Below, in pieces: positions 1 through 62,505 of a DNA stretch of 62,505 nt. The DNA lies in the NCBI GenBank assembly GCA_902781895.1, contig CACZLA010000018.1, positions 1-62,505 of the forward strand, read 5' to 3'. Below the pieces are notes generated by a model. That model was not told the DNA's origin. It searched no databases and saw only the letters and a list, made by a program, of their open reading frames with translations. Position 1 is the first letter of the stretch; each line of letters opens with the position of its first letter. The DNA comes from an uncultured Lachnospiraceae bacterium. Lineage in GTDB: Bacteria > Bacillota > Clostridia > Lachnospirales > Lachnospiraceae. Position numbers and translations under genes: made by a program.

Positions 1-1
1 T

Positions 2-505
2 ACACCAGAGCAGACACAGTATTACTTCCTTTCAGGATTTACTGCTAAGCTTGCAGGTACAGAGAGAGGAATCACAGAGCCAACACCTACATTCTCAGCT
101 TGCTTCGGACAGGCATTCCTTGAGCTTCATCCTACAAAGTATGGTGAGGAGCTTGTTAAGAAGATGCAGAAGAGCGGAGCTAAGGCTTACCTCGTAAACA
201 CAGGATGGAATGGTACAGGAAAGCGTATCTCAATCAAGGATACACGTGGTATCATCGATGCTATCCTGAACGGTGACGTTAACAAGGCACCTACAAAGAC
301 TATTCCTTACTTCAACTTCGAAGTACCTACAGAGCTTCCTGGAGTAGATACAGGAATCCTTGATCCTAGAGATACTTATGCAGACGCTTCAGAGTGGGAT
401 GCTAAGGCAAAGGATCTTGCTGAGAGATTCGTAAAGAACTTCAAGAAGTATGAGACAAATGATGCAGGTAAGGCACTGGTTGCTGCTGGACCGAGCTTGA
501 ATTAA
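2..505 (+). CDS. pckA: Phosphoenolpyruvate carboxykinase (ATP), C-terminal part
   Basis: This is the 3' part of a gene whose start lies left of the window. The reading frame is open from base 2 and ends in TAA at 503-505. The enzyme interconverts oxaloacetate plus ATP with phosphoenolpyruvate, CO2 and ADP in the cytoplasm; in fermentative gut and rumen bacteria it often runs in the carboxylating direction. The visible 167 residues contain the family stretch [17 protein letters not shown], then [10 protein letters not shown], the nucleotide-site segment VNTGWNG and the C-terminal substrate/ATP region [15 protein letters not shown], in the order expected for the ATP-dependent family. The tail ends about where E. 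coli PckA does. A likely terminator follows at 677-716. Codon use is strongly biased (many GCT, CTT, AAG), which fits a highly expressed gene. Confidence 0.95.
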
Positions 506-554
506 CGAAGTTAATTCAAACTTCCGACCGAAGGGAGGATGCATTCTGCAAAGC

Positions 555-587
555 ATAATCAAGGCTTCCAAAGGAAGGCTTGATTAT
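555..587. repeat. Hairpin in the pckA to sigma-factor gap
   Basis: Two 15-base arms around a short loop pair along their length with one mismatch (ataatcaaggcttcc against ggaaggcttgattat). A second small hairpin, tcgacgcagtcga, follows at once. There is no T run, so it is not a classic terminator; the likely pckA terminator lies further on at 677-716. The run of small palindromes resembles the variable arm of the structured repeats near 8.6 kb and 20.2 kb, but no matching end sequence is seen here. The rest of 506-803 holds no gene. Confidence 0.5.
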
Positions 588-676
588 CGACGCAGTCGAT
601 ATGGCACTACCTCAGCTGTAAGAAATCTATTTTATATAAGTATATACAGAAAGTAGTTGGTCTTTGATCAATTGTC

Positions 677-716
677 AAAAAAATCGGTGAGACAGTAAAG
701 TTTCATCGATTTTTTT
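677..716 (+). terminator. Rho-independent terminator after pckA
   Basis: The stem aaaaaatcggtga pairs with ttcatcgatttttt across a short loop, with G-T pairs, and the 3' arm ends in a run of seven T. It lies 170 bases after the pckA stop and before the sigma-factor gene. Confidence 0.75.
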
Positions 717-803
717 GATTATATGTGATTTTTTTTACAAATAGTGATAGAATTTTAGTATTTCTTACGTATATTATATTGAAGGCATTGTTTAGGAACG
801 ATT

Positions 804-1370
804 ATGATCAGTGAAAAAAATTATATAAAAGAGTTAAAAAAGCATAAAGAAGAAGCTTTGGAATTCGTGATAAAACGATATGGTAATCTTCTGAAGGCAG
901 AGATAAAAAAGACGTTATATAACTATCCTGATGAACAGGAGGATTGTTTATACGATGTTTTTATGAAGATTTGGGAGCATATCGACAGTTTCGATGAGAC
1001 AAGGAGCACATTTCCCAACTGGGCAGTGGCGCTTTCTCGTTATCGTGCCATAGATTACCTGAGAAAACACAGTTCCAAAAACGAAGTATCTTTGGATGGA
1101 CTTCTCGAAAACGGGGATGAAGTATTAACACATGTAGAAGGACAAACAGAAGATTTTACAGAAGAAGTGGAAAAGCAGTCCGAATATCAGGATCAGCTGA
1201 ACAAGATGCTCAGCACTCTATCTCCTGCGGACAGGGAGCTTTTCATAAAATATTATATAGAAGAAATAAGTATGGAAGAGCTGGCCGAATCAACAGGAAA
1301 ATCGAAGGACTACATTTATAACAGGCTCTCCAGGGGGCGGAAAAAAATACGAGAAAGGAGGGATCTTTGA
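804..1370 (+). CDS. ECF-type RNA polymerase sigma factor
   Basis: A 188-residue protein with the two-domain layout of a group 4 (ECF) sigma factor. Sigma region 2 lies at about residues 20-95, with QEDCLYDVFMKIWEHI followed by the DNA-melting helix WAVALSRYRAIDYLRK. Region 4, a helix-turn-helix, lies at about 130-185 with LSPADRELFIKYYIEEISME and SKDYIYNRLSRGRKKIRE. It would direct RNA polymerase to a small regulon, probably including its own promoter. The stop codon overlaps the start of the next gene, a single-pass membrane protein, so the pair reads as a sigma/anti-sigma unit that answers an outside signal. The ATG at 804 follows an AGGAA sequence. Which ECF subgroup it belongs to, and its target genes, cannot be read from the sequence. 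Confidence 0.9.
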   Translation: MISEKNYIKELKKHKEEALEFVIKRYGNLLKAEIKKTLYNYPDEQEDCLYDVFMKIWEHIDSFDETRSTFPNWAVALSRYRAIDYLRKHSSKNEVSLDGLLENGDEVLTHVEGQTEDFTEEVEKQSEYQDQLNKMLSTLSPADRELFIKYYIEEISMEELAESTGKSKDYIYNRLSRGRKKIRERRDL

Positions 1371-2554
1371 TGGATAAGAATATATACGATTTATTAAATG
1401 ATGTTAAAACCGACGCTGATGAACAGCTTGAAAATAATGAATTTGAAGAACTGAGCGAGTTTGAGACTAAAAAGATCATGTCTCATATAACAGGCTCTGA
1501 TAAAACAAACAAGAAATCAGATAAGAAAAAATATATCGCCATAGCCATCGGATTTGCAGCTGCCGCTGCACTGGCTGTATCCATGTGGGCATGGAGAGGT
1601 ACCAATAATAACAATAATGATCCTTCCGGAAATATAGTTGCATCAAATGATCCGACAACCGAAGAGGTGACAACTGAAATTCAGGAAGTGGAGGATAAAA
1701 CCACTGAGGAAAACGGTACAGTCGAAGATAAGACCACCGAAGATGCCGGTACAGTCGAAGATAAGACCACCGAAGATGCCGGTACAGTCGAAGATAAGAC
1801 AACTGAGGATGCCGGTACCACCGAAGAAAAGACAACGGAGGAAGCATCCCCTACTATAGAAAAGAGGGATTTCAATATTGTATGTGCTTATCAGAAAACA
1901 CCTGAAGGTACATCAGAAGGTGATAAAAAGACTGATGATAATTTTAATGTTTCAATATGGGATGGCCGTGGTACCAGCGGTGATCTTTGCTGGACAAATA
2001 TGATGTTTACGATTAACGGTGACAATATCAGCAGCGTGCACGTTTCTTTAGATAAATGTGAGCTGTATACACAGACCCCGACTGACATAAATATTAATGA
2101 TTATATGTATGGTTACTTTGATCAGACACAGGCGGGATACGGCGAAATGTCAGATACAAGATGCCTGACTCCGTTTATCCCATTTGGTGTATGTGAAAGC
2201 GTTGATCTGGCAGAGGTTGTGGGAAATGATTTCTCCGCTGATTATGTACCGGGCCGGAAATACGGTTTCTATATTCCTGATGAATCCATTAAAGAGGTAA
2301 TAACACCGGAAGAGGTGGAAATGGGCTCCTTTGACTGGTCGGGATATGATCAGATAGTAGATCTTATCCGAAATGCCAAGCTTACCGTCGAAGTAACATA
2401 TGATGACGGAGCAGTTGTAACGAAAGTTTATAATGTTCATCCCGGAAATCTGAAGTACTATATCTCCGAATCCGGGTATGCTGTTGCAACCACTGAATTT
2501 GCCGGTGAAGGAGAAGACAGCGTATACGGAATAGTTCTGGAAGAAATAAAATAA
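1370..2554 (+). CDS. Membrane anti-sigma-like protein with a TTE-repeat stalk
   Basis: Translation most likely begins at the ATG at 1370, overlapping the sigma-factor TGA, with GAAAGGAGGG upstream; the TTG at 1367 is too close to that site. The 394-residue protein has a short acidic cytoplasmic part (about 1-50), a basic patch, one membrane segment (about 55-76, IAIAIGFAAAAALAV), then an outer Thr/Glu-rich stalk with 11-residue repeats of the type VEDKTTEDAGT (about 105-160) and a 230-residue outer domain. Position and topology point to an anti-sigma factor that binds the upstream ECF factor and senses something outside, but no zinc-binding anti-sigma motif is seen, so this role is inferred from context. 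The outer domain was not recognised. The stalk resembles the TTE stretch of the kinase at 55236-57311. Confidence 0.75.
   Translation: MDKNIYDLLNDVKTDADEQLENNEFEELSEFETKKIMSHITGSDKTNKKSDKKKYIAIAIGFAAAAALAVSMWAWRGTNNNNNDPSGNIVASNDPTTEEVTTEIQEVEDKTTEENGTVEDKTTEDAGTVEDKTTEDAGTVEDKTTEDAGTTEEKTTEEASPTIEKRDFNIVCAYQKTPEGTSEGDKKTDDNFNVSIWDGRGTSGDLCWTNMMFTINGDNISSVHVSLDKCELYTQTPTDININDYMYGYFDQTQAGYGEMSDTRCLTPFIPFGVCESVDLAEVVGNDFSADYVPGRKYGFYIPDESIKEVITPEEVEMGSFDWSGYDQIVDLIRNAKLTVEVTYDDGAVVTKVYNVHPGNLKYYISESGYAVATTEFAGEGEDSVYGIVLEEIK
1691..1850 (+). repeat. 33-bp in-frame tandem repeats in the anti-sigma stalk
   Basis: The unit ggtacagtcgaagataag recurs at 1715, 1748 and 1781, a period of exactly 33 bases (11 codons), with decayed units either side. 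The near identity of the DNA points to recent duplication, and the stalk length probably varies between strains. Confidence 0.85.
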
Positions 2555-2568
2555 AAAAATACTCTCTT

Positions 2569-2610
2569 AAAGATGGCAAATTGGGTCAGACCTGATTTGT
2601 CATCTTTTTT
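2569..2610 (+). terminator. Terminator after the sigma/anti-sigma pair
   Basis: The arms aaagatggcaaat and atttgtcatcttt pair with one G-T pair around a 16-base loop and are followed by more T. A very similar stem is used at 52754-52792. Confidence 0.8.
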
Positions 2611-2748
2611 GCACTTGTTTTGATTTTTATTTGTAAACTGGTCAGAAGGATAGTAAAATATTCGGTGCACCGAAGAAGGAAAAGACCGGGAACTTCATCA
2701 ATGGGTTAAATATATAAAATAATTCTATTCAATAATGCCAATTTGAAG

Positions 2749-2798
2749 TATAATGACATATGTGCCGTAAGTAACGGAGTAACACATATGTCATTATA
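2749..2798. repeat. Perfect 16-bp inverted repeat, minimal member of a structured repeat family
   Basis: The arms tataatgacatatgtg (2749-2764) and cacatatgtcattata (2783-2798) are exact reverse complements. The 18-base middle carries a small stem, ccgt/acgg. The outer sequence matches the ends of the larger elements at 8657-8940 and 20179-20353. The rest of the gap from 2611 to 2826 holds no gene. Confidence 0.8.
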
Positions 2799-2826
2799 AG
2801 TGTAAAACGAAATGAGGAATCGATAA

Positions 2827-3243
2827 TTGTTTAAGAACATCGCAGCGGTTGTTTTTGTGATAGTATTCCTGATCGAGCTTTATTTTTCGGCTGCCGGAAG
2901 TGCTCACAGGAAAAAGAAAAGACTTAAGGGCTGGAATGCCACAACCGGCAGGATAGTATCCAGGGAAAAGATATTTGACAACTTCACACGCAAGAACTGC
3001 ATAGAGCTTACAATAAAGACCGAAAGCGGTAATACGGCATATTCGAAGCAGAGTCCCATGTTCTGCATATTCGAAGAGGGCGAAGATGTTGAACTTATAG
3101 AAAAGGACGGAGTTCATCGGTTTATTGGAAATGACAGAGTACATAAGCAGGGCGTGAAGGAAACACTTCTGGGTACCATACCTATCCTGGCGCTTATTGT
3201 ACTGGCGGCGGTACTTAGTGCTTTCGCACATTTCCTGGGATAA
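2827..3243 (+). CDS. Small membrane protein, DUF3592-like
   Basis: A 138-residue protein starting at TTG 2827, with GAGGA about nine bases upstream. It has a hydrophobic segment at each end (about residues 4-22, AAVVFVIVFLIELYF, and 113-135, TIPILALIVLAAVLSAF) and a central soluble part with GWNATTGRIVSRE, a pattern like the DUF3592 family of two-pass proteins with a beta-rich domain between the segments. No enzyme motif is present and the function is unknown. It stands alone after the 16-bp inverted repeat; the next gene begins 53 bases later, behind a dispersed GTCATTCTGAG repeat, so shared transcription is possible but not shown. Confidence 0.7.
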   Translation: MFKNIAAVVFVIVFLIELYFSAAGSAHRKKKRLKGWNATTGRIVSREKIFDNFTRKNCIELTIKTESGNTAYSKQSPMFCIFEEGEDVELIEKDGVHRFIGNDRVHKQGVKETLLGTIPILALIVLAAVLSAFAHFLG

Positions 3244-3250
3244 GTATGTC

Positions 3251-3276
3251 GTGTCATTCTGAGCGAAGAATCTTAT
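3251..3276 (+). repeat. GTCATTCTGAG dispersed repeat, copy 1
   Basis: The core gtgtcattctgagcgaagaa lies 20 bases before the ribosome binding site of the lysine-rich protein. Three more copies lie at 42919, 52848 and 60274, all on the plus strand and all just before a start codon. Similar sequences are, from memory, common in many bacterial phyla. Confidence 0.75.
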
Positions 3277-3296
3277 AGAAGAAAAAGGGGAATGTT

Positions 3297-3569
3297 ATGG
3301 AGAAGAATGGTGTAACAAAGGCCAAGAAGGCTAAAAGTGTTTCAAAAAAGCTTGCAAAAAAAGCAACAAAGCAGAAGAAGAAAGAAAATAAAAAGGCTGA
3401 GAAAAGAGAACGTAAGGATATAAAGAAGGCATATATGAAGGCTCTGAAAAAGCAGAATACCGAGAAGATGCTTTCAATATTCGCTATAGTTCTGGCGATC
3501 ATTCCTATTGCCCTTGAGGCAGTAGTTGATAAAATAGACAGTAAGAAAGGTGGCTCTGAAAATGAGTAA
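3297..3569 (+). CDS. Lysine-rich small membrane-anchored protein
   Basis: A 90-residue protein with an extremely basic first 60 residues (many KK and KKA runs, for example KKLAKKATKQKKKENKK) and one hydrophobic segment near residues 63-79 (LSIFAIVLAIIPIALEA), then a short charged tail. The ATG at 3297 follows AAGGGG. The gene overlaps the start of ptb by eight bases, so the two are probably translated together. No family was recognised. The basic part could bind nucleic acid or acidic lipids next to the membrane, but this is a guess from composition. The overlap with a core butyrate gene and a good ribosome binding site argue that it is a real gene. Confidence 0.65.
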   Translation: MEKNGVTKAKKAKSVSKKLAKKATKQKKKENKKAEKRERKDIKKAYMKALKKQNTEKMLSIFAIVLAIIPIALEAVVDKIDSKKGGSENE

Positions 3570-4482
3570 AAGTTTTGATGATCTTATAATTAGACTATCA
3601 CAGGTTGAGAAGAAAAAGGTTGCGGTTGCGGTTGCGCAGGATGACGAGGTTCTTCTGGCGGTAAAGGCAGCAAAGGAACGTGGTATCGCAGATTCGATCC
3701 TTGTAGGTGATGCGGATCTGATTAAGCCGATTGCCCAGGAAATCGGAATGAACCTTGAAGACTATGAGGTAGTAGACGTTAAGGATCCGATCGAGGCTTC
3801 ACTTGCAGCAGTTAAGCTGGTTCATGACGGCAAGGCTGATATGTACATGAAGGGACTTATTGATACTAAGGATTTCCTGAGATCAGTTCTCGACAAGGAG
3901 GTTGGACTTCGTTCCGGAAGACCGCTTTCGCACGTGTGTGTTTTTGAAATGGAGGGCGTTGATCATCTGCTCTTCCTTTCTGACGTTGCATTTGTTCCAT
4001 ATCCTACACTTGAGGATAAGGCAAATATAATTCGTAATACAGTTGAGATTTGCCAGGCTTGTGGAATAGATAATCCGAAGGTTGCTCCGCTTGCGGCTGT
4101 AGAGGTAGTTAATCCAAAAATGCCTGAAACGGTTGAGGCTGATGAACTGAGGCAGATGAATGAAAGAGGTGAGATTACAGACTGTATCGTAGACGGACCG
4201 CTTTCAATGGATCTTGCAACATGTCCTGAGGCTGCAAAGCATAAGGGTGCAACAGGCAGAAAGATAGTCGGAGATGCCGATGTACTTCTTGCCCCTGATA
4301 TACACGCAGGAAATATACTGTACAAGACGCTGGTACATTTTGCAAAAACAAAGATCGGAAATCTGTTAACAGGTACAGCAGCACCGGTTGTTCTTACATC
4401 GCGTTCGGATAGTTTCGAAATTAAGGTAAATTCGCTTGCGCTTGGAGCACTTGTTGCGGAGTCGCTAAAGAATAATAAATGA
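3562..4482 (+). CDS. ptb: Phosphate butyryltransferase
   Basis: This 306-residue cytoplasmic enzyme transfers the butyryl group of butyryl-CoA to phosphate, giving butyryl phosphate for the butyrate kinase encoded next. It belongs to the phosphate acetyl/butyryltransferase family. Visible family segments are ADMYMKGLIDTKDFLR (about residues 97-112), the conserved GPLSMDLA, and GNILYKTLVHFA with the following NLLTGTAAPVVLTSR. Length agrees with clostridial Ptb. The ATG at 3562, preceded by GAAAGGTGG, is preferred over a GTG at 3550 in the same frame. It overlaps the lysine-rich gene upstream and lies 66 bases before buk, with a hairpin between. Ptb is hard to tell from phosphate acetyltransferase by sequence alone; pairing with buk supports butyrate. 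Confidence 0.93.
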   Translation: MSKSFDDLIIRLSQVEKKKVAVAVAQDDEVLLAVKAAKERGIADSILVGDADLIKPIAQEIGMNLEDYEVVDVKDPIEASLAAVKLVHDGKADMYMKGLIDTKDFLRSVLDKEVGLRSGRPLSHVCVFEMEGVDHLLFLSDVAFVPYPTLEDKANIIRNTVEICQACGIDNPKVAPLAAVEVVNPKMPETVEADELRQMNERGEITDCIVDGPLSMDLATCPEAAKHKGATGRKIVGDADVLLAPDIHAGNILYKTLVHFAKTKIGNLLTGTAAPVVLTSRSDSFEIKVNSLALGALVAESLKNNK

Positions 4483-4489
4483 TACAGTA

Positions 4490-4523
4490 GGGACGGATCT
4501 ACGTTACATAGAAGAACCGTCCC
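4490..4523. repeat. GGGACGG...CCGTCCC palindrome between ptb and buk
   Basis: The arms gggacggatct and agaaccgtccc pair with one mismatch. There is no T run and the buk ribosome binding site follows, so it is more likely a processing or stabilising hairpin than a terminator. A like-looking agaaccgtccc palindrome is, from memory, a common short repeat in clostridial genomes. Confidence 0.6.
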
Positions 4524-4548
4524 CATATGGAACAATAAGGAGATAATC

Positions 4549-5610
4549 ATGATAAAATCACTTATTATCAACCCGGGTTCAACTTCTACGAAGCTGGGAA
4601 TATTTGAAGACGAGACACTTGTTTCGGAGGAGACTCTGAGACATACAACTGAGGAAATAGCTCAGTTTGATAAAATAGTTGATCAGGTAGATTTCCGTAA
4701 GGAAATGATCCTGAATTTCCTTGAGAATAAGGGAGAGGATATTAAAAGCTTTAATGTTATTGTCGGACGAGGCGGACTTTTAAGACCGATTCCAAGTGGA
4801 ACATATACGGTAACTGATAAGCTGATCGAAGATCTGAAGAATGCAGTGGGCGGAGAGCACGCTTCGAATCTCGGTGGTATTCTTGCAAAGGGGATTGCTG
4901 ACGAGATTGGTGTTCCTTCTTACATAGTTGATCCTGTTGTAGTTGATGAGCTGGATGAGGTTGCGAGAGTTTCGGGTGTTCCGGAGCTTCCTCGTGTTTC
5001 TGTATTCCATGCGCTGAATCAGAAGGCTGTTGCAAAGAGATATGCCAAAGAAGTCGGAAAGGCATATGCTGATATGAACCTTATCGTGGTTCATATGGGT
5101 GGAGGAGTTTCCGTTGGTGCGCATACCGGCGGAAGAATAGTTGATGTATTCAACGCGCTTTCAGGTGAAGGTGCATTTTCTCCTGAGAGAGCCGGGGCAG
5201 TTCCTCCTGCAGCTCTCGTGGAAATGTGCTTCTCCGGAAAGTATACTCAGGCTGAGATAAAAAAGAAGCTTATAGGTAACGGCGGATATAATGCATACCT
5301 CGGAACTAATGATGCTCAGGAGGTTTATAAGAGAAGTCTCACTGATGAGAAAGCAAAGTTAATCTTTGATGCATTTATTTATCAGGTAAGCAAAGATATC
5401 GGCGCGATGTCAACAGTTCTTAAGGGAAAGGTTGATCAGATAATCCTTACCGGCGGTATAGCTCATGGTGAGGCTGTGACAAATGGAATCAAGGAGAGGG
5501 TTGGATTTATCGCCCCTGTTACCGTATATCCGGGTGAGGATGAATTGCTTGCACTTGCTCAGGGAGCTCTGAGAGTAATGAATAAAGAAGAAGAAGCAAA
5601 GGTGTATTAA
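4549..5610 (+). CDS. buk: Butyrate kinase
   Basis: A 353-residue cytoplasmic kinase of the acetate/butyrate kinase (ASKHA) fold that turns butyryl phosphate and ADP into butyrate and ATP, the energy-yielding last step of the Ptb-Buk route. The N-terminus has the phosphate-binding [16 protein letters not shown], the middle has [20 protein letters not shown], and the C-terminal nucleotide site has [12 protein letters not shown]. Length and motifs are typical of Buk and shorter than acetate kinase (about 400). The ATG at 4549 follows AAGGAG. The mraY-like gene starts one base after the stop codon, so ptb, buk and that gene are likely one transcript. Confidence 0.95.
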
Positions 5611-5611
5611 T

Positions 5612-6616
5612 ATGTTATATAACGTACTTAATAGTCATTTTTCGGATAAGATAATAGTTCTTTTTGCATCGATTTTTGCGTTTGTTGTTACATTTGCGCT
5701 TCTTGCGAAGCCCTTCGGATTTCTTCCCAGGGATGGCGGAAAATTCGTTGTTGATGCAAAAGGAAATAAGGTGGAGGTTAATGCTGCTTCAAACGGAAAG
5801 GTGACGGGTGTCGGACTTATCATGATACTTGTATGGCTGTTTTCCGTAGTACTTTTCCTTCCGCTGGATTTTAATCTTCAGAAGGATTATGTGATATATC
5901 TGGTTCTTGCATTTTGCATGATGATTACAGGGTATCTGGATGATGCAGCCAAGGCTCCATGGGGAGAATTGATAAAAGGAATGCTGGATCTGATACTGGC
6001 AGTAGTAGCCGCACTTGTATTTGTTAAGTTTAATGATACAAATGTAGTATTTTTCGGAAACCATTTTCACATTCCTGTGGCAATTTATGTTATACTGGCA
6101 GTAGCACTTATCTGGGCCTCTGTAAATGTAACTAATTGTACAGACGGAGTTGATGGTCTGTGCGGAACTGTATCGGTTATAGAACTGTTTGCATTTTCTG
6201 CTATTTTCGGGAATAATACATTTATGTCGAAGTATTCGGCACTGGGTGTAGTTCTGGCATTTGTTTTAGTTGCGTATCTTGCATATAACTGGAATCCCAG
6301 CTCTGTACTGATGGGTGATGCAGGTTCCAGAACCATAGGATTTTTCCTTGCACTTCTTGCCATGAAGTCAGGACATCCTTTTGCATTCCTGCTTCTTTCG
6401 TTTGTATTTATATTCGATGGAGGACTTGGACTTGTAAAGCTTGCTATCCTCAGGGTATTTAAAGTAAATCTTTTTAAAAACATAAGATTTCCATTCCATG
6501 ATCATCTGAAAAAGAACAAGGGATGGAAGATATATTCAATAGTTATTTTCTTTGCAATCATACAGATAATTATGTCGGTTATTACGGGAGTGATAATACA
6601 TGTGTGTGGTAGATAA
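5612..6616 (+). CDS. mraY: MraY-family phospho-N-acetylmuramoyl-pentapeptide transferase
   Basis: A 334-residue polytopic membrane protein of the polyprenyl-phosphate hexose-1-phosphate transferase family, which loads a UDP-linked amino sugar phosphate onto undecaprenyl phosphate. Family motifs are present: GYLDDAAK (about residue 108), NCTDGVDGL (about 173) and LMGDAGSRTIGFFLAL (about 235). The usual HHH signature of MraY reads PFHDHLKK here, so its middle histidine is Asp. Roughly ten hydrophobic segments are visible. The gene begins one base after buk and its end overlaps aroD by 17 bases, so it sits outside the usual division and cell-wall cluster. It could be the main MraY of a subgroup with the HDH variant, or a paralogue acting in another wall or teichoic polymer; sequence alone does not decide. 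Confidence 0.8.
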   Translation: MLYNVLNSHFSDKIIVLFASIFAFVVTFALLAKPFGFLPRDGGKFVVDAKGNKVEVNAASNGKVTGVGLIMILVWLFSVVLFLPLDFNLQKDYVIYLVLAFCMMITGYLDDAAKAPWGELIKGMLDLILAVVAALVFVKFNDTNVVFFGNHFHIPVAIYVILAVALIWASVNVTNCTDGVDGLCGTVSVIELFAFSAIFGNNTFMSKYSALGVVLAFVLVAYLAYNWNPSSVLMGDAGSRTIGFFLALLAMKSGHPFAFLLLSFVFIFDGGLGLVKLAILRVFKVNLFKNIRFPFHDHLKKNKGWKIYSIVIFFAIIQIIMSVITGVIIHVCGR

Positions 6617-7397
6617 GACATTGAAAATAAAAGATTTTGTGTTTGGAGATGGTACTCCCCGTATCTGTGTTCCACTGATAGGAAGGACAGGCGAGGAGAT
6701 ATTCAGCGCGGCAAAGGTTATCAGAAAAGAGATAGACAGACTTGAAGCACTTCATCCTGACAGACCTGATCTAAAGGTTGCGGTCATTGAGTGGAGAGCT
6801 GATTATTACTCAAATGTAACCCTTGCCGAAAATGTATATAACATACTTCGACATCTTCGTCAGCTTTTTCCTGACCGGATCTTGTTGTTTTCTTTCAGAA
6901 GCGAAGAGCAGGGTGGAGAGTTCCGCAATGACAGAGCTCTTTTAAGAATGGAAGATATAATGAGAAATGTCATGAGCTCCGGACTTGTGGATATGGTGGA
7001 TGTGGAATATACCGCAGGAAATTATAATATTGCGAAAGCAACTACAAAGGCTCATGAGAGTGGAATAAAGGTTATCATATCCTATCATGATTTTGAGAAA
7101 ACGCCTCACGATTCCGAAATAGAAGAGAAGCTTAGGCAGATGGAAATCCTCGGTGGAGATATTCTTAAGATAGCTGCCATGCCGACTACATCATTTGATA
7201 CCAGACGTATTATGGAGCTGAACCAGAAAATGGTCATCGAGAGAGCAAAACCGGTTGTCCTTATCGCGATGGGCGAGCTGGGAACCCAGTCCAGGATAAA
7301 GGGTAAGGAAACGGGAGCATGTCTTACATTTGCAACCATGGGCGAGAGAAGTGCACCGGGACAGATAAGTGTAGAGCGGCTGATGTCGATGCTTTGA
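6600..7397 (+). CDS. aroD: 3-Dehydroquinate dehydratase, type I
   Basis: A 265-residue class I aldolase-fold enzyme of the shikimate pathway; it removes water from 3-dehydroquinate through a Schiff-base lysine. Visible features are IEWRADYY near residue 64 (substrate-binding Glu and Arg), the catalytic histidine in IISYHDFEKT (about 160) and the Schiff-base lysine in GGDILKIAAMPTT (about 190), plus the C-terminal loop FATMGERSAPGQI that closes the site. Length is close to the E. coli enzyme (252). The ATG at 6600 has GGGAGTG upstream and lies inside the end of the mraY-like gene, so translation is probably coupled. A strong hairpin at 7448-7497 ends the unit. Confidence 0.95.
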   Translation: MCVVDKTLKIKDFVFGDGTPRICVPLIGRTGEEIFSAAKVIRKEIDRLEALHPDRPDLKVAVIEWRADYYSNVTLAENVYNILRHLRQLFPDRILLFSFRSEEQGGEFRNDRALLRMEDIMRNVMSSGLVDMVDVEYTAGNYNIAKATTKAHESGIKVIISYHDFEKTPHDSEIEEKLRQMEILGGDILKIAAMPTTSFDTRRIMELNQKMVIERAKPVVLIAMGELGTQSRIKGKETGACLTFATMGERSAPGQISVERLMSML

Positions 7398-7447
7398 TTT
7401 GAAGTTGTCAGTAGATACGACTGGCGATAATGTAATAAAATAATAAT

Positions 7448-7497
7448 AGAGATGCATAATCCTGAGTGGTAAACTCATTAACTATGCATCTCTTTTT
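7448..7497. terminator. Terminator between convergent aroD and the oxidoreductase gene
   Basis: The arms agagatgcata and tatgcatctct are exact complements and are followed by TTTTTA on the plus strand. The loop is long, with its own small gagt/actc stem. On the minus strand the T run is weaker, so it mainly serves aroD. Confidence 0.8.
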
Positions 7498-7526
7498 ATT
7501 TTCTTTATATTATTTTCTGTATCGTT

Positions 7527-8582
7527 TTATTTCTGAGGGGGCTGCTGTGGACGATCCTGAGGTGGCTGCGGAGGCTGCTCCTGAGGGCGTTTTTCCGGTT
7601 CCTCCGGAAGAGGGAACGGTATGTTCCACAGGTAACGGATTGTATCTGTGAATTTATACAGCTCCAGTGTGTCCTTTATGGAAAGCTCTTTTGTTTCTGC
7701 TTTTCCCGAAACAGCAGCGATTCTTGCGGCCTTGAATTCGTATTCATATCCGGAAAACTCTTCTCTGCTGGCTTTCATTTCGCCCTTTGGCTGTCCGTCA
7801 GATCCATAGACGGTAACCAGTGACGGATTGTTAACGTTATCTATCTCGATACGGCCATGTGTACCGTTTATGATACATTTGTTATCAAGACTTGTTGTTA
7901 TGGTATTTGTAACAAGAGCAACACGACCCTGAGGGTATCTCATGTATATGGAGGAGTAAGCATCTACGCCGGTATTGGTAACAAGTGGTTCTGCCACAGC
8001 CTGCATAGGAGGGCCGCCCATTATCATAAATACAGCTGTCAGAGGATAGATTCCGATGTCAAGCAGTGCACCACCGGCAGTTTCGGGGTTCATGATTCTT
8101 TCCTTCATTCCCAGATTATAACCGATAGTTGCGATAACATTTCTTACATCTCCGATGACATGCTTTTTGAGCTGGTCAACAACCATGTTCATAAGAGGGT
8201 TGTATCTGAGCCACATTGCCTCGCCGCAGAATATACCCTTTTCCTGCGCGTAGTTCAGAAGCTCCTCTGCTGTTTTTGCATTATAGGAAATAGGCTTCTC
8301 AACGAAGACGGGTTTTCCTGCATCGATACATTTCTTTGCAAGCTCTGCATGATTTGAGTTTACGGTTGCAACATATACGAGTTCAACCTCCGGATCTTCA
8401 AGGAGTGCTTCGTACGAACCGTAGTATTTTTCAATATTATTTTTTTCTGCGAAGGCCTTTGCCTTTTCTTCATCTCTCGATGCTATCGCATATGGATTAA
8501 ATCCGTTAAGGTTATGAAGAACCTCTGAGATAACGCCTGCGATATGTCCCGCGCCGAGAATACCAATGTTATATTCGATCAT
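7527..8582 (-). CDS. Gfo/Idh/MocA-family NAD(P)-dependent oxidoreductase with a Pro/Gln tail
   Basis: A 351-residue protein with the N-terminal Rossmann fold of the Gfo/Idh/MocA family: IGILGAGHIAG at about residues 6-16, then VFVEKPIS near 93, the family's EKP catalytic lysine motif. The C-terminal domain contains GGALLDIGIYPL (about 165-176), with the Asp often used in sugar dehydrogenases. The likely substrate is a sugar, inositol or similar polyol; the exact one cannot be read. The last 30 residues are odd for a soluble enzyme: a Pro/Gln/Glu-rich tail with repeats such as PQEQPPQPPQ. The gene is alone on the minus strand, faces aroD, and its upstream region is taken up by the structured repeat at 8615-8940. 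Confidence 0.88.
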   Translation of the reverse strand: MIEYNIGILGAGHIAGVISEVLHNLNGFNPYAIASRDEEKAKAFAEKNNIEKYYGSYEALLEDPEVELVYVATVNSNHAELAKKCIDAGKPVFVEKPISYNAKTAEELLNYAQEKGIFCGEAMWLRYNPLMNMVVDQLKKHVIGDVRNVIATIGYNLGMKERIMNPETAGGALLDIGIYPLTAVFMIMGGPPMQAVAEPLVTNTGVDAYSSIYMRYPQGRVALVTNTITTSLDNKCIINGTHGRIEIDNVNNPSLVTVYGSDGQPKGEMKASREEFSGYEYEFKAARIAAVSGKAETKELSIKDTLELYKFTDTIRYLWNIPFPLPEEPEKRPQEQPPQPPQDRPQQPPQK

Positions 8583-8614
8583 GGTAATTATTCCTTTTCT
8601 GTATTTTTTTACTT

Positions 8615-8940
8615 AAGATATGCTTTTCCTGCAAGCAGGAACGCATGTTATGTCATTTATGACATACGGATTGCTCCATTTCTTACGAAATCTGTGCCAT
8701 ATCTCCTTTGGAGATATGCAAGCCTTGCTTTGCAAGTCTTGGTTCTGCTACGCAGAACGCATCCTTCGGATCCTCGATTATTACATAATCGAGGACTGTT
8801 CTCGCAATCCTTGAAACATTCGGAATCCGCTTGTTTTCTACGAAAACAGCTACTTCCTCATGTTTCAGCGTGTCATGAGGTCAACATGCTCTTCCTGCAA
8901 GCAGGAACGCATGTTGACCTATGACACTTATGTCATTATA
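8615..8940. repeat. Structured repeat element, full-length copy plus a partial arm
   Basis: This block fills most of the 449-base gap between 8582 and 9032. Read on the minus strand, it begins tataatgacataagtg (8940-8925) and ends near 8657 with tatgtcataa, forming a closing stem. Inside are three arms: A at 8870-8927 (58 nt, gtgtcat paired with atgacac), B at 8812-8867 (tgaaaca paired with tgtttca) and C at 8668-8810 (ggattgc paired with gcaatcc), itself filled with at least five small hairpins. A partial copy of arm A lies at 8623-8656. The same plan, with different paired bases, recurs at 20179-20353. No protein-coding frame is convincing. Confidence 0.8.
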
Positions 8941-8956
8941 GATTAAATTGTAGTTG

Positions 8957-8997
8957 TTGTAAAGGAATCAAAAAAGTGATAAACTACGTCATAGTTT
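8957..8997 (+). promoter_or_regulatory. Likely promoter and palindromic operator of the ABC exporter
   Basis: TTGTAA (8957-8962) and TAAACT (8980-8985) are spaced by 17 bases, as for a housekeeping promoter. The palindrome aaacta-cgtca-tagttt (8981-8997) overlaps the -10 box and could bind a repressor. This is read from spacing and symmetry only; no regulator gene is adjacent. Confidence 0.4.
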
Positions 8998-9031
8998 TTA
9001 GTTGATTATGGTTTGAAAGAGGGATAGATAC

Positions 9032-10789
9032 TTGAAGACTGTGAGGATTATTTTAAGAGAAGTAAAGGAGTTTAAAAAGGCTTCGATAATAACTCCGATT
9101 TTCATGATATTGGAAGTAATATTTGAGACTATCATACCTATCGTGATGGGGCGTATCATCGATATTTCCGAAGGCGGAAAGATAGAAATATCCCATATTC
9201 TTTTGTATGGCTTTATAATGATCGTTCTTGCACTCGGTGCTTTGTATTCGGGAGTGATGGGCGGAAAGTACGGAGCCATGGCTTCAGCAGGTCTGGCAAA
9301 GAATCTCAGAAGAGATATGTATAATAATATCCAGGATTTTTCATTTTCAAATATAGATAAATTCTCGACGGCAAGTCTTATAACACGTCTTACAACTGAT
9401 GTAACAAATATCCAGAATGCATATCAGATGATACTCAGAATGATGGCGCGAGCACCCATCAATCTTATAGTTGCCATGGTTGCGGCGTTCATGATAAGCC
9501 CTAAGGTTGCAATGATCTATCTGTATGCTGTAATATTCCTCAGTCTGATGGGTGGAATCCTGATGAAAGGGGCAACGAAATATTTCACACAGGCGTTTCC
9601 TAAGTATGATGAAATGAATAAGAGTGTACAGGAAAATGTTAATTCTATCCGTGTTGTGAAAGGTTTTGTACGAGAGGATTATGAAATAAAGAAATTCGGA
9701 AATGCAAACAATCTGATATATAAATTGTTTGTTAAGGCAGAAAGTATAATGGCATGTGTTATGCCCCTTATGCAGACGACAATCTATTTCTGCATACTTA
9801 TGGTCAGCTGGGTAGGTGCAAAGCTGATCGTAAACGGTGGCGGAGCTGAAACTCTTACAACGGGAGATCTTTCGACTCTTCTTGCATACTGTATGCAGAT
9901 ACTTATGAGTCTGATGATGCTGTCGGTGGTAATAGTAATGATTGCAATGTCAGCGGCCAGCGGAAAACGTATTTCCGAGGTTCTTGAAGAACAAAGCTCC
10001 CTTACGAATCCCGAAGATCCCTGCTTTGAGATCAGTGACGGAAGCGTTGATTTTGAAGATGTTGTATTCAGATATGATGAAGCTTCGGAAAAGCCGGTGC
10101 TCAGCGATATTAACCTCCATATAGATTCCGGTGAGACTATAGGTATTATCGGAGGAACGGGAAGCTCCAAGACCAGTCTGGTAAATCTTATCAGCCGGCT
10201 TTATGATGTTTCCGAGGGCTGTGTAAAGGTCGGAGGAAAAAATGTAAAAGAGTATGATATGGAGACTCTCAGAAATAATGTTGCTGTGGTGCTTCAGAAG
10301 AATGAACTTTTCTCCGGTACTATTTTGGAGAATCTCAGATGGGGAAAGGCGGATGCAACTGAAGAGGAATGTATTGAGGCCGCAAAGCTTGCATGTGCAG
10401 ATGATTTTATTGAGGGCTTTCCGGATAAATATAATACAAGGATAGAACAGGGCGGAACAAATGTATCCGGTGGTCAGAAGCAGCGTATATGTATAGCCAG
10501 AGCACTTCTTAAAAAACCGAAGATACTTATACTCGATGATTCCACCAGCGCGGTTGATACGGCAACTGATGCACGTATCAGAAAATCCTTCAGGGAGTAC
10601 ATACCCGATACAACGAAGATCATAATTGCTCAGCGTATTTCCAGTGTTATGGATGCTGATAAGATCATCGTAATGGATAATGGCGTTATTAATGGATTTG
10701 GTAGTCACGATGAGCTCCTTGCTTCAAACGAGATATACAGAGATGTATACGAATCGCAGCAGGGCGGAAGTAAGGACTTCGATGATTAA
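9032..10789 (+). CDS. ABC exporter subunit with a degenerate ATP site (heterodimer half 1)
   Basis: A 585-residue half-transporter: six membrane segments in the first 320 residues, then an ATP-binding domain. The Walker A loop reads GGTGSSKTS, the signature is VSGGQKQR, and Walker B reads ILILDDSTSAVD, with Asp where the catalytic Glu normally stands. The switch histidine is Gln in IIIAQRISS. This is the pattern of the subunit with the degenerate site in heterodimeric exporters such as TM287/288 or BmrCD. It starts at TTG 9032 with AGAGGG upstream. The partner follows 20 bases later. Substrates of this class include drugs, peptides and lipids; the sequence does not specify which. The region upstream has a candidate promoter with an overlapping palindrome. 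Confidence 0.9.
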   Translation: MKTVRIILREVKEFKKASIITPIFMILEVIFETIIPIVMGRIIDISEGGKIEISHILLYGFIMIVLALGALYSGVMGGKYGAMASAGLAKNLRRDMYNNIQDFSFSNIDKFSTASLITRLTTDVTNIQNAYQMILRMMARAPINLIVAMVAAFMISPKVAMIYLYAVIFLSLMGGILMKGATKYFTQAFPKYDEMNKSVQENVNSIRVVKGFVREDYEIKKFGNANNLIYKLFVKAESIMACVMPLMQTTIYFCILMVSWVGAKLIVNGGGAETLTTGDLSTLLAYCMQILMSLMMLSVVIVMIAMSAASGKRISEVLEEQSSLTNPEDPCFEISDGSVDFEDVVFRYDEASEKPVLSDINLHIDSGETIGIIGGTGSSKTSLVNLISRLYDVSEGCVKVGGKNVKEYDMETLRNNVAVVLQKNELFSGTILENLRWGKADATEEECIEAAKLACADDFIEGFPDKYNTRIEQGGTNVSGGQKQRICIARALLKKPKILILDDSTSAVDTATDARIRKSFREYIPDTTKIIIAQRISSVMDADKIIVMDNGVINGFGSHDELLASNEIYRDVYESQQGGSKDFDD

Positions 10790-10809
10790 TAGTAGAAAGG
10801 AGGCCGAAT

Positions 10810-12738
10810 ATGCCGGCACCTCAAAGAACTCCAAGGGGCATGAAGCCATCTGTGGAAAATCCGGGTCTTATAATGAAAAGACTGATGGGTTATATATTTG
10901 AATATTATAAGGTTCAGATGATATTTGTGTTCATACTTATCCTTGTTGGCGTTATTGCAAATCTTCAGGGAACAATGTTCATGAAGACTCTGATAGATGA
11001 TTATATCGATCCCATGGTAAGGAATGGCAGTGATGATTTCGGGCCTCTGATAAAAGCAATAATCCGTACGGCTGCATTTTACGGAGTAGGTGTTGCATCG
11101 ACCTATGCATATAACCGTATCATGGTAAATGTTGCACAGGGAACCCTCAGAAGACTCAGAGATAATCTTTTTGATCATATGCAGACCCTGCCGATCAAGT
11201 ATTTCGATACTCATGCACATGGTGATATCATGTCTGTTTTTACAAATGATATCGATACTTTGAGGCAGATGATCAGCCAGAGTATTCCATCTCTTTATTC
11301 AAGTATGCTTACCATAGCGGGTGTGCTGATATGTATGATCATCAGAAGTATTCCCCTTACAGTTGTTACTCTGTTTATGGTTGGTTTCATGCTGAAGGTA
11401 ACCATGAAGCTTTCGACAAAGAGCGGAAAGTATTTCATGGAACAGCAGAAGAATCTCGGTATAGAAAACGGATATATAGAGGAAATGATCTCCGGACAGA
11501 AGGTTGTAAAGGTCTTCTGTCACGAAGATGAATGCAGGGCTCAGTTTAATGAGCTGAATGATAAGCTGTATGAAAGTGCATATAATGCAAACAAATATGC
11601 GAATATACTCATGCCTTCTATGGCACAGATAGGAAATCTCAGTTATGTTGTATGTACGGTAATTGGCGCATTTCTCATATTAACAGGATTCGGAGTACAT
11701 GGATCCGGATTTTCGGGAATAGCTCCTCTTACTGTTGGGGGACTTGTTTCATTCCTTACATTTAACAAGAGCTTTAATATGCCTATAAGCCAGGTATCCA
11801 TGCAGTTTAACTCGATAATAATGGCTCTTGCCGGGGCTGACAGAATATTCAAGCTGATGGATGAAGAATCCGAAACTGACGAAGGATATGTGATGCTTGT
11901 CAGAGCTAAGGAGGATGAAAACGGAAATCTGACAGAGACTACGGAAAGAACAGGTCTCTGGGCATGGAAGCATCAGCATCAGGCTGACGGCAGTATAACC
12001 TACCAGCGCCTCGAGGGGGCTATATTCATGGATGATGTTGATTTCGGATATGATACTGAGAAAATGGTGCTTCATAATGTATCCCTTGATGCAAAGCCGG
12101 GACAGAAGATAGCATTTGTCGGTTCAACCGGGGCGGGTAAAACTACTATTACAAACCTGATAAATAGATTTTACGATATCCAGGATGGAAAGATAAGATT
12201 TGACAATATTAATGTAAATAAGATTAAAAAGGGTGATCTGAGAAAATCCCTGGGACTTGTTCTGCAGGAAACCCATCTGTTTTCAACCACCGTTATGGAA
12301 AATATACGTTACGGACGGCTTGATGCGACGGATGAAGAGTGTATAGCGGCTGCAAAGCTGGCAAATGCAGATACATTTATCAGACAGCTTCCGGAAGGAT
12401 ATGACACTATGCTGACAGGAGACGGGGGTAATCTGAGTCAGGGTCAGCGTCAGCTTCTGGCTATAGCAAGAGCTGCTGTTGCAGATCCACCGGCACTTAT
12501 TCTTGATGAGGCTACAAGTTCCATAGATACACGTACTGAGCGTGAGGTTCAGGAGGGAATGGATAAGCTTATGACCGGAAGGACAACCTTTGTTATCGCA
12601 CACAGATTGTCAACGGTAAAGAACAGTGATGCGATAATGGTTCTCGAACACGGACGGATTATCGAGAGCGGAACCCACGATGAACTTCTTGAGCAGAAGG
12701 GAAAGTATTATCAGTTATATACCGGACTCACGGCATAA
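10810..12738 (+). CDS. ABC exporter subunit with consensus catalytic residues (heterodimer half 2)
   Basis: A 642-residue half-transporter, partner of the preceding gene. Six membrane segments occupy about residues 25-345. A 60-residue charged stretch rich in Glu, Thr and Trp sits between the membrane domain and the ATP-binding domain. The latter has Walker A FVGSTGAGKTT, signature LSQGQRQ, Walker B ALILDEATSSID with the catalytic Glu, and the switch histidine in FVIAHRLST. Complementarity with the degenerate first subunit (Asp and Gln at the matching sites) supports an asymmetric heterodimer. The ATG at 10810 has AGAAAGGAGG. A strong terminator follows at 12752-12793. Confidence 0.92.
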   Translation: MPAPQRTPRGMKPSVENPGLIMKRLMGYIFEYYKVQMIFVFILILVGVIANLQGTMFMKTLIDDYIDPMVRNGSDDFGPLIKAIIRTAAFYGVGVASTYAYNRIMVNVAQGTLRRLRDNLFDHMQTLPIKYFDTHAHGDIMSVFTNDIDTLRQMISQSIPSLYSSMLTIAGVLICMIIRSIPLTVVTLFMVGFMLKVTMKLSTKSGKYFMEQQKNLGIENGYIEEMISGQKVVKVFCHEDECRAQFNELNDKLYESAYNANKYANILMPSMAQIGNLSYVVCTVIGAFLILTGFGVHGSGFSGIAPLTVGGLVSFLTFNKSFNMPISQVSMQFNSIIMALAGADRIFKLMDEESETDEGYVMLVRAKEDENGNLTETTERTGLWAWKHQHQADGSITYQRLEGAIFMDDVDFGYDTEKMVLHNVSLDAKPGQKIAFVGSTGAGKTTITNLINRFYDIQDGKIRFDNINVNKIKKGDLRKSLGLVLQETHLFSTTVMENIRYGRLDATDEECIAAAKLANADTFIRQLPEGYDTMLTGDGGNLSQGQRQLLAIARAAVADPPALILDEATSSIDTRTEREVQEGMDKLMTGRTTFVIAHRLSTVKNSDAIMVLEHGRIIESGTHDELLEQKGKYYQLYTGLTA

Positions 12739-12751
12739 AAATGATAAAAAT

Positions 12752-12793
12752 AAAAAAATGACAAAAGAGGTTTGGCCTTTTTTGTCATTTTTT
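12752..12793. terminator. Bidirectional terminator between the exporter and the DtxR-type regulator
   Basis: The arms aaaaaatgacaaaa and tttttgtcatttttt pair closely. A-rich and T-rich flanks on both sides let it work for both converging genes. Confidence 0.85.
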
Positions 12794-12808
12794 ATTTGTC
12801 ATTTATTA

Positions 12809-13189
12809 TTATGCTTCAGACAGCCCCTGCTTTCTGGCATATGTGCAAAGTGCATCGAAGGTTTCGGGGCTCAGATCATGTTCTATCTTGCAGGCATCTT
12901 CCGCGGCGATATCATCGGATACACCGAGACTTTTGAAAATATCGGTAAGAACCTTGTGTCGGGTGTATATCTTATCAGCGATCTCCATACCGCTGTCGGT
13001 AAGTGAGATCATTCCGTCTTCATTAAAGGTTATATAGCCGTTCTCCCTAAGCCGCTTAGTAGCATAGCTTACGCTCGGCTTTGATACATTTAACTGGTTT
13101 GCGACATCTATGGAACGGACGTAGCCTTTTTTCTCCTTTATCATAAGTATAGCTTCAAGGTAATCCTCCGCAGATTGACGTATTTCCAT
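12809..13189 (-). CDS. DtxR/MntR-family metal-dependent transcription regulator
   Basis: A protein of about 126 residues with the N-terminal winged helix of the DtxR/MntR family: EDYLEAILMIKEKKGYVRS, then the recognition helix VSKPSVSYATKRLRENG and wing YITFNEDGMISLT. The C-terminal dimer domain has the metal-ligand pattern of the family (ARHK-like TRHKVLTDIF, then EDACKIEHDLSPE). There is no SH3-like third domain, so it is the short MntR-like form. The ATG at 13189 (minus strand) with AAGGGGTGG upstream is chosen over a GTG at 13195, which would overlap that site. It is divergent from feoA and feoB, so Fe(II)-dependent repression of that operon is the likely job; Mn(II) control cannot be excluded. 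Confidence 0.9.
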   Translation of the reverse strand: MEIRQSAEDYLEAILMIKEKKGYVRSIDVANQLNVSKPSVSYATKRLRENGYITFNEDGMISLTDSGMEIADKIYTRHKVLTDIFKSLGVSDDIAAEDACKIEHDLSPETFDALCTYARKQGLSEA

Positions 13190-13250
13190 TGCCACCCCTT
13201 AAGTCCTCCTATAATCACAGATAACTTTGTTTAAGTATAATCTAAAAATC

Positions 13251-13263
13251 TTAACAAATGTTA
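13251..13263. promoter_or_regulatory. Candidate operator near the DtxR-type regulator
   Basis: The sequence ttaacaaatgtta has an imperfect dyad and shares its eight-base core acaaatgt with the site at 13373-13388. It lies 62 bases before the regulator's start codon, so it could serve autoregulation. Confidence 0.4.
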
Positions 13264-13336
13264 GCATAAATTAACTCTATATGCAAGCCTTATTTGTGTT
13301 ATCTGAAAAATAGTTTGAAGTTTATAAAAAATATTA

Positions 13337-13388
13337 TTGACATTTTATAATCGTGAGAGTATATTAAGTGAGGTTACAAATGTCTAAC
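13337..13388 (+). promoter_or_regulatory. feoA promoter with an operator-like dyad at the start site
   Basis: TTGACA (13337-13342) and TATATT (13360-13365) are spaced by 17 bases, a strong housekeeping promoter. Directly after it, gttacaaatgtctaac (13373-13388) carries the half-sites GTTA and TAAC and would cover the transcription start. A regulator bound there would block feoA. Assigning it to the adjacent DtxR-type protein is inference. Confidence 0.6.
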
Positions 13389-13413
13389 TATGTCATATCA
13401 AAGGAAAAAACAA

Positions 13414-13635
13414 ATGAATCTAAATGATGCAAATCTCGGTAAAGAATACATTATTAAGGATGTTGATACATATGGGGATGAGGAAATGAAAGCTTTCCTT
13501 TTCTCTCTGGGCTGTTATAGCGGCGAAAAGATAACCGTAGTTGACAAGAAAAGGAATCTGGTGGTTTCTATAAAGGATGCCAGATATAATATTGATTCTG
13601 AACTTGCATCGGCTATCCATATAGAAGACGAATAA
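13414..13635 (+). CDS. feoA: FeoA family protein, ferrous iron transport accessory
   Basis: A small SH3-like cytoplasmic protein of about 73 residues that helps the FeoB iron permease. It has the FeoA pattern with LGCYSGEKITVVDKKRNLVV in the middle and DARYNIDSELASAIHI at the end, the latter matching the usual final strand. The ATG at 13414 with AAAGGA eight bases upstream is preferred to an in-frame ATG at 13390, because it gives the normal family length. feoB follows after 122 bases. That gap holds a weak hairpin (aggac/gtcct, 13648-13664) and a dyad TTAG-attata-CTAA (13688-13701) that may be another regulator site. Confidence 0.88.
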   Translation: MNLNDANLGKEYIIKDVDTYGDEEMKAFLFSLGCYSGEKITVVDKKRNLVVSIKDARYNIDSELASAIHIEDE

Positions 13636-13687
13636 AAGAGTTATTAAGTAGACAGGACTTTCGGGTCCTTCTATTTATCAATGGTGG

Positions 13688-13701
13688 TTAGATTATACTA
13701 A
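13688..13701. promoter_or_regulatory. TTAG-CTAA dyad between feoA and feoB
   Basis: The sequence ttagattatactaa has perfect four-base half-sites with six bases between. It resembles half-sites of DtxR/IdeR-type operators and lies about 55 bases before the feoB start. Symmetry is seen; binding is a guess. Confidence 0.35.
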
Positions 13702-13757
13702 TCATTATTATAAATATTTAATAAAGATAATCATACATTAACGAAGGAGGGAGTAGT

Positions 13758-15749
13758 ATGAGAATTGCGTTAACGGGTAATCCCAATAGTGGAAAGACCA
13801 CTATGTATAACGCTCTTACCGGAAGAAAAGAGAAGATAGGTAACTGGGCCGGAGTTACCGTGGACATGAAGGAGAGTCCTATCAAAAAGGCCTATAATGA
13901 TACCGGAAAGGAGTTAATCGCGGTAGATCTTCCGGGGGCATACTCAATGTCTCCGTTTACATCTGAAGAAAGCATTACAAGCAGCTATGTAAAACATGAA
14001 AATCCGGATGCCATTATCAACATAGTGGACGCATCAAATCTGAGTCGAAGCCTTTTCTTTACGACACAGCTTCTTGAACTGGATATTCCTGTAGTCGTAG
14101 CTCTGAACAAAAGTGACGTAAATGATAAAAAGGGAAATAAGATCGATGTCGATAAGCTTTCCGAGAAGCTGGGATGCCCGGTAATAAGAACTGTTTCTAC
14201 CACAAGCGAAGGTATAAAAGAGGCTATTTCCACAGCTTCGGATTTGGAAGGAAACGGACAGAAGGCTCCTTACATTCAGGGGGATATCGATCTCACAAAT
14301 AAAGAAGAGGTTGAACAGGCCGACAGAAAGAGATTTGAATATGTAAATAAGATAGTTGATGAAGTTGAGGTCAGAAAAACTCTTACAAAGAATAAAACAG
14401 TGGGAGATAAGATCGATAAGATTGTTACAAATCCTATCCTCGGACTGATCATATTTGCCGGTATTATGTGGGCGGTTTTCTATGTATCACAGACTACGGT
14501 GGGAACCTGGCTTGCTGATATCCTTGCGGGATGGATTGAATCCTTCCAGGGCTGGGTAGGTGACAAGATGGCCGATGCGAATCCTCTGCTTTATGCACTG
14601 CTGGTTGATGGTATCATAGGTGGTGTCGGTGCTGTTGTGGGATTCCTGCCACTGGTTATGGTCATGTATTTCCTCATAGCAATTCTTGAGGATTGCGGAT
14701 ATATGGCAAGAGCTACAGTTGTGCTTGATCCTATATTTAAGAGAGTTGGTCTTTCGGGTAAATCTGTTATCCCAATGATCATTGGTACCGGTTGTGGAAT
14801 TCCTGCCATTATGGCATGTCGTACTATCCGTAACCAGAGAGAAAAAAGGGCAACCGCCATGCTTGCAACCTTTATGCCGTGTGGCGCCAAGCTTCCTGTT
14901 ATCGCACTGTTTGCCGGAGCATTTTTCCCGAAAGCAAAATGGGTGAGCTTCGCAGCATACATGGGAGGAATAGTTCTGATCCTTCTGGGTGCTCTTCTTA
15001 TTAAAGCGATTACGGCAGCTAAGTTCAGAAAGTCATTCTTTATTATAGAGCTTCCTGAGTATAAGGTTCCGAGTTTAAAATATGCTGTTCTTTCAATGCT
15101 TGAAAGAGGTAAGGCTTATATCATCAAGGCAGGAACAGTTATTCTTGTTTGTAATACAGTAGTACAGATAATGCAGAGCTTCAACTGGAGCTTCAGCCCT
15201 GTTGAGGAAGGACTTGAGGATACATCTATCCTTGCAAGTATAGCAGGACCATTCTCATATCTGCTTGTGCCGGTTGTTGGTATAGCAGCATGGCAGCTGG
15301 CAGCAGCAGCTATCACAGGTTTTATTGCGAAGGAAAATGTTGTTGGTACTATAGCAACGGTTTATGCTATCACAAACCTTGTAGATCCTGAGGAGCTTGA
15401 GCTTGTAGGAAGCGGAAATGCAGTCGCAACCGCTATGGGTATCACAAAGGTGGCAGCTCTTGCATATCTTATGTTCAATCTTTATACACCTCCATGCTTC
15501 GCAGCACTTGGAGCCATGAACTCCGAGATGCAGAGTAAGAAGTGGCTGTGGGGAGCTATAGGACTTCAGCTTGCAACAGGATTTACAGTTGGATTCCTTA
15601 TCTACCAGATAGGTACTATTATTACAACAGGTTCTCTGGGAGCAGGATTTGTTGGCGGCTTAATATTTGAGATAGTATTTGTTTCAATACTTGTGGTACT
15701 TATCAGAAGAGCAAAAAGAGCAGTAGCAGCAGAGTATAAATTAGCTTAG
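13758..15749 (+). CDS. feoB: Ferrous iron transport protein B
   Basis: A 663-residue inner-membrane Fe(II) transporter. The N-terminal G-protein domain has G1 GNPNSGKTT (residues 7-15), G2 in NWAGVTVD, G3 DLPG (57-60) and G4 NKSD (117-120). The membrane part begins near residue 220 and contains the two gate domains, with GTGCGIPAIM and the conserved cysteine segment TFMPCGAKLPVI, and the second gate with the ITGFIAKENVVGT stretch. Length is typical of clostridial FeoB. The ATG at 13758 follows GAAGGAGGGAG. It belongs with feoA and the divergent DtxR-type regulator and ends before a strong terminator. Iron import by this route fits an anaerobic life where Fe(II) is the main form. Confidence 0.97.
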   Translation: MRIALTGNPNSGKTTMYNALTGRKEKIGNWAGVTVDMKESPIKKAYNDTGKELIAVDLPGAYSMSPFTSEESITSSYVKHENPDAIINIVDASNLSRSLFFTTQLLELDIPVVVALNKSDVNDKKGNKIDVDKLSEKLGCPVIRTVSTTSEGIKEAISTASDLEGNGQKAPYIQGDIDLTNKEEVEQADRKRFEYVNKIVDEVEVRKTLTKNKTVGDKIDKIVTNPILGLIIFAGIMWAVFYVSQTTVGTWLADILAGWIESFQGWVGDKMADANPLLYALLVDGIIGGVGAVVGFLPLVMVMYFLIAILEDCGYMARATVVLDPIFKRVGLSGKSVIPMIIGTGCGIPAIMACRTIRNQREKRATAMLATFMPCGAKLPVIALFAGAFFPKAKWVSFAAYMGGIVLILLGALLIKAITAAKFRKSFFIIELPEYKVPSLKYAVLSMLERGKAYIIKAGTVILVCNTVVQIMQSFNWSFSPVEEGLEDTSILASIAGPFSYLLVPVVGIAAWQLAAAAITGFIAKENVVGTIATVYAITNLVDPEELELVGSGNAVATAMGITKVAALAYLMFNLYTPPCFAALGAMNSEMQSKKWLWGAIGLQLATGFTVGFLIYQIGTIITTGSLGAGFVGGLIFEIVFVSILVVLIRRAKRAVAAEYKLA

Positions 15750-15778
15750 CTAATCTATATATAAACTCCTTTGATATG

Positions 15779-15812
15779 GAAACGCCATGCCGACAGGCAT
15801 GGCGTTTCTTTT
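15779..15812 (+). terminator. Terminator after feoB
   Basis: A perfect 13-base stem (gaaacgccatgcc with ggcatggcgtttc) and a four-base loop are followed by TTTTC. Confidence 0.92.
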
Positions 15813-15878
15813 CGGATTGAGTTTTACTTAAAAAAGGTATTAACCGAAACGGTAAATGACAGATGATCTAAGTCTGTG

Positions 15879-16088
15879 TTATTTTGCTTTATGTTTTTTA
15901 ATGATGTCATCAATCATTTCCGATTTTTCCTTGTATTCGGGATCGCTTTTCAGATCACGGGTGCAGTTTCCGTGACAGGCTCCTGCATCGGGACACCCGG
16001 CACAGGTACCGTGTTTTTTAATATAAAGGATTGCAGGGATGACCATCGCTATGATGATGATCAGAACTATTATCGTAGCTAAATTCAT
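15879..16088 (-). CDS. FeoB-associated Cys-rich membrane protein
   Basis: A small protein of 69 residues with one N-terminal membrane segment (LATIIVLIIIIAMVIPAIL) and a short cytoplasmic part holding a cysteine cluster, GTCAGCPDAGACHGNC, followed by a Lys/Glu-rich helix. This matches the FeoB-associated Cys-rich proteins found beside feoB in many Firmicutes, thought to help Fe(II) uptake. The ATG at 16088 is chosen because it puts the membrane segment at the very N-terminus as in relatives; an upstream ATG at 16100 would add four residues. Neither start has a strong ribosome binding site. It lies on the opposite strand and converges on feoB, so it needs its own promoter. Confidence 0.8.
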   Translation of the reverse strand: MNLATIIVLIIIIAMVIPAILYIKKHGTCAGCPDAGACHGNCTRDLKSDPEYKEKSEMIDDIIKKHKAK

Positions 16089-16279
16089 ATTGTTTACCAT
16101 CTTTTATTTATTCAATATAATCTGTTGAAAAATGAAATGGTAGTTAAATGTATCTAACCATTCCTGCTCTATGATAGTATTTAATCAGGATAAAGTCAAT
16201 ATAATAAGAAAATATTATGAAAAAACACTAGAATCTGTTATACTATTAAGAGTAATGGGTTAAAATCGGGAGGTGACTT

Positions 16280-17515
16280 ATGGAGAAGAAGTTTACTAAC
16301 ATGAGGGATATTGCAAACTGTTATGCCAATGCTATGAATCTGCTTCGCCCCGAAACAGAGAATCTTCATCAGATGGTTGCATATCTTTCGTACAATATAG
16401 CAGATGAAATGGATTATTCCGATGAGGATAAGAAGGATATACTATATGCGAGCCTTCTTTATGATGTAGGTATCGGAATGATGCCTGAAAGACAGGAGAG
16501 ATACTATTTTAAGGATATGGCTGCCCCGGGTATCGGTATTATCGGTGATGTTCCCAGACTTAAAACAGTATGTGAGGTTATGAAGGCTGCGGATCCGGAG
16601 CAGGAAGTTGATGATGAGATGTTCGGCTCTGACAAGTTTCAGGATTTTGCTGAGATAATAGATGTTGCAGACAGAGTTGCATTCATGCTGGATCCGAAGG
16701 ACGCGGCGCTCAATCAGGTTGAAAGTATTTGTGATGCCATATCAGAGCTTGCAGGAAACGGAGTAAGCTCTACGGTAACGGAAGCATTTCTCAGATTTGC
16801 TGAAAAGGAATATGTATGGATGGAGGTTCTTCATCAGCCTGAGATATTCCTTCACTATATTACTGATGAGAGAAATGTTACACTCGACGAGGCGATAATT
16901 CTTGCCCGTTTCATGTCACGTATCATTGATTTCAGAAGTTCTTATACAGTAATGCATTCCTCCGGAGTTTCTGCAACAGCAGTCAGACTTGCTGAGATAA
17001 TGGGCATGTCTGAGGATGAGTGTAAGATGATGATGATCGCCGGTTATCTTCATGATATCGGAAAGCTGAAGGTGCCGAAGAGCGTTCTTGAGAAAAATGA
17101 CAAACTGACGGATGAGGAATTCAATATAGTAAAGGAATATGCTTACTATACAAATCTTCTTCTGAAGGATGTTGAAGGGTTTGAACAGATAGGCCGTTGG
17201 GCTGCCCTTCACCATGAGAAGCTGAACGGATATGGGTATCCATTCAGACTTTCTGCGGATGATATTCCTATGGGGGCACGTATCATAGCTATAGCTGATA
17301 TCTTCTCAGCGGTTGCAGAAATCAGATCCTATCGTCCGGGTATGTCAAAGGAAGAGGTTATCAAGACTCTCACAGAGTATGTGGAAAGCGGAGCTATGTC
17401 GGGATACATAGTAGAAATGCTTATAAATAACTACGATGATATTTACAGTATACGAGACAGTGAAGTTCGTCGAGAGGGAGCTCGTTACTTTGCATCATCG
17501 GTTGATGTTGATTAG
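16280..17515 (+). CDS. HD-GYP domain phosphohydrolase
   Basis: A 411-residue cytoplasmic protein with two related helical halves. The C-terminal half (about 205-390) is an HD-GYP domain: the metal-binding YLHDIGKLKVPKSVLEK near residue 256 and the later HHEKLNGYGYPF near 311, where GYGYP stands for the GYP motif. Such domains degrade cyclic di-GMP or related dinucleotides. The N-terminal half repeats the layout in weaker form, with LLYDVGIGMMP where the HD pair has become YD, so it is probably a degenerate HD domain with a regulatory or dimer role. It is not obviously joined to a receiver domain. The ATG at 16280 follows GGGAGG. It lies 19 bases before a wall-binding protein gene, so the two may share a transcript. 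Confidence 0.88.
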   Translation: MEKKFTNMRDIANCYANAMNLLRPETENLHQMVAYLSYNIADEMDYSDEDKKDILYASLLYDVGIGMMPERQERYYFKDMAAPGIGIIGDVPRLKTVCEVMKAADPEQEVDDEMFGSDKFQDFAEIIDVADRVAFMLDPKDAALNQVESICDAISELAGNGVSSTVTEAFLRFAEKEYVWMEVLHQPEIFLHYITDERNVTLDEAIILARFMSRIIDFRSSYTVMHSSGVSATAVRLAEIMGMSEDECKMMMIAGYLHDIGKLKVPKSVLEKNDKLTDEEFNIVKEYAYYTNLLLKDVEGFEQIGRWAALHHEKLNGYGYPFRLSADDIPMGARIIAIADIFSAVAEIRSYRPGMSKEEVIKTLTEYVESGAMSGYIVEMLINNYDDIYSIRDSEVRREGARYFASSVDVD

Positions 17516-17534
17516 GTTTTACGGAAGGTAGTAA

Positions 17535-18554
17535 ATGAATATATTTAAGAAAAGATTTATTTCAAAAATAGCCCTTGGATCAGCTTCTGCATTGATCGCA
17601 TTTTCCTGTTTTGGAAATAATGCAGATAAGGCAGCAGATGTTTATGCAGTATCAATAAGCGAACTTACTGATGCACTTAACAGCTATAAGACGATACTTG
17701 AAAATATTGAAGTAAGCGACAGATACGGAATGACCTCGTTTTCGATAGCAGATCTGAATGGTGACGGTATGCCCGAGCTTATCTGTGATGAGGACAGTAC
17801 TCCTGTTACAATAGATGATTTCTATACATATAAAGAAGGGAAGACAGTAAAACTCGATACAAGTGCTATGGATATTCCGAGATACGGAAACTATACGGCA
17901 TCTGAAACCAGAAATGATTTCTGCTGGTACAGGAACGGTCCTTCTACAACTGAAGGAATCCCTCATGAGTATGTGGAGTTTGAGATAAAGGGTAATGCTA
18001 TAGTAAAAAAGGATCACTACTATGCAAATGAGAAGGCTGACGGTACCTGGGATTGTGTAAATGATTCAGGTAAGATAAGCCGTGAAGCCTTTGAGACATT
18101 TGCTGCATCTTATACAGGCGTAAAGATTTATCAGAATAACGAGAGTAACCGCGTCGTTCAGTGTAAGCCTGATAAATATATTAGCGAAGAGTACACCTGG
18201 AAGGGCGGCGATGGTAAATGGTGGGTTGAAGATAAGTCTGGCAACTACCCGGTAAGTCAGTGGCTTCAGCTGGATGAAAACTGGTACTATTTTGATTCAA
18301 ATGGATATATGGCCACCAGCCAGTGGATCGGCGGCTGGTGGATAAATGATGATGGTACATGTACATACTCAGGTGTTGGGTCCTGGAAGAGTGATTCCAC
18401 AGGCTGGTGGTATGAAGACTCCACAGGCTGGTATCCGAACAGCCAGTGGCAGATGATAGACGGAAACTGGTACTATTTTAAGACAAATGGCTACATGGCA
18501 TCGAATGAATATGTCGGAAACTGGTGGTGCGGCGCCGATGGTATCTGTAAATAG
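17535..18554 (+). CDS. Secreted protein with aromatic wall-binding repeats
   Basis: A 339-residue exported protein. Residues 1-38 form a signal peptide (basic FKKRF, hydrophobic ALGSASALIAFSCF, then AVYA-like cleavage near residue 38). The middle part contains FSIADLNGDGMPELICDED, an FG-GAP or dockerin-like calcium pattern seen in secreted hydrolase partners. The C-terminal third holds at least four aromatic repeats of the choline/glucan-binding type, such as STGWYPNSQWQMIDGNWYYF, which attach proteins non-covalently to the wall. No catalytic motif was recognised. A terminator follows directly. Similar repeats occur in the proteins at 38987, 50414 and 58845. Confidence 0.8.
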   Translation: MNIFKKRFISKIALGSASALIAFSCFGNNADKAADVYAVSISELTDALNSYKTILENIEVSDRYGMTSFSIADLNGDGMPELICDEDSTPVTIDDFYTYKEGKTVKLDTSAMDIPRYGNYTASETRNDFCWYRNGPSTTEGIPHEYVEFEIKGNAIVKKDHYYANEKADGTWDCVNDSGKISREAFETFAASYTGVKIYQNNESNRVVQCKPDKYISEEYTWKGGDGKWWVEDKSGNYPVSQWLQLDENWYYFDSNGYMATSQWIGGWWINDDGTCTYSGVGSWKSDSTGWWYEDSTGWYPNSQWQMIDGNWYYFKTNGYMASNEYVGNWWCGADGICK

Positions 18555-18570
18555 AATAATAATTAATATA

Positions 18571-18605
18571 AAAATCAGCTGTTTTGTAAAATAGCTGATT
18601 TTTTA
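18571..18605 (+). terminator. Terminator after the wall-binding protein gene
   Basis: The arms aaaatcagct and agctgatttt pair and are followed by more T. Confidence 0.85.
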
Positions 18606-18734
18606 TATTTTTGTCGTTTTTTGGGGGATTGAACTATATTTTTTTTAGTGGTATAACATTCAAACAACTAATAAATGATCAAATACAGTAACTGTCAGAC
18701 ACTATTACTTTCAGGGATAAGAGAGGTAGATGAA

Positions 18735-20114
18735 ATGGCTAATAAGAAGACAGTAGATATGACAATGGGATCCCCATTTAAGCATATTCTGGGATTTATG
18801 ATTCCTACACTTGTAGGTTATCTGTTCCAGCAGTTTTACAGTGTGGTTGATACAGTCATAATCGGCAGAAATCTGGGTGAGGACAGTCTTGCGGCAGTAG
18901 GTGCCACCGGAAGTCTCAATTTTATGATAATAGGATTTTGTATGGGAATATGTTCCGGGTTCGCCATCCCTGTTGCGCAGATGTTCGGTGCTAAGGATTT
19001 TCCGTCTATGAGGAAATTTCTTGCAAATGGTATCTGGGCAGCTGTATTTATTTCAGTCATTATAACAGTGGCTGTATATTTCCTTTGTATGCCCATACTT
19101 CGCGGGCTTAAGACTCCGGAAAACATCATAAATGAATCATATACATACATTTCCATAATCTTCATTGGTATTCCTGTTACGATCTTATATAACTTTGCAT
19201 CGGGAATAATGAGGAGCCTGGGAGACAGCAAAACGCCGGTTTATTTTCTTCTGTTTTCATCAGTGGTAAATATAGGTCTGGATATCTTACTGGTCGGACC
19301 ATTCGGCATAGCCGGTCCTGCCTGGGCAACAGTTATATCCCAGCTTCTGGCCGGTCTTCTCTGTATATTATATATGCATCAGAAGTTTGAAATACTCCGA
19401 CTCAGAAAAAATGAGATAAAGCCGGATAAAAGATATATCGGACGTCTTTTATATATGGGTGTTCCCATGGGACTTCAGTATTCAATAACAGCTATCGGAA
19501 GCGTTATACTTCAGTCTGCCGTAAATGTACTGGGTAGTACTTATGTTGCATCCTCGGCAACTGCACTTAAGGTAAGTATGTTTTTCTGCTGTCCATTTGA
19601 TGCCCTTGGAAATACATCTGCCACCTATGGCGGCCAGAATATGGGTGCGAAGAAATATGACAGGATAAGCTCGGGACTAAAATGGTCCGTAGCCATAGGA
19701 TTTGTTTATTCTCTTGCTGCATTTGTGGTGCTAAGTGTATTCGGGCAGAGCTTTATAAAACTGTTTATAGATAATCCGAGTGCCCTGCTGTTAAAGAATA
19801 CAGAAATGTACCTCAGATATAACTCTATGTTCTATTTCACACTGTCACTGGTAAATACAGTCAGATTTCTGATACAGGGAATGGGATATTCAATACTTGC
19901 CATAATGGCCGGAGTATTTGAAATGATCGCAAGAGGACTGACCGGCTTTATTCTTGTTCCGAAGTTCGGTTATATAGCAGCTTGTATGGCAAGCCCGCTG
20001 GCCTGGATATTTGCAGATGTGTTCCTTATAACAGCATATAAACTGATAATGAAAAGGCTGAGGAACCAAAACACGGGAAAAGTAGAACTGATAAAGGTTT
20101 GCAAGTGTGGTTAA
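18735..20114 (+). CDS. MATE-family multidrug/cation efflux transporter
   Basis: A 459-residue membrane protein with about twelve hydrophobic segments and the MATE opening PFKHILGFMIPTLVGYLFQQ, followed by VDTVIIGRNLGEDSLAAVG, a segment typical of the family. The pattern repeats in the second half (STYVASSATALKVS and the GQNMGAKKYDRI turn). It would use a Na+ or H+ gradient to expel organic cations or other small compounds; the substrate is not readable. The ATG at 18735 with GAGAGG eight bases upstream is preferred over an in-frame ATG at 18675, which has no clear ribosome binding site and would add 20 residues. It is a single-gene unit with terminators on both sides. Confidence 0.92.
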   Translation: MANKKTVDMTMGSPFKHILGFMIPTLVGYLFQQFYSVVDTVIIGRNLGEDSLAAVGATGSLNFMIIGFCMGICSGFAIPVAQMFGAKDFPSMRKFLANGIWAAVFISVIITVAVYFLCMPILRGLKTPENIINESYTYISIIFIGIPVTILYNFASGIMRSLGDSKTPVYFLLFSSVVNIGLDILLVGPFGIAGPAWATVISQLLAGLLCILYMHQKFEILRLRKNEIKPDKRYIGRLLYMGVPMGLQYSITAIGSVILQSAVNVLGSTYVASSATALKVSMFFCCPFDALGNTSATYGGQNMGAKKYDRISSGLKWSVAIGFVYSLAAFVVLSVFGQSFIKLFIDNPSALLLKNTEMYLRYNSMFYFTLSLVNTVRFLIQGMGYSILAIMAGVFEMIARGLTGFILVPKFGYIAACMASPLAWIFADVFLITAYKLIMKRLRNQNTGKVELIKVCKCG

Positions 20115-20138
20115 CATAAAATTATATTATTTTTATCA

Positions 20139-20167
20139 AAAAAGCCACAAAATAGTGGCTTTTTTTG
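20139..20167 (+). terminator. Terminator after the MATE gene
   Basis: The arms aaaaaagccac and gtggctttttt are exact complements with a short loop, and end in a T run. Confidence 0.92.
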
Positions 20168-20178
20168 GTTTACAGTGG

Positions 20179-20405
20179 TATTATGACATAAGTGCAACAA
20201 AGTCAAGGTGCCTTTCTGCTTGCAGAAAAGGCGCGTTGACCTTGTTGCACGCGAAACACGAGGATGTATGATTTACGGAGTAAATCATGAAAATCCGAGT
20301 GTTTCAGGATTGCGAAAGCTACGAAGTAGCGAAGCAATCCGTATGTCATAATAGGTCGTGCGAAGTGCGAAACACGAGGATGTATGATTTACGGAGTAAA
20401 TCATT
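20179..20405. repeat. Structured repeat element, second large copy with a partial duplicate
   Basis: The perfect 12-bp ends tattatgacata (20179-20190) and tatgtcataata (20342-20353) enclose three arms in the same order as the minus-strand copy near 8.6 kb: A at 20192-20250 (gtgcaacaa with ttgttgcac), B at 20253-20305 (gaaacac with gtgtttc) and C at 20307-20340 (ggattgc with gcaatcc). Arm A has different bases from the other copies yet remains paired. A 38-base piece of arm B (20251-20288) is repeated exactly at 20367-20404, just before the aminotransferase ribosome binding site. The gap 20168-20434 holds nothing else. Confidence 0.85.
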
Positions 20406-20434
20406 ATCATATAAATTCAAAAGAAGGTGCCAAC

Positions 20435-21655
20435 ATGAGAGTCTTTAACAAATCAGTAAAGTTAAATAATGTCTGCTACGATATCCGTGGTCCGGTAATG
20501 GACGAAGCAGCAAGAATGACCGCTGCAGGAGAGAAAATCCTTAAACTAAATATAGGAAATCCTGCACCCTTCGGATTCAGAGCTCCCCAGGAGCTTATAG
20601 ATATAATGTCGGATAATCTTACAAAAACAGAGGGGTATTCGGATTCAAAGGGTATTGTTTCCGCGAGAGAAGCAATACTTGAGTATGATAAGTCCAAGAA
20701 TATCCCAAATGTGAGTATAGATGATATTTATACCGGAAATGGTGTAAGTGAGCTTATCACCCTTTCCATGCAGGGACTTCTGGATTATGGTGATGAGATA
20801 CTTGTTCCGTCACCGGATTATCCTCTCTGGACTGCATCGGTAACTCTTGCAGGAGGAACTGCAGTTCATTATATCTGTGATGAACAGTCAAACTGGTATC
20901 CGGATATAAAGGATATAGAGCGTAAAATAACTCCGAGAACAAAAGGTATTGTTGTTATTAATCCCAACAATCCCACAGGAGCACTTTATCCTGAAAGCCT
21001 TTTGATGGAAATAGTAAAGCTTGCCAAAATTCATGATCTGATCATATTTGCGGATGAAATATATGATAGACTTGTTATGGATGGAAAGAAACATGTGTCC
21101 ATAGCCAGTCTTGCTCCGGATCTTATGTGCATCACATTTAACGGACTCTCCAAGTCGCATCTTATAGCAGGCTACAGAGTCGGCTGGATGTCCATTTCCG
21201 GTGATAAGAGTAATGCGAGTGGATATATTGAAGGAATAAAGCTTCTTTCGTCCATGAGACTTTGCTCAAATGTTCCTGCCCAGTCTCTGATCGCCCCGGC
21301 ATTAAAGCTTACAGAGGAAACCCAGGAGCTTATCAGACCGGGTGGAAGGATATATGAGCAGAGAGAATGTATAGTAAATCTGATAAATGATATACCGGGG
21401 CTTTCAGTTGTAAAGCCTGAGGCTACATTTTACTGCTTCCCTAAAATGGATGTAGACAGATTTGAAATAAAGGATGATGAAAGATTTGCGCTTGATGTTC
21501 TGAGGAATAAGAAAATACTTTTCACTCATGGTGGAGGTTTCCATTGGGAGACTCCGGATCACTTCAGAATAGTTTATCTTCCTGAGCTGGATGTGCTGAA
21601 ACAGGCTGCCAAGGAGCTCGGAGATTTCCTGAAGGATTATAAACAGGTGTGCTAG
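20435..21655 (+). CDS. PLP-dependent aminotransferase, class I/II (AlaA-like)
   Basis: A cytoplasmic aminotransferase of 406 residues, fold type I. The family pattern includes LNIGNPAPFGF near the N-terminus, GNGVSELI (PLP phosphate contact), VINPNNPTGALYP (Asn contacting the cofactor), ADEIYDRLV (Asp pairing with the ring nitrogen) and the Schiff-base lysine in NGLSKSHLIAGYRVGW around residue 239. The overall pattern is closest to alanine/glutamate-pyruvate aminotransferases such as AlaA. The ATG at 20435 with AGAAGGTG upstream is used; an in-frame ATG at 20384 starts within the repeat element and would add 17 unrelated residues. The cytidylyltransferase gene begins 24 bases after its stop. 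Confidence 0.9.
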   Translation: MRVFNKSVKLNNVCYDIRGPVMDEAARMTAAGEKILKLNIGNPAPFGFRAPQELIDIMSDNLTKTEGYSDSKGIVSAREAILEYDKSKNIPNVSIDDIYTGNGVSELITLSMQGLLDYGDEILVPSPDYPLWTASVTLAGGTAVHYICDEQSNWYPDIKDIERKITPRTKGIVVINPNNPTGALYPESLLMEIVKLAKIHDLIIFADEIYDRLVMDGKKHVSIASLAPDLMCITFNGLSKSHLIAGYRVGWMSISGDKSNASGYIEGIKLLSSMRLCSNVPAQSLIAPALKLTEETQELIRPGGRIYEQRECIVNLINDIPGLSVVKPEATFYCFPKMDVDRFEIKDDERFALDVLRNKKILFTHGGGFHWETPDHFRIVYLPELDVLKQAAKELGDFLKDYKQVC

Positions 21656-21679
21656 ACGTTGTCTCGAAAGGGGTAATAT

Positions 21680-22423
21680 ATGATCACAGCGATGCTGTTT
21701 GCGGGCGGCGTAGGAAGCCGTATGAAATCATCTGATATGCCAAAACAATTCCTGAAGGTTGCGGGGAAACCGATAATCATAAGGACTGTGGAACACTTTG
21801 AACGTCATAGTGAGGTCGATGACATAGTCATTGCATGTAAGGCAGACTGGATAGATTATCTGAATGAACTGCTGAAGCAATATGAAATAAAGAAAGTCAG
21901 GGCTGTTATTCCGGGAGGCGAAACCGGATATGAGTCTATTCATAACGGTGTTGTTGAGACTGCAAAGGTTGCGAAGGCAAAGGATGATATCATTTTGATA
22001 TGTGACGGTGTCAGACCTATGCTTTCTGAAAAGCTTATAACAAATTGTATAGAGAATACGAGAAAATACGGAACTGCAGTTCCCGTAACCCCAAGTATAG
22101 ATTCACTGCTATACAGTGAGGACGGTGAACTCTGCAAAAAGAGTTATAAGAGAAGCTCTATGTATATAACCCAGGCGCCTCAGGGCTATACCATGGAGAA
22201 GATACTGTGGGCTCACAGCGAGGCTGAGAAAAGGGGAATAACCAATCCTGTTTCTTCAAGTGAGCTGTTCATAGAACTGGGAGAAGCGGTACATTTGTTT
22301 ATCGGAGAGAGAACAAATATAAAGGTAACAACTCCGGAGGATATGGATACTCTGAGAGCCAGCTTCTTCTATAAGCATTTTAAGCAGTTTGCAGAGGAAG
22401 AGCTGGGAGATGAATCACAGTAA
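21680..22423 (+). CDS. IspD/TarI-family cytidylyltransferase
   Basis: A 247-residue nucleotidyltransferase. The N-terminus has the CTP-binding loop MLFAGGVGSRMKSSDMPKQF, then ICDGVRPML (the family's DxxRP metal site), TQAPQGYT and ITNPVSSSELF, and the C-terminal IKVTTPEDM. The family includes IspD, which makes CDP-methylerythritol in isoprenoid synthesis, and TarI-type enzymes that make CDP-ribitol for teichoic acid. The next gene is an extended SDR, not an isoprenoid gene, so a role in an activated polyol or sugar for a surface polymer is a fair guess, but IspD activity is not excluded. The ATG at 21680 follows AAAGGGG. Confidence 0.82.
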   Translation: MITAMLFAGGVGSRMKSSDMPKQFLKVAGKPIIIRTVEHFERHSEVDDIVIACKADWIDYLNELLKQYEIKKVRAVIPGGETGYESIHNGVVETAKVAKAKDDIILICDGVRPMLSEKLITNCIENTRKYGTAVPVTPSIDSLLYSEDGELCKKSYKRSSMYITQAPQGYTMEKILWAHSEAEKRGITNPVSSSELFIELGEAVHLFIGERTNIKVTTPEDMDTLRASFFYKHFKQFAEEELGDESQ

Positions 22424-22466
22424 GCGGCTGAAGCATCGTTTCGGTCAGACCGGATAATGGGAAGAA

Positions 22467-23573
22467 ATGTATATGGGATTAAGAGTAGAGGAAATAGTTA
22501 AAGGAACGCTTTTTGAAGATATAGCGGAAATAGCTGAGGATAGTATTGACTGGAACAAACTATCGGGAAAGACGGTTCTTGTAACAGGAGCGGCCGGTTT
22601 TATTGCATTTCATATAGTGACGGCAATGCTGCTTCATAATGATGGGCTTAAGGAAAATGTGACAGCTGATTCTGAGAGTTCAAGGATAAATATAGTCGGA
22701 ATGGTCAGAAATCTTGAGAGGGCAGAAAGGAAGTACGGTGCACTTGCTGAGAGAGATGACCTGACACTCATAGAGCAGGATGTCTGTGAACCATTTGATT
22801 TCGGGATCAGATCGGACTTCGTAATCCATGCAGCAAGTCAGGCTTCTGCATGGCATTTTGAAAATGATCCGGTTGGTACCATCAGAGCAAATCTTGTGGG
22901 AACTGATAATGCTCTTTCTTATGCAAAGGACTACGGAGCAACAGTACTTCTCGTTTCAAGTCTCAAGGTGTATGGTGATATCACGGATGGGTCGAAGGAA
23001 CTGACTGAAGAAATGCAGGGATATGTGGATCCTGATTTATATAAGAACTGTTATGCTATCGGTAAAAGAGCCTCTGAAACTCTTGCGGCAAGCTATGCAA
23101 AGCAGTATGGAATGAGTATAAAGATAGTCAGACCCAGCTATATTTTCGGTGCTGCGAGTCTGGATGATGACAGAGTATGGGCTCAGTTTATCGCAAATGT
23201 GATCAGAGGAGAGGATATTCTTTTAAAAAGTAACGGAGCTCCATACAGATCATTTTGTTATGTTACGGATACCGTAAGAGCGGTGTTCAGAGTCATGCTG
23301 GATGGTGAGGATATGCAGCCATATAACATATCTGATAAATCATGTGACATAACTATTCGGGGATTTGCGAAAAAGGCGGTGGAAGCATTTCCGGAAAAAG
23401 GGCTGAAGCTTGTATTTGCTAATAAAGAGGATGAAGCAGAGCCTGCTGTCGATTATACAAAGAAAACGCCGGAAATCATGAATAACAGACGGCTTACGGA
23501 ACTTGGATGGTCCGCAAAGGTGGATATTTCAAAAGGAATAAAAAGGGCAGTTGCGATTCTGACTGAAAGATGA
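22467..23573 (+). CDS. NAD-dependent epimerase/dehydratase (extended SDR)
   Basis: A 368-residue extended short-chain dehydrogenase of the UDP-sugar epimerase/dehydratase group. It has the NAD loop VLVTGAAGFIAFHIV at about residues 37-51, HAASQASAWHF, the active-site pattern Y-x3-K in NCYAIGKRASE and the substrate loop RPSYIFGA. Substrate specificity within the group (sugar epimerase, 4,6-dehydratase, UDP-glucuronate decarboxylase) cannot be fixed. The start at 22467 follows GGGAAG. It is separated from the cytidylyltransferase gene by 43 bases with no terminator, so the two probably act together in making an activated surface sugar or polyol. Confidence 0.85.
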   Translation: MYMGLRVEEIVKGTLFEDIAEIAEDSIDWNKLSGKTVLVTGAAGFIAFHIVTAMLLHNDGLKENVTADSESSRINIVGMVRNLERAERKYGALAERDDLTLIEQDVCEPFDFGIRSDFVIHAASQASAWHFENDPVGTIRANLVGTDNALSYAKDYGATVLLVSSLKVYGDITDGSKELTEEMQGYVDPDLYKNCYAIGKRASETLAASYAKQYGMSIKIVRPSYIFGAASLDDDRVWAQFIANVIRGEDILLKSNGAPYRSFCYVTDTVRAVFRVMLDGEDMQPYNISDKSCDITIRGFAKKAVEAFPEKGLKLVFANKEDEAEPAVDYTKKTPEIMNNRRLTELGWSAKVDISKGIKRAVAILTER

Positions 23574-23637
23574 TAGAATATATTAGTCAAAGTGGGTTAC
23601 TTTACATAAAATCATCATCGAGGTAGAAAATTACGTA

Positions 23638-24795
23638 ATGATAAAAATAGTTAAGCTAGCTATCGGCCTTACGGCCGCTCTTCTGCTGTTTATAATAGTT
23701 TCAAATCATATAAATAACTATAGAGCAGCCTATCAGGAAGAACTTACAAGTACAGAATCCAGACCCGGTGAAGAGGTTGTTGTAGAGATACCAAAGGATG
23801 CATCTGTTAAAGAAATTGCAAAGATACTTCACAAAAAGGGGCTTATCAAATATGAGGGTGCCTTTGTTTCGAGACTTCAGGATTCCCAGTACAGAGGAAG
23901 ACTGCAGAGCGGAACATTTACGCTTCATAAGGGTATGAATACTCTTGAAATGATGGAGGTCATGTCCAAGGAGGATGATGAGCATAAGACCGTAAAACAG
24001 CTGGTTATCCCCGAGGGCTTTACAGTGGATCAGATAGCTGCAAAATGTGAAGATGAGGGTATTTGTACTAAAACGGAATTTATAAATGCAGTTAAATCCG
24101 TAACCGCAAATGATTTCGAGTATCTGGCAGATGTTCCTTCAGGAGCGGATGTAAGATATAAGCTGGAGGGTTATCTTTTCCCGGCAACATATGACATAAC
24201 AAAGAATACAAAAGCAACAGATCTTGTGCGGATGATGCTGAATGCATTTGACGCTTATTATACGGATGAAATGAAGTCACAGGCTCTTGAGAGAGGTATG
24301 ACTTCATATGAAGTAATTACAGTTGCTTCCATGATAGAGAGAGAAGCGAAGCTGGATGAAGAGAGACCTAAGATCGCATCTGTTATATATAACAGACTTG
24401 ATGAGGATATGCTTCTTCAGATCGACCCGACGGTTCTTTATCCATTAACGGACGGCAAGTACAATATTGAGAGAATGACTACAGATGATCTGGCTCTTAA
24501 GTCTCCATATAATACATATATGTACAAAGGCCTTCCGGTAGGACCTATCTCAAATCCGGGAGTGGCATGTATTAAGGCGGCATTAAATCCTGATGATACA
24601 ACCTATTTATATTACAGGGTCGTAAACGAGGAAAAGGGAGAACATGCATTCTCCGAAACCTACGAAGAGCACGAGGATCAGTATATAGGCGGAACTGATA
24701 CGAACGGTGATGGTATACAGGATATAGATGCAGAGAGTGCTTATAAGAAAAACAACGTAGAAGATGATATCTGGAGCAATGACACAGATGATTAG
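23638..24795 (+). CDS. mltG: Endolytic murein transglycosylase MltG
   Basis: A 385-residue single-pass membrane enzyme that cuts nascent peptidoglycan strands. It has an N-terminal membrane segment (about 5-24), a LysM-like first domain with VVVEIPKDASVKEIAKILH and the YceG/MltG catalytic domain: VIPEGFTVDQIA, LEGYLFPATYD, then the catalytic glutamate in ASMIEREAKLDEERP near residue 232, and LQIDPTVLYPL, followed by YNTYMYKGLPVGPISNPG. All family landmarks are in order. The C-terminal 40 residues are acidic and probably disordered. It lies directly before the FHA/kinase cluster (45 bases to the first FHA gene), which may tie wall growth to that phosphorylation system. Confidence 0.94.
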   Translation: MIKIVKLAIGLTAALLLFIIVSNHINNYRAAYQEELTSTESRPGEEVVVEIPKDASVKEIAKILHKKGLIKYEGAFVSRLQDSQYRGRLQSGTFTLHKGMNTLEMMEVMSKEDDEHKTVKQLVIPEGFTVDQIAAKCEDEGICTKTEFINAVKSVTANDFEYLADVPSGADVRYKLEGYLFPATYDITKNTKATDLVRMMLNAFDAYYTDEMKSQALERGMTSYEVITVASMIEREAKLDEERPKIASVIYNRLDEDMLLQIDPTVLYPLTDGKYNIERMTTDDLALKSPYNTYMYKGLPVGPISNPGVACIKAALNPDDTTYLYYRVVNEEKGEHAFSETYEEHEDQYIGGTDTNGDGIQDIDAESAYKKNNVEDDIWSNDTDD

Positions 24796-24839
24796 AAATA
24801 TACTTGAAATACTGACTTAATAGGAGGTTTCAGACAATT

Positions 24840-26396
24840 ATGAGAAGATTTATTTTTACAGCAAAGAATATCGGACGTGAGCGTTACCTGACCTATACAA
24901 TGGGTGAAGGAATGGATGTTGATGAGGATGTTCTTGATTATTGTGAAGATAATGAAATGCCGGAAGTCCTTGATATCATATATGAAGAAGATGATGATTT
25001 TGACTATCTGACATATGATGTAACAGGACTGACATCATTGGAAACATATACTCAGAATGTTATAAACAGAGAAAAGGTATTCAAGATTCTGAGAAATGTT
25101 TCACTTGGGATGATAAGCATAAAGGAGTATGCACTTCCTCTTTCATACATTATCCTTAACAAGGGATATATGTATATAAATGAGGAAACTCTTGATATAC
25201 AGTTCTTATATCTTCCTGTTGAAGGTGAAGCATCAGTATCAACTGAGTTTAAGAGCTTTGTAAGGCAGCTGATGGCCGGAATGAAATATGATGTAGATGA
25301 AGATGTATCATATGTAGGACAGCTTCTTACATATATAAACGGAGATTCATTTAACCTCAGAGGACTTATCGGTCTTACAGAAGCAATGATGCAGGATGCC
25401 GGAATATCTTATTCTGAAGAAGAGAGTATAGCTACTGAGGACGGAGCTGAGATTGTAGATAACGTTGCAACTGAGGAAGAAGATAATAGACCGGATGACT
25501 CAACGGATGTTTTGAGAGATCTCCAGGGTGAAGACGGAAAGCTTCCTGAAATAGGTGATGATGAGGAAGACGATATTGATCTGGAAGCTGTTGAAGCTGC
25601 TATAAAGGAAGAGGAAGCAAAGACTGCAGCAAAAGCTGAAGAGGAAAAAGCGGCAAAGGTTGACGAGGCTGTTGAAGAAATCGAGGGAGAACCGGATGAA
25701 CCTGTTCATGAAGGAATCAGAATAAAGACTGAAAGAGAACAGGAGCATACAGAATCCATAGAGGATATTAAGGCAAGACTCAATGAGATAGTCGGAACTG
25801 CTCCTAAAAAGCCTTCAAAGGGTTCAGCAAATGAGAGCAATGCGGATAGTAAACCTGTGAGAGTCAGCAGAGTTGCAATGCTGAAAGCCGCTGAAGAGGC
25901 TATAGAGGAAGAGGATGCAGCCGCTGCTGAGGCAGAAGCTGAAGAGTCTAACGATAAGAAAGCATCTGAGAAAAAGGATTCAAAGAAAGATTCCAAGAAG
26001 GATGCGGCAAAGAAGGATTCTGCTGATAAGAAAGAGCCTGCAGCAAAGAAGGATGCGGTTATTGATAATACCATTCTCGGAAGTACAGGAACTCTCAAGA
26101 TCAATCCTTACCTTATCAGAGTAAATACTGAAGAAAGAATAATGATCAACAAGCCGGTATTTAAAATAGGCAAGGCAAGCCGAGGCGTTGATTATCGTGT
26201 AAACGGAAACGGTGCAATAAGCCGTCAGCATGCTATTATTCTTCATAAGGGTGACGAATACTTCATTAAGGATAACAAGTCCACCAATCATACATATGTT
26301 AATGATGTTGAAGTAAAGGATGAGGAAGAGGTGGCACTCAAGGATAACAGCAAGATAAAGCTGGGCGATGAGGAGTTTATATTCAAAGTCGGTTAA
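24840..26396 (+). CDS. FHA-domain protein with DUF6382-like N-terminal domain
   Basis: A 518-residue protein with no signal peptide or membrane segment. Residues 1-195 form a folded domain resembling the DUF6382 group that often precedes FHA domains in Firmicutes; the neighbour at 26489 has a related one. Residues 196-420 are an acidic then Lys/Ala/Asp-rich low-complexity linker (KKDSKKDSKKDAAKKDS). The last 95 residues are an FHA domain, which binds phosphothreonine: FKIGKASRG, then AISRQHAII and DNKSTNHTYVND. The linker carries STDVLRD (Thr222), matching motifs repeated in the membrane protein at 31818. It opens a cluster with a second FHA protein, a PP2C phosphatase and a Ser/Thr kinase. 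AGGAGG lies about eleven bases before the ATG. Confidence 0.88.
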   Translation: MRRFIFTAKNIGRERYLTYTMGEGMDVDEDVLDYCEDNEMPEVLDIIYEEDDDFDYLTYDVTGLTSLETYTQNVINREKVFKILRNVSLGMISIKEYALPLSYIILNKGYMYINEETLDIQFLYLPVEGEASVSTEFKSFVRQLMAGMKYDVDEDVSYVGQLLTYINGDSFNLRGLIGLTEAMMQDAGISYSEEESIATEDGAEIVDNVATEEEDNRPDDSTDVLRDLQGEDGKLPEIGDDEEDDIDLEAVEAAIKEEEAKTAAKAEEEKAAKVDEAVEEIEGEPDEPVHEGIRIKTEREQEHTESIEDIKARLNEIVGTAPKKPSKGSANESNADSKPVRVSRVAMLKAAEEAIEEEDAAAAEAEAEESNDKKASEKKDSKKDSKKDAAKKDSADKKEPAAKKDAVIDNTILGSTGTLKINPYLIRVNTEERIMINKPVFKIGKASRGVDYRVNGNGAISRQHAIILHKGDEYFIKDNKSTNHTYVNDVEVKDEEEVALKDNSKIKLGDEEFIFKVG

Positions 26397-26407
26397 TATG
26401 AAAAAAT

Positions 26408-26441
26408 GGTAGTTCAGGGTGTAAAAACGCTCTGGACTATC
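26408..26441 (+). promoter_or_regulatory. Hairpin between the two FHA genes
   Basis: The arms ggtagttcaggg and ctctggactatc pair over twelve positions, counting G-T pairs, around a ten-base loop. No T run follows, so it is unlikely to stop transcription fully; it may set mRNA processing or stability. It lies in the largest gap (92 bases) of the cluster. Confidence 0.55.
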
Positions 26442-26488
26442 TGTGATTAAAGAATTAGGTATATTTTTAAGGAAATTTGGGGGCAAAA

Positions 26489-28842
26489 ATGGAAAAAAAG
26501 AATGTAATATTTGATTCAAGCGGAAACAGTGTAACAATGAGATATGAGCTGACATCAACAGATGTTCTTGACGATACAGCTCTTGGCAGACTTAATGGCA
26601 ATCTGATAGAAATGACTGCTCCGATCTATTACAGAGAAGATGGTTCTACCCGTGCTGTATATTCTCAGATACCACGTACGGTTCAGTTGTCATCTTTCCT
26701 GAAGAAGGTATTATCCAAGGGTGAAGCTCTTACGATAATAAAAAATCTGGCTACCGGAATGGATATCGGAAAACACAGTATTCCCGTAAGCTATATTATT
26801 AAGGATGCTGATTGTGTTTATATAGATGAGCAGACGCTTGAGACATATGTTTACATTATTCCAATTAAGAATCAGAACATGGATGTTTCTGAACTTCCCG
26901 GATTCTTTAGAAGTGTTATATCGCATATGAGATTCCGTGAAGAAGATAAGGACAATTATGTGGCCAGACTTCTCACGAAAGTAAATTCGGATAGATTTTC
27001 GTTAAGTGATTTTATGGTTCTGGTAACAGAGCTTCTTGTTGAGGTCGGAGATGCACAGTTGGCAGGAGTTTCCCGTCCCGGCGCTAAGGTTGACAAGGTT
27101 GGTGTCATGAGAAACAGAGCAGGACAGATGCCGCAGCAGCCGATGGGTGGTCCTATACCACCAATGGGTCAGCCGATGGCACCGCAGCAGCCGATGGGTC
27201 AGCCGATGGCACCGCAGCAGCCGATGGGCCAGCCAATGCCACAGCAGCCTGTACAGAGGTTTGATCCTATGACAGGAAAACCGATGGGTCAGCCGCAGGC
27301 ACCGGAAGCACCGAAGGCACCAGTGCCACCAATGGGTCAGCCAATGCCACAGCAGCCTGTACAGAGATTTGATCCGATGACAGGAAAACCGATGGGTCAG
27401 CCACAGCGGAGATGCCGAAAGCACCAGAAGCACCGAAGGCACCAGTGCCACCAATGGGTCAGCCGATGCCACAGCAGCCTGTACAGAGATTTGATCCGAT
27501 GACAGGAAAACCGATGGGTCAGCCACAGGCACCGGAAGCACCAAAGGCACCGGAGATGCCGAAAGCCCCAGTACCGCCAGTACCACCGATGGAAACAGCA
27601 CCACAGGCGCCAAAGGCACCAGAGATGCCGAAAGCCCCGGTACCACCAGTACCACCGATGGGAACAGCACCACAGGCGCCAAAGGCACCAGAGATGCCGA
27701 AAGCCCCAGTACCACCAGTACCACCAATGGGACAGCCGCAGGCACCGCAGCAGCCGGTAAGAAGATTCGATCCAATGACGGGTAAGCCGATAGAAGATAC
27801 ACCGAAAGCACCGGAAGCGCCAAAAGCACCTGAGATGCCAAAGGCACCAGAAGTTCCAAAAGCCCCGGTACCACCAGTACCGCCGATGGGAACAGCGCCG
27901 CAGGTACCACCACAGCCTGTAAGAAAATTCGATCCAATGACGGGTAAGCCGATAGAAGATACACCGAAAGCACCTGAGATGCCAAAGGCACCAGTTCCGC
28001 CAGTAGGAACAGTACCGGAAGCACCGAAGGCTCCGGAAATGCCAAAGGCCCCGGAAGCGCCAAAGGCACCGGAAGTGCCAAAAGCCCCGGTACCACCGAT
28101 GGGAACAGAACCGAAGGCACCGGAAGCACCAAAGGCACCGGAAATGCCGAAAGCCCCGGTACCACCGATGGGAACAGTACCACAGGCGCCACAGCAGCCG
28201 GTAAGAAGATTCGATCCAATGACGGGTAAGCCGATAGAAGATACACCGAAGGCTCCGGAAATGCCAAAGGCACCGGAAGCACCAAAGGCACCAGAGATGC
28301 CGAAAACCCCGGTACCACCGATGGGAACAGCACCACAGGCTCCTGAAGTACCAAAGGCACCAGAGATGCCGAAAGCACCGGAAGCACCAAAGGCACCGGA
28401 AGCACCTAAAGCACCGGAAGCACCTAAAGCACCTAAAGCACCGGAGATGGATGATCAGGGTGATATGGTTTCTCTTGATACAATTATGAGAGAGGCTGAA
28501 GAAGCAGCTCCGGCCCCGGCCCCAGTGGTAGAGCAAAGCGTTCCACGTCCTCATTTTGTAAGAAAGAAGACGGGTGAAAAGATATATATCACTAAAGATG
28601 AGTTTAAAATAGGTAAGTCTAAGGTTCACGCAGACTATGCTCTTGAAAATAATTCTGCAATAAGCAGGGTTCATGTAATTATCATTCGCAGAAATGGGGT
28701 AAATTATCTAAAGGATAATGATTCTACAAACGGAACATTTGTAGATGGTGAAAAACTTGAGCCGGGCAGAGAAGTTCTGCTTAAAGCTAATATGGAAGTG
28801 AAGTTCGGAGATGAAGACTTCGTATTCCTCCTCAGGGACTAA
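26489..28842 (+). pseudogene. Second FHA-domain protein, split by a frameshift in its Pro-rich repeat
   Basis: The reading frame from ATG 26489 (after GGGGG) encodes a DUF6382-like N-terminal domain of about 200 residues, then Pro/Gln/Met-rich repeats (PMGQPMAPQQ, QRFDPMTGKPMGQPQ). Near 27406 it shifts: the frame runs into RRCRKHQKHRR and stops at 27502. Another frame, open by 27412, continues the same repeats (MPKAPEAPKAP, RFDPMTGKPIEDTP) and ends at 28842 in an intact FHA domain with FKIGKSKVHAD, ISRVHVIIIRR and DSTNGTFVDGEKL. Compared with neighbouring copies, four bases (or 22, counting one more unit) are missing after ccacag. So this is one gene with a net -1 lesion. It may be a real inactivation, a phase-variable contraction, or an assembly error in low-complexity DNA. 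The C-terminal part has no clear ribosome binding site. Confidence 0.85.
27121..28440 (+). repeat. Pro/Lys/Ala-coding repeat tract of the second FHA gene
   Basis: About 1.3 kb of imperfect tandem repeats made of units coding PKAPE, PEMPKAP, VPPMGTA and the longer RFDPMTGKP block. RFDPMTGKP blocks start near 27259, 27370, 27490, 27766, 27925 and 28207. Many units are near identical in DNA, which favours slipped replication and recombination and makes assembly hard. Confidence 0.9.
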
Positions 28843-28867
28843 AAACAAGCGAGAAGGGAATAGATAA

Positions 28868-29638
28868 ATGGAATACGCTGCAACATATAATACTGATATT
28901 GGTATTAGAAAAAGTACAAATCAGGACTCGACAGCAATTCGTATTATAGATACACCGGATGGACAGGTGGCATTTGCTATAGTATGTGATGGTATGGGTG
29001 GTCTTGCAAAAGGTGAACTGGCATCAAAGGAAGTAATTACATCCTTCTGTCGATGGTTTGATGAAGAATTTACAACACAGGTTATAGAACATTCATTTTC
29101 GCCTCTCAGACTTAGAGATGACTGGAGTAGTATTATCCAGACAGAAAACCGACTTCTGGGAATATATGGTTCGGATAACAATATAATGCTTGGAACTACG
29201 GTTTCAGCAATACTGATGTACAAGGATGAGTTCTATATAGTACACGTGGGTGATAGTCGTGTGTACGAGCTTCATAACTCTGTGAGAATACTTACAAAGG
29301 ATCAGACCTTTGTAGCCAGAGAGATAGCGGCCGGAAGAATGACTCCGGAGGAAGCAAGAATAGATCCGAGAAGAAGTGTTCTTCTTCAGTGCGTCGGAGC
29401 ATCTGCAACTGTAACCCCTGATTTTCTGAAGGGTAAGGTTCAGAGAAATGCAGTATATTTTGTTTGTTCAGATGGTTTCAGACATCAGATAACCGAAGAT
29501 GAAATAATGGAAAAACTGGGACCGAACAATACATCCAATATGGAAGAATTGAAATATGGATGTGTATATCTGACAGAGCTGGTTAAGAACCGTAAAGAAA
29601 GCGATAATATTACAGTAGCAGCAATAAAGACTAAGTGA
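28868..29638 (+). CDS. PP2C-family Ser/Thr protein phosphatase
   Basis: A 256-residue cytoplasmic metal-dependent phosphatase of the Stp/PrpC type, which would remove phosphate from proteins modified by the kinase encoded next. The family motifs are all present: IRKSTNQDS (motif 1, where Q replaces the usual E of RxxNED), VCDGMGGLAKGE near residue 40 (metal-binding Asp and the DGMGG signature), HVGDSRVYEL near 126, CSDGFRHQI and the C-terminal ESDNITVAAI with the metal-binding Asp-Asn. The ATG at 28868 follows GAGAAGGG. It lies 25 bases after the FHA gene and 16 bases before the kinase gene, the usual phosphatase-kinase order in Firmicutes. Confidence 0.94.
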   Translation: MEYAATYNTDIGIRKSTNQDSTAIRIIDTPDGQVAFAIVCDGMGGLAKGELASKEVITSFCRWFDEEFTTQVIEHSFSPLRLRDDWSSIIQTENRLLGIYGSDNNIMLGTTVSAILMYKDEFYIVHVGDSRVYELHNSVRILTKDQTFVAREIAAGRMTPEEARIDPRRSVLLQCVGASATVTPDFLKGKVQRNAVYFVCSDGFRHQITEDEIMEKLGPNNTSNMEELKYGCVYLTELVKNRKESDNITVAAIKTK

Positions 29639-29654
29639 TGGAGTATAGAGAAAT

Positions 29655-31814
29655 ATGTTAAGAGAAGGTACCGTCTTAGACGAAAAATATGAGATCCTTC
29701 GACAGATAGGTGAAGGTGGAATGTCCATCGTATATCTGGCGCGTAACAACCGCATGAATATGCAGCTTGCGGTTAAGGAAATCAAAAATGATGGTTCAAA
29801 AAGTACAGAGATCCTCCTTAAGGGACTTGAGCGTGAAGCAAATATCCTTAAGGATGTCGATCATCCTGTTATTCCGAGGATTATCGATATAGTTAAACAC
29901 GCAGGAACCATTTGCGTTGTTATGGACTTCATAGAAGGAGAGAACCTGGCAGATAAGCTGAAAGAGGTTGGAAAGTTTTCACAGGAACAGGTTATTGAGT
30001 GGGGACTTGAACTGGCTTCTGCTCTTGAATACCTGCATTCCATGAATCCTCCTATCATATATCGTGATATGAAGCCTTCAAACGTAATGCTTAAGCCTGA
30101 CGGCGGTGTTAAGCTGATCGACTTTGGTACAGCTAAGACATATGATATAGAAAATAATGCAGATACAACAGCTCTCGGTACCAGAGGTTATGCGGCTCCG
30201 GAGCAGTTTGGTGATGCTCAGGGACGTGGTATCTATAAAACAGATGCCCGTACAGATATTTACAATCTCGGTGCAACACTCTATCACATGGTTACGGGAA
30301 AGAATCCTCAGGAGCCTCCATATGAAATGGTTCCTATCAGAGAGATCGACCCGATGCTTTCAACAGGACTTGAGTCTATCATACTTAAATGTACAAAGCC
30401 GAATCCCAATGAAAGATATCAGTCATGTTCAGAGCTTATTTATGCGCTTGAGCATTATACAGAGCTTGATGACAGCTATAAGAAAGCAAATAAGAAAAAG
30501 GTTACTATATTTGGTATCACAGTTGCCCTTACTATCGTTTCTGTCATAATTGCCCTTATCGGTAAGGCAGGAATGGACAGAATAGCCGGGGATAACTATA
30601 TAGCTTATATAGAAAAAGGAAATGAGTTTAAAACCGACGGACTGTATTCGGCTGCCGCAACTGAATACAAAAGAGCCTTTGAGCTTAACGGAGAAGATGC
30701 AGAAGCATATATCAAGTACATCGATACATATATTGATTCTTCAAAAGATATCGATGCAAACGGAAATACAGAGCTGAAGGTTGAGGACGGACTCAATACA
30801 ATCGCAAATCGTGTAAAGAATAAATATGAAAACGTTGACAAAAATGATGAGGTTCTTTTCAAATTAGGTCTTACATATTTTACTGAGCTTAATGATTACA
30901 GTGCTGCAGCAAAGTATTTCAAAATGGTAGATAAGACAGATGAACAATATGGCGAGCTGTCTGATTATTACGGTAGTATAGCTCTCATACTTTCAAGTAC
31001 AAACGTAAATGTTAACGAGCTTATTGATAATGTTAACGGTTTTGCTTCATATAACACAGGAAGCTTCTCAAACGATAAGGGACAGAAGTTTGAAAATTAC
31101 AAGACTGTGGGAAAGATATATGTAACATATATCAATACACCGGGAGTTCCCGAGAAGGCAGAGGAAATAATGACACAGGCAGTAAAAGATCTGGGTGATT
31201 ATACCGGAGAAGATATGGCAGATTATTTCTTCGAATATAATTGTGATCTGGCTGAGATATATTATTCACTGGCTGAAAAGGATTCCAGCGAAGCAAACTA
31301 TAAGCTTGCACTCAGTTATTATGAGGAAGTTATCGACCAGATAGAAGGAAAGGTAAATGTAAGCGAAGGTGGAGACGGGGCAAGTGCTCAGGCACTTATC
31401 CAGTCATATGTAAATTACAAGTGCAGGATTGCCGATATATATGCAAAACTTGGAGATTCTGATTCTGCTATCAAGACTTATGAAGAAACAGAAAAAGCCA
31501 TGGGCGGCGGAAATGCAAATGCTGTTAAGGTATATTCGGAGCATTTGAATTACGTATATGCAAGCTACGAAGCTAAACAGAAGGATCCGGGCAAGTGGAC
31601 AAACGACCAGAAGGAAAATATTCTGAAAATATACAATGAAGGTAATAAGATAGAAGGTATAGACAGTAATCCTAACTGGATAAAGAGATCGTCGGTCATG
31701 GAAGGACTGGAGGACGGTTCAATAAATGACGGCAAAGAAGAAGAAAAAGAAGACGCCTCTGAGGATACCGAAGGTACTACTGAAGATAAAGGTGCAGATG
31801 GAGAGGAGGAGTAA
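29655..31814 (+). CDS. Transmembrane Ser/Thr protein kinase with an outer TPR-like region
   Basis: A 719-residue kinase. The cytoplasmic kinase domain (about 10-270) has IGEGGMSIVYLAR (Gly loop), catalytic Lys41, YRDMKPSNVML with Asp138 (Tyr replaces the common His of HRD), DFG at 156-158 and GYAAPEQFGD with the activation-loop threonines before it (TTALGTRG). A membrane segment follows at about 282-303. The outer 415 residues are helical with TPR-like pairs (AATEYKRAFELNG, YYEEVIDQI), in place of the PASTA repeats of PrkC, so it probably senses a protein or wall component. The end is acidic. It is flanked by its phosphatase and, three bases later, by a membrane protein rich in TDVL-type motifs, a likely substrate. 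Transcription is probably joint from the first FHA gene on. Confidence 0.93.
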   Translation: MLREGTVLDEKYEILRQIGEGGMSIVYLARNNRMNMQLAVKEIKNDGSKSTEILLKGLEREANILKDVDHPVIPRIIDIVKHAGTICVVMDFIEGENLADKLKEVGKFSQEQVIEWGLELASALEYLHSMNPPIIYRDMKPSNVMLKPDGGVKLIDFGTAKTYDIENNADTTALGTRGYAAPEQFGDAQGRGIYKTDARTDIYNLGATLYHMVTGKNPQEPPYEMVPIREIDPMLSTGLESIILKCTKPNPNERYQSCSELIYALEHYTELDDSYKKANKKKVTIFGITVALTIVSVIIALIGKAGMDRIAGDNYIAYIEKGNEFKTDGLYSAAATEYKRAFELNGEDAEAYIKYIDTYIDSSKDIDANGNTELKVEDGLNTIANRVKNKYENVDKNDEVLFKLGLTYFTELNDYSAAAKYFKMVDKTDEQYGELSDYYGSIALILSSTNVNVNELIDNVNGFASYNTGSFSNDKGQKFENYKTVGKIYVTYINTPGVPEKAEEIMTQAVKDLGDYTGEDMADYFFEYNCDLAEIYYSLAEKDSSEANYKLALSYYEEVIDQIEGKVNVSEGGDGASAQALIQSYVNYKCRIADIYAKLGDSDSAIKTYEETEKAMGGGNANAVKVYSEHLNYVYASYEAKQKDPGKWTNDQKENILKIYNEGNKIEGIDSNPNWIKRSSVMEGLEDGSINDGKEEEKEDASEDTEGTTEDKGADGEEE

Positions 31815-31817
31815 GCT

Positions 31818-32732
31818 ATGGGAATATATGACATCATGTTCTACGGTGGACTGATACTCGCTGCTATCTTCCTCATCGCATCAATAGTGATATTCTTTGT
31901 TATGAGGATACCTGATGCATTCGGAGTTGTAACCGGTAGAACACAGAAAAAGGCGATTGAAGAGATAAGAGCCGGAGGACATGCGGCAACAGCAAATAAA
32001 AAGAAGAGGCGAAGCGGAAATATCCAGGCAAGAGATATTGATGTTTCCGAGACCAGAAAGAAATCTTCGAATACAGAGAGTCCGGTTAAACAAAGTTCCG
32101 TGAAGGACAGTACTTCTTCAGACGATATAGCGCGTAAAGCTGCAGAGGATGCTAAAAGAGCTGCTGAAAGTGCTGCTGAGAAGGCGAGAAGAAATCTTGA
32201 AGAAGAGTCAACAGAGGTTCTTACATATAATGAAATGAAAAATAAGGCTGATGCAAGTGAGGACCCCACATCTGTACTGGAGATGGAAAAGGCTACAGAT
32301 ATTCTTTCGCAGGCTGAAGAATACTACGAAGAAGGCAGTAATGAAGATTACGATGATGATGCGGATGCTGCAACAGATGTATTAACATCCAGGGATGCGA
32401 AGGAAGAAGGAAAAGAAAGACCTGAATCATATGATGAATCAGGTGATGAAACGACTGATGTTCTCAGATCAACATCATCAACAGTTACAGGAATGAATAT
32501 GTATGATGATGATCTGGATGAAGAAGCTGATAAGACCGATGTACTCACAGCGGAAATGAGTGGTCTGTCAGATAAAGATGTTTATGGAACCTATAACCCG
32601 GAGACGACATCGGTGCTTAAAAGCGATATGGCACCCGGGAATGATTCGGTTAAACAGGGCGGTGGTCTGGATCAGCCCGGTATTACCGTTATCTACAGCG
32701 AGACTGTCGTCCATACGGATGAGAGTCTATAA
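31818..32732 (+). CDS. Membrane-anchored protein with seven Thr-x-(Val/Ile)-Leu motifs
   Basis: A 304-residue protein of unknown family. Residues 7-29 are a membrane segment (MFYGGLILAAIFLIASIVIFF); the rest is charged, mostly acidic and probably disordered and cytoplasmic, with a basic patch at 44-65 and an Ala/Lys helix near 105-125. The tail repeats a short motif: TEVL (Thr132), TSVL (151), TDIL (160), TDVL (186), TDVL (213), TDVL (240) and TSVL (264), each in an acidic or Ser/Thr context. A TDVL also occurs in the first FHA protein (Thr222). FHA domains bind phosphothreonine and often select a hydrophobic residue three places later, so these look like sites for the upstream kinase that recruit the FHA proteins. 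That is inference; the spacing and repetition are seen. GAGGAGG precedes the ATG, three bases after the kinase stop. Confidence 0.75.
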   Translation: MGIYDIMFYGGLILAAIFLIASIVIFFVMRIPDAFGVVTGRTQKKAIEEIRAGGHAATANKKKRRSGNIQARDIDVSETRKKSSNTESPVKQSSVKDSTSSDDIARKAAEDAKRAAESAAEKARRNLEEESTEVLTYNEMKNKADASEDPTSVLEMEKATDILSQAEEYYEEGSNEDYDDDADAATDVLTSRDAKEEGKERPESYDESGDETTDVLRSTSSTVTGMNMYDDDLDEEADKTDVLTAEMSGLSDKDVYGTYNPETTSVLKSDMAPGNDSVKQGGGLDQPGITVIYSETVVHTDESL

Positions 32733-32749
32733 GGGAGGGAGAGAAAAGT

Positions 32750-35700
32750 ATGGTTATAAATAAGAAAGGACAGAAAAAGCCGAAGAATCCGCTGTCGATG
32801 AGAATCCTCGCATTTTTCATGGCAGCAGCTATGGCATTTTCGGTTGTTTACTTTAACGACCGGTCTGCAGATGTTGAAGCCACCACTCCTGCAGTAACAG
32901 ATGTAACGGATGACGGTTATATAAATCAGGTTTATAACAATTCGGCGGATTCTGTAAATATCAGTGCTCCGGCAACGGGAATTACTTTTAATGTTCCGGC
33001 TGATGGATCGGAGTCTAGTTTTTGTGGTAAAACTCTGTATACTGATGATGACGGTGCGAGTTATTATTTAGATCCCACCGGTCTTACTGATCCGACAGAA
33101 GTGAATGTCAATGCAAGTTATGAGGTTGTATGGCGTACAGCCCCGGATGGTTCGGGTGATAATCCCGGAACAGTAACTAATGGTAATACTCTTTATGCAT
33201 TTTATCATTATACCGAGTATAGTGACGAATCCGGGCCATATAATCATCTGATTGTTGATATAGCATCTCATGAATATGAATTAGCAAAAACTATAACGAT
33301 CGACACTTATGATCCTGAGCAGTTGGCGTTTGATGCAACTTCAGATCCGGCATCTGTTACAGATATAGATGTAACAGAAACTGACAGTCAGAAGTATTAT
33401 GGTGCTGTTACTTATGAGGTTTCCAGGGATGGCGGAACTGCTTCAGAATTTACATCACTTGAAGGTGTAAATGCTGAAATCAACAAACTTGATGCTGACG
33501 GAACTTACGATATAACAAAGGTGATCAAAGCACCGAGTACAGGTGGCTCTGCAGATTTATTCAGTCAAACCGAATCAGGAACAATTAACAATCATGTTCT
33601 TATGAGCTTCAGTGCGACCTATGATGAGGTTACAATCCCCGGAGATATGACTACAGGTACGTATGCTCTTTCTGTGCCGCAGACCGGAACACTCAGTGCG
33701 TCAAAGGATATAACTGTAAACTTTACAACTGATTCAGAGGTTACTTCTACTATAACAGTAACCGGAACCAGTGGAAGTTATACAGAACCTACAGGCAGTG
33801 GTAATGCTTATTCATTTACTATAAATGCTCCTGCATCAGTAACTCATGATGATAGCATTAGTTTTTCTGTTACAGTTGAAGATAAAGCTACTCCTAAAAA
33901 ATCAGATACATTTACTATAGATGTAAATTACAGTAATCCAAGACCTTCTTTCGCGGAAGAAAAGGTGGATGCTGATACAGTTTCAGATTCATCTACAGTT
34001 ATATATAAAAATAAGACACAGGGCACTGTATCCTATAGCTCAGTGATAAGTATTGAGGATGCTTCTGCATCACTTAGCAATCTTTGGATAGTTAATGCGG
34101 ATAATGCTTCTATTACAAGTAAAGATAGTGGTGATTATTCCTCGGTAGATATAAGTTCATTTACTCCCGGATCAGAAGTATCCGGATATGTTGACCTTAT
34201 TCATGGAACAAACTATATAGCCATGGTTGCCGAGTCAGCTTATGAAGGCGGTACCACAAGCTATGTTGTTCCTTCAAAGGTAGCGCAGGTATTCTATGAT
34301 GATACTGATCCTTATGTAGATGGTGATTTTGCACTTTCTCAGGATTCTGATCCTGTTACAGTAGAGGGATCCGGTAAAAGTTATACAGCAACCGTTACAG
34401 CCATGAAGGATGTGGATTTCGAGTTTAAGGTTGCTGATATGCAGAAGGAACGTGATGACAGCGATTCAGATGGTAGTGGTATTGCATTACTTACTATTGA
34501 TGGAAATGATGTAACCTCAACTATCGCCCCAGACGGAACAGTTAACTATTCTCTTTTAAAAGACACATCCCAGTCAGGCGGCGGAAGTAAGGAAGTAGAA
34601 ATCTACATTGAAGATAATGCAGGAAACTCCGATACATATACTATCACTCTTACATATCTTAATGAGAAGGCAACTATAACAGAGGTATTTAATCCTGATA
34701 CATTTACAGATAATGATTTTGTAAAGTGGAAGGATCTCAGTAATAAAAAGGTAACTGTCACATATACTATCGAAACCATGTTTGAGCTTGAATCAAAAGC
34801 TAACGACGGAATAATCATAGATGTTGACGGTGTTAAGACAAATATTACAGATCAGGCAACAAAATCCGGCTCAGAAGGTGCATGGGTTTATACAGTCACA
34901 TATCAGTATGATGATACACAGTCAAAGGCGGGTTATGTTGTAGCACTGACTGTAAAGAATATTAATGGATGTGAAACCACACATAATACCAAGGTAATAA
35001 GCATCGATATTACCGATCCTACCATAAGTGTTACAGATGGAAACGGAAATCTTATTGATGCAACAAAGTGGTATGATAATCTGGTTCTCAAAGTAACTGT
35101 AGACGATGGAACAGTATCATCCGGAATAGCAAAGACAGTTGCTACCGGAACAGATAAGGATGAATACACAGGATCACCTTTCTATGCAACTGTAAATAAG
35201 TCTACATCGGCAACCGGAACACCGGTTACATTTAAAGCTTATGATGAGGCCGGAAATGAAAGTGCAACATTCAGTGAGACATATAAGGTTGATAAGGATA
35301 AGCCTGTTATCTCACTTAAGGTAGACGGAAAACCGTATTCGGATGTGGATGGAACAGTTGTTTCAGATTCAGATCCTGTAATTGAGTTTTCTGCATCTGA
35401 CAGTCTCAGTGGTCTGTCAGCACCGGGAATGGTTGAACTAAGGATAAACGGAGCAGTTAAGACTACTGATCCTTTCGGAAGCAAAAAGCTTTCCGAGTTA
35501 CTGGGAAGCACACCTGATCCAACAAAGGATTATACAGTTGAGCTTTATGCAAAGGATGCTGTAGGTAATGAAGCATCCTATGAGACAACCTTCAGAGCCG
35601 ATGGTGTGGCACCTGATGTCACGGGAAAGATCGATACAAAGGCGAAGAAGAGTAATCATCCTACATATTTCAATCAGGATGTAACAATATCTGTTACTAT

Positions 35701-38053
35701 CGTTGATTCAAACCTTAAGAGGACAGGCATCAGTGTTACTGACGCAAATGGTCATACTCTGGGAGTTACATGGACACAGAGTGGTACTACCTGGAATGGA
35801 ACCATAAAGGCTTCAAGTGAAGGGGATTATAAGATTACGGTAAAGGCAACAGATGATGGACAGCTTTCAAATTCATGGTCACAGAACTTTACCATTGATA
35901 AGACAGCTCCTGAAGTAACAACTCTTCTTAATGGTGAGGAATATAATCTAACAAACAGCTACCATGGAAAATTAACAACAGGCGTTAACGTTGTTGACAG
36001 CAATGAAGATACTGTAGATGTTCTGATACTAAGAGAGATTCCTTGGGGTGGAACAGAAACCATCAAGAGTTCAGGAAAAGGACCTTTCTATATCAATGAT
36101 GACGGATATTATACTGTTACATATACAGTATCTGATAAGGCAGGTAATGATGTTGAAAAGACTATAGGATTTACAGTAGATGATACAGCACCTGTAAACA
36201 ACCTTTATATTACAACTAATGATCCTGCAAAGATTTCTACATATTATAATAACTATGTAAATGTGGTAAATACATTTACAAGTCGTTCGAGCCAGGAAAA
36301 CTATAGATATGGTCAGTTCTATAATACTGATGTGACCATAGAACTGGGATATTTTGATTACAACCTTAACTGGGTATATGTTACTGACTCAGGTCAGGAG
36401 CTTGCTCCTACATGGACATATAGTGACGGTTATGGAAAAGCAACTATTACTGTTTCTTCTGAAGGATATCATGATATACAGATATGGACAGAAGATATGA
36501 CCGGTAATTCAACAAATGATTCTGATGTAGGAAAGAGACTCAGATTTACTATTGATAAGACTGCGCCGGTTATTTCAACTACTTTGAACGGAGCAGACTA
36601 TTCAGAGGGATCAGGAGTCAGATATCTGAACACTAACGGTTCAGTAGGTGTATCTGTATATGATACAAATGTAGATACAAGTGATCTAAAGAGATATTAT
36701 AAAGAGACACCTCCGGGTGGAGCTGCCAGAACATCAGAGAGTTACATAAATGAAGGAACTGAAACCTATGTAGAGGAAGCTGATTATGAGGTTCAGTATG
36801 TTGCAGTAGATAAGGCTGGAAATATAAGTGCTACAAGAAATGTATATTTCAGAGTAGACAGAACAGCACCTCAGCTGGATATTTCCAATGTTGGAGATAT
36901 AGCTAAGTCAGGTACCGTAAATGTTTCATTCACAGTAAGAGAAGCATTTTACTGGGATATGAGCAAGGTTACGATAAGAATCTACAAGAGAAAAGAGGGT
37001 GGTTCCGAAACTCTTGAGAAGACTATCGAAATGACACCAAAGTCTGCAGCAGATACATCGAGCTATGCATTTTCGGAAGATGCAATATACAGAATAGAGT
37101 TTGAAGCAGAAGATAAGTGTGGAAATAAAGCAAATAAAGAGTATACATTTATCAAGGATGGTACTGCTCCACGTATTATTCTCTCGGGCGTAGGCAACTA
37201 TGATACCACAGATAAAGAGGTTGAGCTTGTTGTAACAGTAGATGAGGAATTCTATTCATCAAATAAGGTAACACTTACAGGTACAAGAATAGATATTGAC
37301 GGAAAGAAGAATCCTATAACATTTAAGGACTTCGTTACTAACAGACAGAAGGTTTCCGAGCTTAAGGAGCTGTTCAATAAAGACGGTATCTATGATATCG
37401 AAGTAACATCAACTGATAAGGCAGGAAACTCATCCAGCAAGAAGGTACATTTCACAATAGACACCACACCTCCTGAGATAGGAGATCTGTCAAAGTATGA
37501 CGGAAAGATGCTTAAGGAATTCAAGTGGGATATTGATCTGGACAAGCTGGTTCGTGATCTTACCGTTTGTGAAATAACACTTTATATGGATGGTGTTGAG
37601 TACGACGGAGTATCACCTATAGAAGATGGTTCACATGTACTTAAGGTTGAAGCTGTTGATGAGATGGGACATAAGTCTTCTAAGGAAGTAACATTTGTTC
37701 TTGATACAAAGGGACCGAACATTATTGTTTCAAATGTTGAAGAAGGAGATAAGTTCTACGAAGAAAGAGAAATCTCAGTTTCAGTACAGCTGGATGAGGA
37801 TGTACTGGATGAGGTAACTCTTAACGGAGAGTCTGTAGCATTATCAAACAATCAGGCAACAATAAAGATTGATAAGAAGGATGACTACACACTTACAGCA
37901 AAAGCTCATGATGAAGCAGGAAATGAGTCATCGATAGATATGGAATTCACTTATGCTTCAGAGGTTAATCTGCTTCTTATCGGAATAATCGCCGGAGCAG
38001 TTATAGTACTTCTTCTGTTAATTCTTCTCATAATGAAGAAACGCAGAGCTTAA
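32750..38053 (+). CDS. Giant Ig-like repeat surface protein with a C-terminal membrane anchor
   Basis: A 1767-residue exported protein, the largest in the window. A signal peptide lies near residues 15-44 (MRILAFFMAAAMAFSVV, with cleavage probably after the AxxEA region). The body is a chain of beta-sandwich modules of about 90-120 residues, each linked by an Ig-like boundary motif: VDKDKPVI, IDKTAPEV, VDDTAPVN, IDKTAPVI, VDRTAPQL, KDGTAPRI, IDTTPPEI and others, at least nine. There is no LPxTG motif; instead the C-terminus has a membrane segment (LLLIGIIAGAVIVLLLLILLIM) and the stop signal KKRRA, leaving five basic residues in the cytoplasm. It could be an adhesin or a mechanical sensor. It ends the kinase/FHA cluster, 17 bases after the TDVL protein, with GGGAGGGAGAG before the ATG. 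Confidence 0.85.
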   Translation: MVINKKGQKKPKNPLSMRILAFFMAAAMAFSVVYFNDRSADVEATTPAVTDVTDDGYINQVYNNSADSVNISAPATGITFNVPADGSESSFCGKTLYTDDDGASYYLDPTGLTDPTEVNVNASYEVVWRTAPDGSGDNPGTVTNGNTLYAFYHYTEYSDESGPYNHLIVDIASHEYELAKTITIDTYDPEQLAFDATSDPASVTDIDVTETDSQKYYGAVTYEVSRDGGTASEFTSLEGVNAEINKLDADGTYDITKVIKAPSTGGSADLFSQTESGTINNHVLMSFSATYDEVTIPGDMTTGTYALSVPQTGTLSASKDITVNFTTDSEVTSTITVTGTSGSYTEPTGSGNAYSFTINAPASVTHDDSISFSVTVEDKATPKKSDTFTIDVNYSNPRPSFAEEKVDADTVSDSSTVIYKNKTQGTVSYSSVISIEDASASLSNLWIVNADNASITSKDSGDYSSVDISSFTPGSEVSGYVDLIHGTNYIAMVAESAYEGGTTSYVVPSKVAQVFYDDTDPYVDGDFALSQDSDPVTVEGSGKSYTATVTAMKDVDFEFKVADMQKERDDSDSDGSGIALLTIDGNDVTSTIAPDGTVNYSLLKDTSQSGGGSKEVEIYIEDNAGNSDTYTITLTYLNEKATITEVFNPDTFTDNDFVKWKDLSNKKVTVTYTIETMFELESKANDGIIIDVDGVKTNITDQATKSGSEGAWVYTVTYQYDDTQSKAGYVVALTVKNINGCETTHNTKVISIDITDPTISVTDGNGNLIDATKWYDNLVLKVTVDDGTVSSGIAKTVATGTDKDEYTGSPFYATVNKSTSATGTPVTFKAYDEAGNESATFSETYKVDKDKPVISLKVDGKPYSDVDGTVVSDSDPVIEFSASDSLSGLSAPGMVELRINGAVKTTDPFGSKKLSELLGSTPDPTKDYTVELYAKDAVGNEASYETTFRADGVAPDVTGKIDTKAKKSNHPTYFNQDVTISVTIVDSNLKRTGISVTDANGHTLGVTWTQSGTTWNGTIKASSEGDYKITVKATDDGQLSNSWSQNFTIDKTAPEVTTLLNGEEYNLTNSYHGKLTTGVNVVDSNEDTVDVLILREIPWGGTETIKSSGKGPFYINDDGYYTVTYTVSDKAGNDVEKTIGFTVDDTAPVNNLYITTNDPAKISTYYNNYVNVVNTFTSRSSQENYRYGQFYNTDVTIELGYFDYNLNWVYVTDSGQELAPTWTYSDGYGKATITVSSEGYHDIQIWTEDMTGNSTNDSDVGKRLRFTIDKTAPVISTTLNGADYSEGSGVRYLNTNGSVGVSVYDTNVDTSDLKRYYKETPPGGAARTSESYINEGTETYVEEADYEVQYVAVDKAGNISATRNVYFRVDRTAPQLDISNVGDIAKSGTVNVSFTVREAFYWDMSKVTIRIYKRKEGGSETLEKTIEMTPKSAADTSSYAFSEDAIYRIEFEAEDKCGNKANKEYTFIKDGTAPRIILSGVGNYDTTDKEVELVVTVDEEFYSSNKVTLTGTRIDIDGKKNPITFKDFVTNRQKVSELKELFNKDGIYDIEVTSTDKAGNSSSKKVHFTIDTTPPEIGDLSKYDGKMLKEFKWDIDLDKLVRDLTVCEITLYMDGVEYDGVSPIEDGSHVLKVEAVDEMGHKSSKEVTFVLDTKGPNIIVSNVEEGDKFYEEREISVSVQLDEDVLDEVTLNGESVALSNNQATIKIDKKDDYTLTAKAHDEAGNESSIDMEFTYASEVNLLLIGIIAGAVIVLLLLILLIMKKRRA

Positions 38054-38118
38054 AGCCGTAACTGAGAAACAGAGAATTGACAGGTTTTAAAATCAGTCGT
38101 AAATGAGTAATAATGATA

Positions 38119-38150
38119 AGGTGGCACAGGGAAAGCCTGTGCCACTTTTA
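38119..38150 (+). terminator. Terminator after the giant surface protein
   Basis: The arms gtggcacagg and cctgtgccac are exact complements with a five-base loop and are followed by TTTTA. The HAD gene's ribosome binding site (ACGGAGGAA) comes right after, so some read-through is possible. Confidence 0.8.
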
Positions 38151-38160
38151 CGGAGGAAAT

Positions 38161-38814
38161 ATGTTTAAAGCTGTTGTGTTTGACATGGACGGAGTAATAC
38201 TGGACTCGGAAAAGATATACAGAAAATATGAATACATAGCTGCAGAGCATTTCGGACTTCCCATGGATAATTTAGAAGAATTCTGCAATAAGATAGCCGG
38301 TGGAACTAAGCATACAAACAAGCTGGTGTTTGAAGAGTTTTTCGATACCGATATAGATTATTTTGAATATAGGGACGTTATCAGTGAAGGCGTTGAACGT
38401 TATGCTACAGAACATGGCTATGAACTGAAAAGCGGAATCAGGGAGTTGTTTGATATTCTTAAGGAAAAGGGAATAAAGATTGCCCTCGCGACATCAACAG
38501 ATAAAGACAGAGCTACCAGATTTCTTGAGCCTCTGGGACTGATTTCCTATTTTGATGAGATGATCTTCGGAGACGTACTTCCTCCGGGGCGAGGAAAGCC
38601 AAATCCGGATATATATTTGGCAGCATGTGAGGCTTTAGGTACGAAACCTGAAGAAACCATAGGTGTGGAGGATTCCATAAACGGAATAATGTCTTCCAAG
38701 GCGGCGGGTCTTTATACCGTAATGGTTATAGATGTTGTCACTCCGGATGAACAGCAGAGGCTGATTCCGGACAAAATCTATGAAAATGCTCTCGAAATTA
38801 GTGAACTATTATAA
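38161..38814 (+). CDS. HAD-superfamily hydrolase, beta-phosphoglucomutase-like
   Basis: A 217-residue cytoplasmic HAD phosphatase or mutase. Motif I is VFDMDGVILDSE (nucleophile and acid Asp pair, followed by the helical cap of the beta-phosphoglucomutase subclass), motif II is ALATSTDKDRA, motif III lies around GRGKPNPDIYLAACEALG and motif IV is GVEDSINGIMSSKAAG. The substrate could be a sugar phosphate or nucleotide and cannot be told. The ATG at 38161, seven bases after GGAGGA, is preferred to an in-frame ATG at 38113 that lies upstream of the terminator stem. Confidence 0.9.
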   Translation: MFKAVVFDMDGVILDSEKIYRKYEYIAAEHFGLPMDNLEEFCNKIAGGTKHTNKLVFEEFFDTDIDYFEYRDVISEGVERYATEHGYELKSGIRELFDILKEKGIKIALATSTDKDRATRFLEPLGLISYFDEMIFGDVLPPGRGKPNPDIYLAACEALGTKPEETIGVEDSINGIMSSKAAGLYTVMVIDVVTPDEQQRLIPDKIYENALEISELL

Positions 38815-38856
38815 TGAAATCCCGTGAAAAGCTTGTGATTTGTTAAAATTTATTCT

Positions 38857-38885
38857 TTACGCGACTTGATTCTTTGAGTTATAAT
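38857..38885 (+). promoter_or_regulatory. Possible promoter of the NlpC/P60 gene
   Basis: A perfect TATAAT (38880-38885) lies 101 bases before the ATG. The -35 box at a 17-base spacing (TTACGC) is weak. The leader between them shows no recognised riboswitch. Confidence 0.35.
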
Positions 38886-38986
38886 ATCCCTTATGGGACT
38901 TATAGGATTATTTTGTCCTGTTTGAAAAGGTAACTACTTGACGATAGGGGAAAAAGAAGTGAAGGGATAAATAAGAGAGGTTCTTT

Positions 38987-40555
38987 ATGAAGAGAATTAA
39001 AAGAACACTTACAATGGTTTTAGTCATTATCATGATAGTAGGTGTTGTTCCGGCGACTTCATTCAATAAAGGAAAAGGCGTTTATGCTGCCAGTGGATCT
39101 GATCTGATAAATGATGCATTGTCCTTTGCTGTTTTTGGAGATTATCTCAGTCCAAGGACTCCGAAGGTTCAATATGTCTGGGGTGGTCTTGATCTTACTG
39201 TAGGAGTAGACTGCTCAGGATTTGTGTGCGCTATGTATAAAAGACACGGTCTTGATCTGGTATCGATGAATATACGAAGCAGTTATGATATGATGCAGAA
39301 TCCGACTAAGTTCGGTACGGTAGTTAACGGAACAGATCCTTCTCTGATACAGAACGGAGATATTCTTGTAACCAATAACGGCGGTCATGTCGCTCTCGGT
39401 TTTGTTTATAACGGTATACCTTATATGGTTCATGCCGCAAATCATAATATGGGAGTTATTTATCATCCTATATCTGATTATAACAGTGCCATAGTTATGA
39501 TCATCAGACCTAAGGTAATAACAAGTCCCGGAACGGTTACTGCACTGCCGAAGGATGATGGATCAGGCTCCGGTTCAGGATCAGGCTCCGGTTCTGGAGC
39601 AACAAATAATGATCCGAATAACCCCGGTGCTCCTTATGTTATTCCTACGCTTGTTACATCAGGTGATAGTGTAAAATGGATACAGACTGCTTTAAATAAG
39701 GTTGAAGGAGCAGGTCTTACAGTAGACGGATCATTTGGTCAGCTTACAAAGTCGGCTATTTCGGCATTCCAGACTAAATATGGTCTTACTGTCAATGGAA
39801 CCGGCGATACTCCGACAATAAATAAACTTGTTGAGATATATACTGCAATAAATAATATAACATCAATTTCGATAATCGGTTATAACGATAATACTCTTGA
39901 AGAGGATGACTCTCTGGATCTGGATGTATCCATCAAGCCTGATACGGCAAAAAATGCGCCGGTTACATGGAGCTCATCAAATAATAACGTTGCCATGGTT
40001 TCAGGTACGGGAGTTGTTACAGGAACCGGTACAGGTGAAGTAGTTATAACAGCTAAGACTTCAAATGGAAAATCCGCATCGATAACAATTTCAGTCAAGG
40101 GTAAGAAACGTGCCAATGAATGGTACGGCGGAAGATGGTATTCGGCAGACGGAACTGTAAGCTATGAACCGACAGGAAGCTGGAAGGGTGGTTCCGGCGG
40201 CTGGTGGTTTGAGGATACCTCAGGCTGGTACCCGAAGAATGAATGGGTTCGTATAGACAGAAGATGGTATTACTTCAACAGTAAGGGATATATTTATGCC
40301 AACGGCTGGTATCAGATAGACGGAGTATATTATTATTTCTATCCATCAGGCGAAATAGCCCAGAGTGAGTGGGTAGGCGGTTATTGGCTGTCTGCAGGCG
40401 GCGGCTGGTATTATGATGCTATAGGAAAATGGAAACAGGATGCAAACGGATGGTGGTTCGAGGATACTGCCGGATGGTATCCGAAGAATGAAATAATAGA
40501 GATAGAAAATGTAAAATATAGTTTTGATTCAAGTGGCTACTGGCTTAGCAGATAA
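38987..40555 (+). CDS. NlpC/P60 wall hydrolase with PG-binding, Ig-like and aromatic repeat domains
   Basis: A 522-residue exported enzyme. The signal peptide covers about residues 1-35 (TLTMVLVIIMIVGVVPA). The NlpC/P60 peptidase domain (about 40-180) has the catalytic cysteine in VGVDCSGFVCAMY and a histidine in NNGGHVALGF; such domains cut peptidoglycan peptides. A Gly/Ser repeat linker (GSGSGSGSG) follows, then a peptidoglycan-binding domain (DSVKWIQTALNKVEGAGL, about 225-288), a Big_2-type Ig domain (about 293-373, VTWSSSNNNVAMVS) and aromatic wall-binding repeats (TSGWYPKNEWVRIDRRWYYF and others) to the end. It shares the last module with the proteins at 17535, 50414 and 58845. Likely role: daughter-cell separation or wall turnover. 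Confidence 0.93.
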   Translation: MKRIKRTLTMVLVIIMIVGVVPATSFNKGKGVYAASGSDLINDALSFAVFGDYLSPRTPKVQYVWGGLDLTVGVDCSGFVCAMYKRHGLDLVSMNIRSSYDMMQNPTKFGTVVNGTDPSLIQNGDILVTNNGGHVALGFVYNGIPYMVHAANHNMGVIYHPISDYNSAIVMIIRPKVITSPGTVTALPKDDGSGSGSGSGSGSGATNNDPNNPGAPYVIPTLVTSGDSVKWIQTALNKVEGAGLTVDGSFGQLTKSAISAFQTKYGLTVNGTGDTPTINKLVEIYTAINNITSISIIGYNDNTLEEDDSLDLDVSIKPDTAKNAPVTWSSSNNNVAMVSGTGVVTGTGTGEVVITAKTSNGKSASITISVKGKKRANEWYGGRWYSADGTVSYEPTGSWKGGSGGWWFEDTSGWYPKNEWVRIDRRWYYFNSKGYIYANGWYQIDGVYYYFYPSGEIAQSEWVGGYWLSAGGGWYYDAIGKWKQDANGWWFEDTAGWYPKNEIIEIENVKYSFDSSGYWLSR

Positions 40556-40597
40556 GAAAGGCCGGCATGAACCAAAACGTTTAAAAGGAGATACAAC

Positions 40598-42829
40598 ATG
40601 AAGAAGGCAAAAAGAAATGCGATTCTTGGACTTCTGGCATTTGCGCTTATTGTAGCCGGAGTTGTTTATTCGGTTCTTTACGGCGCAGGTGACGAGAGAA
40701 TAGGTCTTGCCAAGGACATTCCTCTCGGACTTGACCTTCAGGGTGGAGTCAGCGTTACCTATGAAATCCAGGAAGAGGATGCATCGGATGCGGATGTCAA
40801 TGCAACCATAGACAAGCTGCAGCGAAGAGTTGATCACTACAGTCCCGATGCAGAGGTTTACAGACAGGGAGATGACCGTATCACAGTAGAAATACCTGTT
40901 GATACAAGTAAGTATGATCCTAATGAGATCCTTGACAGTCTCGGAAGACCTGGAAAGCTTGAGTTCCTGGATCCTACAAACTATCAGAAGTTTGCAAGCG
41001 GTGATACAAGCTATGAGGCTGCACTTACCGGTTCTGATGTCAAGAATGCAGAGGGTGGTCGTACTACCGATCAGACAACAGGCGCTGATGAGTACATAGT
41101 TTCTCTTCAGTTTACTGAGGAGGGTGGTCAGAAATTCTCAGATGTTACAGCTGCAAACGTAGGTCAGCAGATCTATATCGTTTATGATAATGAGGTACAG
41201 AGTGCTCCCGTTGTTCGTGAACAGATATCAGGTGGCAGCGCACAGATAGATGGAATGGATGATTATGAAGAGGCAAATGATCTTGCAAGTACTATCAAGA
41301 TAGGTGCACTTCCTCTGACACTGAAGGAGCTTTCTTCACAGGTTGTTGGTGCTAAGCTCGGTACAGATGCCCTCAGAACATCACTTATTGCCGGAGCTAT
41401 AGGTCTTGGACTCATATTCCTTCTGATGATCATCATCTTCAGATTTCCGGGATTTATTGCAGCTATCGCACTTTCAGTATATACGATGCTGGAGCTGTTC
41501 TTCCTGAACGCATTCCACATCACACTTACACTTCCGGGTATTGCCGGTATCATACTGTCCATAGGTATGGCGGTGGATGCAAACGTAATCATATTTACAC
41601 GTATTAAAGAAGAAATAGGAACCGGAAAAACCGTCAAAACTGCAGTTAAGTCAGGATTTAATAAGGCTCTTTCTGCAATCATTGATGGTAACGTAACAAC
41701 AATAATAGCAGGTATCGTGCTTCTTATCATGGGTACAGGTACAGTTAAGGGATTTGCAAGAACCCTTATCCTCGGTATTGTACTTTCCATGTTTACAGCA
41801 CTTCTTATAACCAAGTTCCTGCTGAATGCATTTGTAAATCTCGGTGTTACAAGCAAGAAGCTTTACGGAGCTGCAAAGCAGCCGAAGGTTACAAAGTACT
41901 CAAAGGGCTTCAAGGGTGCACTTGCATTTTCATGCCTTGTTATTCTTGCGGGTATAGCATTCCTGTTTGTAAACAAGGGAATGGACAGTCGTGGAAATAC
42001 TATGAACTTCTCACTTGAGTTCAGCGGTGGTACATCTACAGCTGTTACATTTAACGAGACTTACTCTCTTGAAAGAGCTGAGGAGGAGGTTCTTCCTGTA
42101 TTTGAGAGTGCAGGAGTTGATTCTTCAAAGATTCAGATACAGACAGTTGATGATTCAAATCAGGTGGTATTTAAGTCAATGAGTCTGGATGAGGATACAC
42201 GTTCAAGTCTTGCTACCGCACTTAAGGATAAGTTTGATCTGACTGATGATAAGATCGATTCAGAGAATATTTCAAATACTATCAGTTCAGAGACACAGAG
42301 AGATGCAATCCTTGCCGTAATCATTGCATCAATCCTGATGCTTCTGTATATTGCTTTCAGATTCAGCGATGCAAGATTCGGTATCAGTGCCGTACTTGCA
42401 CTTATACATGATGTTATGTTTGTGTTCTGTGCTTATACAGTAATGTATCTGTCGGTGGGCGGTACATTTATCGCATGTATGCTTACGATAGTAGGTTATT
42501 CTATCAACTCATCCATTATCATATTCGACCGTATCAGAGAGAATCTGAAGCTTATGAGTGTTGAGAAGGATGGATATGAGCATATAGTAAATACAAGTAT
42601 TTCGCAGACATTTACAAGAAATATTTACACAAACCTGACAACATTTATCACAATATTTATGCTGTATATCCTCGGAGTTGCATCACTTAAAGAGTTTACT
42701 CTTACTCTGATGGTCGGTGTTGTTGCAGGTACATATTCATCAATCTGTATAACAGGTCCGCTGTGGCTTACACTCAGAAAGAAATTCGGTAAGAAGCAGG
42801 AGACGAAGCAGAGTGCACTTGCGAAGTAA
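40598..42829 (+). CDS. secDF: Protein translocase subunit SecDF (fused)
   Basis: A 743-residue membrane protein with SecD and SecF joined in one chain. The SecD half starts with a membrane segment and the motif LGLDLQGGVSVTYE near residue 45, has the outer P1 domain (EGGQKFSDVT, YIVYDNEVQSAPVV), and the five-helix block with GMAVDANVIIFTRIKEE. The SecF half begins near 430 with FSLEFSGGTSTAVTF and ends with its own block, TIVGYSINSSIIIFDRIRENL. SecDF uses the proton or sodium gradient to help pull proteins out of the Sec channel. The fusion is common in Firmicutes. AAAAGGAG precedes the ATG. Many exported proteins in this window depend on this route. Confidence 0.95.
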   Translation: MKKAKRNAILGLLAFALIVAGVVYSVLYGAGDERIGLAKDIPLGLDLQGGVSVTYEIQEEDASDADVNATIDKLQRRVDHYSPDAEVYRQGDDRITVEIPVDTSKYDPNEILDSLGRPGKLEFLDPTNYQKFASGDTSYEAALTGSDVKNAEGGRTTDQTTGADEYIVSLQFTEEGGQKFSDVTAANVGQQIYIVYDNEVQSAPVVREQISGGSAQIDGMDDYEEANDLASTIKIGALPLTLKELSSQVVGAKLGTDALRTSLIAGAIGLGLIFLLMIIIFRFPGFIAAIALSVYTMLELFFLNAFHITLTLPGIAGIILSIGMAVDANVIIFTRIKEEIGTGKTVKTAVKSGFNKALSAIIDGNVTTIIAGIVLLIMGTGTVKGFARTLILGIVLSMFTALLITKFLLNAFVNLGVTSKKLYGAAKQPKVTKYSKGFKGALAFSCLVILAGIAFLFVNKGMDSRGNTMNFSLEFSGGTSTAVTFNETYSLERAEEEVLPVFESAGVDSSKIQIQTVDDSNQVVFKSMSLDEDTRSSLATALKDKFDLTDDKIDSENISNTISSETQRDAILAVIIASILMLLYIAFRFSDARFGISAVLALIHDVMFVFCAYTVMYLSVGGTFIACMLTIVGYSINSSIIIFDRIRENLKLMSVEKDGYEHIVNTSISQTFTRNIYTNLTTFITIFMLYILGVASLKEFTLTLMVGVVAGTYSSICITGPLWLTLRKKFGKKQETKQSALAK

Positions 42830-42874
42830 CTGTAAGTGGTTATTTCACAGATATTCAAGATTGAAAATAAATAT

Positions 42875-42903
42875 AAGGACGGAGAATAAGTCTCCGTCCT
42901 TTG
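42875..42903 (+). terminator. Terminator after secDF
   Basis: The arms aaggacggag and ctccgtcctt are exact complements with a seven-base loop; a short T stretch follows. Confidence 0.85.
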
Positions 42904-42918
42904 TTATATCTATTCTAA

Positions 42919-42960
42919 TGTCATTCTGAGCGAAGCGAATCAGCTCAAGAATCTTATATA
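42919..42960 (+). repeat. GTCATTCTGAG dispersed repeat, copy 2
   Basis: The longest copy: tgtcattctgagcgaagcga, then atcagctcaagaatcttata. Inner arms ttctgagc and gctcaagaa can pair. It ends 21 bases before the recJ ATG. Confidence 0.8.
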
Positions 42961-42980
42961 GGAAAAGGACAGGTGGGGTT

Positions 42981-44747
42981 ATGAAAAAAGACTGGCGTAT
43001 ATATGCATTGAGGGGTGATTTTGATTCTCTGGCCCAAAGGTTTGGGATTGATCCGGTGGTTGCCAGAGTTATCAGAAACAGAGGCATTACAACTCCCGAG
43101 GAATATGAGAATTATCTGTTCGGTACTCTGGACTCCGTGAATCCACCGGAAACTATGCTGGATATAGAGCTTGGGGCGGACATAATAGCTGATTCCATAG
43201 AAGAAGGGAAAAAAATTAGGGTAGTAGGAGATTATGATGTAGATGGAGTGATGTCTACATATATTCTTTATGATGCGCTTAAGAAGCTGGGAGCAGATGT
43301 ATCCTACGATATACCTCACAGAGTAAGAGATGGCTATGGAATGAATGTGAGGATCGTTGATGATGCTCATAATGACGGAGTGGAAACTATAATCACCTGT
43401 GATAATGGTATCTCTGCAGTTACGGCGGTAGAGAAGGCCATAGAATATGGTATAACCGTGGTGATAACAGATCACCATGAGATACCTCCTGAGCTTCCTG
43501 AAGCTGATGCTATTATAGATCCTCACCAGACAGGGGATGGATATCCTTATAAGGATATATGCGGAGCGGTAGTAGCTTATAAGTTTATTCAGGTGCTTTA
43601 TAAAAGGCTGGGCAGAGAACTGGAAAAAGATGCGTATATTGAGGCTGTTGCAGCGGCGACGGTATGCGATGTTATGCCACTTTTAAATGAGAACAGGATA
43701 TATGTGAGAGAAGGTCTCAGAAGGCTGGAGAAAACAGAGCATATAGGACTTAAGGCGCTTATTAAGGCATGTGGCATAGACAACAAGACTCTTACAGGTT
43801 ACCATTTGGGCTTTATTCTCGGTCCCTGCGTAAATGCAATGGGCAAACTTGGTGATGCCAAAGATGCTCTGGAACTGATGATCACGGATGATCCTGTATT
43901 TGCCGAAGAACGTGCAGAACTATTACATGAAACAAATGAATCCAGAAAAGCGGAAACTGCCGAGGGTGAAGAAAAGGCGGTTTCACAGCTGGCTGAAAAT
44001 ATGAAAATCGTTAACGGTGAATCGGTTCCGAAGGATGATGTTATAATCGTGTATATTCCTGAATTGAAAGAAGGACTTGCAGGTATAGTAGCCGGAAGAC
44101 TGAGGGAGAGATACTATAGACCGACGATAGTATTTACTGATACAGATGGAGATAAGAGTATAATAAAAGGATCGGGAAGATCTATAGAAGCCTACAACAT
44201 GTTTGAGAAGATAGACTGTCACAGAGATATGTGTATAAAGTTCGGAGGACATCCTCTTGCAGCGGGACTTTCCATAAAGAGGGAGGATTTTGAAGAATTC
44301 AGAAGGCTTCTTAATGAGGATGCCGGACTGACTGAAGCAGATCTGGTACCGAAAATGATGATAGACGTTCCCATGCCCATGAGATATGCTTCCCTAAGAC
44401 TGGCGGAACAGCTGGAGTCACTTGGTCCCTTTGGAAATGGAAATGAGGAACCTCTTTTTGCCGAAGCAGGCATGGAAATACTTGGATATTTCATAGGAGG
44501 AAAGAATAATAATTTCCTGAAGGTTAAGGTCAGATCGAGTAAAGGTGAGGTTCATGAAGTGAAGTATTTCAGGCCTCAGGAATTTGAGGAGTGTATAAAT
44601 AGGTGGTTTACACCCGAAGAATGTGATAAAATGAAAAAAGGTGTCAGCACCGGGTGTAAAATAGATATAGCCTATACACTGTCAGTTAATGATTTCAGAA
44701 ATGTCAAAGAATGTGATCTGCTTATCAAAGCATATGATAAATCGTGA
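42981..44747 (+). CDS. recJ: Single-stranded-DNA-specific exonuclease RecJ
   Basis: A 588-residue cytoplasmic nuclease of the DHH family that degrades single-stranded DNA 5' to 3' in recombination and mismatch repair. The metal-binding motifs are VVGDYDVDGVMSTYIL (about residues 75-90), TCDNGISAV, ITDHHEIPPELP (the DHH motif) and DPHQTGDGYPYKDICGAG-like AVVAYK. The DHHA1 domain follows with IIKGSGRSIEAYN and KFGGHPLAAGLSI, and the C-terminal OB-like domain with FGNGNEEPLF. Family order is complete. AGGTGGGG precedes the ATG, behind a GTCATTCTGAG repeat. It starts the recJ-apt-relA run common in Firmicutes. Confidence 0.95.
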   Translation: MKKDWRIYALRGDFDSLAQRFGIDPVVARVIRNRGITTPEEYENYLFGTLDSVNPPETMLDIELGADIIADSIEEGKKIRVVGDYDVDGVMSTYILYDALKKLGADVSYDIPHRVRDGYGMNVRIVDDAHNDGVETIITCDNGISAVTAVEKAIEYGITVVITDHHEIPPELPEADAIIDPHQTGDGYPYKDICGAVVAYKFIQVLYKRLGRELEKDAYIEAVAAATVCDVMPLLNENRIYVREGLRRLEKTEHIGLKALIKACGIDNKTLTGYHLGFILGPCVNAMGKLGDAKDALELMITDDPVFAEERAELLHETNESRKAETAEGEEKAVSQLAENMKIVNGESVPKDDVIIVYIPELKEGLAGIVAGRLRERYYRPTIVFTDTDGDKSIIKGSGRSIEAYNMFEKIDCHRDMCIKFGGHPLAAGLSIKREDFEEFRRLLNEDAGLTEADLVPKMMIDVPMPMRYASLRLAEQLESLGPFGNGNEEPLFAEAGMEILGYFIGGKNNNFLKVKVRSSKGEVHEVKYFRPQEFEECINRWFTPEECDKMKKGVSTGCKIDIAYTLSVNDFRNVKECDLLIKAYDKS

Positions 44748-44768
44748 GAAAAAAGAGAGGGAACAAAG

Positions 44769-45293
44769 TTGAAAAATCTTGAGGATTACATAGTAACCAT
44801 ACCTGATTTTCCGGAACCGGGAATAATGTTCAGAGATGTAATGGGGGTTCTGGATGACCCCGAAGGTCTGCAGATCGGAGTAGATTCACTGTATGATCTT
44901 CTGGAAGGTCTGGACTATGATGTTATAGCGGGAACCGAGGCGAGAGGTTTCCTTTTCGGAATGCCCCTTGCATATAAGGCAAAGAAAAGATTTGTTCCGG
45001 TAAGGAAGAAGGGAAAGCTTCCAAGAGAAACAGTAGAGAAAACATATGACCTTGAATACGGAACAGCGACTATAGAGATTCATAAGGATGCCATAAAGCC
45101 GGGAGATAAGGTTGTTATCGTAGATGATCTGATAGCTACTGGCGGAACCGTAAAAGCATCGGCAGAGCTTATAGAAGAGCTGGGAGGTGAAGTGGCAAGG
45201 ATTATTTTCCTTATTGAGCTTGAGGGATTAAATGGAAGAGCCCAGCTGGAAGGATATGATGTACAGACAGTTATAAAATATCCCGGAAAATAA
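44769..45293 (+). CDS. apt: Adenine phosphoribosyltransferase
   Basis: A 174-residue cytoplasmic purine salvage enzyme that joins adenine with PRPP to give AMP. It has IPDFPEPGIMFRDV at the N-terminus, GTEARGFLFGMPLA, VRKKGKLPRETVEKTYDLEY and the PRPP-binding loop VVIVDDLIATGGTVKA near residue 120. Length equals the family's. The start is TTG at 44769, as GAGAGGGAAC lies at the right distance and no ATG fits. It stands between recJ and relA, a typical order. Confidence 0.95.
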   Translation: MKNLEDYIVTIPDFPEPGIMFRDVMGVLDDPEGLQIGVDSLYDLLEGLDYDVIAGTEARGFLFGMPLAYKAKKRFVPVRKKGKLPRETVEKTYDLEYGTATIEIHKDAIKPGDKVVIVDDLIATGGTVKASAELIEELGGEVARIIFLIELEGLNGRAQLEGYDVQTVIKYPGK

Positions 45294-45330
45294 ATAACAG
45301 CGTAAATATTCAGGAAAGGAGGAGCAGGTT

Positions 45331-47685
45331 ATGGCAGAAAATAGTGATGTATTACTTGAAAGTATATTAAATGCGGATCAGGTTGATGAAAAAATGGCCA
45401 GGCAGGAAGAACGTAAACCCATCGTCAAGATCATAAATGAAAGTGCGAGAACAGGCGAGCTTGCGACTCCGGACGATTTTACGGATCCTAAAGAGCTGTA
45501 TGACTTTCTTCTTGAAAAGATCAAATTATATCATCCTTCAGATGATTTTTCATTAGTGGAGAAAGCCTACAAGATAGCAGATGAGGCACATGAGGGACAG
45601 CGAAGAAAATCGGGTGAACCATATATCATTCATCCCCTTTGTGTAGCAATAATACTTGCAGAGCTGGAAATGGACAAAGAGACCATAGTTGCAGGTCTGC
45701 TTCATGATGTTATAGAGGATACTGAGTACACAAAGGAGCAGATATCGGAAATGTTCTCTCCTGAGGTGGCACTTCTTGTTGATGGAGTAACAAAGCTGAC
45801 CCAGCTGAATCTCTCCCAGGACAAGATAGAGATTCAGGCTGAGAATCTTAGAAAGATGTTCCTTGCCATGGCAAAGGATATCAGAGTTATCATCATAAAG
45901 CTTGCCGACAGACTTCATAATCTCAGAACTCTTCAGTATCAGACTGCTGCAAAACAGATAGAAAAATCCAGAGAGACTATGGATATCTATGCACCTATAG
46001 CTCATCGTCTCGGTATTTCCCGTATACAGGTTGAGATGGATGATCTTTGTATGCAGTACCTTTATCCTGAAGTCTATGCTCAGCTCAGAGAAAGTATCGG
46101 AGAGAGACTTTCCGAAAGAGAAGATTTTATTGAGGATATGGTAAATGAGGTTACAGAATATATTCACGAGGCCGGTATACAGGCTGAGATTGAAGGACGT
46201 GTAAAACATATCTTCAGTATTTACAAAAAAATGAAAACTCAGGGTAAAACCCTTGATCAGATATATGATGTATTTGCACTTCGTATCAAGGTTGAAACAG
46301 TCAGAGACTGTTATGCGGCTCTGGGAATAATACATGAAAAATATAAGCCGATACCCGGCAGATTCAAGGACTATATAGCCATGCCGAAGGCAAACATGTA
46401 CCAGTCCCTTCATACGACACTGATAGGACATGGCGGTCGTCCATTCGAGATACAGATAAGAACCTATGACATGCATCGAACTGCCGAGTATGGTATCGCT
46501 GCTCACTGGAAATATAAAGAGGTGGGAAGCAAAAAGGTCTCTGAGAAAGAGCAGAGTAAGCTGATGTGGCTGAATGAGATCCTTGAGTGGCAGAATGATA
46601 CAAAGGATAACAGGGAATTTATAAATACAGTAAAGACCGATCTGGATATGTTCCAGGATCAGGTTTATTGCTTTACTCCTGCCGGTGATGTACTTACGCT
46701 TCCACGTGGTTCAAATACCATAGATTTTGCTTATGCTATTCATACTGCAGTGGGAAACCGTATGGTAGGAGCAAGGATTAACGGAAGACAGGTTCCTATA
46801 GAAACAAGGCTTCACTCCGGAGACAGAGTTGAGATAATAACCTCCGCGAATTCAAAGGGACCGAGCATGGACTGGCTGAACATAGTCAAAAGTGCGCAGG
46901 CTAAAACAAAGATAAATCAGTGGTTCAAACAGGAGCTGAAGGAAGAAAATATCCAGAAGGGTAAGGCTGCGGTAGAAAACTATTGTAAGACCAAAAATAT
47001 AGTTCTTTCAGACCTGATGAAGCCGGAATATGTGGCTGCAACACTGAAGAGATATAATTTCGGTGACTGGGATTCACTTATGGCTGCTGTAGGACATGGC
47101 GGTCTTAAGGAGGGACAGATAGTCAACAGGCTTCTTGAGGAACACAGACGTCTGAATGAAAAAACAATGACGGCTGAGGATATAACCGAAGAGATCAATC
47201 GTAAGAGTCGACATTTTGAAATGCCGAAGGGAAGTATACAGGTTCATGGTGTGCATGATGTGGCTGTTAGATTTTCCAAGTGCTGTTCACCTGTACCCGG
47301 TGATGAGATAGTCGGCTTTGTAACGAGAGGTCGAGGTATATCCATTCACAGAACCGACTGTGAGAATCTTCTCAGTATGAGTGAGAATGAAAGAGAAAGA
47401 CTGATAGAAGCTGAATGGGTTTCAGAGGGAAATGATCAGGAAGCTGAATTCGTTGCAGATATTAATGTATATGCCATGGACAGAAATGCCCTTATTCACG
47501 ACATAACCAAGGTCTTTATGGAGGCAGAGATACCTATCAGAAAGATCGAAGGACGTGTCAGCAAACAGGGCAAATCAACAGTTAATATTCAGTTTGGTAT
47601 TAAGTCTAAGGGTGAGATGAATACCCTTATTTCGAAGATTCGGAGTATCGAGGGGATAATCGATATAGAGCGAACACAAGGATAA
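45331..47685 (+). CDS. relA: Bifunctional (p)ppGpp synthetase/hydrolase
   Basis: A 784-residue long RSH protein that makes and breaks down the alarmone (p)ppGpp. The HD hydrolase domain (about 60-210) has SGEPYIIHPLCVA and LLHDVIEDTEYT with the metal-binding His-Asp. The synthetase domain (about 260-400) has KDYIAMPKANMYQSLHTT and EIQIRTYDMHRTAEYGIAAH. TGS (about 430-490) has VYCFTPAGDVLTLPRGS, then a zinc-finger-like segment SKCCSPVPGDEIVGF, and a C-terminal ACT domain. Both catalytic sites look complete. AAAGGAGG precedes the ATG. The last 59 bases overlap the end of the opposing yfhO gene. Confidence 0.97.
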   Translation: MAENSDVLLESILNADQVDEKMARQEERKPIVKIINESARTGELATPDDFTDPKELYDFLLEKIKLYHPSDDFSLVEKAYKIADEAHEGQRRKSGEPYIIHPLCVAIILAELEMDKETIVAGLLHDVIEDTEYTKEQISEMFSPEVALLVDGVTKLTQLNLSQDKIEIQAENLRKMFLAMAKDIRVIIIKLADRLHNLRTLQYQTAAKQIEKSRETMDIYAPIAHRLGISRIQVEMDDLCMQYLYPEVYAQLRESIGERLSEREDFIEDMVNEVTEYIHEAGIQAEIEGRVKHIFSIYKKMKTQGKTLDQIYDVFALRIKVETVRDCYAALGIIHEKYKPIPGRFKDYIAMPKANMYQSLHTTLIGHGGRPFEIQIRTYDMHRTAEYGIAAHWKYKEVGSKKVSEKEQSKLMWLNEILEWQNDTKDNREFINTVKTDLDMFQDQVYCFTPAGDVLTLPRGSNTIDFAYAIHTAVGNRMVGARINGRQVPIETRLHSGDRVEIITSANSKGPSMDWLNIVKSAQAKTKINQWFKQELKEENIQKGKAAVENYCKTKNIVLSDLMKPEYVAATLKRYNFGDWDSLMAAVGHGGLKEGQIVNRLLEEHRRLNEKTMTAEDITEEINRKSRHFEMPKGSIQVHGVHDVAVRFSKCCSPVPGDEIVGFVTRGRGISIHRTDCENLLSMSENERERLIEAEWVSEGNDQEAEFVADINVYAMDRNALIHDITKVFMEAEIPIRKIEGRVSKQGKSTVNIQFGIKSKGEMNTLISKIRSIEGIIDIERTQG

Positions 47686-50170
47686 TTAAAAGAGTAGCTA
47701 TACTCACTATTATGCCCGGTATTATGCCGGGCATATTGTATTTCATGCTCAGAGTGTGGTTCCCGGCTGAAACTCTGACACCGATACCTCCCATAAAGTT
47801 GGATTTATCAACTGACTTTCCGTCTATGGTGATATCCCATGAGTCGTAATACGGAAGTGATATATAAAGCATCCCGTCCTGAGCGGCATTTATACTTCCA
47901 GTTATTTTATTATCTTTATATTCCACATTTTCCAGTTTGCTTTCGGAAAGCTTCTCATGAAGCTCTGCGAGGGCATCTTTATTATATACAGCCACATAAG
48001 GATGGTTTTCTACTTCATTTAGCTCATCCTCCTTAAAACTGAAGGCGGCTGCTCTGTTCTCTCTGTTTATCTCCCCGATATAGAAGATTTCGGTTTTATT
48101 GGATGTATATAGATTTCCGTTTATATTATTACCTATCTGGAAGAATACATTTCTATAGTTGCTCCCGTCATAATCGTAAGCAGATGGTTCTATAGAGAAA
48201 TATGACAGATCTTCGTTTAACGGGGCATCAGAGACCTGGGGTTCACATGTTATGACCGTGTAAATATCCCCTGCGCCGAAGACTTTTGAAATGGCATTCT
48301 GATATTCAAAGGGGTCCTTGAAATCATCCTGCTTTATATTGTTTATATTGTCTATATACTCATCCGGGATTACAAAACCAAAGGAAATATAATTTGGATT
48401 CTCGGATATGACATAGTCGTTAAAGGTCTCGCTGTTGTCATATACGGAATATGGTGCGCTGTTTCCGATATCTGTTATATGATACTTCACGCCCATCATC
48501 ATATTTGCCAGAGGATTTCCTCCGTAGTAATTCATGTTATTTGCACCTGTGGACATATTATAATACTGCATTCTGTGCATCATATCAGCGGTGTAGTCGG
48601 ATGAGAAGTACGATAGAGTATTGATGTTGGTCAGCTGTCCCAGGTTGTGATATAGCTGGTGATCACCGACATACTCTGTCAGGTTATAGAATTTCTGCAT
48701 ATCAGGATATTTATCAGCTACTTCGTTGATTTTTTTTGCATCCGAAACTATCTCGGAGTTTCCGTCCAGCTGCTTGGGGAAGACAACGAGACAGTTTATG
48801 ATAAGCTCTATAGCCGTTACAAATACCATGGCCTTGAAAAAGCTTTTTGCATTAATTCCTACAACAATGCATCCCACTGCCGAAAGACTGTATAAAGCAA
48901 GAAGCACCGTTGAATATACGGCTGATCCCTTTGAGGATCCCACAAATACCATATATATAACCGAAAAGAAACACGACGGTATCAGAACACTGCACAGAAG
49001 CTGTTTGTTTGAAATGCTCTTTGCATTTATAAGTACATCGCAGAGCATGGTTATAAGCAGGAACACAAAGAATATGGCATATCTGTTTGGTACATTTGTC
49101 TGGAAATGGAATCCGTGAAGGATATAGTTCAGTAATCCCAGATTAAAGGATACAAACAGAATTAACAGAAGAGCGGTTCTTCTGATACGGCAGCTTAATT
49201 TCAGTTCTTTACACATGGCAAAAAGCGGAATAACAAAGAGCATGACAAGCCCCGCATATATAGCTGCCTGTCCTCTGTCAGAACTCACCGGCTCCATATT
49301 TCTAAGTGATCTGTAGCCGGAAAACATGTCCCAGATACTGTCAAACAGTCCGAGGGTTGAAGGTGCAGTGCTGTCTGTTTCAATATATGAGGATGAGCTG
49401 AGCAGCATATATGAAGGAATAAGATAAACTGCTGTAAGTCCGGCTGCAGCCAGAGAGCTTACTCCAAAGCGGACTGCCTTCCTCAGGAAATCCTTTACAT
49501 CTTCGAAATGCATTGTAAGGAAATAAAGTGCAAGGAATTCACATAGTATGAATGCAGGATATGCACCGTAGATAAACATCAGAACCATCATACATATGAA
49601 AAGAGACTTTTTGTTTTTATATACCAGCTGCTCCAGTCCGAGAATGATAAATGGGAGGTAGCATGCATACTTAAATGATTCGTAAGAAAACATTATCAGA
49701 TTGTATGTGCAAAGAGTATATATAAGACTGATGGGTAAAAGTCTCATATCCTTTTTTTCAAAACTGTTATCCGCTCTGTGACTGAGATAGAAAACGATGG
49801 AAACAGATGAAAGAATAAGATTCAGGAACATCGAAAATGTGTAGTCCAGCAGTGTGAGAGAACTGCCAAGGAAAAAGTACTTAATGATAAGCCATGGGTT
49901 CAGCAGATCATATATCCTGTAACCGAACATGTTTAAAAAACCACCTGAGCTGAAGGTGTTGTAATAAGGCAGACCATTTTTCTTAATCTCCGATATATTT
50001 TCCACATGTTTAGCATAGAGCTGTCCTATACCATCACCCTTGATGGCAGGCAGAGTGCCGAAGGGGTATCTTTCGGCAATCAGCAGACATATAAGAAAAA
50101 CAGCTGTTATGATCAGTACACTTAATAGGTATACTCTGTTTTCCGTGATCTTGTTTTTTATGTTCTTCAT
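47627..50170 (-). CDS. YfhO-family membrane protein
   Basis: An 847-residue polytopic membrane protein. It has about twelve hydrophobic segments over the first 550 residues, opening with LLSVLIITAVFLICLLIA and the family-type outer loop GDGIGQLYAKHVENI, then a long outer region and a final segment near the C-terminus (IPGIIVSIATLLIILVFALY). In Bacillus, YfhO acts in glycosylation of lipoteichoic acid, as a GT-C-type glycosyltransferase-like protein; the same role here is inference. A C-terminal beta-rich stretch (QDGMLYISLPYYDSWDITID) is typical of the family. It is the only large minus-strand gene between relA and the end and separates relA from the MBL/hemZ genes. RBS GGGAGA on the minus strand. 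Confidence 0.85.
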   Translation of the reverse strand: MKNIKNKITENRVYLLSVLIITAVFLICLLIAERYPFGTLPAIKGDGIGQLYAKHVENISEIKKNGLPYYNTFSSGGFLNMFGYRIYDLLNPWLIIKYFFLGSSLTLLDYTFSMFLNLILSSVSIVFYLSHRADNSFEKKDMRLLPISLIYTLCTYNLIMFSYESFKYACYLPFIILGLEQLVYKNKKSLFICMMVLMFIYGAYPAFILCEFLALYFLTMHFEDVKDFLRKAVRFGVSSLAAAGLTAVYLIPSYMLLSSSSYIETDSTAPSTLGLFDSIWDMFSGYRSLRNMEPVSSDRGQAAIYAGLVMLFVIPLFAMCKELKLSCRIRRTALLLILFVSFNLGLLNYILHGFHFQTNVPNRYAIFFVFLLITMLCDVLINAKSISNKQLLCSVLIPSCFFSVIYMVFVGSSKGSAVYSTVLLALYSLSAVGCIVVGINAKSFFKAMVFVTAIELIINCLVVFPKQLDGNSEIVSDAKKINEVADKYPDMQKFYNLTEYVGDHQLYHNLGQLTNINTLSYFSSDYTADMMHRMQYYNMSTGANNMNYYGGNPLANMMMGVKYHITDIGNSAPYSVYDNSETFNDYVISENPNYISFGFVIPDEYIDNINNIKQDDFKDPFEYQNAISKVFGAGDIYTVITCEPQVSDAPLNEDLSYFSIEPSAYDYDGSNYRNVFFQIGNNINGNLYTSNKTEIFYIGEINRENRAAAFSFKEDELNEVENHPYVAVYNKDALAELHEKLSESKLENVEYKDNKITGSINAAQDGMLYISLPYYDSWDITIDGKSVDKSNFMGGIGVRVSAGNHTLSMKYNMPGIIPGIIVSIATLLIILVFALYRLSPRYSESSK
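47711..47735. repeat. Palindrome inside the yfhO 3' end, 26 bases after relA
   Basis: The arms tatgcccgg and ccgggcata are exact. It lies just past the relA stop but within yfhO coding, giving MPGIIPGI on the minus strand. Lack of a T run makes it a weak terminator candidate, but it may stabilise the relA 3' end. Confidence 0.6.
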
Positions 50171-50413
50171 TTAACGGATATCTCCCCTGTAGGTTCGTGT
50201 TTTGAGTGTTAAGACACCTATGTCAGTATATCAAAAACAGGGGGGGAAATAAAGCCGCTTTTAGTGTTAAACGAAAATTTTATAATTTGTCCAAAGTGTA
50301 AAATATCTGTCAAAAATACTTGATTGATGTGGCGGATGATGATAAAATTTCTTTATCAAATTTTTCCGCAGTGGAGTGATTGCGGAACCTATAATAAGGA
50401 GGAGGTACAACAA

Positions 50414-52705
50414 ATGAAGAACAAGAAGTTATGGCGCTTCATAGCATTAATGCTATCATTTTTCGTAGCATTTGGTGTAATGAATGTGCCGAATTCGGCA
50501 GGCGTTGTTCATGCCGAAGGAGTAGAGTACTCCATATGGTCAAATGATATTAAGAGTAGCTATAATGCACCGGATTATCCTGACAAAAATCATGCGGCAG
50601 TAATTAGTTTTAAAATAACTCCCGCACTTGAAGAAGGAGCTACAGTTATGCTTAGTCATGCTGTAACCGGAGCTATGACATGGCAGTCGGAAATTGTTTC
50701 TACAAAAGCGGATTGTACAGTAGTCAGACTCCGTGGCTGGTATGGAAGCAGTTCTGCTTATGATTCATGGTATTACTTAGGCATTATGATTAAGGATGCT
50801 GATGGAAATACTGTTTTTGATGGAAATCTGAATGATGCTGAGATTTATATAACCAATCGTAGGATTTCTGTAACCTTAAACGGTAATGGTGGTAAGTATT
50901 ATAACTCTGACACATGGGAGTATGATCTGCCGACATATACAACTAAGATAAAAGAGGGTTACAGCCTTTCTTCAGCAATCAGATCAATACAGTGGCCGGA
51001 AGCAGATAAGAAGATACTGGATGGTTATAAAATAAGTGGTGACAGCAGCGGAAAGATATATACTGATAATTACGCTAAGAATTATTACAATCCGGATAAA
51101 TATGAAAGATTTTATAATTTTTATGTAGATAAGAATCTGACTCTGAACGCAGTATGGGTTGACGCAGTAAAGGTAACTCTTAATGCAGGAGAAGGATATT
51201 TCAGTAAGTGGGGCAGTGGCTCTTCTACAGAATATGCACGTGTTTATGATTATACAGTATGTAAAGGTGAAGAATTAGAGGTTAGCGATTTCTATATGAG
51301 CACACCGGTAACAGATACCAACAAGGCTTTCATGGGTTGGAGATGTTCTGCTGATGGAAAACTTTATGCGGCAGATAATATTCGCTATTATGTTCCGACT
51401 GCAAATACTACATTTACTGCTGAATATTGTTCAGCATATACTGTTAAATTTGCATCTAAGGAAGGTGGTATAGGTGGAGATCCTGATGTTAAGGAAACTT
51501 CTCAGACATATAAGCCTAATACATATGTTAACTCAAATAGAGGCAGCGCTTATGCAACCAGACCCGGATATATATTAAAGGGATGGAATGATGGAAGTAA
51601 AACTTATACATCAGAAGAACTTAATGAGTATAAGGTAACAGGAAATGTTACATTTAATGCAGTATGGACTAAAACAATTGATTCTACTGTAATTCTTCAT
51701 TCCAATTATCCTAAGAACTGGGGATATGCAGAGACAAAATATACCAGAACTCAGAGAGCAGATGATAATTATTCGAGTGGAATATATCTTTATTCAGATG
51801 AATTTAGAAATCCCGGAAAATATGCTATAGCCAGCTATCATACAAGTGATGGAACAAAGTATCCTTCTGGTACATATTTCATTCCTACAGCAAAAAAACA
51901 TGATCTGTATGCAGACTGGACAGAGTATAATATTTTCAAGATCAATATGCATTCAAACTATCCTTCAGGATGGGGTAAAGAACAGACAGTGCTTGAAAGA
52001 AATGCTTATTCATATAACTATTTCTATCCATCAAGCAATGCAAACAGCGAGACTATAAGGCTTAAGGGTAAAGAAGAGTATTATATCAGCTACTGGTTCT
52101 ATTATAACAGCAAGGGTGAGAAGGTTCAGGTTTCCAATAGATTCAAGCCTACAGGAAATATGGATCTCTATGCAAACTGGACAACAGATTTAAGTCATTC
52201 ACATACATGGGACAGCGGAAAGGTTCTTGAAGAAGCTACTTATGAGAAGGACGGACGCATACTTTATAAGTGTAAGATGTGTAGTGAGGAGCATATAGAC
52301 AGAATACCTAAGCTGGTTCACCAATATTCATCAGAGTGGAGAGACGGAAAGTGGTATAACGCTGATGGTACTCAGACTTATGCAGCAACAGGAAGCTGGA
52401 AGAGCGATGCATCAGGCTGGTGGTTCGAAGATTCATCAGGCTGGTATGCTAAGAATGAATGGGTAAAGATCGACGGTAAGTGGTACTTCTTCACTGACAG
52501 CGGTTATATGGATTACTCAGAGTATCGTGATGGATGCTGGCTCGGTTCTGACGGAGCTTGGGATGAAGCATACTCAGGTGGTCACTGGATGTCTGATTCA
52601 ACCGGATGGTGGTACACAGATAATGCAGGATGGTATCCTGTAAGTCAGTATGTATGGATCGACGGTGTTCAGTACTGGTTCGGTGCAAGCGGATATTGGG
52701 AGTAA
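50414..52705 (+). CDS. Secreted wall-binding protein with InlB-type repeats
   Basis: A 763-residue exported protein. The ATG at 50414 with AAGGAGGAGGT upstream is used; an in-frame ATG 90 bases earlier would put 30 charged residues before the signal peptide. The signal peptide covers about residues 1-30 (FIALMLSFFVAFGVM). The body contains at least four InlB B-repeat-like (Listeria/Bacteroides) modules, seen as VTLNGNGGKYYN, GYILKGWNDGSKTYTSEE and NVTFNAVW. The last 135 residues are aromatic wall-binding repeats (SGWWFEDSSGWYAKNEW, WYPVSQYVWIDGVQYWF). A CxxC pair sits in YKCKMCSEEH before them. It is very close in its C-terminus to the protein at 58845. No enzyme motif was found; an adhesion role is likely. 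Confidence 0.85.
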   Translation: MKNKKLWRFIALMLSFFVAFGVMNVPNSAGVVHAEGVEYSIWSNDIKSSYNAPDYPDKNHAAVISFKITPALEEGATVMLSHAVTGAMTWQSEIVSTKADCTVVRLRGWYGSSSAYDSWYYLGIMIKDADGNTVFDGNLNDAEIYITNRRISVTLNGNGGKYYNSDTWEYDLPTYTTKIKEGYSLSSAIRSIQWPEADKKILDGYKISGDSSGKIYTDNYAKNYYNPDKYERFYNFYVDKNLTLNAVWVDAVKVTLNAGEGYFSKWGSGSSTEYARVYDYTVCKGEELEVSDFYMSTPVTDTNKAFMGWRCSADGKLYAADNIRYYVPTANTTFTAEYCSAYTVKFASKEGGIGGDPDVKETSQTYKPNTYVNSNRGSAYATRPGYILKGWNDGSKTYTSEELNEYKVTGNVTFNAVWTKTIDSTVILHSNYPKNWGYAETKYTRTQRADDNYSSGIYLYSDEFRNPGKYAIASYHTSDGTKYPSGTYFIPTAKKHDLYADWTEYNIFKINMHSNYPSGWGKEQTVLERNAYSYNYFYPSSNANSETIRLKGKEEYYISYWFYYNSKGEKVQVSNRFKPTGNMDLYANWTTDLSHSHTWDSGKVLEEATYEKDGRILYKCKMCSEEHIDRIPKLVHQYSSEWRDGKWYNADGTQTYAATGSWKSDASGWWFEDSSGWYAKNEWVKIDGKWYFFTDSGYMDYSEYRDGCWLGSDGAWDEAYSGGHWMSDSTGWWYTDNAGWYPVSQYVWIDGVQYWFGASGYWE

Positions 52706-52753
52706 ATCCTTAGTGATTTCAGAGTAATATCCAAAACTGAAAAATGATTAATA

Positions 52754-52792
52754 AAGATGGCAATTTTGACTATGTCAAAATTGTCATCTTTT
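52754..52792 (+). terminator. Terminator after the InlB-repeat protein
   Basis: An 18-base stem (aaagatggcaattttgac with gtcaaaattgtcatcttt) has one G-T pair and a three-base loop, then T-rich sequence. Confidence 0.88.
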
Positions 52793-52847
52793 CATTTTGA
52801 TGGTAAAATAAGCGAGTGGAGTGAATGTACTTAATGACAAAAATGAC

Positions 52848-52879
52848 GTGTCATTCTGAGTGAAGCGAAGAATCTTATG
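52848..52879 (+). repeat. GTCATTCTGAG dispersed repeat, copy 3
   Basis: gtgtcattctgagtgaagcg, then aagaatcttatg, directly followed by the GAGGGGTG ribosome binding site of the MBL hydrolase gene. Confidence 0.8.
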
Positions 52880-52896
52880 TCAGAGGGGTGAATACT

Positions 52897-53526
52897 ATGT
52901 ATAAAATGAGTTCTGTAACTACCGGTCCGGTAGCGACAAATTGCTATACTATCATAAATGAAGATACTAATGAGGCCATCCTGATAGATGCATCAGGGGA
53001 TGAGAGAAGACTGCTTAGAAGTGTTAATGAGGCAGGGGCGAAGGTGGTGGCACTGCTGCTTACCCATGCTCATTTCGATCATATGGATGCGACTGAAAAA
53101 ATAAGGAAAGCATTTCCGGAAATAAAGGTTTATATCGGAGAAAATGATAAGCCTCTTCTGGAAAATCCATCCCTGAATCTTTCAATGGGATTTATGGGTG
53201 ATCCCATTTCCATCAGTCCTGACGAAACTTTGAAGGATGGGGAGGAAATTGAACTGATAGGGATAAAAATAAAATGCATTGAGGTTCCCGGACATACTGT
53301 GGGAGGTATGTGCTATTACATGCCGGAGCTCAGCTCGGTATTTGACGGGGATACGCTTTTTCACGGAAGTATCGGCAGGTCGGACTTCCCAACGGGAGAT
53401 GGAAATGCATTGATTGAGAATATTAAGAATAAGCTTTTTACTCTACCGGAAGAGACGAGAGTATTTCCGGGGCATGACTCGGAAACCACCATAGGATGGG
53501 AGAAAGCAAACAATATGTTTTTTTGA
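52897..53526 (+). CDS. MBL-fold metallo-hydrolase (GloB-like)
   Basis: A 209-residue cytoplasmic zinc hydrolase of the glyoxalase II-like group. It has the metal motif LTHAHFDHMDA near residue 57, GHTVGGMCYYMPE, FDGDTLFHGSIGRSDFP with the bridging Asp and the last ligand in FPGHDSETTIGWEK. The substrate is unknown; hydroxyacylglutathione-type thioesters are only one option. The ATG at 52897 with GAGGGGTG upstream is preferred to a GTG at 52888 lying inside that site. In many Firmicutes this gene stands between relA and hemZ, as here. Its stop is just within the structured repeat at 53525. Confidence 0.9.
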   Translation: MYKMSSVTTGPVATNCYTIINEDTNEAILIDASGDERRLLRSVNEAGAKVVALLLTHAHFDHMDATEKIRKAFPEIKVYIGENDKPLLENPSLNLSMGFMGDPISISPDETLKDGEEIELIGIKIKCIEVPGHTVGGMCYYMPELSSVFDGDTLFHGSIGRSDFPTGDGNALIENIKNKLFTLPEETRVFPGHDSETTIGWEKANNMFF

Positions 53527-53592
53527 TGACATAAGTGTCAAAGGTAAAAATGCGTTCCTGCTTGCAGGAAAAGCGTTTTGACCTTATGACAC
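53525..53592. repeat. Structured repeat, arm A copy
   Basis: gatgacataa (53525-53534), which matches the repeat family end, is followed by a 58-nt arm at 53535-53592 with gtgtca paired to tgacac and a tip cctgcttgcagg. It lacks arms B and C. It starts within the MBL gene's last codon. Confidence 0.8.
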
Positions 53593-53640
53593 ATATAAAG
53601 AGTCATCGAAGAATCATCTCCATATGATCAAGGAGGGTGT

Positions 53641-55131
53641 ATGATATTATTAGTTCAGAACAATGCAGAATATGAGGTAGATCTCAGGGCTATGATAGGA
53701 GCCTTCTTTCTTGGGGAGAAGGTCAGAACTGCATCTCCCAGTGAGGTGGCTGACTACGGCCGACAGATGTTTACCGAGATAAAACTCATGATAACGGCAT
53801 TATATGATGAAAGAAATACGAGTATAAAAATGGAAGAACACGGAAGGGTTCTTTATTCCGCATATGTTTATGGAGATTTCAGTGACAGAAAAAGATTCCG
53901 TAATAAGCTGAAGCTTGCTATATACAGGCTTCTGTCAGAATACACCGGTCGTATCCTTCCCTGGGGCAGTATGACTGGAATGCGACCTACAAAGGTGGCT
54001 TCGGCTGCACTGGAAAAGGGAAAGATAAAAGAAGATATAATGGAGTATTACAGATATACTTATGATGTGACAGAGGAGAAAGCAAAGCTTGCAACAGAGG
54101 TTGCCATTTCCGAAAAGGAAGTGATAGATACCGTTAATCCTGTAACGGATTACTCCTTGTATATCGGAATTCCTTTCTGCCCTACCAGATGTCTGTATTG
54201 TTCATTTGCGGCTTATCCCATCATTGAGTATGAGTCAATGGTTGATGATTACGTAGAGGCGCTGAAACAGGAGCTGACATATATATCATTCCTGAACCGG
54301 CATAGGAATCTTGTGACCATTTATATAGGCGGCGGAACTCCCACATCGCTTTCGGAGAAGCAGCTGGCTGAGCTTATGAGTGCCGTGGAGAGTACATTTG
54401 ACCTGAGTCATCTAAGGGAATTCACCGTAGAGGCAGGCAGACCGGACAGCATCACCACGGAAAAGCTGGAGATCCTTAAAAAGCACAGATGCACAAGGAT
54501 AAGTATCAACCCGCAGACTATGAACAGCCACACTCTGAGAGTTATAGGACGGAGCCATACACCTGCCGATATTAAATGGGCTATGAATGAGGCAAGGAAA
54601 TGCGGTTTTAAGAATATTAATATGGATATCATCGCGGGCCTTCCGGGAGAAAATCTGAGTGATATGGAATACACCCTCAGTGAGCTGGATAAGATGAATC
54701 CCGAGTCTCTGACGGTTCATAGTCTTGCACTGAAGAGGGCGGCAAAGCTGAACCAGAGCTTTGATGATTATAAAAATGAGATCAATGTGGATACGGATAA
54801 GATGCTTCAGCTGGCTGCAAAATGGACTGCGAAAAGAGATATGAGTCCGTATTATCTGTATCGTCAGAAGAATATTGCGGGAAATCTGGAAAATGTGGGT
54901 TACGCCAAAGAAGGTATGGAATGTATCTATAACATCCTTATCATGGAGGAAAAGCTGGATACATTTGCGGCGGGAGCAGGAGCGGTAACCAGACTTCTGA
55001 ATCTTGAAAATGGTGCGATAACTCGTATCGACAGGGTTGAAAATGTAAAGAATGTTGAAGAATACATATCACGTTTAGATGAGATGATAGAGAGAAAATC
55101 ATCCGGAACGGCAGGGCGTGTGCTGACTTGA
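53641..55131 (+). CDS. hemZ: Radical SAM coproporphyrinogen dehydrogenase-like protein HemZ
   Basis: A 496-residue radical SAM protein. The first 170 residues are an N-terminal extension typical of Firmicutes HemZ, with GRILPWGSMTGMRPTK. The iron-sulfur cluster motif is GIPFCPTRCLYCSFAAYP, giving CxxxCxxC around residues 180-187, then YIGGGTPTSLSEKQL, RISINPQTMNSHTLRVIGR and MDIIAGLPGEN. HemZ-like proteins take part in oxygen-independent haem precursor oxidation in some bacteria; in strict anaerobes the real substrate is unclear. AAGGAGGG precedes the ATG. It normally lies before hisS and aspS; here a kinase gene is interposed. Confidence 0.93.
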   Translation: MILLVQNNAEYEVDLRAMIGAFFLGEKVRTASPSEVADYGRQMFTEIKLMITALYDERNTSIKMEEHGRVLYSAYVYGDFSDRKRFRNKLKLAIYRLLSEYTGRILPWGSMTGMRPTKVASAALEKGKIKEDIMEYYRYTYDVTEEKAKLATEVAISEKEVIDTVNPVTDYSLYIGIPFCPTRCLYCSFAAYPIIEYESMVDDYVEALKQELTYISFLNRHRNLVTIYIGGGTPTSLSEKQLAELMSAVESTFDLSHLREFTVEAGRPDSITTEKLEILKKHRCTRISINPQTMNSHTLRVIGRSHTPADIKWAMNEARKCGFKNINMDIIAGLPGENLSDMEYTLSELDKMNPESLTVHSLALKRAAKLNQSFDDYKNEINVDTDKMLQLAAKWTAKRDMSPYYLYRQKNIAGNLENVGYAKEGMECIYNILIMEEKLDTFAAGAGAVTRLLNLENGAITRIDRVENVKNVEEYISRLDEMIERKSSGTAGRVLT

Positions 55132-55133
55132 TA

Positions 55134-55196
55134 TATCATAAGTATTAAAAGTCAGAATGTATTACTGTTTGCAGGAAAAGTATGCTGTCCTTATGA
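55134..55196. repeat. Decayed structured repeat after hemZ
   Basis: tcataagtattaaaagtcag, then actgtttgcaggaaaa and gtccttatga follow the arm A plan (tip ctgtttgcagg) with several mismatches. It is probably an old copy. Confidence 0.5.
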
Positions 55197-55235
55197 AAAA
55201 AAATAATATACCAGATGGAGAGATGAAAAGATAAG

Positions 55236-57311
55236 ATGAATAGACGATGTTTGAACTGTATGCATGTATTTCAGGTGCCATCAGAAAGCATAAATGAAAA
55301 CTGTGTATGTCCCTTCTGCGGATTTGTGGAAAATACTCCTCCGCAGGAGGCTATTTACATGCCCGTGGGAGTTGTTATTAAGGACAGGTATGTTATCGGA
55401 ACCGTTATCGGAGCCGGTGGATTCGGAATAACCTACAGAGCCTGGGATCAGGTGCTTGAAAGTGTTGTATGTATAAAGGAATATTTCCCTCATGGTATTG
55501 CCGTCAGAACAACCGAAACAACGGTAAGCGTATATTCTTCGGGAAATATGTCATCCTTCAATAATGGCAAGAACAGATTTCTCAAGGAGGCGAGAAGCCT
55601 TGCGAAGTTCAATTCCGAAGTGGGAACAGTTTCGATTCATGATTTCTTTGAAGCAAATGGTACGGCCTACATAGTCATGGAGTACCTGGAAGGCTGCAAT
55701 ATGAAGGAATACATGAACAGTATGAACAGCCCTTTATCATATGATGATCTGTCAAACATAGCCCTCAGCGTCTGCCATGTTCTGGAAAAGGTACATGGCA
55801 TCGGCCTTATTCACAGAGATATAAGCCCGGATAATATATTCTGTTGTAAGAACGGAGTGATAAAGCTTATCGATTTTGGTGCCGTAAAGCAGGTTGAAGG
55901 TGAAGAGGGACTTTCGGCAACGGTTATTCTGAAGCATGGATTTGCTCCGGTGGAGCAGTATTCAAAGAGCGGGAATATAGGACCGTGGACGGATATCTAT
56001 TCTCTGGCGGCTACACTTTACAAGCTGGCAACAGGTGTTACACCTCCGGAATCCATAGATCGACTGGATACCGACAGGCTTGAGTATCCGGGACGTCTGA
56101 ACCCTCAGCTGCCTATGAGATTTTGTAACGCACTCATGAAAGCACTCTCCATCCAGATAGGAAACAGATATCAGACTGTGGCGGAATTCAGAGCTGCCCT
56201 TACAAATGGACCGGTAGACGATTCCACTGATCTTACTACCACTGTTACTACGGATGTTTATAACAATTTTGCTCCTATAAATAATAATCCGGTTAATATG
56301 CCGAATGATAACTCGGGCTATAGTAACACCGGTTACAATAACACGAGTTACAATAATTCCGGCTTCAATAACACCGGTTTCAACAAAGGCTATGATACCA
56401 CAGGCAATGACAGTAAAAACAACGGGGATGATAACAATAACAAAAAGCTGGTTCTGGTAGTCATTTCCATACTCGGAGCATGTCTTATTGCAGCGGCTGT
56501 TATGATCGTTATCCTCCTTGGGTCTTCAGACGATAAATCGAAAAAAGATGGAAAAACGACTGTGGCTGCTACTGAGGAAGAAACCACTGAGAAAGAAACA
56601 GATGATAAACAGACCACTGAAGCAGAAACTACAGAGGCAGAGACTACTGAAACTGTAACCACAGAAGCTGAAACCACAGAGGCTGAAACTACTGAAGCTG
56701 CGGGCTCCGGAAGTGAGGAGGATCTGTATACTAAGTTTGGCATAGACAGCTCAGATTTAGAGGACTATTCAAACAACCTTGATCCCAATGAGTACCTTTA
56801 TTACAATTCCGGAATCGGAGAATTCTTTTTTAAATATCCCGCACATCTGTTCAACTCCGTATCACTCAGTACGGATCCGGAGGACGGGGAATTTGGAGAT
56901 AATATCCAGAAGGTTACATTTGAAGGAAGTGACGGTGCTGTGCTGATATATACGGTGCAGAGAAGATATGACAATATGTCGGTAGAGGAATACACTGATA
57001 AAATAAATACTGATGAGCATAACAGGTATTATAACTTAAGTGATATACTTGTAAAGTCTGACGGTGACACGGGAAGGATAGTAGTGTCCGGAGATTATGA
57101 TTCTAATCAGACAAAGGTAGTATACGATCTGATAAAAATTGATGATCAGTATGTATACCAGATGCTTTCCATTAAACCAAGTTATAAGGATGAAGACGAA
57201 AGAGTTCAGTATGCTTATGTGACTGAGACCGAATACCGAACCTGTGGTTTTTCGGGATCGACATATACACCTCGTTCATATGAGGAATTTGTAGATTCCG
57301 GTCAGTACTGA
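55236..57311 (+). CDS. Transmembrane Ser/Thr kinase with N-terminal zinc ribbon
   Basis: A 691-residue kinase of a different type from the one at 29655. It starts with a zinc ribbon (CLNC at 5-8, CPFC at 25-28). The kinase domain (about 50-325) has IGAGGFGITYRAW, Lys81, HRDISPDN with Asp195, DFG at 213-215 and HGFAPVEQYSKSG in place of the common APE (here PVE). A Tyr/Asn/Gly-rich linker (GYNNTSYNNSGFNN) leads to a membrane segment near 404-428. Outside comes a Thr/Glu stalk (TTEAETTEAETTETVTTEAE) and a 190-residue outer domain with no known family. Such kinases are often near phosphatases, but none is adjacent here. It sits between hemZ and hisS. Confidence 0.9.
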   Translation: MNRRCLNCMHVFQVPSESINENCVCPFCGFVENTPPQEAIYMPVGVVIKDRYVIGTVIGAGGFGITYRAWDQVLESVVCIKEYFPHGIAVRTTETTVSVYSSGNMSSFNNGKNRFLKEARSLAKFNSEVGTVSIHDFFEANGTAYIVMEYLEGCNMKEYMNSMNSPLSYDDLSNIALSVCHVLEKVHGIGLIHRDISPDNIFCCKNGVIKLIDFGAVKQVEGEEGLSATVILKHGFAPVEQYSKSGNIGPWTDIYSLAATLYKLATGVTPPESIDRLDTDRLEYPGRLNPQLPMRFCNALMKALSIQIGNRYQTVAEFRAALTNGPVDDSTDLTTTVTTDVYNNFAPINNNPVNMPNDNSGYSNTGYNNTSYNNSGFNNTGFNKGYDTTGNDSKNNGDDNNNKKLVLVVISILGACLIAAAVMIVILLGSSDDKSKKDGKTTVAATEEETTEKETDDKQTTEAETTEAETTETVTTEAETTEAETTEAAGSGSEEDLYTKFGIDSSDLEDYSNNLDPNEYLYYNSGIGEFFFKYPAHLFNSVSLSTDPEDGEFGDNIQKVTFEGSDGAVLIYTVQRRYDNMSVEEYTDKINTDEHNRYYNLSDILVKSDGDTGRIVVSGDYDSNQTKVVYDLIKIDDQYVYQMLSIKPSYKDEDERVQYAYVTETEYRTCGFSGSTYTPRSYEEFVDSGQY

Positions 57312-57331
57312 TGGGTTTACCATACTGGTTG

Positions 57332-57360
57332 TTGGTTTTTACGTGAAGTTGTGATATAGT
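57332..57360 (+). promoter_or_regulatory. Likely promoter of hisS
   Basis: TTGGTT (57332-57337) and TATAGT (57355-57360) are 17 bases apart, starting 20 bases after the kinase stop. The leader to the start codon is under 35 bases and has no room for a T-box. Confidence 0.5.
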
Positions 57361-57398
57361 GGATAATCAAGTTACTGGACTAGAGAGGAGATATTATT

Positions 57399-58751
57399 TT
57401 GGCAATGAAGAAAAAGCCGGTTACAGGCATGAAGGACATACTTCCCAGAGAGATGGAAATAAGAGACTATGCGATAGGTCTTATAAAGGATACTTATAAA
57501 ACCTTTGGATTTACATCGGTTGAGACTCCTGCTGTAGAGCATATAGAGAATCTCAGCAGTAATCAGGGCGGAGAGAACGAGAAGCTTATCTTCAAGGTGC
57601 TTAAAAGAGGTGACAAGCTTACTTCGGCAGTAAATAAGATGGTCAGCTCTTCGAAAATAGAGAGCGGTGATGCAGGTGAAAATGGACCGGACATCGGTTC
57701 CCTTACCGACAGCGGACTCAGGTACGATCTGACCCTGCCCCTTTCAAGATATTATTCAAATAATGCGAATGAGCTTCCAAGCCCTTTTAAGGCACTTCAG
57801 ATGGGAAATGTATGGCGCGCCGACAGACCTCAGAGAGGTCGTTATCGCCAGTTCATGCAGTGCGATATAGATATATTGGGTGAACCGGGAATCATTGCCG
57901 AGATAGAGCTGATACTTGCGACCACAACTCTCCTCGGTAAACTGGATTTTAAAAAGTTTACTATCAGAATAAATGACCGCAGGATACTTAAAGCTATGGC
58001 ATCCTACAGCGGATTTGATGAGAAGGACTACGATACAGTATTTATAATACTTGATAAGATGGACAAGATAGGTCTTGAAGGAGTTAAGGAAGAACTCCTG
58101 AAGGAAGGCTATGAAGCCGGAAAGGTTGAAAAGTATCTCGGAATGTATGGAGAGCTTGTTGGTGATGAAGAGTCATCTGCCGGGAAGGATTCCATTTCCG
58201 ATGATTCAATAAAGGCCATCAGATATATAAAGGATGAGCTGGGAGATTATCTGGACGAAGAGGTGTCCGAAAATCTTGAGACCATTATCACAAGTGTTGA
58301 GGGAGCCAAGGCAGCTGACTTCTCAGTGAAGTTCGATCCTACACTTGTAAGAGGTATGTCTTACTACACAGGTCCTATATTTGAAATATCCATGGATGAA
58401 TACGGCGGATCTGTGGGCGGAGGCGGACGTTATGATGAGATGATTGGAAAGTTCACCGGTCAGTCAACCCCTGCAGTGGGATTCTCTATAGGATTTGAGA
58501 GAATAATAATGCTTCTTCTCGAGTCGGATTTCCAGGTTCCGGGCAGTGGCTCAAAGAAGGCTTATCTTATAGAAAAGGGAATGCCTGCAGATAAGCTTGG
58601 AAAGATAATGGAAATGGCGAAAGAAGAAAGAAACAGCGGAACTATAGTTAACATTTCCATAATGAAAAAGAATAAGAAGTTCCAGAAGGATAAGCTTCAG
58701 GAAGAGGGTTATACCGAAATAACGGAGTTTTTTAAAGATAGAGATTATTGA
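57399..58751 (+). CDS. hisS: Histidine-tRNA ligase
   Basis: A 450-residue class II aminoacyl-tRNA synthetase. The N-terminus has PVTGMKDILPREMEIRDYA, motif 2 is MGNVWRADRPQRGRYRQFMQ, then DIDILGEPG, the histidine-specific segment VRGMSYYTGPIFEI near residue 320, motif 3 in AVGFSIGFERI and GGGGRYDEMI. The C-terminal anticodon domain is shortened. The reading frame starts at TTG 57399, eight bases after GAGAGGAG; an ATG two codons later (57405) is possible. It is followed by a wall-binding protein gene and then aspS, instead of aspS directly as usual. Confidence 0.95.
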   Translation: MAMKKKPVTGMKDILPREMEIRDYAIGLIKDTYKTFGFTSVETPAVEHIENLSSNQGGENEKLIFKVLKRGDKLTSAVNKMVSSSKIESGDAGENGPDIGSLTDSGLRYDLTLPLSRYYSNNANELPSPFKALQMGNVWRADRPQRGRYRQFMQCDIDILGEPGIIAEIELILATTTLLGKLDFKKFTIRINDRRILKAMASYSGFDEKDYDTVFIILDKMDKIGLEGVKEELLKEGYEAGKVEKYLGMYGELVGDEESSAGKDSISDDSIKAIRYIKDELGDYLDEEVSENLETIITSVEGAKAADFSVKFDPTLVRGMSYYTGPIFEISMDEYGGSVGGGGRYDEMIGKFTGQSTPAVGFSIGFERIIMLLLESDFQVPGSGSKKAYLIEKGMPADKLGKIMEMAKEERNSGTIVNISIMKKNKKFQKDKLQEEGYTEITEFFKDRDY

Positions 58752-58844
58752 TCAGAAACAGAAATATTGTTCATAGAAAGCGATTATTAATCAGAGAACG
58801 AGTGATAAAAGATTTTCAGAAACGATAAGGAAAAGAGGTTCGCT

Positions 58845-60269
58845 ATGAGAATTAAAAAAACTAGTATCATGAAATATATCGTTATGGTTTTGGCGGTTCT
58901 TTTCGCGGTCATGGCTATTCCATTTGCGGTAAATGCCGAAGGAGAAGGCTCAGACGAGCAGGAGTATAATGTTACAGTACACATATATAGTAAGTATGAT
59001 GGAAAGTATGAAGAAATAGATTATACTGCTGAAAAAGATGAAGAGGGTTATGTTCATATAGACATCAGTTCATTTAATTCGATGACCGTCACCGGATTTG
59101 GCTCTGAGCTTGTCAAGGCTGAATATGACGGAGTAGATGTGACAGACGTAGAGAGGATAGATGAAATCCCCACAAAGGATAAGACGCTGACGATTTATGT
59201 TGATAGATTATTTGAAAACGTCTACAATTTCTTTAATGTTGATGGAGTGTTAGTGTCACAGATTAAGGACAGGGTTAATGTTGCCGAAAGCAAAAAGTAT
59301 AAGATAAAAAAATTCTCTATCGATGATGTGGGTCTGGATAAAGATCAGGCAAAAAATCTCAAAATATACGGATATGGAATGACGGCGACCTGGGACCCGA
59401 TAGTAAAGCCGGATCCAAATAAGGATACGATATACAAAACGGGAAAAGTGGTAAAGCTTGAAGGACCTAAAAATTTTAATGTAGCATATGAATATGCAGA
59501 GTTTTTCAATATTGTTTATAATTTTAACGGAACTACACTTTCTCCGAAGAGTTATCCGACATCAAAATGGGAAACGGATTTTGAAAACTTTGGTACATTT
59601 GAGAAAAAGCCTTTCACTGTAAAGCTTGGAATCATAAATGGTATAGATATATTTACGGAAAATGATTTTTATGTAGCTCCTCTCAGTATGGAAGGTTATA
59701 AGTTTGTTGGATGGAAGGATGAGTCCACCGGAACAGTATACGAAAACGGAACTGAGTATACGATCACTCCGGTAACTGAAAAACTGTTAGAACCTAAAGA
59801 ATCTACAGAGATAATCTTAACAGCTCAGTGGGAAGAAGATTCTCCGGAGCCTGAGCCTGAACCGGATCCCGGAAAGACTGATTACAGTAATGAGTGGGTA
59901 GACGGGAAATGGTATAATGCCGATGGTACTCAGACATATGACGGAATCATGAGCTGGAAACAGAATGCCAAGGGCTGGTGGATTGAAGACACTAAGGGCT
60001 GGTATGCTAAGGCTCAGTGGCAGAAGATTGACGGCAAGTGGTATTATTTCACAGAGGACGGGTACATGGATTATTCGGAGTACAGAGATGGCTGCTGGCT
60101 TGGCGCGGACGGTGCCTGGGATATGCATTATTTTGGCGGTCGCTGGTTGAAGGATGCTAATGGCTGGTGGTATGAGGATGGCATAGGCTGGTATCCGCAG
60201 GATCAGTCACTTTGGATCGACGGAGTTAAGTATCACTTTTTGGAAACCGGATACTGGGACGGAAAATAA
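58845..60269 (+). CDS. Secreted protein with MucBP/InlB-like and aromatic wall-binding repeats
   Basis: A 474-residue exported protein. The signal peptide is clear (MKYIVMVLAVLFAVMAIPFA, cleaved near the AxA in VNAEG, about residue 31). The body is acidic and beta-rich with weak InlB-like modules (GYKFVGWKDESTGTVYENG, then ILTAQWEED). A Pro/Glu linker (EPEPEPDPG) precedes the C-terminal wall-binding repeats, beginning NEWVDGKWYNADGTQTY and ending VKYHFLETGYWDG, nearly parallel to those of the protein at 50414. AAAAGAGG precedes the ATG. No catalytic motif was seen. It lies within the hisS-aspS pair. Confidence 0.82.
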   Translation: MRIKKTSIMKYIVMVLAVLFAVMAIPFAVNAEGEGSDEQEYNVTVHIYSKYDGKYEEIDYTAEKDEEGYVHIDISSFNSMTVTGFGSELVKAEYDGVDVTDVERIDEIPTKDKTLTIYVDRLFENVYNFFNVDGVLVSQIKDRVNVAESKKYKIKKFSIDDVGLDKDQAKNLKIYGYGMTATWDPIVKPDPNKDTIYKTGKVVKLEGPKNFNVAYEYAEFFNIVYNFNGTTLSPKSYPTSKWETDFENFGTFEKKPFTVKLGIINGIDIFTENDFYVAPLSMEGYKFVGWKDESTGTVYENGTEYTITPVTEKLLEPKESTEIILTAQWEEDSPEPEPEPDPGKTDYSNEWVDGKWYNADGTQTYDGIMSWKQNAKGWWIEDTKGWYAKAQWQKIDGKWYYFTEDGYMDYSEYRDGCWLGADGAWDMHYFGGRWLKDANGWWYEDGIGWYPQDQSLWIDGVKYHFLETGYWDGK

Positions 60270-60273
60270 AGAC

Positions 60274-60305
60274 GTGTCATTCTGAGCAAAGTGAAGAATA
60301 TTATA
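60274..60305 (+). repeat. GTCATTCTGAG dispersed repeat, copy 4
   Basis: gtgtcattctgagcaaagtg, then aagaatattata, 20 bases before the aspS ATG. It differs from copy 3 by a few bases. Confidence 0.8.
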
Positions 60306-60324
60306 GTAAGGAAGAGGAAGAATT

Positions 60325-62115
60325 ATGGCAGAGAGTATGCAGGGTCTGAAGAGGACCCACAGATGTGCAGAGGTTGTAAACGCAGAGATTGGAAGTACAG
60401 TTACAGTGATGGGCTGGGTCCAGAAGAGTCGTAACAAGGGTGGTATCGTATTTACGGATCTCAGAGACAGAAGCGGTATCGTTCAGATAATATTTGAAGA
60501 GGAGACTGTTGGAGCTGAGGGCTTTGAAAAAGCAGGACGTCTTCATGCGGAGTATGTTATTGCAGTTACCGGAAAGCTTCAGAAGAGAGCCGGTGGTGTA
60601 AATGAGAATCTTGTGACAGGTGAGCTGGAGATAATTGCCGATTCTATCAGAATTCTTTCAGAGGCAGAGACTCCTCCATTTCCTGTTGAGGAAAATCTTC
60701 AGACTAAAGAGGATATCCGTCTTAAGTATCGTTTCCTTGATCTGAGACGTCCTGATATCCAGAAGAATATTATTCTCAGAAGTAAGGTTACTACTACAGT
60801 TCGTGCATTTCTTGCGGATGAAGGTTTCCTTGAGATAGAGACACCTATTCTTTGTAAATCAACACCTGAGGGTGCCCGTGATTATCTCGTACCGAGCCGT
60901 GTGCATCCCGGAAATTTCTACGCACTGCCTCAGTCACCGCAGTTGTTCAAGCAGCTTCTGATGTGCTCAGGCTACGACAGATATTTCCAGATAGCAAAGT
61001 GCTTCCGTGACGAGGATCTTCGTGCAGACAGACAGCCGGAGTTCACACAGATAGATATGGAGCTCAGCTTCGTAGATGAAAATGATGTAATGGATGTAAA
61101 TGAGCGTCTGATCCAGAGAATGTTCAAGGATGCGATAGGCGTTGACGTGCAGCTTCCTATCCAGAGAATGACATGGGCAGAGGCTATGGACAGATTTGGT
61201 TCCGATAAGCCGGACCTGAGATTCGGAATGGAGCTTACAGACATCGCTGATGCGGTTAAGGATACAGAGTTTGTAGTATTTAAGTCAGCTCTTGATGCAG
61301 GTGGTGCGGTTCGTGCCATCAATGCAGAAGGTATGGGCGGAATGGCCCGCAAGAAGCTGGATGCCCTGACAGAGTTTGTAAAGGGCTATGGAATGAAGGG
61401 ACTTGCTTATATCAATATCAGTCCTGAGGGCGAGGAGAAGTGCTCCTTTGCAAAGTTCATGACAGAGGAAGAGCTTGCAGCAATAAAGGAAAAGACCGGA
61501 GCAAAGAACGGCGACCTTATTCTGATCCTTGCAGATACCAAGAAAAAACTGGTGCTTGAAACACTTGGTGCCCTGAGATGCCATTTGGCTGACCAGATGG
61601 GACTTACAAGAAAAGACGATTTCAGATTTGTATGGATCACAGAGTTCCCGCTTCTTGAGTGGAGCGAGGAAGAGGAAAGATTCGTTGCCATGCATCATCC
61701 ATTTACCATGCCTATGGAGGAAGACCTGGACAAGATCGAGTCTGATCCGGGGGCAGTACGTGCCAAGGCATACGACATCGTTCTTAACGGTGTAGAGCTG
61801 GGAGGCGGTTCAGTCCGTATCCATCAGGATGATATACAGGAGCTTATGTTCAAGACTATCGGACTTGAGAAAGAGGATGCAAACGACAAGTTCGGATTCC
61901 TGCTTACAGCATTTAAGTACGGAGTACCGCCACACGCAGGACTTGCCTATGGTCTCGATAGACTGCTTATGCTTATGTGCCAGGCAGACTCCATCCGTGA
62001 CGTTATGGCATTCCCTAAGGTAAAGGATGCATCCGATCTTATGTGTGAAGCCCCGAACGTAGTTGATGAGATCCAGCTGAAGGAGCTGGGGATTGAGATA
62101 ACAACAGAAGAGTAA
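60325..62115 (+). CDS. aspS: Aspartate-tRNA ligase
   Basis: A 596-residue class II synthetase of the bacterial (long) type. The N-terminal OB fold has VTVMGWVQKSRNKGGIVF and DLRDRSGIVQIIF. The catalytic core has YRFLDLRRPDIQKN, TPEGARDYLVPSR, ALPQSPQLFKQLLM and motif 2, CFRDEDLRADRQPEFTQID. The bacterial insertion (GAD domain) occupies about 300-410. The ATP-binding motif 3 lies in GLAYGLDRLLMLM near residue 535. AGGAAGAGGAAG precedes the ATG. It is the last gene in the window; no known partner lies to the right before the edge. Confidence 0.97.
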   Translation: MAESMQGLKRTHRCAEVVNAEIGSTVTVMGWVQKSRNKGGIVFTDLRDRSGIVQIIFEEETVGAEGFEKAGRLHAEYVIAVTGKLQKRAGGVNENLVTGELEIIADSIRILSEAETPPFPVEENLQTKEDIRLKYRFLDLRRPDIQKNIILRSKVTTTVRAFLADEGFLEIETPILCKSTPEGARDYLVPSRVHPGNFYALPQSPQLFKQLLMCSGYDRYFQIAKCFRDEDLRADRQPEFTQIDMELSFVDENDVMDVNERLIQRMFKDAIGVDVQLPIQRMTWAEAMDRFGSDKPDLRFGMELTDIADAVKDTEFVVFKSALDAGGAVRAINAEGMGGMARKKLDALTEFVKGYGMKGLAYINISPEGEEKCSFAKFMTEEELAAIKEKTGAKNGDLILILADTKKKLVLETLGALRCHLADQMGLTRKDDFRFVWITEFPLLEWSEEEERFVAMHHPFTMPMEEDLDKIESDPGAVRAKAYDIVLNGVELGGGSVRIHQDDIQELMFKTIGLEKEDANDKFGFLLTAFKYGVPPHAGLAYGLDRLLMLMCQADSIRDVMAFPKVKDASDLMCEAPNVVDEIQLKELGIEITTEE

Positions 62116-62156
62116 AATTATTTGTTGGAATGGGAGAAGCATAAGAGTTTGATTGT

Positions 62157-62220
62157 CAATCTATAGTTAAAGCAATCTTTTGTTAAAGCAATCTATAGTT
62201 AAAGCAATCTTTTGTTAAAG
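62157..62220. repeat. Four 16-bp tandem units after aspS
   Basis: The units caatctatagttaaag and caatcttttgttaaag alternate twice (period 32) with no gap. They lead straight into the 73-bp array. No coding frame is evident. Confidence 0.95.
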
Positions 62221-62505
62221 CAACAATAATAAAGGAAATGGCTAAAATTGTTGCCGGAGGCACTTGGTGTTGACGTCTGAGAGGGAGTAAAAGCAACAAA
62301 AATTAGTGAAATGGCCGAAATTGTTGCCGGAGGCACTTGAAATAGGCTGTTGAAAGGGTGAAAAAGCAACAAAAATAAAGGAAATGGCCGAAATTGTTGC
62401 CGGAGGCACTTGAAATAGGCTGTTGAAAGGGTGAAAAAGCAACAAAATCAAAGGAAATGACAGAAATTGTTGCCGGAGGCACTTGAAATAGGCTGTTGAA
62501 AGGGT
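62220..62505. repeat. 73-bp tandem repeat array, open at the window end
   Basis: Copies start at 62220, 62293, 62366 and 62439, each exactly 73 bases apart; the last is cut by the edge. Each unit has gcaacaa and ttgttgc that pair around a 23-base loop including ggaaatggcc, followed by cggaggcacttg. Copies 2-4 share aataggctgttgaaagggtg; copy 1 differs there. As 73 is not a multiple of 3, no repeat protein is encoded. The minus-strand open frame here is incidental. Confidence 0.95.

Follow-up and report, generated by a model that had tools for sequence, protein, structure and literature searches.

The ORF at positions 31818-32732 (+) of an uncultured Lachnospiraceae contig encodes a membrane protein of 304 residues, the tail protein, which on the comparisons set out here is likely to be a membrane-tethered, phospho-switchable docking strip for FHA proteins. 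Its acidic tail carries seven T-x-[VI]-L motifs spanning T132 to L267, and its gene starts three bases past the end of a Ser/Thr kinase ORF (31814), as a preliminary description of this DNA had claimed for both the motifs (at T132, 151, 160, 186, 213, 240 and 264) and the spacing. This interpretation is well supported at the level of sequence; writing by the kinase, binding by the FHA domains and resetting by the PP2C phosphatase are steps that we infer. Two findings extend that description: the preference for Thr over Ser, together with the recurrence of the motif in FHA linkers, and a connection with type VII secretion of the T7SSe type. The window referred to below is the whole stretch of 62,505 nucleotides that was analysed, and the features discussed are collected in Table 1.

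Table 1. Features of the tail protein and its operon, by window position
Feature	Position	Strand	Remarks
FHA protein 1 (DUF6382 + FHA, TseJ-like)	24840..26396	+	presumed reader; Pfam
TDVL (T222; in STDVL) in FHA protein 1 linker	25503..25514	+	
FHA protein 2	26477..28842	+	two overlapping ORFs in window, 26477-27502 and 27412-28842
PP2C-type phosphatase	28868..29638	+	presumed eraser; PF13672; DGMGG, GDSR, SDG present
Ser/Thr kinase	29655..31814	+	presumed writer; Pfam; kinase domain in the cytoplasm and TPR-like region outside, with one TM helix; YRDMKPSN, DFG, APE present
Tail protein	31818..32732	+	short N-terminal part and one TM helix; basic juxtamembrane stretch; tail acidic and disordered, bearing seven T-x-[VI]-L motifs; C-terminal peptide conserved
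TM helix of tail protein, about residues 12-30	31851..31907	+	hydrophobic stretch then basic residues; AlphaFold2 helix 2-28
Motif 1 TEVL, T132	32211..32222	+	orthologues: T 33/33, L 32/33
Motif 2 TSVL, T151	32268..32279	+	orthologues: T 32/33, L 33/33
Motif 3 TDIL, T160	32295..32306	+	least conserved; T 24/33 (3 gapped), L 23/33 (10 gapped)
Motif 4 TDVL, T186	32373..32384	+	orthologues: T 32/33, L 33/33
Motif 5 TDVL, T213	32454..32465	+	orthologues: T 32/33, L 32/33
Motif 6 TDVL, T240	32535..32546	+	T 25/33 (5 gapped), L 25/33 (6 gapped)
Motif 7 TSVL, T264	32607..32618	+	T 32/33, L 33/33; T264, V266, L267 invariant in alignment A2 (40 sequences)
C-terminal peptide of tail protein, residues 289-304	32682..32729	+	T296, E302, L304 in 32/32 ungapped orthologues
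Large Ig-like protein (TseI-like)	32750..38053	+	Big domains by Pfam; N-terminal signal-like and C-terminal TM segments

The kinase and phosphatase are intact-looking, judged by their catalytic motifs. A phosphatase and two FHA genes had been placed upstream of the kinase in the preliminary description, and Pfam finds all three, the second FHA gene being divided between two overlapping ORFs. FHA protein 2 is a single ORF in most relatives whose contig covers the gene, and is also in two ORFs in L044, L110 and L123; the break sits within a Pro/Ala/Lys/Glu-rich repeat, and the split is either a sequencing or assembly error in the repeats or a real change. The search covered 61 genomes, 37 of them from the window's genus; an orthologue of the tail gene is present in 33, all members of that genus, and the four genus genomes without it are 73-87% complete. 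The kinase lies directly upstream of the tail gene in 36/36 loci of the genus genomes, and PP2C and FHA matches precede it in the 33 orthologue loci wherever the contig reaches. In 48 public loci, which come partly from the same genomes, the order is MltG, FHA1, FHA2, PP2C, kinase, tail and Ig-like, as far as the contigs extend, with HAD, NlpC/P60 and SecDF genes often trailing the Ig-like gene; the tail ORF is recognised in 47 of the 48 (one is cut), and the carriers are uncultured Lachnospiraceae, Eubacterium sp. from rumen samples and Eubacterium ruminantium. An Ig-like homologue follows the tail gene in 25/36 genus-genome loci and 41/48 public loci, some of the remainder being cut by a contig end, and one of three paralogues (L036) has no PP2C or FHA match in the 3.3 kb before its kinase, so that the gene order is not strictly invariant. 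The MltG, NlpC/P60 and SecDF neighbours give a hint of a role at the envelope.

The segment that follows the TM helix (residues 31-66) holds 9 Lys/Arg against 3 Asp/Glu, and by the positive-inside rule the tail is therefore predicted to lie in the cytoplasm, the compartment expected for the kinase and FHA domains. The preliminary description had named motifs outside the membrane as a ground for dropping its proposal, and the prediction does not place them there. From residue 76 to the end the protein has a net charge of -35. An AlphaFold2 model built from 40 sequences is confident for a helix at residues 2-28 and shows a weaker second helix at 100-130, with pLDDT below 50 at 179/304 residues, nearly all of them past residue 53. 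The tail protein matches no family in Pfam (E 0.001) or NCBIfam (E 0.01), and four distant members searched against NCBIfam give matches far below the cut-off only; among 37 relatives searched against Pfam there are matches to six families, one member each, the best being a collagen-repeat match of one low-complexity tail. The C-terminal peptide, whose consensus reads I-x-V-x-Y-S-E-T-x-V-H-T-D-E-S-L, shows roughly the same degree of conservation as the motifs and has similar counterparts at the ends of many distant members; it is possibly a docking site for the kinase.

The number of motifs far exceeds what the composition of the tail would give. Composition-preserving shuffles of residues 51-304 yield 0.11 T-x-[VI]-L matches where seven are observed, and the runner-up among 42 non-overlapping ORFs of at least 100 aa in the window has three; this is FeoB, a polytopic protein of 663 aa, whose three matches we take as chance. 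Another 60 kb of the same genome gives a maximum of two per ORF (40 ORFs). In 36 sequences, shuffles predict 4.6 occurrences and 191 are found, 187 of them in the 33 orthologues and four in three paralogues. The motifs also persist while the remainder of the tail drifts, which the preliminary description had proposed as a check on its reading: across the 33 orthologues the commonest residue makes up a mean fraction of 0.91 in the 14 motif Thr and Leu columns and of 0.30 in the 179 other tail columns (Mann-Whitney p 4e-10). The alignment was made with MAFFT, which tends to line up motifs, and the raw motif counts are independent of it. Across the orthologues the full set of four Thr codons occurs at every motif site except T240, which has three; this synonymous variety points to selection on the amino acid. 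Chance and low complexity as the source of the motifs are ruled out by the shuffles, by the codon diversity and by the preference for Thr over Ser described below.

The residue preferences of the motif were examined by scoring every residue X in X-x-[VIL]-L, observed against expected. In the 33 orthologues Thr occurs there 210 times against 7.0 expected and Ser 13 times against 7.2; in 49 distant tails the corresponding values are 132 against 7.3 for Thr and 3 against 6.0 for Ser. Ile is also in excess in the orthologues (17 against 3.0), probably through the C-terminal peptide. The excess of T..L pairs peaks at an offset of +3, with 251 against 43 in the genus and 182 against 38 in the distant set; neighbouring offsets are raised too, at +4 in the genus (70 against 43) and at +2 in the distant set (112 against 39), the latter as expected from a frequent Thr at +1. 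S..L pairs at +3 number 46 against 43 and 42 against 32 in the two sets. Following T-x-[VI], the third residue is Leu in 187 cases in the genus and 93 in the distant tails, with Ile and Val hardly used; His comes second in the genus with 30 cases, probably again from the C-terminal peptide. FHA domains are described in a review as strict in their need for pThr and as having two classes of ligand motif, pTxx[ILV] and pTxx[ED] (PMC8786283). Both in its Thr rather than Ser and in its +3 residue, the tail motif is what a ligand of the pTxx[ILV] class would look like, and the earlier suggestion that FHA domains could read phosphothreonine with Leu at +3 fits this class.

The family extends well beyond the genus. 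A profile search of the order finds it in 48/392 genomes, three of them in the genus, and in 23/172 genera in all. Of the remaining 45 genomes, all except G098 supplied loci to the distant set, which numbers 46 loci from 44 genomes, and the 49 distant tails are those of the 46 loci together with three genus paralogues. Within the stretches fetched, the kinase is adjacent in 44 of the 46 loci, PP2C is present in 41 and an FHA gene in 26; for the 20 loci that have no local FHA gene, 19 are in genomes with FHA domains elsewhere, and G404 has two beyond the Ig-like gene. All 23 tail-bearing genomes searched for FHA domains contain them, a weak association between the tail gene and genome-wide FHA content, since the counts come from tail-bearing genomes only. 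The broader motif T-x-[VIL]-[LFM] occurs at least once in 43 of the 49 distant tails and twice or more in 32, so that most distant relatives, too, have a motif-bearing tail next to this kinase. Three of the six tails without it have T-V-P-L, T-V-D-L, T-V-E-L, T-A-E-L or T-V-Y-[FL] forms, and the other three are short (79-113 aa) and have no T-x-x-[LF]. Homologues next to the kinase and devoid of motifs, which had been named as grounds for abandoning the proposal, therefore do exist, but amount to only these three short proteins among 49 distant sequences. A class-wide search of 392 genomes finds the family in 13, four of which are outside the order, and the tails of these four, used in no model, served as a hold-out: in 4/4 PP2C and kinase genes lie directly upstream and the tail has a motif, with five Thr motifs against 0.48 expected (0/1000 shuffles reach five) and no Ser equivalent.

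The FHA proteins themselves carry related motifs. The STDVL noted earlier in the first FHA protein is real, at T222. In distant operons, FHA proteins longer than 250 aa have the motif ahead of the C-terminal FHA region in 25/29 cases (Thr 46 against 3.6 expected, Ser 2 against 3.4), the scan covering the 125 residues ahead of the last 95, where the FHA domain usually sits. Linkers of FHA protein 1 within the genus have it in 11/26 only, and in these linkers N-, G- and S-x-[VIL]-L likewise exceed expectation; both points count against the docking reading. Both the tail and an FHA linker have T-x-[VILFP]-L at 26 of the 53 loci whose tail is distant or from the hold-out, and at these 26 the residues at -1, +1 and +2 are more alike between tail and linker of the same locus than in shuffled pairings (0.430 against 0.319, p 0.0002; by position 0.0005, 0.009 and 0.05, respectively). 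Restricting the comparison to one locus per genus (17 loci) gives 0.435 against 0.282 (p 0.0002), or 0.411 against 0.304 minus the most striking locus. This suggests a single recogniser of tail and linker motifs, either the FHA domain or the kinase, and the co-variation could arise partly from a lineage-wide sequence preference or from kinase specificity. In an alignment of 26 sequences the FHA domain of FHA protein 1 never varies at S461, R462, H464, S481, T482 or N483. In 26/26 it has a Lys (K445) after the first Gly, where Arg is usual; the Arg in that place is a phosphate contact in FHA domains, and its replacement counts against the docking reading. The AlphaFold2 model of FHA protein 1 has the T222 linker disordered (residues 198-226 with pLDDT below 50), which is neutral on self-binding, and in Foldseek searches it matches the structures of GarA, OdhI and FhaA. 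The PDB entry that it matches best is 8cba, the N-terminal domain of TraF (E 3e-6, TMt 0.58, rmsd 7.6, 12% identity), presumably on the DUF6382 half of the protein (24840-25430). TraF is reported to be a pseudokinase like EssB/YukC (PMC13037476), and the model match is consistent with the idea that DUF6382-FHA proteins may be pseudokinase-FHA fusions.

The best surviving alternative, which we regard as unlikely, is that the motif is mainly a substrate or docking consensus of the kinase, the tail serving as a phosphorylation buffer or kinase positioner and the FHA proteins not being its main readers. No neighbour of the tail gene is as constant as the kinase, which accompanies it in 44/46 distant loci (FHA genes do so in 26/46) and in 36/36 loci of the genus, and a single kinase consensus would also explain the motifs in the FHA linkers. 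Many bacterial Hanks kinases prefer Thr themselves, which suits this explanation, and the restriction to Thr is therefore not by itself proof of FHA reading. Against it, the near-absolute Leu at +3 fits the FHA ligand class, Ser in the distant set does not rise above expectation, and each of the 23 genomes searched encodes FHA domains, as does that of the window.

It is less probable still that some other partner recognises the T-x-[VIL]-L units as short linear motifs without any need for phosphorylation, or that duplication has spread them as low-complexity repeats. The number of T-x-[VIL]-[LFM] motifs does vary from two to nine per genus orthologue, with five or more in 32/33, and the tail with nine (L030 4078-5112) has several of them as near-identical repeated units, which suggests tandem duplication as a route by which motif number grows. 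Neither version of this explanation accounts readily for the strict use of Thr rather than Ser, for conservation despite synonymous codon changes, for the occurrence of the motifs in non-homologous FHA linkers, or for operon partners that are a kinase and a PP2C phosphatase.

A link to type VII secretion is provided by the T7SSe of Bacillota, as defined in Garrett et al. 2024 (PMC11217815), which is also the DUF6382 literature that we found. It comprises WXG100 proteins, the ubiquitin-like TseB and the ATPase TseC with FHA, along with the kinase TseD, the PPM phosphatase TseF, the DUF6382-FHA protein TseJ and the Ig-like TseI; two further components, TseH and TseK, are single-TM proteins with short unstructured cytoplasmic parts, and the passages on these two describe topology alone, with a repeated Thr motif unmentioned. 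The operon in the window and its relatives resemble this system in bringing together a kinase, a PPM phosphatase, a DUF6382-FHA protein and a large Ig-like TM protein, and the window locus differs from it in that the module there has no linked ATPase or WXG100 gene. We surveyed 31 tail-bearing genomes, 24 distant and seven from the genus, for WXG100 and FtsK. In 10/31 the coordinates place one or more tail copies, 11 in all, within about 30 kb of a T7SS-type (EssC-type) ATPase on the same contig (G260, G404, G364, G152 with two copies, G345, G360, G039, G390, G380 with one copy of its two, and G009 with its second copy). The other 21 have no T7SS link on the contig of the tail gene, some having T7SS genes on other contigs and some having neither. 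The row in L196 reads Ig-like, PP2C, kinase, tail, FHA, YukD-like, FtsK-type ATPase and WXG100, the YukD match being weak (E 5e-5, below its cut-off). Since tail copies occur near EssC-type ATPase and WXG100 genes in these 10/31 genomes, the tail protein is probably TseH or TseK, whose published topology it fits.

We considered whether the operon is part of a local T7SS and reject this for the window and for the complete genus genome G005. No T7SS gene is found among the window ORFs scanned around the operon, and the draft genome of the window has no WXG100 match at E 0.01; its lack of an FtsK/SpoIIIE match at the cut-off says little, as the ordinary FtsK was missed too. G005 has no WXG100 and no T7SS-type ATPase, and its one ordinary-looking FtsK (an 899-aa frame) is 2.1 Mb from the tail gene. 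WXG100 is absent from five of the seven genus genomes surveyed; in G002 the T7SS genes are about 600 kb or more from the tail gene, and in G009 they adjoin a separate tail paralogue. The module can thus stand alone. The homologues near T7SS genes in some relatives might suggest that the tail is simply a structural component of T7SS type (TseH/TseK), its disordered region being inherited in the genus with no part in signalling. We regard this as highly improbable, because the genus motifs are numerous (at least five in 32/33) and strongly constrained, the opposite of decay.

Under the docking-strip reading, the neighbouring TM kinase would phosphorylate the Thr of the T-x-[VIL]-L repeats, and the FHA domains of the operon would bind each pT-x-x-L, as the motif chemistry, the Thr specificity and the shared motif suggest; in T7SS-containing relatives the FHA domain of the secretion ATPase perhaps binds it too. 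Several motif copies would provide avidity and so collect FHA proteins at the membrane, close to the kinase and to the large Ig-like protein of the envelope, and PP2C would erase the mark. The linker motifs of the FHA proteins would probably act as competitors or permit self-binding, in the manner of the GarA/OdhI ETTS motif. Such a switch would assemble or gate secretion in T7SSe clusters, an effect comparable with that of threonine phosphorylation in type VI secretion, and at the window locus, as no type VII genes are linked to it, the same module would have to control another envelope process. More tentatively, and with somewhat less than even confidence, we suggest that a dedicated single-pass protein serves as the bacterial counterpart of a multi-site receptor tail, its main function being to offer a kinase-written pT-x-x-L array that clusters FHA readers. 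It would then be central to phospho-regulation in T7SSe and account for one of the components known there by topology only, and a rumen genus in which some members have no type VII secretion at all would have retained it with its many motifs.

Several known systems share elements of this arrangement. In GarA, a kinase-controlled ETTS phosphorylation motif lies just N-terminal to the FHA domain (PMC12321487). The ETTS of GarA/OdhI resembles the ETTVL motifs that precede the FHA region of FHA proteins at distant loci. GarA is, however, one protein with one motif, whereas here there is a separate membrane protein with up to nine; the Thr motif of GarA/OdhI is N-terminal to an FHA domain in the same protein, and the tail protein has no FHA domain by Pfam. 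For the mycobacterial Rv1747, with PknF and PstP, a review describes in vitro condensation of an FHA-containing membrane protein that is enhanced by phosphorylation and reversed by the phosphatase (PMC9312465). By analogy with this in vitro effect, multiple tethered sites could bring readers together in clusters, although Rv1747 has its FHA domains and linker in one ABC transporter and the readers and ligand strip considered here are separate proteins. In the type VI PpkA-PppA-Fha pathway, as outlined in PMC12607579, a membrane kinase, a phosphatase and an FHA protein control assembly of a secretion machine, and Agrobacterium TssL is a T6SS case of threonine phosphorylation as told in PMC11217815. 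The pathway is like the tail operon in combining a membrane kinase, a phosphatase and an FHA protein, and unlike it in being Gram-negative and serving a different machine. We know of no multi-motif strip in the T6SS pathway.

No description of the tail family was found in the titles and abstract beginnings among the matches listed (for example, the best 12 of 211), the search lying mostly outside subscription literature. The parts and the principle are thus known, and what is new, as far as the searched literature goes, is a separate multi-motif membrane ligand strip. The bacterial FHA cases met in the cited literature involve self-binding or binding within one protein or machine. The sequence evidence here points to a ligand strip that is separate, membrane-anchored and multivalent, with writer, eraser and readers in one operon, and whose distribution runs from the Lachnospiraceae to other orders of the class. 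A T7SSe component so far uncharacterised gains a testable function, and regulatory genes of the T7SSe type can occur without the secretion machine.

Two further loci in the same genome may be mentioned. Positions 55236-57311 of the window encode another protein with a kinase domain; radical SAM and histidyl-tRNA-synthetase-like genes adjoin it, and no FHA match occurs among the neighbours scanned. On another contig (G000 contig C7, 33000-54800; L192-L193) there are twelve FHA matches in about 20 kb, and ORFs in this FHA-rich stretch appear kinase-like and PP2C-like by eye.
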